A DNA stretch of 38,401 nt from Candidatus Poribacteria bacterium. Its GTDB lineage: Bacteria > Poribacteria > WGA-4E > WGA-3G. The position numbers and the translations under genes were made by a program. The stretch spans positions 1 to 38,401 of the forward strand of contig JAPPII010000019.1 of NCBI GenBank assembly GCA_028820845.1, in the 5' to 3' direction. The first letter of the stretch is position 1. The number at the start of each line of letters is the position of its first letter. Below are positions 1-38,401 of the stretch, piece after piece. The notes beneath the pieces were generated by a model. It had not been told where the DNA came from and made no database searches. It was given only the letters and a program-made list of their open reading frames with translations.

Positions 1-330
1 TTGGCGGAAACACGCAAAGACCGCATGAGTATCTTGACAAAATATTTACACACCCACTTAAGATGTTAGTATATTTTGCTAACAACAAAATTGTTTTTCA
101 ATTGGCAGCCTCTTTGTGATTTTGAGGTGCTACGACGGTAAGACATCTACCGCCGCCGCGGCACTGCCATTGAGATGGAATGACAGCACTAACCTAATTG
201 TAGCACAGAATGTCTTTGTTTGGTGAGATTTTTAGGTTAGTCCTTTAGACAACAAGAGGGTTGTCAGAGAAGACAAACTCCCGTTTTTTCTTTTCCCTGT
301 GCAAACCCCTAAAAATAATGGAGAAAATTG
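1..330. other. Intergenic region, no gene recognised
   Basis: I see no convincing gene here. A TTGACA hexamer lies at 34-39 but has no good -10 at 16-18 bp. A six-pair hairpin (GACAAC at 248-253, GTTGTC at 260-265) lies about 65 bp upstream of the first gene; it has no T-run, so it is not a standard terminator. Confidence 0.4.
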
Positions 331-579
331 ATGAAGTTATTCTTACACAAATGCGTTGCTGCTATCTTAATTCTTGTTATTGGATTTATATCAGTGAACG
401 TTCTAATTGGGACAACTGAGGCTTGCCCAGAAGCAGAGGAAATTTGTGATACCCTTGCTGAGGCGGCTGCGAACAGATGTGCTGAACCGGATACCAGTAC
501 AACTCAATGTCTAAAATATTGGGGAGCTGCGATTGCAGGATGTGCTGCAGCGATGTATCTGTTATGTAGTTCTTCATAG
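331..579 (+). CDS. Small Cys-rich secreted peptide, unknown function
   Basis: This encodes 82 residues that I do not recognise. The first ~30 residues form a basic N-terminus plus a hydrophobic stretch (VAAILILVIGFISVNVLIG) that looks like a signal peptide or membrane anchor. The remainder is short and contains six Cys, enough for three disulfides, and ends with a second mildly hydrophobic stretch. I chose ATG 331 over the in-frame TTG at 328 because GGAG at 320-323 sits 7 nt upstream. A short exported disulfide-bonded peptide, such as a bacteriocin-like or surface peptide, is possible, but no maturation or immunity gene is nearby. Coding status rests on the ribosome site, signal peptide and cysteine pattern. 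Confidence 0.5.
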   Translation: MKLFLHKCVAAILILVIGFISVNVLIGTTEACPEAEEICDTLAEAAANRCAEPDTSTTQCLKYWGAAIAGCAAAMYLLCSSS

Positions 580-861
580 GATACCGGAGGTATCTAAAGG
601 GCCATAAGCGGGGCTGCTGATACGCGAAATCAGTTTCCTGAAGGTATTGTTCTACGTTGTGTTTACATTTCATTACCGAAATCGTCGAAAGTCAGTATCT
701 ATCAGTATTTGTGCTTAGCTCGAATGAATCTCACAAAACTACGAAACCCTTGCTATGACTGAATTCAGAGCCAGAATGTAAACACTACCTAAAGTATCAT
801 CAATTCCTATGTCTCACGACAAGCTCGCGATAGATACTTATTTTTATTCGAGAGGCGTTTT

Positions 862-2013
862 ATGATGAAAAATCGTTACTTTCCATTTGTCATCGGCATC
901 CTATGTCTTTGTGGATTGATATTCTTTGTAGTATCTCGTTTCCCAGACCGAGTATCTGTTAAAATTTATAAGTCAACTTCGTTGCCGGATAAAGGGTCCG
1001 CAAGAACTAATTTATCAGATGTAGAAACACTTCTGGAAAGCGAAGAATCCTCCTCTCTAAACCTCTCAGCACCGTCTAGCCTCAATGTGAAAGGAATGAG
1101 CCAACTTGTCCAGAAGATAGTTCAGGCAAACGGAAATACACTGCAATTGATGGATGAAACTGAAGTTGAATTCATTGAACGATTTTGGCAAATACTTGAG
1201 TCTTCAGAATATCAAGAATTTATAAACACCAAAATGCAAGAATGGGCACTGATGTATGAGCAGACGGGTATCTTTGATTTTTCTTTCCAAGATTTCTTCG
1301 ACTTTTATGAGAGTCAGGGCATGCCTGCTTCAAACGCCTCCGCAGATTTTTTTCAACTCTTTCGAGGGTACTTCCCCACCGGATCCCCCGAAGACTACGA
1401 GGCAGAAATGGCTGCACGATTCCAAGACAGTTTCTTAGCAGCCCCCGGCACTCGAACCCAAGCGAGATACCATGCCTCAAGGATGCTCAGAGCGGAGCCT
1501 GATTATACAGCATGGACATTTGGAAAATTTAAAGGCGAGATCGGAGCGCAGATACGTTGGCAGGAGGAACAAGTAATCAAAGCACTCGCTTTAGAAGATG
1601 CTGCCACGCGAGACGCTGTGCACGCCCAGCCCTCGGAGCTCCCCGATTCGGATGTGCCGAAGACACTGCTTAACGAAAGCAACGGAACCTCTCCGGCTCC
1701 CGCTTCGGGACCCTCCGTAGGTACAAATAGCACCCCGACGCTGTTCCCTGTTGAACAAAAAACTGCCATACAAGAAGTCTTACAGCATTACGACACTGAT
1801 GAAGGGCTGCTTCATCTGCTTGAAACCGACGAAGAGAGTGCCAGATGGCTTTTGGAACACTTCAACTCACTTGATGAAATCGAGGCGTGGAGGGATAAGA
1901 ATGCCACACAAGCCCCTTCGATGAAGCAGCAACCTGCATCTGAACGCATACCCTTTTCTACGGAGCCACTCAATGAACCGAAAGAAAATGTTTCTCACGA
2001 GCCACAGCCATAG
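862..2013 (+). CDS. Membrane-anchored hypothetical protein (383 aa)
   Basis: No domain is recognised. Residues ~5-25 form one hydrophobic segment (FPFVIGILCLCGLIFFVV), so the protein is probably anchored in the cytoplasmic membrane with a large exported, acidic, largely helical domain. A Ser/Pro/Thr-rich linker lies around residues 255-300. The C-terminal part has a motif of the form GLLHLL..(D/E)...A..L...F....E.E.W (~312-345) that recurs in the next gene. GAGAGG at 850-855 supports ATG 862, with ATG 865 as an alternative. The end overlaps the next reading frame by 41 nt, and the downstream genes overlap by 4 nt each, so this appears to be the first gene of a translationally coupled membrane operon. 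Confidence 0.7.
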   Translation: MMKNRYFPFVIGILCLCGLIFFVVSRFPDRVSVKIYKSTSLPDKGSARTNLSDVETLLESEESSSLNLSAPSSLNVKGMSQLVQKIVQANGNTLQLMDETEVEFIERFWQILESSEYQEFINTKMQEWALMYEQTGIFDFSFQDFFDFYESQGMPASNASADFFQLFRGYFPTGSPEDYEAEMAARFQDSFLAAPGTRTQARYHASRMLRAEPDYTAWTFGKFKGEIGAQIRWQEEQVIKALALEDAATRDAVHAQPSELPDSDVPKTLLNESNGTSPAPASGPSVGTNSTPTLFPVEQKTAIQEVLQHYDTDEGLLHLLETDEESARWLLEHFNSLDEIEAWRDKNATQAPSMKQQPASERIPFSTEPLNEPKENVSHEPQP

Positions 2014-2845
2014 GCTATATCATGAAATCTACAGCGGATTGAGGCTATTATCCCCGGTATGCTTCCTATTGTTTTGTATTGTGTGGTTTACTTTCATCCC
2101 CGAAAATACTTGGCCCGCTGAGTTTGGAGAAGAAGTTCTTAAAGCGAAAAGCACACTTAACGCCCGGATCCAGGAACGAAAACAGAAACTCCTCAAACTT
2201 GCCTCTGCGCCTTTAAAAGAGGAAAATCAAAAACTCTTAACGAAACTTCTGGGTAGAGAAGCCCCCCTGGAGCATGTGTTATCAAGCCCGGCGTATCTGG
2301 CGTATTTAAAAGAGCACCTCGGCAAGAGTTATAAAGATTTCCCTGCCTATCTCCAAGCCATGCCGACACCCGAACGAGAAGCCTCATGTCTTTTCTTGCT
2401 CAAAGCAGCATTGCCGGCCCAGGCGACTCCCAAGGAAATTCAGCAGTGCGTACCCTTCTATTTCCGATTGCGTCAGGTGTTCACCAGAGATCCGCGTTTT
2501 TTAGAAAACCTTGGCACGTTTCAATCTCTTCTCGTCAAACACTTTCTTCCACCAATCATCGAGGAGTACCCCAAACAAGAATGGGCTTCAAAAACCCCGG
2601 TGGTAATGCAGCTCGGCATGATACCTTACTTCATGGCTCATAAGGAAACACAAGTCTATCATGAAGTTTGGCAAAAACAATTGGAAACCTACGGATCACA
2701 TGAGGGGCTGCTCCGGTGTGCGATTCTAACCCCGGGAGAATTCGCACTCGTTCGTTCCTTTTTTGAAAATACAGAGGTTTTCGAGAAATGGATTGGCGAA
2801 CCTGTAAAAAAATCGACTCAAACGGAAACGGAAAAAATAAAGTGA
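1973..2845 (+). CDS. Membrane-anchored hypothetical protein (290 aa)
   Basis: The family is not recognised. A hydrophobic segment at residues ~25-45 (LLSPVCFLLFCIVWFTFI) follows a basic N-terminus, so it is probably a single-pass or signal-anchored exported protein. The rest is helical, including a Lys/Glu-rich stretch at ~55-85. Near the C-terminus, HEGLL...F..V..FFEN.E.FEKW resembles the C-terminal motif of the upstream gene, which suggests related domains. The start is uncertain: ATG 1973 overlaps the upstream gene by 41 nt, and ATG 1988 is another option. The stop codon overlaps the GTG of the next gene. Confidence 0.65.
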   Translation: MNRKKMFLTSHSHRLYHEIYSGLRLLSPVCFLLFCIVWFTFIPENTWPAEFGEEVLKAKSTLNARIQERKQKLLKLASAPLKEENQKLLTKLLGREAPLEHVLSSPAYLAYLKEHLGKSYKDFPAYLQAMPTPEREASCLFLLKAALPAQATPKEIQQCVPFYFRLRQVFTRDPRFLENLGTFQSLLVKHFLPPIIEEYPKQEWASKTPVVMQLGMIPYFMAHKETQVYHEVWQKQLETYGSHEGLLRCAILTPGEFALVRSFFENTEVFEKWIGEPVKKSTQTETEKIK

Positions 2846-3237
2846 AAAACGTCTTCTACGCCTTATCTGCCCTACTTTTCGTACTTATCATTTATGTTGT
2901 TACAAGTGGGAGCAGCACTGCCACATCCAGAGGGAAAGTTGCCAACACCGAGCAAAAAAGCGAGCAAGATAGTCTCCCTACAACACAAAGCATAATACGG
3001 AAGAAAAACTGTGCTTGTTGCGCGAAAAAGTTGTCCCCTGCTCAAGAAAAAGCAAAGCAAAGACAACTCGTAAGGGAGACATGGGCGCGACAAATGCTTG
3101 CCAACCATGGATATGAAGAGGGCATGAAGCGAATCGCCTTCAAATTCCCCTATCTCGCAAACCAGATGCAGCGCATTCTTGAGAGAGAAAAACAACTCGG
3201 ACAAACACCCACCGACTTATATCCCGATGTACAATGA
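2842..3237 (+). CDS. Small membrane-anchored protein with CxCC motif (131 aa)
   Basis: The function is unknown. I placed the start at GTG 2842, which overlaps the upstream TGA as GTGA. It gives a protein beginning with Val-Lys-Asn followed immediately by a transmembrane segment (FYALSALLFVLIIYVV). A frame-compatible ATG at 2788 would add 18 polar residues and a 58-nt overlap, which is less likely. After the anchor comes a Ser/Thr-rich stretch, then a basic NCACCAKK cluster near residues 53-60, and a helical C-terminus. The CxCC could bind a metal or form disulfides. The stop overlaps the ATG of the glycosyltransferase (ATGA), indicating translational coupling. Confidence 0.65.
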   Translation: MKNVFYALSALLFVLIIYVVTSGSSTATSRGKVANTEQKSEQDSLPTTQSIIRKKNCACCAKKLSPAQEKAKQRQLVRETWARQMLANHGYEEGMKRIAFKFPYLANQMQRILEREKQLGQTPTDLYPDVQ

Positions 3238-4925
3238 AACCAGCTGTCCTTTTTTTTACGTTATCTCTCTTCGTTGCCACTGGATTGCCCAGATTCTTCG
3301 CTTTAGATTCACACTGGTCCAGTGATGAAACACTTTGGTTAAATCGAAGTGCCCACTTTATATCCGCCGTCAAACAACGGGAGTTCTCAGAAACCCTTAT
3401 CACTCACCATCCGGGGGTGATAACCATGTGGCTTGCTGGACTACGAACCTTTTTTATCGAGCCGCGTGTGGATATTGAAAACTTATCGCATGCCCGGTGG
3501 TTTATCAGTATCGTCGTTTGGATAGGTTTGGGTATTGCGTGTCTGTTAATCTATCAACTCTTCGGAGGATGGGTGGCACTTGTGAGTTCCGCCTCTCTTG
3601 CCTACTCACCATTTTTTTTGGCACAAGCACGACGCGTCCACACCGATGCCCTTGCGACGACTTTTATCCTACTCACAATGTTGCTCTTTTTCCTCTATTG
3701 CCAAAACCGACCCCGACAGGGTTATCTCATCCTTTCCGGTATTACCTTCGGGGTCGCACTCATGAGTAAAAGTTACTCCCTGATTTTATTACCCTGGATA
3801 CCTTTGGGGCTATTTATCTTTCGTGAAAAATGTGCCAGAAACTTTTGGGCAGGCATCGCAGAGGGACTATGTTTCCTCAACTGCACAGCTCTTACTGTCC
3901 TTGCACTCTGGCCAGTTTTCTGGATACCGATTTTCGGTTTCATAGCATTCTGTCTTTTAGGGTTCACTTGGGTCCTGTTTCGTGGAATGAAAAAGGAAGA
4001 CTGTCCGACTGAGTTTATCGTTGCGGCCGCCGTGGCACTCGGACTCGTTAGTGTCATGACAATAAGAACCGCTTGGCGGTTTTTTGAAGGTGTGCATTGG
4101 GCAATCAGAACTCCGCATGAGGTGGATCATTTTTTTTTAGGAAAAGTCGTTAACGATCCGGGATGGCTTTTCTATCCCTTCGTGCTGCTCGTCAAAAGTA
4201 CTCCGTTGCTGCTACCTCTAGCACTTTTCGCCTGCGTCTCGCTTTGGAAAAAGCGGAAATGTTCGGACATGGCTGATGGACATTTCCGCAGTGCATTGGG
4301 GATCGGGCTTGGTATTGTACTTTTCACGGTGTGCCTTTCAGGAACAAGCAAAAAGTTAAGCCGCTACCTATTGCCCGTGTTCCCTATGTTAGAAATACTC
4401 GCTGCTATTAGTTTTGTAGAGGGATTCAAATGGAGTTCCACAATGCTATGTTCCCGATTTGGAATGGCAGAAACTGCAAAAGGCAAAACATTCCTTGCGA
4501 TTTTGGCATGGGTTGGTTTCTTTTCGATTCAAATTGTTCCTGTTCTCTCTTGTCACCCTTATTATGGCACCTACTATAATCTTTGTTGGAAAGAAGCCAA
4601 CATCACTAAGATTATCACGGTGGGAGAAACGGCTGGCTTAGATCTCACAGCAAAATATCTGAATCAAAAACACAATGCCCATCAGTTGAAAGTAGCCGTG
4701 TCCCCCTTAGGGACAAGATTTGTTCAACACTATTTTGTAGGATTTACATACAACACCAGAAAAAAATATCTCCCCGCTGATTATGAAGTTGTCTATATCC
4801 GTGATTCTCAAATCGGCAAAGTCCCACAGACGGGTACGCGCAACGGAGTCCTTGAACATACTATCGCCGTCAACGGCATTGACTTGGCATGGATTTACCG
4901 TATCCGCGATAAAGAGACACCGTAA
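3234..4925 (+). CDS. GT-C glycosyltransferase (GT39/ArnT/PMT-like membrane protein)
   Basis: A 563-residue polytopic membrane protein with roughly 10-12 hydrophobic segments. It is most similar in layout to the GT39/GT83 (dolichyl-phosphate-mannose mannosyltransferase / ArnT) superfamily, which transfers sugars from polyprenyl-phosphate donors outside the cytoplasmic membrane. The first extracytoplasmic loop carries the expected acidic pair in HWSSDETLW (Asp31-Glu32), followed by a HHPG motif near residues 59-62. A second loop near residue 280 has an HEVDHFF stretch, and a final hydrophilic domain of about 100 residues lies at the C-terminus. The ATG overlaps the preceding stop by 4 nt. The acceptor is unknown; the upstream membrane-anchored proteins of the same operon are candidate partners. 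Confidence 0.8.
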   Translation: MKPAVLFFTLSLFVATGLPRFFALDSHWSSDETLWLNRSAHFISAVKQREFSETLITHHPGVITMWLAGLRTFFIEPRVDIENLSHARWFISIVVWIGLGIACLLIYQLFGGWVALVSSASLAYSPFFLAQARRVHTDALATTFILLTMLLFFLYCQNRPRQGYLILSGITFGVALMSKSYSLILLPWIPLGLFIFREKCARNFWAGIAEGLCFLNCTALTVLALWPVFWIPIFGFIAFCLLGFTWVLFRGMKKEDCPTEFIVAAAVALGLVSVMTIRTAWRFFEGVHWAIRTPHEVDHFFLGKVVNDPGWLFYPFVLLVKSTPLLLPLALFACVSLWKKRKCSDMADGHFRSALGIGLGIVLFTVCLSGTSKKLSRYLLPVFPMLEILAAISFVEGFKWSSTMLCSRFGMAETAKGKTFLAILAWVGFFSIQIVPVLSCHPYYGTYYNLCWKEANITKIITVGETAGLDLTAKYLNQKHNAHQLKVAVSPLGTRFVQHYFVGFTYNTRKKYLPADYEVVYIRDSQIGKVPQTGTRNGVLEHTIAVNGIDLAWIYRIRDKETP

Positions 4926-5038
4926 CTATGCTTTCTAACGAAGGGATGACCTTGTCACTATTTTTGAAAAGATGCAGGTTTGAGGTTTTCAGTGAATGCA
5001 TCTCTTATGCCAATGCTAAATAGGTTAAAGATTAAACA

Positions 5039-5961
5039 GTGAAAAAACTCCGCCAATATATTGGAATCTTCATTGGGGGGATCCTCTTATTTTTTCTTAT
5101 CAATCCCTTTGTACAAACACACTCCGAACTGAAAAACGTAGTCCTTCAGGTACAGTGGTTGGGTATTGTCCTTTCTTTTGGTATCCAGATTCTTTACCGA
5201 ACCCTTTATATTTTTCCCTTTGCAAACCTGCTCAGTGCTCTAACAAGAAAAAAATATCTTTTAGATGTGCTTTTACACTGTTCCATCTGTCGAATATCAC
5301 GCGCTATCTTCCCGGGCGAATATGGGGTGTTGTCCGGCTCCTCTCTTTAAGCCATCGTTTTGGTTTGCGTAAAACCGTGGTCGGCAGTAGCCTAACCTTA
5401 CATGTCAGTATTGAGGCAGCACTCGGTGGACTCATCGCCTCGTCTCTACTCTTTTCAGGGCAGATCCGCGCCACGGCTCCAGAAGTTCTGGAAAAAGTAC
5501 CAGGACACACTTTATTTCTCATACTCCCCGTTGTTGGCTTGTTAATAGGGATACTCTTTCTGATATTTAAAGTCACAAAACAAGTATGGACATCTGTAAA
5601 AAAATGCTTGCACCTTTTAGGGAAGGCACCTCTCTGGCGAAATGTTATTAGCTGCCATGTCCTCTTGTGGGGTTGTCAGGGTCTCGCCTTTTTTCTCTTT
5701 ATCCGAAGTTTCTCCCCCGTAGCATGGACAGAGGCTGCTGTGCTCACTGCCTGTTATGCATTTGCATGGATCGTTGGGTTCTTGAGTTTTCTGACACCGG
5801 GAGGTTTAGGAGTCCGAGAAGGATTGCTAAGTTTGTTATTAGCAAGTTACATGCCTCTGTCACAAGCAACACTCGTCGCGCTGTTCTACCGGGTCTGGAT
5901 ATTGTCTACAGAGATTATTTTAGCTGGAGTCGCCCTTTTTCTTTATAAGAAACGCGGTTAG
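5039..5961 (+). CDS. LPG-synthase-TM / UPF0104 membrane protein, -1 frameshift at A7
   Basis: Two overlapping frames together encode one LPG_synthase_TM-type (flippase-like, PF03706-like) membrane protein. The upstream frame starts at GTG 5039 and gives the first membrane helices. The downstream frame contains the family hallmark RYLPGRIWGV and a later TPGGLGVREG motif, and runs to 5961. The frames meet at 5248-5254, an A_AAA_AAA heptamer lying exactly in the zero frame (codons AGA AAA AAA). A -1 shift there yields a 307-residue product, about the usual family length. This could be programmed -1 frameshifting, a recent one-base loss, or a sequencing error. Without shifting, the product stops at 5350 after 103 residues. 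It follows the GT-C gene by 113 bp, suggesting a shared polyprenyl-lipid or envelope role. Confidence 0.65.
5248..5254 (+). other. Slippery heptamer A AAA AAA
   Basis: The heptamer is in frame with the upstream reading frame (5246-5254 read AGA AAA AAA). A -1 slip moves translation into the frame encoding the conserved rest of the protein. I did not identify a clear stimulatory stem-loop or upstream Shine-Dalgarno by eye. Confidence 0.45.
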
Positions 5962-5978
5962 GAAACGCTGTCAGTGAT

Positions 5979-6013
5979 GAGTCGCTAACGGAACGATCTC
6001 CAAATAGCGACTC
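5979..6013. terminator. Inverted repeat between convergent genes
   Basis: A perfect 9-bp inverted repeat (GAGTCGCTA at 5979-5987, TAGCGACTC at 6005-6013) with a 17-nt loop lies between the + strand membrane operon and the convergent acyl-CoA synthetase gene. It has no T-tract, so it may only assist termination or protect a 3' end. Confidence 0.35.
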
Positions 6014-6091
6014 CCATGCATCCGCATTCGCCCTGTGAATCTAATAGGAAAGCAAATCAAGACGAACCTTTTTCCAATTGTGGGTATCTGG

Positions 6092-7867
6092 CTAAGCGTC
6101 CTCTGGATACATCCCCTCTATCACGTCCGCATATTTCTCAAGAATGACGTTCCGCTTCAGTTTCAGCGTCGGGGTCATCTCATCGGCATCCTGCGAAAAT
6201 TCCTCTTCAAGAAGAACAAACCGCCGCACCTGCTCAAAGTCTGCAAAATTCGTCAAACGACTCCGAATTTCACCTTGAATGTGTTGTTGCACCTCGCGGG
6301 TCTGAAGCATCACTGAAAGGTCATCCGTCTCAACCTCATTCTCAGCTGCCCACGCCTTAAGGGCATCAAAATTCGGGACAATCAACGCCGCGAGGTTCTT
6401 ACGCTCGTTGCCAATCAGCAGAATCTGACTGATAAACGGACTTTGCACCAATTCGCTCTCTATCGGTTGCGGGGCCACATTCTTACCGTTTGAAAGCACA
6501 ATGATATTTTTCTTTCTATCCGTAATTTTAACAAACCCATCGGCATCGATGATACCAATATCACCGGTGTAAAACCATCCATCTGCATCAATAACTGCTG
6601 CTGTCTCCGCTGCGTTGTTGAAATAACCTTTCATAATGTGCGGCCCCCGGGTGAGAATCTCACCATCTTCAGCGATCTGCACCTCGATGCCCGGAACAGG
6701 CATGCCAACAGTGCCAAACCTCCATTTCGCCGGATGGTTCAGACTGATAACAGGCGATGTCTCTGTTAAGCCGTACCCCTCCAGAATCAAGATACCCGCC
6801 GCATGGAAAAATTCAGCAATCGCTTGCGGTAACGCCGCACCCCCAGAGACAAAAAACCGTAACCGACCCCCTGTCGCTGCCTTTAACCTTGCGAAGACGA
6901 GTTTATCCGCAATGCGCTGTTTCAATCCCAAAATTGCCGACGGCTTTTTCCCTTGTTGAATCGCCGCACTCACTGCTGAACCGACAGAGACACCCCAGTG
7001 GAAAATCTTCTGTCGCAGTGGTGAACCCGCCTGCACAGCACCGAGCACCCTATCGTGCATCGTTTCGTACAGACGCGGTACACTTAGCATCACCGTCGGA
7101 GAAACTTCCTGCATGTTTCGTGCAACCGTGAAAGTACTTTCCGCATAAGCAATCTTTGCCCCCGAGAAAAGTGGGACGTAGTGTCCACCGAGCCGTTCAA
7201 ATACGTGCGATAGCGGAAGGAACGATAACAACACATCTGTGTCACCGACTTCAATCAGCGATTTACACGCCTGTAAATTGAAAATGAAATTCGCATGCGT
7301 CAGCATAACGCCTTTCGGATTTCCTGTTGTGCCGGACGTATAGATAATCGTTGCGATGTCATCTTCACCGGCATCGCTCTCTCTGGTTGAATCTGCCCCT
7401 TCACCGCGACGACAGACCTCCTCAAATTGAATAACGCCTCCCGGGATTTCACCTTCGATCGCGTCAAAAACAATTATATGTTCAAGGCTCGGTACCTCAT
7501 CGGAAATAGAAAGCACTTTCTTCAATTGCGCTTCTGTAGAGACACAGATAATTTTTGACCCAGAATCTTTTAGAATGTAACTGACCTGTGCTGCAGTCAG
7601 CGTTGAGAACATTGGGACAGTTACCCCACCAACTTTGAGGCTGCCAAAGTCCGTGATTGCCCATTCAGGACGGTTCTCGGAGAGAAGTGCGATCCGGTCA
7701 TCCTTTTGCACCCCTAAAGTACTTAACCCACTGCCAAAAGCACTCACCGATTCGCCGAGTTTCGCATAAGAAATATCCTGATAAGTGCCACCTTTCGGTT
7801 TGTGTGCCAATGCGGGATTACTGCCGTATTGTTGAACCGACTGTTCAAACATAGATATCAGTGTCAT
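6092..7867 (-). CDS. fadD: Long-chain fatty acid-CoA ligase (AMP-forming)
   Basis: A 591-residue member of the ANL adenylating superfamily, similar to long-chain acyl-CoA synthetases (FadD/FAA1-like, AMP-binding). It activates fatty acids with ATP to acyl-AMP and then acyl-CoA in the cytoplasm. The P-loop signature YTSGTTGNPKG is at residues 176-186, LEGYGLTETSP forms the A5 motif, and GWFYTGDIG plus DRKKNIIVLSNGKNVAP mark the hinge and C-terminal subdomain. The catalytic-lysine region is near the C-terminus. The start at 7867 is supported by AGGAGGA at 7877-7883 (complement strand). The gene stands alone on the minus strand. The fadD symbol is by family only; substrate length is not deducible. 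Confidence 0.9.
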   Translation of the reverse strand: MTLISMFEQSVQQYGSNPALAHKPKGGTYQDISYAKLGESVSAFGSGLSTLGVQKDDRIALLSENRPEWAITDFGSLKVGGVTVPMFSTLTAAQVSYILKDSGSKIICVSTEAQLKKVLSISDEVPSLEHIIVFDAIEGEIPGGVIQFEEVCRRGEGADSTRESDAGEDDIATIIYTSGTTGNPKGVMLTHANFIFNLQACKSLIEVGDTDVLLSFLPLSHVFERLGGHYVPLFSGAKIAYAESTFTVARNMQEVSPTVMLSVPRLYETMHDRVLGAVQAGSPLRQKIFHWGVSVGSAVSAAIQQGKKPSAILGLKQRIADKLVFARLKAATGGRLRFFVSGGAALPQAIAEFFHAAGILILEGYGLTETSPVISLNHPAKWRFGTVGMPVPGIEVQIAEDGEILTRGPHIMKGYFNNAAETAAVIDADGWFYTGDIGIIDADGFVKITDRKKNIIVLSNGKNVAPQPIESELVQSPFISQILLIGNERKNLAALIVPNFDALKAWAAENEVETDDLSVMLQTREVQQHIQGEIRSRLTNFADFEQVRRFVLLEEEFSQDADEMTPTLKLKRNVILEKYADVIEGMYPEDA

Positions 7868-7898
7868 TATGGCTGTTTCCTCCTATTGTTTTCCGATT

Positions 7899-7928
7899 AT
7901 CCTAACATTATGGCATGATGCAAGTCAA
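7899..7928 (-). promoter_or_regulatory. Possible sigma70-type promoter of the acyl-CoA ligase gene
   Basis: On the minus strand TTGACT (complement of 7923-7928) and TAGGAT (complement of 7899-7904) are separated by 18 bp, about 30 bp upstream of the start codon. Confidence 0.35.
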
Positions 7929-8025
7929 GTTAATCGTTGCCTGCTTTCAACGCCAAAAACACTTGAAACACCAACCAACTTAGGATAAAATAACATAAAT
8001 TCAACCTTCATAAAGGAACATCACA

Positions 8026-9023
8026 TTGCCAAACAAAAAACCCACACCAGATACCTTCCAAACCACGCTCCCACTCCCGCTTGAAAACGAAGAACACTTG
8101 GATATATCTACCCTCGAAAACTGGCTGTGGGATGCCGCCTGTGTCATTCGCGGCGCAACCGATGCCCCAAAATTCAAGGATTTCATCCTACCACTCATCT
8201 TCTACAAACGTCTCTCCGATGTGTTTGATGACGAATTCGCTAAACAGGTGGAAGAATTCGGAAATGAAGAACTCACACGCGACATCATCAAAGCCGACCA
8301 TGAAGATGCCCTAAAGAACGACCGTCCCCCGATCGTCCGTTTCTACATCCCGCAGGAATACCGTTGGGAAGCACTCCGCAACCACCCCGCAGACGGACAC
8401 TTAGGCGAATTCGTTACAGATGCCATGCGTCAAGTTGCGCGTTTCAACCCAAGACTCCAAGGCGTTAACCCCGAACCCTACTCCACCCTCTACGATCCAG
8501 CGTGTGGCTCAGGAGGTCTGCTTATCAAACCCCGACTTCTCTTCGAGCAGAACCATCCAGACAAAAAGGGACAAGCCCCACAAATCTACGGTCAAGAACT
8601 CACGCCAACGACCTACGCAATGGCGAAGATGAACGCCTTCCTGCACGATTTCATCGGCGCAGAATTCCGTATCGGCGATACCTTAGCAAACCCACGAAAC
8701 GCCAAAACCAGATATTACTCATCAATCTCTCCAAACATTTCGTGAAAGGCGATCTGAAAAATATCCTAACCAACGAAGGGATTAACGTCGCAACAGAAGT
8801 CTACCAAGCGTGGGAATCCCGCGAAAAGTTGAGCAACATTATCACATTGGAAGATGCCCAAAAAACCGATTACAATCTAAGTCCGTCCCAGTTCGTAGAC
8901 GTAGGCGACAAAATAGAACACCGACCCGTGAATGAGATACTAACAGACTTAGCAGAGGCGCGGGTTGCCCGCGAGAAGGCAGATAAAACTTTGGAAGAGG
9001 TGTTGACGCAACTTGGGCTGTAG
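8026..9023 (+). pseudogene. hsdM: Type I DNA methyltransferase HsdM, internal deletion and frameshift
   Basis: The reading frame from TTG 8026 (AAAGGA 8 nt upstream) encodes an HsdM N-terminal helical domain (WLWDAACVIRGA.DA..FKDFILPLIFYKRLSD) and SAM motif I, DPACGSGG, at residues 157-164. It continues through YGQE and a GDTLANP segment, then stops at 8745. From about 8710 a different frame encodes the HsdM C-terminus (ILLINLSKHFVKGD.., KTDYNLSPSQFVDV) up to 9023. The catalytic NPPF motif and a central block, estimated at 150-200 residues by comparison with typical HsdM, are missing. The methyltransferase therefore looks inactive. An intact hsdM once stood here, upstream of the hsdR remnant. 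Confidence 0.85.
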
Positions 9024-9108
9024 TCCCTCAAGTTGCTACTAGCAGAAGAATTATAGTTGAACAGTATATTGGGGTATGCTCGGATTGCCTGCTGTGTTAC
9101 ATCTTTTT

Positions 9109-9132
9109 GTAGGAGCGAGCTGTGCTCGCGAC
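9109..9132. repeat. GTAGG-type hairpin repeat, copy A
   Basis: A 24-nt element starting GTAGGAGCGAG, whose GCGAG/CTCGC arms form a hairpin. An identical 24-nt copy is at 33035-33058. It is REP-like and lies in the gap between the hsdM remnant and the TPR gene. Confidence 0.6.
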
Positions 9133-9165
9133 TTTTATCCTATAAATGCAATACATCATAAAAAC

Positions 9166-9194
9166 TTGACACCCATTTGTGAGTATGATATAAT
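9166..9194 (+). promoter_or_regulatory. Near-consensus sigma70 promoter for the TPR/PIN operon
   Basis: TTGACA (9166-9171) and TATAAT (9189-9194) are separated by exactly 17 bp. Transcription would begin near 9201, leaving a leader of about 300 nt before the TPR protein gene. Confidence 0.65.
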
Positions 9195-9502
9195 TACACT
9201 ATACTAAAAATAAGTTAGATGCTACGCCAAAATTCACAGGACTTAAAATGTTACACTTTTGGCATAATTATTTTTTTCACGACAGAAATTCGCAAAAAAG
9301 AAACGCCTCTAAACATAGATGGTATGCGGGTTCACGGGTAAAAGGAAAAAAACACCAAAAATACGAGGTGTAACTTTTTTCCAAGAAGGTGTCCATCGCG
9401 GAACCCTTCACGGCACTTTTCTCAGATTTCCGAACCTCGCCTTTCTATAGTGTCCAATTTTCGGTCTAAATTCACGTTGGTACTTCAAGGAGATGAAAAT
9501 CC
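9195..9502 (+). other. Long untranslated leader of the TPR/PIN operon
   Basis: About 300 nt with no evident gene. A weak attenuator-like element (ACACC at 9352-9356, GGTGT at 9367-9371, then six T at 9375-9380) could be a terminator. A good ribosome binding site (AAGGAGATG) precedes the start codon at 9503. Confidence 0.3.
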
Positions 9503-12500
9503 ATGACAATACTCGATTTAGTCTTCACAGCATATAACATTATAGGAACTGGATTTTCTATTGCTGGTGGTATCAACCACGCCATCAAACGCTTTTGTCA
9601 AACTACAGCAGAGGAGCTTTTCAAAGAGTCTTTTGTTAAGGTAGTTAAGCAATACGCGTCTGACTTTGCCGATCAAACTGACCCGAAAACAGTTGAAGTG
9701 GATGCTAATTTACTTGATAAAGTTATTACTTCACTTAAAGACGATGATATGGTCCAATTCACACAATTAAATGAAAGCGAAAAAATCGCAAAAATCACAA
9801 CACTTTTTCGGAACTGTATTATCGTCCCCAACCATCAATTGCCCAATATGGATTTTGAACGAAGAATCCGTCCCATTATTGAAAGAGTGATTATCGATTT
9901 TTATGCACAACTGCCATTCAAACAGGAAGCATTCAATCAAATTGTTCTTGAATTTATTCAAAACGACATAAAGAATCAAGATGATGCCCATACGATGTTA
10001 ACTGGATTGTCAAGTAAAATTGACTATGTGCGAAATGAAGTGGCACAACGTCTTTCTGCGGATATCCAAGCCATCAAAGATGACACCGAAAAAATTAAGA
10101 ATGATAATAAGGAACTTAAGCATACGACGGGCGCGACTTTAGATGCAGTTCGTGAAATTAAATCTCTACTTGATGTCAATACCGCTACCTCGATAGAGTC
10201 CGCAGTTGCAAAAGAACATCAAGAACAAATAGACTATGCGCAACAATTACTTAAGAGTCATAAACCAGCAACTGCTTTTGAGTTATTAGAAGCTCTGAAG
10301 AAACGAACATGGAAAGAGGCTTCGGATGATCTAAAATTTAGTATTCTAACGAATATGGCAGCTGCGCAATTTGCCCTAAATAACGAAGAAGCAGCAGCAA
10401 GATTGTTGATTGAGGCATTTGATTTCAATCGTGAAGACGAAAAGGCATTATCTAACCGTGCTTTGGCTCACCTCTTACTGGGAGAAACAGAATATGCTGC
10501 AGACTACGCAAAACAGGCACGGAAAAAGAATCCTTCAAATACAGATGCTCATGTTATTCTCATTGGAATTTCTGCTGAGGAAGAACCACTTGATGAAGTA
10601 ATTGCTAAAGTTCCTGACCATTTGCACAATTCCGCACAAATTGCTTACGCTATCAGCAATTTAGCAAAACAACGAGGGAATTTTGAAGCAGCGAAAAGAT
10701 GGGGCGAAACCATGGTAGAACAGGGAAATGCTCCTGATTTCAAAGCTGCTTTCGCAACTATCTTGATTAACCAAGTATTGGAAGATAATCTTGCTGTGGG
10801 GACCAGTCAACTTTATGAGGCACAAAAGCAACAATTACAGCGTGCAATAGGATTTCTTACTGAGGCATGGAATACTGTTTCTAATACAGAATTAAAGGAT
10901 TATAGAGCATATTGGATCATTAACAGAGGAATTGCACATTTTCACCTTGGCGAGTTGACAAAAGCAACGGAAGATCTTGATACTGCCTTAGGAATTGAAA
11001 AATCGGATCCAATTTTGGTAAAAAATCGTGCGTTATTAGCTTTTGAGTGTGGAGATATAGCAAAAGCTGTTGAACTCTTGGAAAAAATCCAATCCGCGCC
11101 GGAAGTCCCTGAAGCACCAATTATACTTGCTAATATCTTCCTCGCGAGTAAACGTTTAGATGAAGCGATAACAAAACTTAACAATTTCTTGCAGACAGAT
11201 TTGTCTCCAGAACTTCAAGAGAAAGCAAGACATTTGCTCATTGATGTTTATATTGCTGATAAACGTTTTGATGATGCATTGGAAATTTCAATAGCGATGC
11301 GCGAGTCAACCCCAAAGAGCATACTGAATCTTGTTGACGCTGCTCGCATTTTTAGCGCGAATGAAAAACGCGATGAAGCAGTTTCTCTACTCAAAGAAGC
11401 ATACAACTATGTTCGGGATGGCGCAGAATTTCTTGATATCGTAATGTTGGCTGACCAACTTTACATCCATGAACTATTTAAAGAAGCTGCAACGCTCTAC
11501 GAAAAACTTGCTGACACAAGTCAGAATTCTCAATTGACACAGTGGTTGATCAAAAGTTATTATAGCGCAGGAGAAATCGGGAAAGCACTTGAGATATGTC
11601 AGAAACTTCGTGAGAAATATGGACCACTTGAAAACATCTCCGAGATGGAGGTCGTGATTTATGAAGAAATCGGAGATATGAGTCAAGCCGAAACGGTATG
11701 TAAGGACTATTTGAAAAAATTTCCTAATAATATTGGTATGCGAATCCGTCTTGGTATGATTCTTTTTCGATCTAATAAAGAAGAAGAAATTGATAATGTG
11801 TTAGAAAGTTTTCCTGATTCCAAGAATTATTCTTTCCTCGAGAATCTTTCTCTGGAAGTATGCGTTCAATTCGTCCAATTACATCAAATAAGATTACAAC
11901 CGGAAAAAGCACTGAAGATAATGTATGAAGTACGTAGAACGCATTTTGATAAACCCAATGCCCATCTTAGATATATCGGTACCTTCTTTTTAGTTGCAAA
12001 AGAAATTTCTGAGGTACTAAACCCAACGGAAGTTGATAAGGACACAGCGGTACAAATTAACATTTCTGATGAAGGCTATTGGTATATCATTGAAGCACGT
12101 GAAAATGCAGATATCGCACGCAATGAACGTGATGTGAATGACCCTTTCGCTCAACAATTACTTGGGAAAGAGAAAAATGTCAAGGTAAGGATTGGCGAAA
12201 AGACCGTAAAGATCGTTGATATCAAGAGTAAATTCTCTTATGCCTTTCAAGAGAGTTCTCGTAAATACAAGCACCTGTTTCCAACAGATCAAGGTATGGA
12301 AACGGTTAAATTGGATGATTCTGCAGAAATCGATGATAAAGAAAGATTTCAACCGATATTTGATAGGCTTGATCAGCAACAAGAATACTTTGATCGAATT
12401 GAAAAACTATACAAGGAAGAAAACATAACAATCGGTTGTTTTACTAATTTAGTGCGTAGCAATAGTTTAGATACATGGGATTCCCTCATGGGTAACCCTG

Positions 12501-13900
12501 AATTAGGGATTAGGTGTAGTATTGGGGGTGTTGAAGAAAGAAGCAGCATCCTTAACCGACTTAATGATTCCAAACCCAAACTTATTGTAGATATTATTTC
12601 CCTAATAACTTTACACAGTTTGGATGCTGCGGATATTGTGGTCAGCACGTTTGGAAAGCTCTGCGTTGCCCAATCGACTATCGATGAATTACAGCGTATT
12701 ATCAATGAAAGAGAAGGAATGTGGTCTAAACGCGAGGGAATGATAGTAGGGAAAAAAGGAAATCGGTATGTAAAACAAATTATCAGTCCTGAGGATACGA
12801 AAAGAGGAATAGCATATCTAAAAAACCTTGTTAATTGGATTAAGGATAACTGTGAAGTTGGTCAAGCCACTGTTGGGTTAGAGATGAACCAATTACGCAG
12901 GAGAGAACTCAATGACATGCTACAACAGCATTTCCTTGATACTGTCCTTCTCGCAAGCCAACCCGGGCACCTACTTTTCTCGGATGATGGACGGCTCAGA
13001 TATTATGCAAAAACGAGCCTCAATAGCGATGCTGGGACAAACTTTCAAATTGACGGTGTGTGGACACAAGTTTTATTGGAACATTGTGTTCAGCAAAATC
13101 GCCTTGATAAAGCTGACTACGATGAGATGACGATAAAACTTGTTTGTTCAAACTACTATCACACGCAATTTGATGCAGATTTGTTAATGGAAGTCGCTAA
13201 ACGTTCAAATTGGAAGCTCTCCGATCCATACAATAGTTTTGTGCTTGCCTTAGGTGAAGAACGAATGAATGGACTTTCGGCATTAGACGTGAGCGTTGAT
13301 TTTCTCTTTACACTTTGGGAGGAGTCAATTTCTTTCAGAGAAAAAGAATTCTTGACGTTGGGTTTATTAACCGGACTGACTTATGGACGGAATGCCCACA
13401 CAGTATTGAACCGACTTGAATATCTAATTCAAGATAGGCATAGACTTTTTTTGCCTGTTGAAAACAGTATCCTCAGACGAATCAATGAATTTAAGCAAAT
13501 TTATCCTCTTGAAGGGAACTTTGCGTTTTTGGCAGAAAATGATATTCGTCTTAAAGGAACACGGGTAGGTATTGAAACTATTCTATACGAATATATTCAC
13601 AATAACAAAACACCAGTCGTCATCGCTGATCACTACTATACCCCCACACTGGAACAGGTTTACGCCACGATCCTATATTATCTTCAAAATCAAGAAAAAG
13701 TTGGTACATATCTGGAGGATTATCTGAAATATTGCCAAACGGCACAGGAGGAATACGAGAAAAACCCGCCTCCCGGTGCTGTTCGCTTGCGTGAACTTAT
13801 AGCAGAAAAGGAAGCAAATTCTGATGGACCCGATCCCACCAATCCAGAAAACGACACAGCAAGTACAACACAATCTTCATCCAAAAATGAACAGGAATAA
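9503..13900 (+). CDS. Giant TPR / GreA-B C-terminal-like / PIN-like nuclease protein
   Basis: A 1465-residue protein. Residues ~1-160 are an unrecognised helical domain, ~165-230 a coiled coil, and ~240-830 helical repeats with TPR character (GETEYAADYAKQARKKNPSN, GELTKATEDLDTALG). Residues ~855-915 resemble the GreA/GreB C-terminal domain (DPFAQQLLGK at 880-889 followed by VRIGEKTVKIVDI), the domain that docks on RNA polymerase in Gre factors. Around 1020-1200 there is a PIN-like nuclease pattern: Asp1030 in LIVDIISL, Glu1062 in IDEL, and Asp1161/Asp1162 in SDDGRLR. The tail is low-complexity. From family knowledge, similar TPR-GreAB-C-PIN architectures occur in predicted conflict systems. 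It is AT-richer than its neighbours and sits inside a broken type I RM locus. Activity as an RNase is inference. Confidence 0.75.
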   Translation: MTILDLVFTAYNIIGTGFSIAGGINHAIKRFCQTTAEELFKESFVKVVKQYASDFADQTDPKTVEVDANLLDKVITSLKDDDMVQFTQLNESEKIAKITTLFRNCIIVPNHQLPNMDFERRIRPIIERVIIDFYAQLPFKQEAFNQIVLEFIQNDIKNQDDAHTMLTGLSSKIDYVRNEVAQRLSADIQAIKDDTEKIKNDNKELKHTTGATLDAVREIKSLLDVNTATSIESAVAKEHQEQIDYAQQLLKSHKPATAFELLEALKKRTWKEASDDLKFSILTNMAAAQFALNNEEAAARLLIEAFDFNREDEKALSNRALAHLLLGETEYAADYAKQARKKNPSNTDAHVILIGISAEEEPLDEVIAKVPDHLHNSAQIAYAISNLAKQRGNFEAAKRWGETMVEQGNAPDFKAAFATILINQVLEDNLAVGTSQLYEAQKQQLQRAIGFLTEAWNTVSNTELKDYRAYWIINRGIAHFHLGELTKATEDLDTALGIEKSDPILVKNRALLAFECGDIAKAVELLEKIQSAPEVPEAPIILANIFLASKRLDEAITKLNNFLQTDLSPELQEKARHLLIDVYIADKRFDDALEISIAMRESTPKSILNLVDAARIFSANEKRDEAVSLLKEAYNYVRDGAEFLDIVMLADQLYIHELFKEAATLYEKLADTSQNSQLTQWLIKSYYSAGEIGKALEICQKLREKYGPLENISEMEVVIYEEIGDMSQAETVCKDYLKKFPNNIGMRIRLGMILFRSNKEEEIDNVLESFPDSKNYSFLENLSLEVCVQFVQLHQIRLQPEKALKIMYEVRRTHFDKPNAHLRYIGTFFLVAKEISEVLNPTEVDKDTAVQINISDEGYWYIIEARENADIARNERDVNDPFAQQLLGKEKNVKVRIGEKTVKIVDIKSKFSYAFQESSRKYKHLFPTDQGMETVKLDDSAEIDDKERFQPIFDRLDQQQEYFDRIEKLYKEENITIGCFTNLVRSNSLDTWDSLMGNPELGIRCSIGGVEERSSILNRLNDSKPKLIVDIISLITLHSLDAADIVVSTFGKLCVAQSTIDELQRIINEREGMWSKREGMIVGKKGNRYVKQIISPEDTKRGIAYLKNLVNWIKDNCEVGQATVGLEMNQLRRRELNDMLQQHFLDTVLLASQPGHLLFSDDGRLRYYAKTSLNSDAGTNFQIDGVWTQVLLEHCVQQNRLDKADYDEMTIKLVCSNYYHTQFDADLLMEVAKRSNWKLSDPYNSFVLALGEERMNGLSALDVSVDFLFTLWEESISFREKEFLTLGLLTGLTYGRNAHTVLNRLEYLIQDRHRLFLPVENSILRRINEFKQIYPLEGNFAFLAENDIRLKGTRVGIETILYEYIHNNKTPVVIADHYYTPTLEQVYATILYYLQNQEKVGTYLEDYLKYCQTAQEEYEKNPPPGAVRLRELIAEKEANSDGPDPTNPENDTASTTQSSSKNEQE

Positions 13901-13902
13901 AG

Positions 13903-14259
13903 ATGCGTCGGTTTCTGATAGACGAAAATATTTCTCCGGAATACCGTACGCAATTGCTGAGGCGTGAGCCATCATTGACAGTCTTAGCTATAGGTGATGA
14001 AGGTGCTCCTCCGAAAGGCACACAAGACCCAGAAATCCTTAAGTGGTGTGAACAGAATAATTTCATCTTGGTGACAAAAGATCCGAATACCATTCCAAAA
14101 CATCTTTCTGACCATCGGGAAGCAGGGAACCACGTCCCGGGAATTTTAATGGTTAAGAGTAGTGGGTCAATGGGAACGATTCTTGACAATCTAATCTTAA
14201 TCGCTGGTGCATCCAACGAAGACGAATATATTGACCGAATTACTTACATCCCACTTTAA
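13903..14259 (+). CDS. DUF5615 PIN-like protein (Mut7-C/VapC-type fold)
   Basis: 118 residues matching DUF5615, a PIN-like family often acting as toxin in toxin-antitoxin pairs. The N-terminal acidic motif is FLIDENI (Asp7-Glu8), the middle TQDPEILKWC supplies a second acidic site, and FILVTKD supplies the third, with the PGIL segment after it. Its ATG lies 2 nt after the stop of the TPR/PIN protein gene, so the two are almost certainly cotranscribed and translationally coupled. The usual DUF433 antitoxin neighbour is absent. It may instead partner with the large protein, giving two PIN-like domains in one operon. Confidence 0.75.
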   Translation: MRRFLIDENISPEYRTQLLRREPSLTVLAIGDEGAPPKGTQDPEILKWCEQNNFILVTKDPNTIPKHLSDHREAGNHVPGILMVKSSGSMGTILDNLILIAGASNEDEYIDRITYIPL

Positions 14260-14369
14260 CAACGAACCCGAGTTAATGACATCACCGGACTCCGCGCGAT
14301 CTGCTTAATTCGCCAAAAATTGCCACTGTATAGGTTGAATTAGTAAAAATAATGCCATGAATAGTATAA

Positions 14370-14588
14370 ATTTCCCAGAACATTGGAATAGACCTTCGGG
14401 ATGCGTTCACCGACCCCGAGAATGGCTATCTATTTCGGATAAGAGTCTCCCACGATAACCCGACACAATCTTCGCCAGAAGTCATCCGTCGCCGTGAAAT
14501 CTCTGAGGACATGCTCCCGCTTCCAGGTGAACGTCTTGGATTAAAAACTGATACACTACCGGCACTCAGTAATCCTACTGCAACTTAG
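14370..14588 (+). pseudogene. Start-less open frame, probable gene remnant
   Basis: An open frame of about 72 codons between stops has no good start codon before an ATG at 14509. It reads as protein-like sequence (GIDLRDAFTDPENGYLFRIR and PEVIRRREISEDMLPLPGE). It ends 9 nt before hsdR. I do not recognise the family. It may be the tail of a gene deleted when the restriction locus was rearranged, possibly an accessory gene that sat where hsdS is expected. Confidence 0.35.
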
Positions 14589-14596
14589 ATATAGTT

Positions 14597-16834
14597 ATGT
14601 CAGAACGTTCAGCAGTGCAAGACCCACTCCTCAAATACGCTAATGAAATCGGTTGGCACGCTATTTCACCATCAGAAGCCCTTCAAATGCGAGGCGGCGA
14701 TACCACTTCGCTCTACTTCACCGACATCCTACACGCACAACTCATGAAACGCAACAGAGGCGTATTGAGTGAATCCGAGTGCGCAGATGTCATGCAGCAA
14801 CTGCGTTCCCTCACACCGACACTCGAAGGAAACCGAGAGGCACTTTCATGGCTGCGCGGCGAGCAAGCAACCTTCATTCAAAACGAGAACCGCAATCGCA
14901 ATGTCCCCCTGATTGATTTCGAGATCCCGGACAACAATCTATTCCACGTAACCGATGAATGGGAACAACAAAGCACCGTCCACCGCAACCGCGCCGATGT
15001 CGTATTCCTCATTAACGGGATCCCCGTGGTAGTCGTTGAGACGAAAAACACCAACAGACCCGACGGCGTAGCACTCGGTGTCGAACAAATCCGCCGCTAC
15101 CACACCGAAACGCCAGAGATGTTCACCACCGCGCAAATCTTCGGCGTCACACAACTGCTCGACTTTTTCTATAGCGTGACGTGGAACACCAGCCGCAAAA
15201 GCCTGTTTAACTGGAAAACCGACGAAGTTACCAATTACGAGCAGAAAGTCAAAACCTTCTTCGACCGCGACCGCCTTCTAACAATCCTACAGCAGTTAAT
15301 CATCTTCCAGAGCAGAGACGATCAGCTCACCAAAGTCGTGTTGCGTCAACACCAGACCCGCGCAGTCGAAAAAGTCATTGAACGCGTCCATGACCGAAAT
15401 AAACGGCGCGGACTCGTTTGGCATACACAGGGCAGCGGTAAAACCCTCACCATGATAACCATCGCAGCCCGTCTCCTACGCGGTGGACAGCAGACAGAAA
15501 AACCCACCGGGCTGATGGTCGTCGATCGCAATGAACTGGAGAGCCAACTCTTTAGAAACATCACCGGCTACGGTATCACAACAGTTAAGGTCGCCCAGAG
15601 CAAAGACGACCTTGAGCGAATTTTAGCCGCCGACCACCGAGGCTTAATCGTATCGATGATTCATAAGTTCGACAAGAGACCCGAGAACCTTAACACCCGT
15701 GAAAGCGTGATTGTTCTCATTGACGAAGCACACCGCACCACCGGCGGCGATTTCGGGAACTATCTCATGGCAGCCCTACCGAATGCAACCTACATCGGTT
15801 TCACCGGCACCCCGATTGACAAACTCTCCAAAGGCGAAGGAACTTTTAAGGTTTTCGGTGTAGACGACGAACAAGGCTATCTCGACAAATACGCCATCAC
15901 GGAATCCATTGAAGACAGCACGACGGTACCGCTGAATTATGCCCTTGCCCCGTCTGACCTACGCGTTGCGCGCGAGACATTGGAACGCGAATTTCTAAGC
16001 CTTGCAGTCACCGAAGGGATGAGCGATCTTGAAGAACTCAATGCAATTCTTGACCGCGCCGTTCAACTGAAAGAGATAATGAAAGCACCTGACAGGATAG
16101 ACGGCATCGCTGCCGCTGTCGCTGAGCATTTCCGCGAGAACATAGAGCCGATGGGCTTCAAGGCGTTTCTCGTCGCTGTAGACCGAGAAGCGTGTGCATT
16201 GTACAAGCAGGTACTGGATAACTATCTACCCCCGGAGTATTCGGAAGTCGTGTATTCCCCTTACCATCAAGATGCTGAGGCTCTGAAGGCACACTATCGT
16301 ACTTCAGACGAAGAAAAAGAAATTCGCAAAAAATTCATCAACAAAAACGAACATCCGAAAATTCTGATTGTAACGCAAAAGTTGCTAACCGGCTTTGATG
16401 CACCTATCCTCTACTGTATGTATCTCGATAAACCCATGCGCGACCACGTTTTGTTACAGGCAATCGCACGCGTCAACCGACCTTACGAAGATGCCGATGG
16501 CTTGGTAAAGTCCGCCGGGTTCGTCTTAGATTTCGTCGGTATCTTCGAGAACCTCGAAAAGGCACTCGCATTCGATGCCGACGATGTGACAAGCGTCATT
16601 CGCAATCTTGACGTACTTAAAAACGATTTCGCCAAGCGAATCCGTGAGGACGCAGCAGCATATCTACTCTTTACCGAAAACGTTGACAGAATTCGTCATC
16701 GTCCACGAATTGATCCATCTCCTTGTCCCAAATCACGGCAAACTGTTCAAGAGTTTCATGTCCGCATATCTCCCCGATTGGGAAGAGAGGCAGAACCGTT
16801 TGAAATCTTTTTAGCCGGAACCACTTCATTGTAG
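14597..16834 (+). pseudogene. hsdR: Type I restriction subunit HsdR, 3' truncated
   Basis: This encodes HsdR up to about residue 696. The N-terminal PD-(D/E)xK nuclease shows VVFLINGIPVVVVETKN (Glu-x-Lys near 148-150). The SF2 helicase follows with Walker A HTQGSGKTLT (~276-285), DEAH box VLIDEAHRTTGG (~375), motif III GFTGTPI, and motif VI region QAIARVNRPY. After ...LLFTENVD (about nt 16690) the sequence leaves the HsdR family and runs ~49 residues through out-of-frame metallopeptidase DNA. Typical HsdR is about 1000 residues. The lost C-terminal helical domain is the one that docks on the methyltransferase core. With hsdM broken and hsdS absent, restriction is unlikely, although the remaining motor and nuclease look intact. 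Confidence 0.85.
16687..16814 (+). pseudogene. 3' fragment of YgjP/DUF45 zinc metallopeptidase
   Basis: In another frame inside the hsdR tail, about 42 codons encode FVIVHELIHLLVPNHGK followed by a PDWEERQNRL segment. This is the C-terminal HExxH...H zinc site and conserved tail of the YgjP/DUF45 family, which often follows hsdR in type I loci. Its 5' part is missing, so a deletion joined hsdR to this gene. Confidence 0.75.
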
Positions 16835-17002
16835 AGCCGACCTCCGAATTACGACCGTTATCTGTCGTCTAACATCCTGCAAATCCTCTAATCCTGCAAA
16901 TCCCGCTTCTGACAATAAAAGCATGGTCCCAAAAGACCGCGCTTCTTATACCATTTCTAAAAGTTTATCTCGCATTAACCGAACCCACTCACACCACACC
17001 CG

Positions 17003-17026
17003 GTAGGTGCGGTTTCTAACCGCACC
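17003..17026. repeat. GTAGG-type hairpin repeat, copy B
   Basis: GTAG followed by a perfect 9-bp inverted repeat, GGTGCGGTT-TCT-AACCGCACC. It shares the GTAGG head and hairpin layout of the other intergenic elements but has a different stem sequence. Confidence 0.55.
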
Positions 17027-17145
17027 GAGCATCGCTGAAAAATAGTCAACCTTTTAAGAGGAATTATCAATTAGAATTGGTATTAGTTTCCAACCGCTGA
17101 CTGCCAACCGCTGATAGCCGACTGCTAATAAAGTTGCGTTTTTCC

Positions 17146-17175
17146 TTGCATTTGTGTCACAAATTATGCTAAACT
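17146..17175 (+). promoter_or_regulatory. Possible promoter/operator of the proteasome operon
   Basis: TTGCAT (17146-17151) and TAAACT (17170-17175) are 18 bp apart. A perfect palindrome ATTTGTGTCACAAAT (17150-17164) fills most of the spacer and would suit a dimeric repressor. A leader of about 160 nt would follow. Confidence 0.35.
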
Positions 17176-17343
17176 ATAGCAAATTATCACAGAGACCCCA
17201 GTTTGGGAAGCATCTACAGCAGACAGAAGTATCAGATTGCTGGCGTGGCTTGCCCTGCAAAAAATAAATTATTCGCAAAATTGTAGAAAGTGTGTTAAAC
17301 TTTGTCGTAAAGTCATCCGTTCCTGTCTGAGGAGACGTTCAAA

Positions 17344-19164
17344 ATGTACGATAAGAAGAACCGTAAAATTGCTGACGTAAGCCCCGACACACGTGATATG
17401 TTTGCTGAGCATGACGAGGAACTCGAAGAAGAACTCGCGTCTGAAGAAGAGGAGGCGAGTTCCGGTTACACCTTACAACTGATTCACCACATTATTGCCG
17501 AGACCCCTGTTGATGACCGGCGCCGTCGATGGCTCCTTGAACTTCGGCGTTCGATCCTCAGTGATGAAGGTGAATTTCGTGAAAGAATCCACGCCATTCA
17601 GCAGGAAGCACTCCGTATCCACGCCGAGATGGAGGCACAGATCGAGAAACTTACCTCACCCGCAAATCGTATTGGTACATTGCTTGGATTGCCCAAAGAA
17701 GACATCGCCCGTGTTATCGTCGGCGGTTCCGAATACTACGCCAATCTCGATACACAATTAGACCCGAAAACCCTCAAAAAAGGGTTTAGCGTTCTACTCA
17801 ACGAGGCGTATGTCGTCGTCGGGGAACTCGGATACAACGATGCCGGGCCTATCGCAAAAATAGCGGATGTCATGCCAGATGGACGGCTCCGTATCGGTCA
17901 AGAACCCAACGCACAATCGATTATCCTTGAACGCTCCACCGACCTCGCTGATGCAAAACTCAAGCCCGGCGATGAAGTACGGATTGACTCCAACTCCCGA
18001 GTCGCTCTGGAATACCTTGCTGCCAAAGAAACAGATGCTTATGCACTTGAGGCTGTTCCCGATATTCCTTGGTCGAAGGTAGGCGGACTTGACGAGACCA
18101 TCCAAAGAATTAAGGATACCATTGAACTGCCAATCCTCCATCCTGAACTTTTTGAACGATTCCAATATAGCGCACCAAAAGGTTTTCTGCTCCATGGACC
18201 TCCGGGATGCGGAAAGACGCTCATCGGGAAAGCCACTGCCTATAACTTAACGCAACGGCTCCGAAAAGAGAGCGGTGAGGATATTGAAGGCTGTTTCCTT
18301 CACATCAAGGGTCCTGAGATCCTCAATATGTGGCTCGGTGAATCCGAACGGAAGGTGCGAGAGATTTTTCAAATCGCCCGCGAGAAAAAGGATGAGGGCA
18401 AATTGGCGTTCGTCTTTATAGATGAGGCAGAATCCATCTTAGGCACGCGGCGCGCCCTGAGATCCCATAGTATCTCTAATACCCTCGTACCTATGTTCTG
18501 TGCAGAGATGGATGGCATTGAATCTCTACAAGACGTTGTTATTATCCTCGCAACGAACCGTCCAGATCTAATCGATCCCGCCATTCTAAGACCGGGACGG
18601 ATTGATAGAAAAATTAAAGTAACCCGGCCAGATGCAGATGCCGCAAAAGACATTTTCCGTATCTATCTCACGCCGGAACTACCCATCGCAGCAGAGGAAC
18701 TCCTTGGTGCTGCAGACGAGGAGAGTTCAGCGGATACAGTACCAGATCTGATTCCTGCTGAGAAGGCTGTCGAAGATCTAATCGCACAGATTGTTGATGA
18801 AATGTTCCGTGAGAGCGAGGAAAACCGATTCCTTGAAGTCGCACTCCGAAGTGGTAGACGCGATATCCTCTATCGCGGACATCTCTGTAGTGGCGCAATT
18901 ATTGAGTCAATTGTACAGCGAGCCAAAGAAACCGCACTCAAACGCGCAATTCAGAACCCCGAAAAAGAAAGTGGTATCTCACGCGCAGACCTCTTAGACG
19001 CACTTGCTGCCGAGTATCGTGAAAGCGAAATCTTCCCACCAACGGAAGCGACAGAAGATTGGCTCAAACTCCTTGACTACGATCCTGCCAATGTCGTCAA
19101 GGTTACGCCTATCAAACTTGAAAAACAGGAGCGGCGCAAAACTTCAGGATCCCGCGTGATTTAA
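17344..19164 (+). CDS. mpa: Proteasome-associated AAA+ unfoldase (Mpa/ARC)
   Basis: A 606-residue homologue of Mpa/ARC, the hexameric ATPase that recognises the ubiquitin-like tag, unfolds the target, and feeds it into the 20S proteasome. An acidic N-terminus and coiled-coil region (~10-105) lead into interdomain OB regions (~110-230). The AAA+ module has Walker A GPPGCGKT (~283-290), Walker B FVFIDEAES (~356-364), and arginine-finger region RPGRIDRK. The Mpa-type insertion (MFRESEENRFLEV) and C-terminal SGAIIESIVQRAK helix are present. The length equals mycobacterial Mpa, but the C-terminus ends SGSRVI rather than the GQYL that docks on the proteasome. ATG 17344 follows GAGGAG. It heads the operon with dop, ubact, prcB, prcA and pafA. 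Confidence 0.93.
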   Translation: MYDKKNRKIADVSPDTRDMFAEHDEELEEELASEEEEASSGYTLQLIHHIIAETPVDDRRRRWLLELRRSILSDEGEFRERIHAIQQEALRIHAEMEAQIEKLTSPANRIGTLLGLPKEDIARVIVGGSEYYANLDTQLDPKTLKKGFSVLLNEAYVVVGELGYNDAGPIAKIADVMPDGRLRIGQEPNAQSIILERSTDLADAKLKPGDEVRIDSNSRVALEYLAAKETDAYALEAVPDIPWSKVGGLDETIQRIKDTIELPILHPELFERFQYSAPKGFLLHGPPGCGKTLIGKATAYNLTQRLRKESGEDIEGCFLHIKGPEILNMWLGESERKVREIFQIAREKKDEGKLAFVFIDEAESILGTRRALRSHSISNTLVPMFCAEMDGIESLQDVVIILATNRPDLIDPAILRPGRIDRKIKVTRPDADAAKDIFRIYLTPELPIAAEELLGAADEESSADTVPDLIPAEKAVEDLIAQIVDEMFRESEENRFLEVALRSGRRDILYRGHLCSGAIIESIVQRAKETALKRAIQNPEKESGISRADLLDALAAEYRESEIFPPTEATEDWLKLLDYDPANVVKVTPIKLEKQERRKTSGSRVI

Positions 19165-19267
19165 TAACCATCAGTCGTTGGCAGTCGAAAACCAAGAGCA
19201 GCGTATGGCGATTGCGAACGTTTCTAACTGCCACAATGATCTGCTGACTGCTGATAGCCATAAAAAT
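19165..19267. repeat. Repeat-derived intergenic sequence before dop
   Basis: A stretch rich in degenerate CTGACTGCTGATAGCC-type units, which happens to be open in the dop frame. Its TCTAACTGCCACAATGATCT segment closely matches 26819-26838, so it is a dispersed repeat rather than conserved coding sequence. Confidence 0.5.
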
Positions 19268-20782
19268 ATGGAAAGACTTTTTGGAATTGAAACTGAATAC
19301 GGGATAACACTCGAAAATGAGTCAAACATTGATGCTGTTAAGCAATCAATTGAGTTGATAAAAAGTTATCGTCAGGAAGATTTTCGACCGGTGTGGGACT
19401 ACCGTGGGGAAGACCCGTTTCGAGATGAACGCGGTTTTCGCGCAGACGCTCTCTCCAACCATCCTGATGAAAAGGAGGAGGCGGCACGCGACCGCGAACG
19501 CAACAAGAAAAATCGACTCTCTTTCGCGGAGATTAAGAGCGATCACATCCTCGTGAACGGCGCACGCCTTTACAACGACCACGCACATCCCGAGTATTCC
19601 ACGCCCGAATGCAAGCGTCTGTTTGAACTCGTCGCACACGATAAAGCCGGCGAACGTATCCTACAGCGATGCGCTGAAACCCGCAGTGAGAAACTTGGAA
19701 AACGTGTCCTACTCTATAAGAACAATACCGATTTGCACGGGCATAGCTACGGGTGCCACGATAACTATCTCATGGCGCGGGCAGTCCCATTTGAGAAACT
19801 CAAACAGGGCATCATGCCCTTCTTTATCACGCGTCAAATCTTCGCCGGGGCAGGAAAACTCGGCATCGAAACGGAAGCCGGACTCGCAACACCGGGACAC
19901 TATCAACTCTCTCAGCGTGCCGATTTCTTTCACGTTGAGGCAAGCGTTGATACAATGCATAACCGTCCTATCGTTAACACGCGGGACGAACCGCATGCGG
20001 ATCCGTCGAAATATCGTAGGCTCCATGGGATTGCTGGCGACGCAAATATGTCGGAGTACGCAACCGCACTCAAAGTCGGTACAACCGCACTCGTCATTAC
20101 ACTGATTGAACAAGACAAGATTCCTGAGAGTCTAATACTCGCAAATCCGATTGATACCATCAAAACTGTATCGCACGATCAGACGTATCGCTGGATGGTG
20201 ATGACGGCAGACGGGAAGACGATGTCCGCTATTGACCATCAGCGCCAGTACCTTGCCCTCGCACAGAAGCATCTCGATGAGAGTGTCGGGCTTGAGATTG
20301 ACTGGGTGCTCACTGAATGGGAAGATACTCTCAACGCACTTGAAACGGATCCCATGACACTCGTTGACCGACTTGATTGGGTGGCGAAGAAATGGCTACT
20401 CCAAACCTTTGCGGAGGAAGAAGGTATTGCTTGGGATGACGCATGGCTCCAGAGTCTGGATTTAGAATATCACAATATCAATCCAGACGAAGGACTATAC
20501 TACGGGTTCCCGATGCGGCGCATCGTCACAGACGAACAGATTGAGGCGGCACTTCATAATCCGCCTTCTGGCACGCGGGCTTATTTCCGAGGGCGTGCCG
20601 TCGATCGGTTCAGTACCTCTATAAAAGCCATCCAGTGGGATAGTATTACCTTTACCGTCAACGGACGCACGCACGAAGTCAATCTCAACGCACTCGCCGA
20701 TGCGGAGATCGCAAATCAGTATAATAAGACACTTGATGAATCGCCTGACGTTGGAACACTTATTAAGAAATTGCGTTTATAA
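19268..20782 (+). CDS. dop: Dop, deamidase/depupylase homologue
   Basis: A 504-residue carboxylate-amine ligase-fold enzyme of the Dop/PafA family. It is assigned as Dop because it has the ERGFRAD region with the following Dop-loop (~50-95), TRAYFRGRA near the C-terminus, and WDSITF. It should hydrolyse the isopeptide bond that links UBact to target lysines. Because UBact here already ends in Glu, deamidation is not needed. Mg-ATP ligands lie in GIETEYG (Glu8, Glu10), and the catalytic Asp is Asp104 in NGARLYNDHAHPEYS. An upstream in-frame ATG at 19178 would add 30 residues from a repeat; the family N-terminus starts at ATG 19268 (MERLFGIETEYG). No strong ribosome site is visible there. Confidence 0.92.
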   Translation: MERLFGIETEYGITLENESNIDAVKQSIELIKSYRQEDFRPVWDYRGEDPFRDERGFRADALSNHPDEKEEAARDRERNKKNRLSFAEIKSDHILVNGARLYNDHAHPEYSTPECKRLFELVAHDKAGERILQRCAETRSEKLGKRVLLYKNNTDLHGHSYGCHDNYLMARAVPFEKLKQGIMPFFITRQIFAGAGKLGIETEAGLATPGHYQLSQRADFFHVEASVDTMHNRPIVNTRDEPHADPSKYRRLHGIAGDANMSEYATALKVGTTALVITLIEQDKIPESLILANPIDTIKTVSHDQTYRWMVMTADGKTMSAIDHQRQYLALAQKHLDESVGLEIDWVLTEWEDTLNALETDPMTLVDRLDWVAKKWLLQTFAEEEGIAWDDAWLQSLDLEYHNINPDEGLYYGFPMRRIVTDEQIEAALHNPPSGTRAYFRGRAVDRFSTSIKAIQWDSITFTVNGRTHEVNLNALADAEIANQYNKTLDESPDVGTLIKKLRL

Positions 20783-20895
20783 ATTGCGGTTAACGGTTAG
20801 GTTGCTGCGCTTTTAGCAAACAGACAACAGCGAAAAGTGGAGCGTAGCGGAACGCCCTAATCGCGAATAGCCAACTACTAAAAAGGAGAGATAAA
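20783..20895 (+). other. Spacer between dop and ubact
   Basis: A short gap of degenerate repeat sequence that ends with the strong ribosome site AAAGGAGAG (20881-20889), placed for high translation of the tag gene. Confidence 0.45.
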
Positions 20896-21093
20896 ATGGC
20901 AACCAAACTTATTGCACAGCTCGAACGCAAGCAGAGAGACACGAAACCAATCGGTCCCGGCGATGGTGATGATGATAGCAGTGGACCGAAACGCCAGAAA
21001 GTTAGCAGACCCGATACCCAAGAACTTCTCAAACGGATGCGTAGGGTTGACAAAGATCAATCCCGTCGCTATCGACAGAGAACCGGCGAATAA
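20896..21093 (+). CDS. ubact: UBact, prokaryotic ubiquitin-like protein modifier
   Basis: A 65-residue, very hydrophilic, probably disordered protein placed between dop and prcB. It starts at ATG 20896 after a strong AAAGGAGAG. It has a basic helix-prone N-terminus (KLIAQLERKQ), a Gly/Asp/Ser-rich linker (residues 19-30), a Lys/Arg-rich second half, and ends DQSRRYRQRTGE. The C-terminal R(Y/F)RQR(S/T)GE matches the UBact family of Gram-negative bacteria rather than the GGQ/GGE end of actinobacterial Pup. PafA would ligate the side-chain carboxylate of the terminal Glu65 to lysines of substrates, while the middle region would bind the coiled coils of Mpa. The role is known from family work; conjugation in this organism is inferred. 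Confidence 0.9.
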   Translation: MATKLIAQLERKQRDTKPIGPGDGDDDSSGPKRQKVSRPDTQELLKRMRRVDKDQSRRYRQRTGE

Positions 21094-21193
21094 AGAAATT
21101 GGCAATCAGCCGTTGGCAGTTGGCAAATGGTTTCCATAGACCAACAGCCATTAGCCAATAGCCGTCTCGCTGAAAGCCGAAAGCCATTAAGAA

Positions 21194-22015
21194 ATGTCAA
21201 TTAAAAACACAATAAACCACAAAGGAGACTTTCTCAGTCTTTTGCAACATGCAAACTACCCCCTACAGGTAGGTTTGCCATCTGAAACGCAGCAGCACGC
21301 AGATATTGAGATCGCACACAGCACGACTGTTGTTGCTGTCCGCTATCGAGATGGGGTTATGATTGCGGGTGACCGGCGGGCCACTGCCGGCACTGCTGTC
21401 ATCTATGACCGCGCTGAGAAAGTCTTACAGATTGATAGGCATTCTGTACTTGCCATTTCGGGGTCACCCGCGATTGCTTATGAGATCGCGCGGATACTTG
21501 AGCATTCATTTCAATACTTTCGCCGCAGCCAACTCCAAGAGTTGAGCCTTGAAGGCAAACTCCGGATGCTGTCCCGACTCATTCGCGATAACTTGGCGAT
21601 GGCACTCCAAGGCATCGGCGGTGTTATTCCGATTTTTGCCCTCTATGATCTGGAGGCACCTGAGGCGGAAAACGGCGGTAAGATTTTCTTCTATGATGCA
21701 CTCGGCGCGCACTTTGAGAACGTTAACTTCGCCACAACCGGTTCTGGCTCCATCTGGATTCGCGGCGTACTACGTTATCTCTCTCGTTTTGGTGAGACAC
21801 CCTTGCAGGAGATGGATGAACGGCAAGCAACCATCACAATCTTGCGACTCTTGGATACCGCAAGTGAGTATGATGCCGCAACCAGCGGTTACAACGCACG
21901 GGCACAAATCTTTCCGACCATCAAAACCGTAACCCGCACGGGTGTCGAAACCCTTTCTAATGAAGACTTAACCGAATCTTACGCTGAAGCGCAACCGGTT
22001 GCAGAAGCAGTTTGA
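21194..22015 (+). CDS. prcB: 20S proteasome beta subunit
   Basis: A 273-residue N-terminal nucleophile hydrolase forming the catalytic rings of the bacterial 20S proteasome. A propeptide of about 43 residues should be removed autocatalytically, exposing Thr44 (mature Thr1) in HS-TTVVAVRYRDGV. Counting from it, Asp17 lies in GDRRAT and Lys33 in RAEKVLQ, both required for catalysis and present. The GTGSGS-like segment (TTGSGSIWI) matches the conserved beta-subunit Gly/Ser motif. No good ribosome site is visible before ATG 21194; the preceding 100 nt are repeat-like. The stop overlaps an in-frame TTG of the prcA frame, but the real prcA start is probably downstream. Confidence 0.93.
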   Translation: MSIKNTINHKGDFLSLLQHANYPLQVGLPSETQQHADIEIAHSTTVVAVRYRDGVMIAGDRRATAGTAVIYDRAEKVLQIDRHSVLAISGSPAIAYEIARILEHSFQYFRRSQLQELSLEGKLRMLSRLIRDNLAMALQGIGGVIPIFALYDLEAPEAENGGKIFFYDALGAHFENVNFATTGSGSIWIRGVLRYLSRFGETPLQEMDERQATITILRLLDTASEYDAATSGYNARAQIFPTIKTVTRTGVETLSNEDLTESYAEAQPVAEAV

Positions 22016-22056
22016 AACACACAACTAAGAGACCTATATTCGTACTTAAGTTCGTA

Positions 22057-22075
22057 GTAGGGCGATTCATCGCCC
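22057..22075. repeat. GTAGG-type hairpin repeat, copy C, in prcB-prcA gap
   Basis: GTAG followed by a perfect 7-bp inverted repeat (GGGCGAT-TC-ATCGCCC). It lies between the prcB stop and the likely prcA start and could influence the ratio or stability of the two messages. Confidence 0.5.
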
Positions 22076-22101
22076 GTTATAGCGAGGCACATAACCAAAA
22101 A

Positions 22102-22872
22102 ATGCGAGATGAACCCTATCGGTGGATAGAAGCAATTCAAGACAGGCGAGATTACATTGAAGATCAACTCCGAGTCGGTAGTCCCGTTGTAGGTCTTACC
22201 TATAACGAAGGAATGGTACTACTCACTATCGGCAGAGGACAACGCAAGATTTTTGAGGTGCATGACCGGATTGCGCTCTCCGCAATCGGACATCCGGCTG
22301 ATATTGAACGGCTACGGATGCTTGTCACCGATACCGCCAGCGTCCAAGGTTTTCAAAACGCCACCGAAGATGTCAATTTACACCGGCTAACCAACTTTGT
22401 TTTAGCACATACCTTCAAGCAGGCTTTTGAATCCATCGTTGGTGAAGCCTACATCATTAAAATGTTGCTCGCTGAACTCGGTAGGACTTCAGAACAGAAC
22501 CGATTTACCGGTATCAACTACGATGGGAATGTCCGAACCGATGCAGCTTTCTCTGTTATTGGCGGAACCGAAACAATCGAAACCGGGATGCAAAACTATC
22601 TTGCCGCCGCACCTGAGGAGGCGGATAGAGATCTCGCTGATGCACTTCGACTGGGCTTAGAGGCGTGGGCAATCGGCAAAGAGTTAAGTTCAAGAGAACC
22701 CGAAAATATGGAACCTGAAGATACTCGGATAGACACCGAACAGATGCACGAAATCATTAGCGTCGCAAGAGAAGATGGTGAAATTGAGGCAGGGGTTTTG
22801 GAAACCACGCAGTCCGGGACCAGTAAATTCCGATTGCTGAATACACCAGAAATTGAAACCGCCCTTCCATAA
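22102..22872 (+). CDS. prcA: 20S proteasome alpha subunit
   Basis: A 256-residue alpha subunit, making the outer gating rings of the 20S particle. The N-terminal H0 helix region (EPYRWIEAIQDRRDYIEDQL) aligns with the actinobacterial PrcA start, followed by GSPVVGLTYNEGMVLL, where catalytic Thr is absent as expected. The later FEVHDRIALSAIGHPADIERLR segment is typical. I chose ATG 22102. A TTG at 22012 overlapping the prcB stop would add 30 residues, part of them encoded by a dispersed hairpin repeat, and has no family support. A Glu/Asp-rich insertion (~195-215) precedes the final strands. It is cotranscribed with prcB. Confidence 0.88.
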   Translation: MRDEPYRWIEAIQDRRDYIEDQLRVGSPVVGLTYNEGMVLLTIGRGQRKIFEVHDRIALSAIGHPADIERLRMLVTDTASVQGFQNATEDVNLHRLTNFVLAHTFKQAFESIVGEAYIIKMLLAELGRTSEQNRFTGINYDGNVRTDAAFSVIGGTETIETGMQNYLAAAPEEADRDLADALRLGLEAWAIGKELSSREPENMEPEDTRIDTEQMHEIISVAREDGEIEAGVLETTQSGTSKFRLLNTPEIETALP

Positions 22873-22919
22873 ATTTTGAACTTCAGCAGATAGACCTTTA
22901 TAACACAGAGGGAACCATT

Positions 22920-23636
22920 ATGTCAAAAAACATAAAAGCAGCTCCCACAGTCGTCTATCCCGAGTCCGATGGTAAACCTATGGCTGAAACCGACCGACAC
23001 CGAAGACTCATCATGGATTTTATTCTCATGCTCGAAGACCATTTCAAGGACAACAACGATGTGTATGTTTCGGGTGATTTGCTGATATATTATGAAGAAG
23101 GAAACATCTATAAATCCGTGGCACCCGATGTGTTCGTCGTCTTTGGGGTCAGTAAAAAAGACCGACGGACCTATCGAACCTGGGAGGAAGGACACACGCC
23201 AGACTTCGTGTTAGAAGCAGCGAGTCCAAGTACATATAATAAAGACATAACCGACAAGAAAGAACTCTACGCCTCTGTTCTTGGGGTTCGTGAGTATTAT
23301 ATCTATGATCCTTATGCAGAGGTACAACCACATTTCCAAGGATACCGACTTGTTGATGGGACGTATGAAGCGATAGAATTTATAGACGGACGTTTACCAT
23401 CTGTTGTGTTAGGTCTGGAGTTAGGCGAACACAACGGGGTCTTAAGTCTATACGATGAAAATCGCTCGGCATGGATTGCACCACCTAAGGAACGGGTTGC
23501 TGCCGCTGAAGTCCGCGCGGAAAATGCCGAAGCACGTGCTACCCAAGAAGCACAGGCACGCCAAAGTCTTGAAACCCAACTTGCCGATGCTTTAGGACTT
23601 CTTGAACAACTTCAAAAAGAAAACAATGACGGATAA
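22920..23636 (+). CDS. Uma2-family (DUF820) PD-(D/E)xK nuclease-like protein
   Basis: A 238-residue protein of the Uma2/DUF820 family, with a restriction-endonuclease-like fold and mostly unknown function. The visible core is SVAPDVFVV (Asp), DFVLEAASPST (Glu) and a following DKKELYA Lys, then GVREYYIYDP, all in the family order. A C-terminal coiled coil rich in Ala, Glu and Gln (~195-238) is added. ATG 22920 follows AGAGGGA. The gene lies 47 bp after prcA and 68 bp before pafA on the same strand, so it is part of the proteasome operon by position. It might be a substrate, adaptor or passenger; Uma2 genes are common and mobile, so passenger status is plausible. Confidence 0.85.
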   Translation: MSKNIKAAPTVVYPESDGKPMAETDRHRRLIMDFILMLEDHFKDNNDVYVSGDLLIYYEEGNIYKSVAPDVFVVFGVSKKDRRTYRTWEEGHTPDFVLEAASPSTYNKDITDKKELYASVLGVREYYIYDPYAEVQPHFQGYRLVDGTYEAIEFIDGRLPSVVLGLELGEHNGVLSLYDENRSAWIAPPKERVAAAEVRAENAEARATQEAQARQSLETQLADALGLLEQLQKENNDG

Positions 23637-23704
23637 TATTCCTGTTGAGCCGTAGAGTAATTCACCTGACCCTCATGCTAACCTCCTTGTAATAGGTAAA
23701 GATT

Positions 23705-25147
23705 GTGAACAAAAGAATTTTTGGAATCGAAACTGAATTTGGATGCATGACGCGTGCTGAGCAGATACGCGGCACCTCTGAAGGGGTCGCCGCGCGAGTC
23801 CGAGACTACGTCTTTGACGCACTGGAACTCGGGCTCCGAGACATCCACTACCGCGACTGGGGCGAACCCCCCGGGAACGGTGGATTCCTCTTTAATGGCG
23901 GCCGCCTCTATATCGATATGGGGCATCTCGAATACGCAACGCCTGAGTGTGCAAGCCTATTTGACCTCGTTGCCTATGATAAAGCCATTGAGCGCGTCAT
24001 CAATAGCATTCTTGCCGATACGGGGTTGCCGACTGCTTTCTTCAAAAACAATATCGATCATTTTACAGGCGCAACCTTTGGGTGTCATGAAAACTTCCAA
24101 GTCAGTCGCGAAGTCCCGTTTTATCGCGTCGTCATTCCAACGCTGATGCCTTTTTTCGTTACCCGACAGATTTACGCAGGTGCCGGTAGAGTCGGGGCTT
24201 ACGATGAGATGATTGAGTTCGCTGACTTTCAGGACGAATTCGGCGAGCAGCAGTATTATCAAATCTCACAACGCGCAGACCATATCGTTACTGAAATTTA
24301 TGAATGGATTCAGTTCAGCCGAGCCATCATCAATACCAGAGACGAACCGCTCAGTGATTACACGAAATATCGGCGACTTCATCTACTCGTCGGTGATTCT
24401 AATATGTCGGAGTACGCAACTGCGCTCAAGGTCGGCACTACAGCCCTCCTCCTCTCGGCAATTGAAACGTTTTATGAAAGGCACGGCGAGAAGTTACCGC
24501 TACCTGCCTTTGAACTCGCCGATCCAGTCTACGCAATTCGGCATATCTCACGCGATAATACTTTCACGTGGCGAATCGAATTGAAATCTGGAAAAACGAT
24601 TTCCGCCGTTGATTTACAGCGGGAGTACCTCTATTTCGTTCAATCCTTTGTCACCGAACGGGACGAGGAAACAGAATGGGTGTTCTCGGCATGGGAGTCT
24701 ATTCTTGACGATCTTGACGGCGATTGGCAGAACGTCATCCCCCGTGTTGATTGGGCCGCTAAAAAATGGCTCCTTGAGACCTTCATTCAGGAAGAAAAAC
24801 TTGATTGGGATGACCCGTGGATTAAAAGTCAAGATCTTGAATACCATAACATTGATGTCGAAAGCGGGCTCTACTACGCACTTCAAGAACACGGACAGGT
24901 AGAGCGCGTTATCACTGATCAACACATTGAACACGCTATCGACAACGCCCCACAAAATACACGCGCAAAAGTCCGCGCATTCCTGATGCGCACGCTCACA
25001 CAAAATCGGATGCCTTGTATCGTTGACTGGCATCAAATCTACGCCGGACATACGGAATATTTTGAGATGAAAGAACCTTTTGACACCAACGTCGCGAAAG
25101 CACAGAGATGGATTAAAAGAGTTCAAAGACGACCGACACGCAGTTGA
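23705..25147 (+). CDS. pafA: PafA, UBact-protein ligase
   Basis: A 480-residue ligase that phosphorylates the C-terminal Glu of the tag with ATP and joins it to substrate lysines. It is assigned as PafA, not Dop, because it lacks the Dop-loop and the segment after the N-terminus leads directly to FLFNGGRLYIDMGHLEYATPE with base Asp71. Mg-ATP Glu residues are in GIETEFG (Glu9, Glu11). GCHENF, TRQIYAGAGRVG, and INTRDEPLSDYTKYRRLH are family signatures. The GTG start at 23705 gives the expected N-terminus (NKRIFGIETEFG). It closes the operon; dop and pafA are about 29% apart in the gene order by five genes, but have common ancestry. Confidence 0.92.
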   Translation: MNKRIFGIETEFGCMTRAEQIRGTSEGVAARVRDYVFDALELGLRDIHYRDWGEPPGNGGFLFNGGRLYIDMGHLEYATPECASLFDLVAYDKAIERVINSILADTGLPTAFFKNNIDHFTGATFGCHENFQVSREVPFYRVVIPTLMPFFVTRQIYAGAGRVGAYDEMIEFADFQDEFGEQQYYQISQRADHIVTEIYEWIQFSRAIINTRDEPLSDYTKYRRLHLLVGDSNMSEYATALKVGTTALLLSAIETFYERHGEKLPLPAFELADPVYAIRHISRDNTFTWRIELKSGKTISAVDLQREYLYFVQSFVTERDEETEWVFSAWESILDDLDGDWQNVIPRVDWAAKKWLLETFIQEEKLDWDDPWIKSQDLEYHNIDVESGLYYALQEHGQVERVITDQHIEHAIDNAPQNTRAKVRAFLMRTLTQNRMPCIVDWHQIYAGHTEYFEMKEPFDTNVAKAQRWIKRVQRRPTRS

Positions 25148-25304
25148 GAAAAATCATAATTAGTTTTCAGTCTGGTTTGCTACGCAAATCTTTCAGTTGT
25201 TTGTTAAAAAGCCGTTGGTAGTGTTGAGTCAGGCAACTACCACATACATCTTTTAACCGAAAACCAACAACTAATAACTGAAAACCATTAAAGGAGAAAA
25301 AACC
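25148..25304. other. Intergenic repeat-like sequence
   Basis: No gene. Degenerate ACCAACAACTAATAACTGAAAA-like units and a TTTGC-TAC-GCAAA hairpin occur here, then AAAGGAGAA before the next start. Confidence 0.4.
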
Positions 25305-26621
25305 GTGGCAGAAAACAGATGCATACACACCGATTGCGAAGGATTTTATCGGCGCGACTTTCTGAAAGCGGGAGCACTCGGTCTTTTCGGGTTAAGTCTC
25401 ACAGACCTCTTCCGCCTTAAAGCACATGCCGCAACACCCCGTCGAGTGAAAGAAACCGCTACATCTGTTATCCTGGTGTGGTTAGGGGGCGGTCCCAGTC
25501 ATCTTGATATGTGGGACCTCAAACCCGAAGCACCTGAAGAAATTCGTGGGCTTTTCAAACCAATACCCACAAATGTCAACGGCATACAGATTAGTGAACA
25601 TCTCCCGAAACTTGCACAACAGACCGATAAGCTTTGTATCATCCGTTCGATGACCTCTCCAGAAGCTGCCCATGAGCGCGGCACGCACTACATGATGACG
25701 GGTTATCAACCACTACCCGGATTCGCTGTGCCGGGATATGGGGCAGTTGTCTCTAAACTCAAGGAACAGCGCAGTGCCTTGCCGCCATATATCGCTGTTC
25801 CCGCACCCGTTGCTTACGGTGGCGGCGGGTTCTTGGGCGCATCACTCGCACCTTTCTCACCCGGCGGAAATCCAGCGAGCAAGAACTTTAAAGTCCGTGA
25901 CCTACAACCGCCAAAAGAGGTCTCTTTTGAACGTGTCGAAAGACGGCGTTCTTTGAGGCAAGCCGTTGATGCTGCTTTCAAAAAATATGAGACGGGCAAC
26001 CCTACTGCCGAAGCGGTCGATGAATTCTACACCTCCGCTTATAACCTCATGAGTTCCACGGATGCCCGCGCCGCTTTTGATCTCAGCAACGAGACCAACA
26101 AGACACGTGACGCTTATCAACGCAACACCTTCGGGCAGAGCTGCCTCCTCGCGAGGAGACTCGTTGAAGCCGGCGTTAACTTTGTTACCGTCAGTAACGG
26201 TGGGTGGGACAATCACAACAACATCTTCTCATCGCTGCCGGGAAAACTCAACGGTTTCGATCAGACGATGGCTACTTTAATCGCCGATCTCAGTGAGCGC
26301 GGACTTTTGGAAACAACACTCGTCCTTGCTATGGGTGAGTTTGGCAGGACCCCTGTCATCAATCGAAATGGTGGGCGTGATCATCACTCCCGCGTCTTTT
26401 CGATGATGTTAGCCGGAGGCGGGGTCCAAGGTGGACAGGTCATCGGTGCTTCGGATCCACTCGCTATGGAACCCGCTGAAACCCCAGTCCGTCCGGAAGA
26501 CTTATCGGCGACACTCTATCAGGCACTCGGTATCGACTACAATGAACACCTCGAGTCGCCCGATGGCGTTCGCATTGTCCTCTCACGCGGTGGTAAGCCA
26601 ATTCGCGGACTCCTCGCGTAA
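25305..26621 (+). CDS. Tat-exported DUF1501 protein
   Basis: A 438-residue DUF1501 protein, alkaline-phosphatase/sulfatase-superfamily-like, common in Planctomycetes and relatives. The N-terminus has a twin-arginine signal (RRDFLKAGALGLFGLSLTDL) and probable cleavage after AHA. Conserved segments visible are VWLGGGPSHLDMWDLKP, PEAAHERGTHYMMTGY, a mid region GWDNHNN, LVLAMGEFGRTP, and GGRDHHSR, which would supply the metal-binding Asp and His residues. GTG 25305 follows AAAGGAG. The usual DUF1549/DUF1553 partner is absent nearby; a large CxxCH protein two kilobases downstream may take a comparable place. The natural substrate is not known. Confidence 0.88.
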   Translation: MAENRCIHTDCEGFYRRDFLKAGALGLFGLSLTDLFRLKAHAATPRRVKETATSVILVWLGGGPSHLDMWDLKPEAPEEIRGLFKPIPTNVNGIQISEHLPKLAQQTDKLCIIRSMTSPEAAHERGTHYMMTGYQPLPGFAVPGYGAVVSKLKEQRSALPPYIAVPAPVAYGGGGFLGASLAPFSPGGNPASKNFKVRDLQPPKEVSFERVERRRSLRQAVDAAFKKYETGNPTAEAVDEFYTSAYNLMSSTDARAAFDLSNETNKTRDAYQRNTFGQSCLLARRLVEAGVNFVTVSNGGWDNHNNIFSSLPGKLNGFDQTMATLIADLSERGLLETTLVLAMGEFGRTPVINRNGGRDHHSRVFSMMLAGGGVQGGQVIGASDPLAMEPAETPVRPEDLSATLYQALGIDYNEHLESPDGVRIVLSRGGKPIRGLLA

Positions 26622-26662
26622 TTAGTCATCAGGTCGCTACGTTTTCAGTTTATAGTTGTTAG

Positions 26663-26696
26663 TTATAGTGAATTCCATAATTAATTGGACACTTCT
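26663..26696. repeat. 34-nt dispersed repeat, copy 1
   Basis: The sequence from TTATAGTGAATTCC to GGACACTTCT is repeated at 31885-31918 with one mismatch. It may be an end of a decayed mobile element. Confidence 0.6.
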
Positions 26697-26703
26697 TTTG
26701 GAG

Positions 26704-26722
26704 CGCAAACTGTTAGTTTGCG
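26704..26722. repeat. Perfect hairpin repeat
   Basis: CGCAAACT-GTT-AGTTTGCG, an 8-bp perfect inverted repeat in the gap between DUF1501 and the WD40 gene, with related AAACTAACA sequence nearby. Confidence 0.5.
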
Positions 26723-26904
26723 GGTTCTCCAACCTGACACACAAACTAACAGGAATCAACGACAAGTGTTTACAGATTTTCGGGATTTGCTGTAAATCGT
26801 GTGGCAGGGGAAAGGGTCTCTAATTGCCACAACGACCTCTTAACTATTAACTATTGACTATCTACTGATTGCCAACCGCTAACAGCCATTGACGAGGATT
26901 CGCC

Positions 26905-28008
26905 ATGCGTAAAAGACTTCCCTATGTAGGAATGGTGCTGGCGGTGTTCTACACTGCCTTCGCAACGCCTCTCATCTCGGTTTCCGCTGAGCCGCTATCC
27001 CCGATTTGGTCCATTGAATTCAGTCCCGACGGCAAGACAATCGCTGTCGGGAAATATCAGTGGATTGAACTCTGGGACTTGGAGACGCAACGCCTTATTC
27101 ATACGTATGAACCACACGCTGGCGAAGTCCGAGGCCTCAAATTCTCGTCGCAAAATGCTTCCAATACCGAAAATCAGCAAGCAACACCTTTAAGGCTCTA
27201 TGCAAGCGGTGGGATCGCTGCGCAAAGCGGTGAAATACGGGTGTGGGATGTTGATTCTGAGGAGCTGATAGACAGCTTTGAGATTCACGGAGATACCATT
27301 GAATCTATTGCCCTCAATCCAAGCAGCACAACATTGCTCACTGCAAGTATGGATGAATTCAGTGCTGTCATTGATTTAACGCTACTCTCGGATGCTACGA
27401 CGCCGATAGACGAACACGCGAAATGGCTCACCCAACACGTTGGAAGGGTCCTCTGTACATTGTATCATCCTGAAGGCGCTTATTTCGTCACCGGTAGTGA
27501 GGATAAAACCATAAAGGTATGGCATCCCGACACCTTCAACGTCTTAGTGAACTTTGATGCGAATGATGATGCCGTCTATAGCCTCGCGTATTCCGCCAAT
27601 GAGGGTGTAATAGTCTCTGGCTCTGCTGATAACACTGTCCGGACTTGGCGTGTTGCGTCGGCTGAAAATGGCGAAGGGGTCCCGATGGAACAAGACGCGC
27701 TGCGAATGACTGGAGCACTTGTGCGAGAATATAATGGACATCAAGGTGCTATCTATAGTGTTGATTGTGGAATGGTCTCCAGGCGAGCAAATAATCGGAT
27801 GGCTGTCATCGCATCGGGGAGCGCAGACACTTCTGTAATTATATGGAATCTCCGTTCCGGCAACCGCTATAGGACCTTTGACGAATCAACCGATGCCGTT
27901 TATGCCGTCCAGCTTAGCCCGGACGGTGAACGCGTTGCCGCAGGCGGACGCGACGGTAAATTAAGAATATGGAATCTCCGAAAACGCACCTTAACCCACG
28001 AATTCTAA
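26905..28008 (+). CDS. Secreted WD40-repeat protein
   Basis: 367 residues with an N-terminal signal peptide (VGMVLAVFYTAFATPLISVSA) followed by about seven WD40 repeats, so probably one beta-propeller acting as a periplasmic or surface scaffold. Repeats visible include SIEFSPDGKTIAVGKYQWIE, GSEDKTIKVWHPDTF, GSADNTVRTWRV, GSADTSVIIWNLRSG and GGRDGKLRIWNLRK. No catalytic domain is fused. GAGG lies 10 nt before ATG 26905. Partner unknown; it lies among other exported proteins. Confidence 0.85.
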   Translation: MRKRLPYVGMVLAVFYTAFATPLISVSAEPLSPIWSIEFSPDGKTIAVGKYQWIELWDLETQRLIHTYEPHAGEVRGLKFSSQNASNTENQQATPLRLYASGGIAAQSGEIRVWDVDSEELIDSFEIHGDTIESIALNPSSTTLLTASMDEFSAVIDLTLLSDATTPIDEHAKWLTQHVGRVLCTLYHPEGAYFVTGSEDKTIKVWHPDTFNVLVNFDANDDAVYSLAYSANEGVIVSGSADNTVRTWRVASAENGEGVPMEQDALRMTGALVREYNGHQGAIYSVDCGMVSRRANNRMAVIASGSADTSVIIWNLRSGNRYRTFDESTDAVYAVQLSPDGERVAAGGRDGKLRIWNLRKRTLTHEF

Positions 28009-28097
28009 AGTTGGTTTGTCGTTTCCCTTCAGTTGTGATATACTTGTAACTATCCAGCTTGGTATGACTCAAAAGTAACACATTATAGGAGGAATTT

Positions 28098-28415
28098 ATG
28101 ACAAAGAGGAGATCAGATGAGAATATAACTAAGGGGTATGAAAACTATCTCGCTGAAAAAGAACAACAATATAGTAGAGAGTTATCTGAGGTAAGATCGC
28201 ACTTAGAGGAACGGGTTAAAGAAGTCAAGACAGACCTTGAGAAAGACATTAGAGAAGTCAAAACGGATCTCAAAGATGACCTTAAGGAAGCCAAGGCAGA
28301 TCTTAAAGGGGACCTCAAGGACATAAAAACCCAAGTAATGGGTTTAATGGTTCTCGGCGTTACAAGTCTTATTGCCCTCATAGGCATCATTGTTACCCTA
28401 CTTGTTCAAAAGTAG
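28098..28415 (+). CDS. Small tail-anchored coiled-coil protein
   Basis: 105 residues. Residues ~20-78 form a strongly charged coiled coil with a repeating EVKTDL(E/K)xD pattern, close to 11-residue repeats. Residues ~79-102 form one C-terminal hydrophobic segment (MGLMVLGVTSLIALIGIIVTLLV), so it is probably tail-anchored with the coil in the cytoplasm. AGGAGG precedes ATG 28098. Together with the next gene it may form a small two-gene unit (15-bp gap). I do not recognise a specific family; similar DUF-type coiled-coil membrane proteins are widespread. Confidence 0.7.
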   Translation: MTKRRSDENITKGYENYLAEKEQQYSRELSEVRSHLEERVKEVKTDLEKDIREVKTDLKDDLKEAKADLKGDLKDIKTQVMGLMVLGVTSLIALIGIIVTLLVQK

Positions 28416-28430
28416 CAAAGGAGATTAACG

Positions 28431-28739
28431 ATGTCAGAAAGAGCACCAGGATTTGAAGAATACATCCCTTCTCGTTTAGAATGGCTAACAGTCATGCTAA
28501 ATTCTCTGGTTCAATACGTCAATGCCGCGAATCAATCTGTTCAGTACATATACATCCCTGAAAACGATGGAAAGACGATTCTACTGCTTATCAAGCACGA
28601 CGATAATTTAGAACCAGAAAACTTAAAAACGTTTGAAGATAACGCTATAAATCTTGCAATGGATTTCGCGAAAAGTTACAAATGGGATTCGTGGATTAAC
28701 ATTCAAACGCAATTTGATCCTGCCTCTAAGCCTTCTTGA
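28431..28739 (+). CDS. Hypothetical cytoplasmic protein (102 aa)
   Basis: Unrecognised. It has no signal peptide or membrane segment. It is a compact alpha/beta-looking sequence with aromatic C-terminal part (KSYKWDSWINIQTQFDP). AAAGGAG stands 8 nt before ATG 28431, and it lies 15 bp after the coiled-coil gene, so cotranslation is likely. Confidence 0.65.
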   Translation: MSERAPGFEEYIPSRLEWLTVMLNSLVQYVNAANQSVQYIYIPENDGKTILLLIKHDDNLEPENLKTFEDNAINLAMDFAKSYKWDSWINIQTQFDPASKPS

Positions 28740-28787
28740 GAATTCAGAATTTGGGGTGAATGCACATCAATACTGGGGACTGTTCTC

Positions 28788-31700
28788 ATGAAACAATATA
28801 ATCTCACAATCTGCTCCGAAACCGCGTTACAAAAGCACAAGTCCTATCTCTGTTGTTTACCGATTTTCACGCTGTTGTTTGCTTTTGTCAGCGTGTTCGC
28901 ATTCGCACAAGGCACCCCGCGGCTCAATTCACTGTTTCCAGCCGGTGGACAACTCGGAACGACCGTTGAAATCGCCATCCAAGGTTCCGATTTAGAGGAC
29001 GCGCATACCCTCATCATTGAAGGAGATCCCGGAATTACCGCCCAACTTCACGCAGGCGGCGGCGAAGTCGATGATACCCATAAACCCGTCTTTGAGGCGA
29101 ATTGTGGGCAGTGCCACGAACTCCGATCCCCGAACAACCGATCAATGACACCGGCGCAGTGGCAGGCGACTGTTCAGCGGATGGTTACGGAAAAGGGCGC
29201 GGAAATCGGCACTGAGGCACAGACCCAAATTGTCGCCTACCTCACATCCGCAGCGAGAGCCAATGCCGGGTTAACCGCTGAGTTGACTATTGCACCCGAC
29301 GCACCTGTTGGGCTTCGCGAGGTCCGAATCGTCGGTAAGCACGGCACCTCCACCGCCTGGCCCTTTGAAGTGACCCAGATCCCAGATGTCGTTGAGACTG
29401 AATCGAATAACACCCCTGAAGCCGCTACTACTATAGAACTACCGAGCCTCATTAACGGGGTCATTAATCCGGGTGGCGACGCAGATTATTACGTCTTTGA
29501 GGGAACGCAAGGACAACGGTGCATATTTAGCGTTAAGGCGTATCGCCTCAACAATATCAGTCAACAATTCTTCAATCCGACAATCGCTATTTTCGATGCG
29601 AAAGGTGTCGAAATAGCGCGCAGCAACGGGTTCTACAGTCTTGATCCGCTGCTTGACGTGACGCTCCCTGCCAACGGTCCATATCTCCTCCGCATCCGAG
29701 ACCTATTATATCGCGGCAATCCAGATTCCGTTTATCGTCTAACAGGTGGCGTTCTGCCTTACAATACTTATCTTTTCCCAGCGGGCGGCACGGTCCCTGG
29801 TGCCGAGCGGCGACTCGAAGAAAATGCTGAAATGTTTTATGGACCGCCTACGCCTCCCGAACCTAACATTATTCAGTGTGTTGTTGGTGGTGAAAATCTC
29901 TCAGAAACCGACTGGCAAATCGAAGTAACCGCGGACGAGCAACCCGGACTCAAACAAGTCCGCACCCCCTACGGCATTTTCCCGTTCATCGTCAACACGC
30001 ACTCCGAGGTTGTTGAAGAACAGATTGAGTCCGAGTTCACGGTTGATGAGTTTGCTGTCCAAGCAGGCACGACACAATCCAATGAATCCCAAATCCTCTT
30101 TGAAACCAAATGTAGTGCCTGCCATGAGCTCCGTTCTCCGAGCAATCGCGCGCTCTCTACCGAGGAATGGGAACGCACAATTACACGCATGGCGAATAAA
30201 GAAAACGCCGATATTACACCCACAGAACGCGACCGAATCATCGCTTTCGTTGCCCAGGAAGCGCAACGGTTAGGGGAACTCATTGCCCGTCAACTTGAGC
30301 ACGCACAGCAAATCACAACGCCAGGGGCGGTCAGTGGACGCATCTCAGAACCCGGTGAGATAGATTACTATCGCTTCACCATTTCGGAAGGCACAAGCCT
30401 CGGTCCATGGTGGGTAATTTTTCCGTTTGATAACATCAACGAAACCGGATTTGATACCGTTTATCCACCTGAAACCGAGATTGACCTTGATAAAGAATAC
30501 ATCGGCAAAGACGGACGGAAAATCGGGTGGTATAAAACCGATAGAAGAGGCGAGAACGTCTTCTCAAACGTCCCTGAAGACGATGTCACAGGCTATGCCT
30601 TAACCTACCTTGAATCTGACCGAGATCAGAACTATCTTTTATCCCTCGGTTCTGACGATACAATCAAGATATGGGTGAACGACGAACTTGTTTTTAGCAA
30701 ATACGTCCACCGTCCGCTCCGTCGTGCCGATGATGTTATCCAACTGCCGGTCTCCAAGGGCAGGAATAAGATTCTCGTAAAAGTTACCAACGGATACGGA
30801 CCGTGGGGGTTCTTTGCAGATATAGGCGGGTATTCGCTGACCGCATCCGCTGAACTCCTGAACTCACCGCTCAGCCCATCCCTTACACTCCTTGATTCAG
30901 AGGGGCAGGTCTTAGCAAATAACGCAGGCATCGGCGGTAGACGCAACGCCATCATTGACTACAGTTTCAACCAACCCGGTGTATATGCTGTTCGCATTGA
31001 GGACATCGCTGGCAACGGGGGTGCCGGATACGTCTATCATTTAGATGTCCGTCCAACAACGCCCGATTTTGCTATCTCTGTGACACCCGATAACCCGAAT
31101 GTCGGGCGCGGCGGAACCGTCCTCTTGGAAGTTACACTCCAGCGGCGCGTCGGATTCACAGAGCCAATACGACTCTCTGTTGAAAACTTGCCACCGGGTA
31201 TCACCGCAAGTGAGGGCGCGATTCTCTCCAGCACAGGAGTCACGCAAGGATACATAACGCTGACTGCCGCACCCGATGCCGAGTTGACGCACCGCGTCGT
31301 TCAAGTCGTCGGTTCCGTTACAACGACTGCCGGTAACGAATACCAACGTGCCGCAATGCCGGTTGAAATCTATCGCATTCAGAACAACGATCAGACCGTT
31401 CAGCGGAAGAACGTCGTCGTCAGTATTACGGAAACGGCACCGATTATTCTCTCTACGATGTTAGGTAAAGATGGAAATTCCGAGGTCTCCACAGAACCCT
31501 TAGAAGTCGTCGTTACACCCGATGGAACGATTGACATCACCGTCAAAGTTACCCGACAGCGCGGGAATCGGCAGAACCTGAACCTCACTGCTGTCGGTCT
31601 ACCCTTAGGTGTGCGACTCCAGCGACGAACAACCGTTCTCCGAAGGAATCAGACCGAGGCGACCTTGACGCTTGTGCCGAATATTATTACCACTGGCACC

Positions 31701-31874
31701 GGGGGCAATCAGTTGCGGCGCAATCCTTTCGCCGGTACGCAGCAATCACTTCCCTATACCATCGTCATCAACGCAGCAGTTGGTCAGCGGCGCGTCGCCA
31801 GTAGCCCCGGCATTAAACTCTGGCTCGGAAACCCCAGCAACACGTCTCAAGAGGCACCACTCGGAGGGAATTAA
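28788..31874 (+). CDS. Large exported protein with two CxxCH motifs and PPC-like domains
   Basis: 1028 residues. An N-terminal hydrophobic signal (~19-43, ending AFAQG) is followed by an IPT/PPC-like beta domain. The first haem-c-type motif CGQCH is at residues 106-110, followed by an R.MTPAQWQATVQRM segment. The second, CSACH at 442-446, is followed by R.LSTEEWERTITRM. The pattern resembles the haem domain of quinohemoprotein amine dehydrogenase-like proteins. PPC-like regions (ESNNTPEAAT, DYYVF; SEPGEIDYYRF) lie after each motif, and a PA14/galactose-binding-like segment at ~540-680 precedes beta-sandwich repeats. The domain set recalls planctomycete surface proteins. Redox or structural role is unproven. 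Confidence 0.75.
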   Translation: MKQYNLTICSETALQKHKSYLCCLPIFTLLFAFVSVFAFAQGTPRLNSLFPAGGQLGTTVEIAIQGSDLEDAHTLIIEGDPGITAQLHAGGGEVDDTHKPVFEANCGQCHELRSPNNRSMTPAQWQATVQRMVTEKGAEIGTEAQTQIVAYLTSAARANAGLTAELTIAPDAPVGLREVRIVGKHGTSTAWPFEVTQIPDVVETESNNTPEAATTIELPSLINGVINPGGDADYYVFEGTQGQRCIFSVKAYRLNNISQQFFNPTIAIFDAKGVEIARSNGFYSLDPLLDVTLPANGPYLLRIRDLLYRGNPDSVYRLTGGVLPYNTYLFPAGGTVPGAERRLEENAEMFYGPPTPPEPNIIQCVVGGENLSETDWQIEVTADEQPGLKQVRTPYGIFPFIVNTHSEVVEEQIESEFTVDEFAVQAGTTQSNESQILFETKCSACHELRSPSNRALSTEEWERTITRMANKENADITPTERDRIIAFVAQEAQRLGELIARQLEHAQQITTPGAVSGRISEPGEIDYYRFTISEGTSLGPWWVIFPFDNINETGFDTVYPPETEIDLDKEYIGKDGRKIGWYKTDRRGENVFSNVPEDDVTGYALTYLESDRDQNYLLSLGSDDTIKIWVNDELVFSKYVHRPLRRADDVIQLPVSKGRNKILVKVTNGYGPWGFFADIGGYSLTASAELLNSPLSPSLTLLDSEGQVLANNAGIGGRRNAIIDYSFNQPGVYAVRIEDIAGNGGAGYVYHLDVRPTTPDFAISVTPDNPNVGRGGTVLLEVTLQRRVGFTEPIRLSVENLPPGITASEGAILSSTGVTQGYITLTAAPDAELTHRVVQVVGSVTTTAGNEYQRAAMPVEIYRIQNNDQTVQRKNVVVSITETAPIILSTMLGKDGNSEVSTEPLEVVVTPDGTIDITVKVTRQRGNRQNLNLTAVGLPLGVRLQRRTTVLRRNQTEATLTLVPNIITTGTGGNQLRRNPFAGTQQSLPYTIVINAAVGQRRVASSPGIKLWLGNPSNTSQEAPLGGN

Positions 31875-31884
31875 ACAAATCTCT

Positions 31885-31918
31885 TTATAGTGAATTCCAT
31901 AATTGATTGGACACTTCT
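31885..31918. repeat. 34-nt dispersed repeat, copy 2
   Basis: Second copy of the element at 26663-26696, with one mismatch. Its end overlaps the stop codon of the minus-strand TolB-like gene, which suggests that insertion of the element reshaped that gene's 3' end. Confidence 0.6.
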
Positions 31919-32888
31919 ATTGTACCACAAACTGTTGACTATAATTTTTCACGCGTGTTGATCGCTTCAGGACACCCCATTGCATCAATTGCATGTTTGA
32001 TCTCGGCGAAACAGAAAACGCCGTCGGTGCCCATTCAGGCGAAAAGTCCAAACCTAAATCATCCGTCAACTGACGCGGGTCGCCACCGGCTGCTTTGATA
32101 ACGTAAAGACTTCCATCCGCAATAGATACGAAGACAATTGACTGTCCATCAGGTGCCCATGACGGATCTTCACTCGCCAGCGTCCCATCCGTCAATTTTT
32201 GAACCTTTTTCCCATCTGTATCGACTGTGAACAACGTTGGCGTTGCCACACCGCCAAGTGCCTCACTGGAAAAGCAAATCTCTTTCCCGTTAGGTCCCCA
32301 TGCCGGGTGTGTCGCCGATACTTGCGTCAGTGCCTCCTGTTTTTCACCCTCAGCGGTCATCACGTGTATGCCACCGATACCGTCCTGGGTTGAGCGAAAC
32401 GCGATCCATTCTCCATCTGGCGACCATGTTGGGTTTGAGTTGTGACCACCTTTGCTTGTGAGTTTCTGGACCTTCTTCCCATTTGTATCCATCGTGTAGA
32501 TGTCTGTATCCGCCGCGTGATCGCGCCCTAAGTTAGAGGCGAAAGCAATTGTGCTGCCATCCGGGGACCAGGCTGGATCCAGATCGGTTGCTTTATCGTC
32601 TGTCAGCCGTCGTTGTTCTTTTGTGTTCAGTTCTATCACATAAATTTCTGGATTCCCGTCCCGTTCTGAGACATAAGCAATAAAACGTCCATCCGGCGAC
32701 CATGTTGGCGAATAGTCGTCAGCGCCGTGTTCCGTTAGGTTGATGAGATGTTCACCGTTCGTATCTATGATATAGATGTCAAGATTTCCCGCCCGATCAG
32801 AGGTAAAGGCGATATCTCCAGCACTCGATATGTTTATAGCGAATAGACTGAAAAGTATCAGTGGTAAATAAAAAAGTTTTTGTTTCAT
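31917..32888 (-). CDS. TolB-like beta-propeller protein (PD40 repeats)
   Basis: 323 residues with a signal peptide (LPLILFSLFAINISSA) and six or more PD40/TolB-type repeats of the form PTWSPDGRFIAYVSERDG, DPAWSPDGSTIAF, NPTWSPDGEWIAF, SPEWAPT. It is likely a periplasmic propeller. Full TolB has an N-terminal domain that is lacking here. AGGAGA precedes the start. The last ~25 residues (after FSPEWAPTAF) have no repeat character and run into the 34-nt repeat, so the C-terminus may be altered. Confidence 0.8.
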   Translation of the reverse strand: MKQKLFYLPLILFSLFAINISSAGDIAFTSDRAGNLDIYIIDTNGEHLINLTEHGADDYSPTWSPDGRFIAYVSERDGNPEIYVIELNTKEQRRLTDDKATDLDPAWSPDGSTIAFASNLGRDHAADTDIYTMDTNGKKVQKLTSKGGHNSNPTWSPDGEWIAFRSTQDGIGGIHVMTAEGEKQEALTQVSATHPAWGPNGKEICFSSEALGGVATPTLFTVDTDGKKVQKLTDGTLASEDPSWAPDGQSIVFVSIADGSLYVIKAAGGDPRQLTDDLGLDFSPEWAPTAFSVSPRSNMQLMQWGVLKRSTRVKNYSQQFVVQ

Positions 32889-33186
32889 TACTAAAATTTC
32901 TCCTACTGCAATAAATTTTGTACCCCTTATTTTTTATAGTACCCTATTTAGCATTGAAAAATCAATCTATTCGGTAGCGACATAGGGTCGTTTAGTTTTA
33001 TACATCTACTTTATATATGTGTCCATTTTCTTCTGTAGGAGCGAGCTGTGCTCGCGACATTGCGGCAAAAACGTTAGCATCTGTAAACGAAATGAAAATC
33101 AAATAGCCCTCGTGGCGACATTTGAAGTCATTCAGTTGACTTGTAAGAGAGATCTCCGAATCCCGATTCTGAGAATAAAAATAAAT
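32889..33186. other. Gap between TolB-like gene and rRNA promoters
   Basis: No gene recognised. The region holds the minus-strand ribosome site for the TolB-like gene and the second identical GTAGG hairpin repeat at 33035-33058. Confidence 0.5.
33035..33058. repeat. GTAGG-type hairpin repeat, copy A2
   Basis: Identical over 24 nt to 9109-9132, with GCGAG/CTCGC arms. Confidence 0.6.
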
Positions 33187-33215
33187 TTGACATTCTCTCG
33201 ATAGTGTGTTATCAT
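33187..33215 (+). promoter_or_regulatory. rRNA tandem promoter P1
   Basis: TTGACA (33187-33192), 17-bp spacer, TATCAT (33210-33215), preceded by the AAAATAAAT block that recurs before three later copies. Confidence 0.6.
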
Positions 33216-33245
33216 TAAAATCTGTGTCGTAAAATCAGATTTAAT

Positions 33246-33274
33246 TTGGCAAAAATTGTTTTTAATAGTATACT
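33246..33274 (+). promoter_or_regulatory. rRNA tandem promoter P2
   Basis: TTGGCA (33246-33251), 17-bp spacer, TATACT (33269-33274). Lacks the AAAATAAAT block of the others. Confidence 0.5.
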
Positions 33275-33294
33275 TCACATTCGGTAAAATAAAT

Positions 33295-33324
33295 TTGACA
33301 TTGTTGGCAACTTTGTGGTATACT
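33295..33324 (+). promoter_or_regulatory. rRNA tandem promoter P3
   Basis: TTGACA (33295-33300), 18-bp spacer, TATACT (33319-33324), with an AAAATAAAT upstream block like an UP element. Confidence 0.65.
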
Positions 33325-33391
33325 TAATCTCTATCGTGTGAGTGGCAATTCAGCAAAATCTACCTTTTTGGAAAATTTCTGAAAAATAAAT

Positions 33392-33420
33392 TTGACATTC
33401 ACAGATTTTTGTAGTATACT
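33392..33420 (+). promoter_or_regulatory. rRNA tandem promoter P4
   Basis: TTGACA (33392-33397), 17-bp spacer, TATACT (33415-33420), upstream AAAATAAAT block. It stands 15 bp before the tRNA-like element. Confidence 0.7.
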
Positions 33421-33435
33421 TAATATGCTCTTGTG

Positions 33436-33504
33436 GACCAACTGCTCAAAATAGGAGCGTCGGTTCTAAAAACCGAAGGCGAGGTGCAAATCCTCCCTTG
33501 GTCG
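33436..33504 (+). tRNA. tRNA-like element, probably a degenerate tRNA
   Basis: A 69-nt cloverleaf can be drawn. The acceptor stem GACCAA / TTGGTC gives six pairs and one C-C mismatch. One base leads to a D arm GCTC-AAAATAG-GAGC, then an anticodon arm TCGGT-TCTAAAA-ACCGA, a three-base variable region, and a T arm GAGG-TGCAAAT-CCTC. The loop places UAA at 34-36 but has C at position 33, the D loop lacks GG, and TGC replaces TTC in the T loop. The anticodon-stem surroundings (AGCGTCGGT...ACCGAAGG) resemble bacterial tRNA-Trp. It is therefore probably a decayed tRNA or a tRNA-shaped RNA without a normal decoding role. Promoter P4 would transcribe it. Confidence 0.45.
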
Positions 33505-33521
33505 ATTTTCGGAAAATAAAT

Positions 33522-33551
33522 TTGACATTTGTATCGTGATTGTGGTATACT
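33522..33551 (+). promoter_or_regulatory. rRNA tandem promoter P5
   Basis: TTGACA (33522-33527), 18-bp spacer, TATACT (33546-33551), AAAATAAAT upstream block. It is nearest to tRNA-Ala, leaving about 10 nt of leader. Confidence 0.7.
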
Positions 33552-33567
33552 TAAAAACATGCCACGT

Positions 33568-33640
33568 GGGGGTGTAGCTCAGCTGGGAGAGCAACTGCTT
33601 TGCACGCAGTAGGTCAGCGGTTCAACTCCGCTCATCTCCA
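33568..33640 (+). tRNA. tRNA-Ala (anticodon UGC)
   Basis: A complete 73-nt cloverleaf. The acceptor GGGGGTG / CATCTCC includes the G3-U70 pair that identifies alanine tRNAs. The D arm is TAGCTCAGCTGGGAGAGC, the anticodon TGC lies at 33601-33603, and the T arm has GGTTCAACTCC. The discriminator is A; CCA is not encoded. It precedes 23S as in ordinary 16S-23S spacers, although no 16S lies upstream. Confidence 0.95.
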
Positions 33641-33660
33641 TCGCCTAATAAAATAGGCGT

Positions 33661-33674
33661 TGTTCTTTGACAAT
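33661..33674 (+). promoter_or_regulatory. boxA-like antitermination signal
   Basis: TGTTCTTTGACAAT closely matches the boxA element bound by NusB/NusE in pre-rRNA leaders and stands 43 nt before 23S. Confidence 0.6.
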
Positions 33675-33710
33675 TGCATAGTAATAATGAAGGGTAAATC
33701 GGTAGAATAA
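33666..33710 (+). other. 5' arm of 23S processing stem
   Basis: TTTGACAATTGCA (33666-33678) pairs exactly with TGCAATTGTCAAA (36718-36730), and ATCGGTAGAATAA (33698-33710) pairs with 36694-36709 around a two-base bulge. This is the long helix expected for RNase III excision of pre-23S. Confidence 0.75.
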
Positions 33711-33716
33711 TATCAC

Positions 33717-36690
<2,974 letters not shown>

Positions 36691-36782
36691 TCCTTATTCT
36701 TCTACCGATATTCTTCCTGCAATTGTCAAATATTCTTGTACCCGCTCAGCAATACCAAAACGCTGGGCTGGACGAAAAATTT

Positions 36783-36899
36783 TCCGGTGGCTATAGCGAA
36801 GGGGTTCCACCCGTACCCATCCCGAACACGGTAGTTAAGCCCTTCAGCGCTGATGATACTTCGGGGGCAACCCCGTGGGAAAGTAGGTCGTCGCCGGGA
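36783..36899 (+). rRNA. rrf: 5S ribosomal RNA, copy 1
   Basis: A 117-nt 5S gene with terminal stem TCCGGTGGC / TCGCCGGGA and the conserved CCCGAACACGG loop, downstream of 23S by about 92 nt. A run of seven T follows directly (36900-36906), which may allow partial termination. Confidence 0.92.
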
Positions 36900-37142
36900 T
36901 TTTTTTATTAAAGGGCAAATTTAGATTTTATTTCCAAAAATTAAATCAGAGAATAAGAGAGGAGAATTTACGAAAATACAAAACTCGATTATCGCTAACC
37001 TCAAGTTACAACCATGAGCATTCCGGTGGTACAACACATCATTATGGCACTTCTACGAACACTATTACTTATCGTAGTTGTCCGTAACTTTCAAAGTGTA
37101 AATGTGGTTTCGTAATTCACCATAAATCATGAGGGTTTGGTT

Positions 37143-37826
37143 ATGCTAACTTATAGGGTCTTGTTTATCACAGCGATTATTTTGGTTTGTATCAGCACAG
37201 CGTTTTGGGGCTACTTGGAATATGATCGACATCAATTCCAGAAGAGCCTTCCTATTTTTCAGTCCGAATCCCAAACATCGAAAAATGAAAAAAGGCAAGC
37301 AACAGCAGTGCCGGAAGCAGCCGAAATGCCCGACCTTGAGAAAGAACCTGACCGTTTTACTGAGCAGGATGATACTGCTTTGAACGAGGCAAGTCCGCCA
37401 GAGATGGAAAAACAGGACGAGGCGAGTGAGAGTCTACTTATGGAAGATGCACAAGTGCCCGACTGGGCTCTAGAGACATCAGCCTCAGAAGTTTCAGAAC
37501 AACACCTATGGCAGGATCCAAACACGAGTCCTATCAACGCTAATGAACTCTCGCCAGCAGAGTACGAAGTCTACTACCGAGACCAACTTCGCAAGGAATA
37601 TGGAGACCTTCCAGAGATAGATGTTTATGTGAAACTTCATCGACACATCGTCGCCGAGAGGAAACCTCGCACCTTGGATGAGCAAATACGGTTTGATGAA
37701 TTATCAGCCTTTTTCTATCCAAGTGTTGAGAATGAATTGGGAGTACAGGAACTTAAGGCCCTACGTGATCAAGTCGGAGGGGATGTGATTTTTAGAGATG
37801 CAGAAGACATATCCATAGAAGAATAG
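37143..37826 (+). CDS. Membrane-anchored hypothetical protein between 5S copies
   Basis: 227 residues, unrecognised. It has one N-terminal hydrophobic segment (VLFITAIILVCISTAFWGYL), a long acidic Glu/Asp/Ser/Pro-rich linker (~50-125), and a helical C-terminal domain with YEVYYRDQLRKEYGDLPEID and DEQIRFDELSAFFYPS. An in-frame TTG at 37137 is less likely than ATG 37143, which follows GAGGG. It has the same general layout (anchor, low-complexity linker, helical domain) as the protein at 862-2013, without clear sequence identity. It lies between two 5S genes, so rRNA-operon readthrough may transcribe it. Confidence 0.7.
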   Translation: MLTYRVLFITAIILVCISTAFWGYLEYDRHQFQKSLPIFQSESQTSKNEKRQATAVPEAAEMPDLEKEPDRFTEQDDTALNEASPPEMEKQDEASESLLMEDAQVPDWALETSASEVSEQHLWQDPNTSPINANELSPAEYEVYYRDQLRKEYGDLPEIDVYVKLHRHIVAERKPRTLDEQIRFDELSAFFYPSVENELGVQELKALRDQVGGDVIFRDAEDISIEE

Positions 37827-37842
37827 AGATGTCGTTGGTATT

Positions 37843-37959
37843 TCCGGTGGCTATAGCGAAGGGGTTCCACCCGTACCCATCCCGAACACGGTAGTTAAGC
37901 CCTTCAGCGCTGATGATACTTCGGGGGCGACCCCGTGGGAAAGTAGGTCGTCGCCGGGA
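37843..37959 (+). rRNA. rrf: 5S ribosomal RNA, copy 2
   Basis: Nearly identical to the first copy; the only difference I find over 117 nt is A at 36869 versus G at 37929. It lies 943 nt downstream of copy 1 and just upstream of a strong terminator. Confidence 0.9.
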
Positions 37960-37970
37960 ATCCTATCAAA

Positions 37971-37996
37971 AGGCAGGTTCATCACCTGCCTTTTTT
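37971..37996 (+). terminator. Intrinsic terminator after second 5S
   Basis: Perfect stem AGGCAGGT / ACCTGCCT with a five-base loop followed by a T-run (37991-37996). Confidence 0.9.
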
Positions 37997-38076
37997 GTGA
38001 TCCGCTTCTCCTTGACTCGGCACCGCACTTTGTGCTACAATTCCTTAACTCGAAAATAAGAAGTTTATAAGGTCCT

Positions 38077-38358
38077 ATGAAATTCCTATTCACATTTACT
38101 TTGCTATTGGGTCTCGCGACGCTTGCCTACGCCGCCAAACCCCCAGAAAATATCCTCAAAAACGGAGATTTCGACCTCAACCTTGAGGGATGGCACCATT
38201 GGACACATGCCGAGGCCACCGCACTCTTCCAAACTGAAGGCAAAAAAGCGGAACCCATCGTCGGGAAAAAAGCCGTTTATATCAAGATTAGTAAGGCGGG
38301 CGAGTTATGGCACATCCAATTCTATCAGCAACCCTTTACGTTGGAAAAGGGTGTGTAA
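38077..38358 (+). pseudogene. Truncated secreted CBM-like protein fragment
   Basis: 93 residues: a signal peptide (FLFTFTLLLGLATLAYA), then a start resembling CBM4/9-type carbohydrate-binding modules (ENILKNGDFDLNLEGWHHW). The module normally spans about 130-150 residues, but the frame stops after QPFTLEKGV, where a KGKTY-type strand is expected. It is either a gene broken by a downstream repeat or a short real product. Translation start has no clear ribosome site apart from AAGGTCCT. Confidence 0.55.
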
Positions 38359-38401
38359 ATATTTTGTCATCAGGTATTGAGTGATATATGTGTTGAAAGT
38401 A

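What the first reader, a model, noticed from the sequence alone, without database searches (positions are those of the whole stretch)
9503..14259. Two-gene TPR-GreAB-C-PIN plus DUF5615 module inside a restriction locus
A 1465-residue protein joins an unrecognised N-terminal domain, coiled coil, long TPR array, RNA-polymerase-docking-like GreA/B C-terminal domain and PIN-like nuclease, with a second PIN-like protein 2 nt downstream. The design suggests a sensor that acts at the transcription complex and cleaves RNA, with DUF5615 as partner toxin. It is the best candidate here for a little-described defence system.
Basis: partly seen in the sequence, partly recalled or inferred. Interest (0 to 1): 0.72.

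Follow-up and report, generated by a model that had tools for sequence, protein, structure and literature searches.

The report
RNA-polymerase-docking immune protein wearing an antitoxin
In sponge-symbiont bacteria, a large predicted anti-virus protein of an already described type has gained, at its tail end, the antidote half of a toxin-antidote pair, and the matching toxin gene follows two bases later, usually inside a DNA-restriction gene cluster; this suggests that an immune sensor itself holds a poison in check.

Summary
Both genes are real. ORF 9503-13900 (1465 aa) is a TPR-GreA/B-C-PIN protein (PF20698, 2.5e-27; GreA-C fold supported by a structure model; PIN acids D1030/D1146/D1162 invariant), a predicted immune type described in 2021. 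ORF 13903-14259 is a DUF5615 PIN-like protein. DUF433-PIN pairs are a known toxin-antitoxin class. In 85 genomes of the phylum the toxin follows 19 of 21 intact DUF433-bearing copies and no DUF433-less copy. Short versions that lost TPR-GreA/B-C-PIN keep antitoxin and toxin. About 17 copies lie directly behind hsdM of a type I restriction operon, a slot that other genomes fill with Avs2 or a methylase, or leave empty. All parts evolve under purifying selection. In the window the restriction genes are broken while the module is intact. Best reading: a predicted immune sensor that became the antitoxin carrier of a PIN toxin; a new variant of a known kind. Toxicity, neutralisation and release are inferred, not shown.

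The parts
9166..9194 (+). sigma-70-type promoter match, 12 of 12 with extended -10 (TTGACA-17-TATAAT), behind a terminator-like hairpin at 9115-9129; suggests the module has its own transcript
   Evidence: most relatives have a different extended -10 promoter 40-115 nt before the start; consensus matches only
9503..9982 (+). N-terminal helical domain, residues 1-160, unrecognised; shared by DUF433-less copies and by short forms
9983..10267 (+). predicted coiled coil, residues 161-255
   Evidence: long helix 159-223 in a low-confidence model
10280..11992 (+). TPR array, residues about 260-830
12020..12277 (+). GreA/B C-terminal (RNA-polymerase-docking) domain, residues about 840-925
12548..13042 (+). 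PIN nuclease domain PF20698, residues 1016-1180; invariant D1030, D1146, D1162
   Evidence: dN/dS 0.20
13043..13507 (+). post-PIN helical region, residues 1181-1335; DUF433-less relatives end here
13508..13897 (+). DUF433 (COG2442) antitoxin domain with its tail, residues 1336-1465
   Evidence: dN/dS 0.22
13903..14259 (+). DUF5615 PIN-like protein, 118 aa, presumed toxin; ribosome-site-like AGGA at 13893-13896 inside the end of the large gene
   Evidence: dN/dS 0.26
8026..9011 (+). broken hsdM (pieces match residues 1-147, 174-303 and 429-537 of 544, in different frames)
14597..16834 (+). hsdR cut short (matches 1-697 of 957); no hsdS is left between module and hsdR

Best explanation
A TPR-GreA/B-C-PIN immune protein captured a DUF433-DUF5615 toxin-antitoxin pair: the antitoxin gene was joined in frame to the 3' end of the big gene and the toxin gene stayed directly behind. 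SHOWN by sequence: the architecture, the order, the co-inheritance, purifying selection on every part, and the recurrent position inside hsd operons. INFERRED: (1) the toxin is made by coupled translation and held inactive by the DUF433 tail, so the sensor is itself the antitoxin; (2) the protein docks on RNA polymerase through GreA/B-C and its own PIN domain cuts the transcript, as proposed for the core system; (3) when the sensor is engaged, damaged or degraded during infection, the DUF433 tail lets go of DUF5615, which cuts cellular RNA and stops growth, as a second line of defence next to a DNA restriction system.
For: DUF433 matches all 10 relatives scanned (best 1.2e-7). The tail is 62% identical to a 122-aa stand-alone DUF433 in a cyanobacterium and 49% to WP_012593102 on a Rippkaea plasmid, each followed by a DUF5615 gene 53% and 51% identical to the window's. 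Toxin present behind 19 of 21 intact DUF433-bearing copies and 0 of 4 DUF433-less copies (Fisher 0.0012, not corrected for kinship). DUF433-less relatives stop exactly at the join, and one genome (G075) has the unfused order big gene, DUF433 gene, DUF5615 gene. dN/dS medians: PIN 0.20, DUF433 0.22, toxin 0.26. Deletions that removed TPR-GreA/B-C-PIN spared antitoxin and toxin. A COG2442-PIN pair of Synechocystis is a working toxin-antitoxin system (PMC3834315).
Against: No experiment. One full-length copy (G031) and one short copy (G059) keep DUF433 without the toxin. Three fused copies lack about 20 residues of the presumed toxin-binding tail yet keep the toxin, and most toxins read N where the window has the third Asp, so activity may vary. 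The toxin tree does not fully follow the antitoxin tree, so toxins are exchanged. The model of the DUF433 and PIN parts has low confidence. No fused copy was found outside Poribacteria: 26 plasmid relatives and a cyanobacterial genome lack the tail.
Confidence: 0.55

Rival explanations
1. Addiction rider: the DUF433-DUF5615 pair only stabilises the locus it rides on, and the fusion is a by-product without any signalling link to the TPR-GreA/B-C-PIN part.
For: Short forms lost the whole sensor/nuclease core but kept antitoxin and toxin; in the window the restriction genes are broken but the module is intact; stand-alone pairs of the same subfamily are common in the same genomes.
Against: The fused form persists across copies as distant as 51% identity with the core under purifying selection (PIN dN/dS 0.20); short forms keep the N-terminal domain, which an addiction pair does not need.
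Confidence: 0.25
2. PrrC-like guard of the restriction enzyme: the module is silenced by the Hsd proteins it is encoded with and fires when a phage disables them.
For: About 17 copies sit directly behind hsdM, with hsdS and hsdR beyond; PrrC, an RNase linked to a type Ic locus, works this way (PMC2610378).
Against: No PrrC homology; the module survives intact where hsdM, hsdS and hsdR are broken; at least four fused copies are not next to hsd genes; the slot behind hsdM also takes unrelated defence genes; it has promoter matches of its own.
Confidence: 0.12
3. DUF5615 is not a toxin held in check but a second nuclease subunit docked on the large protein through DUF433 and active in the complex.
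For: Constant 2-nt spacing and shared inheritance fit a stable complex equally well.
Against: The same domain pair acts as toxin and antitoxin where tested (PMC3834315); DUF433-less copies show that the core does without it.
Confidence: 0.08

Closest known systems
TPR-GreA/B-C-PIN predicted conflict system (Pfam PF20698; eLife 2021, PMC8195603)
   Same: TPRs, GreA/B-C domain and this PIN family in the same order behind a variable N-terminal domain
   Different: adds a C-terminal DUF433 antitoxin domain and a DUF5615 gene 2 nt downstream, and is repeatedly nested in hsd operons; the paper describes mostly stand-alone genes with few conserved neighbours and does not mention DUF5615
COG2442 (DUF433)-PIN toxin-antitoxin systems, e.g. 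VapBC10 of Synechocystis (PMC3834315; PMC2701414)
   Same: DUF433 followed by a PIN-type toxin gene, antitoxin first
   Different: the antitoxin is not a small protein but the tail of a 1465-residue immune protein
CapRel-type fused toxin-antitoxin (PMC9712102)
   Same: works like: an antitoxin domain sits in the sensor and release of the toxin answers infection (here inferred)
   Different: no homology; there toxin and antitoxin are one chain, here the antitoxin is fused to the sensor and the toxin is separate
PrrC/EcoprrI (PMC2610378, PMC3506569)
   Same: works like: an RNase device encoded inside a type I restriction locus
   Different: no PrrC homology; carries its own antitoxin; stays intact when the restriction genes decay

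Membership tests
TPR-GreA/B-C-PIN system | PF20698 PIN domain | tested here: met
   2.5e-27, 96 bits over a cut-off of 27.8
TPR-GreA/B-C-PIN system | TPR array before it | tested here: met
   several TPR families over cut-off
TPR-GreA/B-C-PIN system | GreA/B-C domain between TPR and PIN | tested here: met
   Foldseek 1grj first, probability 1.00; weak by sequence
TPR-GreA/B-C-PIN system | N-terminal EAD10 or known effector domain | tested here: inconclusive
   a conserved helical domain without a recognised family
TPR-GreA/B-C-PIN system | mostly stand-alone gene, few conserved neighbours (usual, not defining) | tested here: not met
   constant DUF5615 neighbour and frequent hsd context
DUF433-DUF5615 toxin-antitoxin | DUF433 domain | tested here: met
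   10 of 10 relatives, best 1.2e-7; window copy just under the cut-off; 62% identity to a stand-alone DUF433
DUF433-DUF5615 toxin-antitoxin | PIN-like toxin gene directly downstream | tested here: met
   DUF5615 8.3e-10, 2 nt
DUF433-DUF5615 toxin-antitoxin | antitoxin is a small separate protein (usual form) | tested here: not met
   it is the tail of a 1465-aa protein
DUF433-DUF5615 toxin-antitoxin | toxicity and neutralisation | not testable with these tools
   needs expression assays
PrrC-type guard of type I restriction | linked to hsd genes | tested here: met
   about 17 loci, not all copies
PrrC-type guard of type I restriction | PrrC/RloC homology | tested here: not met
   no such Pfam match
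PrrC-type guard of type I restriction | silenced by the Hsd complex | not testable with these tools
   broken hsd genes beside an intact module speak against a strict need

The most novel reading that the evidence does not exclude
An immune sensor that is itself an antitoxin: the TPR-GreA/B-C-PIN protein monitors RNA polymerase (and perhaps the restriction complex it is encoded with), cuts hijacked transcripts with its own PIN domain, and, if it is attacked or overwhelmed, releases DUF5615 from its DUF433 tail, so that a phage which disables the sensor triggers the toxin.
Probability: 0.25. Interest if true: 0.82.

Novelty: new variant of a known kind. Interest (0 to 1): 0.6.

Why it matters
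It was argued that immunity loci carry toxins but no typical antitoxins, so that immune proteins themselves may act as the inhibitors (PMC3506569). Here a genuine antitoxin domain is welded onto a predicted immune sensor, often in a restriction operon, with its toxin next to it. That makes the coupling of immunity and suicide directly testable with two small constructs, and nature provides the controls: copies without DUF433 and toxin, copies without the sensor core, and one unfused copy.

Tried and rejected
Structure of the PIN, post-PIN and DUF433 parts: the 10-sequence alignment was too shallow for a confident model. DUF5615 and the DUF433 tail by phmmer against the PDB: nothing credible; the profile reached 2ga1 (DUF433) only at E 0.72. 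IMG/VR scans with the C-terminal half and with the toxin: no relatives, so no sign of phage carriage. PADLOC and PHROGs: no informative match for the two genes. A palindrome overlapping the -10 box of many relatives was considered as a DUF433 operator; it is absent before stand-alone DUF433 genes, its left half is not strictly kept, and part of the -10 box recurs before DUF433-less copies, so it is not claimed. The Pup-proteasome genes downstream were considered as the degrader of the antitoxin; they are not neighbours of the module in the other genomes. A modelled complex of DUF433 with DUF5615 was not possible with the tools at hand.

Full report
WHAT IS THERE. The window is one contig of a 5.69-Mb genome of 125 contigs; its nearest relatives are Candidatus Poribacteria. 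Pfam gives PF20698, 'PIN domain associated with the TPR-GreAB-C-PIN system', TPRs, and a weak, sub-threshold DUF433 at 1349-1393 in the large protein, and DUF5615 in the small one. GreA/B-C is weak by sequence but clear by fold: the model of residues 840-1465 is confident only there, and E. coli GreA (1grj) and other GreA/GreB-type proteins are the first seven Foldseek hits, all at probability 1.00. PIN residues D1030, D1146 and D1162 are invariant from Poribacteria to Nostoc and Sinorhizobium.

THE MISSED PART. The DUF433 match is real although the window copy scores just below the cut-off: all 10 relatives scanned match (best 1.2e-7), the tail is 62% identical to a stand-alone DUF433 gene in a cyanobacterium and 49% identical to an annotated DUF433 protein on a Rippkaea plasmid. 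In both cases the next gene is DUF5615, 53% and 51% identical to the window's. All four DUF5615 genes of the window's genome lie next to a DUF433 sequence (coordinates). DUF433 (COG2442)-PIN pairs were predicted as toxin-antitoxin systems in 2009 (PMC2701414), and one, VapBC10 of Synechocystis, was shown to work, with its antitoxin degraded by ClpXP2 (PMC3834315).

SURVEY. PF20698 occurs in 17 of 85 genomes of the phylum, patchily. The copies fall into clear types. Fused copies with the core: 16 (some cut by contig ends), of which 15 have DUF5615 two bases behind and one (G031) has none; one of the 15 (G039) has lost its N-terminal two thirds. DUF433-less copies (G018, G055b, G063 and one cyanobacterium): they stop at the end of the post-PIN region and have no DUF5615. 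Short forms (G064, G075, G057, G059, G048, G065): N-terminal domain plus post-PIN region plus DUF433, with the TPR-GreA/B-C-PIN core deleted at the same points; four have the toxin, one has none, one is frameshifted. One unfused copy (G075, cut at a contig end): the core gene ends like the DUF433-less ones and is followed by a separate DUF433 gene and DUF5615; its DUF433 groups with stand-alone antitoxins, so this looks like a second, independent association. Twenty-six plasmid records hold relatives, and those listed align only to the core, residues about 190-1280.

SELECTION. Median dN/dS between fused copies: PIN 0.20, DUF433 0.22, TPR 0.26, GreA/B-C 0.28, toxin 0.26. No part is drifting freely. 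The module is mosaic: window and G045a are identical over residues 1181-1335 (dS 0.02) but not elsewhere, and the window toxin groups with those of G069b and G045b rather than with the toxins of its antitoxin's nearest relatives.

CONTEXT. In most genomes the module sits directly behind hsdM, with hsdS and hsdR further down. Of 30 related hsdM loci, 15 are followed by the module, two by a C5 methylase, one by Avs2, one by another gene, four by hsdS itself, and seven were not resolved; the window and G043 add two more with incomplete hsdM. At least four fused copies lie elsewhere (G069b, G044a, G045a, G039). Two DUF433-less copies lie inside an Hma operon, between hmaA and hmaB. In the window hsdM is broken, hsdS is gone and hsdR is cut short, while the module is open throughout; a consensus promoter stands behind a terminator-like hairpin, and most relatives have a promoter match of their own. 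So the module looks like an independent cargo of restriction loci rather than a restriction subunit.

MECHANISM. For the core, the 2021 paper proposed that GreA/B-C engages RNA polymerase and PIN cuts the transcript, with the N-terminal domain as a fallback killer (PMC8195603). The new evidence adds a second fallback in Poribacteria: the tail is an antitoxin and the toxin is next door. The simplest working model is that the tail holds DUF5615 and lets it go when the sensor is engaged or destroyed. CapRel shows that an antitoxin domain can be the phage sensor (PMC9712102). The sequence facts are shown; binding, toxicity and release are inferred. The strongest rival is that the pair is an addiction rider, because short forms kept it after losing the core.

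NOVELTY. The core system is known and the toxin-antitoxin class is known; their fusion and its residence in restriction operons were not found in the papers searched (only open-licence papers are held). I rate it a new variant of a known kind.

Noticed in passing
L166, L172, L173, L177, L182, L184: The position just after hsdM in Poribacteria is a cargo slot: it holds the module, a C5 methylase with an ATPase/restriction gene, Avs2 or another gene, or is empty (hsdM to hsdS about 15 nt).
   Followed up: partly
L132:298-14447; L127:74-11995: DUF433-less TPR-GreA/B-C-PIN genes lie inside Hma operons (HmaA - gene - HmaB - small gene - HmaC).
   Followed up: partly
window 13043-13507 against L123: Residues 1181-1335 are identical between window and G045a (dS 0.02) while the flanks differ: a recent recombination tract inside the gene.
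   Followed up: no
window 13903-14259; L119; L122: These three toxins read TKDP where nearly all relatives read TNNR, so the third acidic residue varies within the subfamily.
   Followed up: no
L128, L129, L014: Three fused proteins lack the same 20 or so residues after AREE/ARKE in the DUF433 tail, yet keep the toxin.
   Followed up: no
upstream of the module start in L118, L120, L122, L123, L125, L126, L128, L131, L136-L142: Conserved extended -10 promoter (CAGCATAAATATGCTATAATG) with a partly kept palindrome, 40-115 nt before the gene, also in copies outside hsd loci; not before stand-alone DUF433 genes.
   Followed up: partly
window 17344-22015: Pup-proteasome genes (proteasome ATPase, Dop/PafA-like ligase, a proteasome subunit) outside Actinobacteria, right behind the broken restriction locus.
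   Followed up: no
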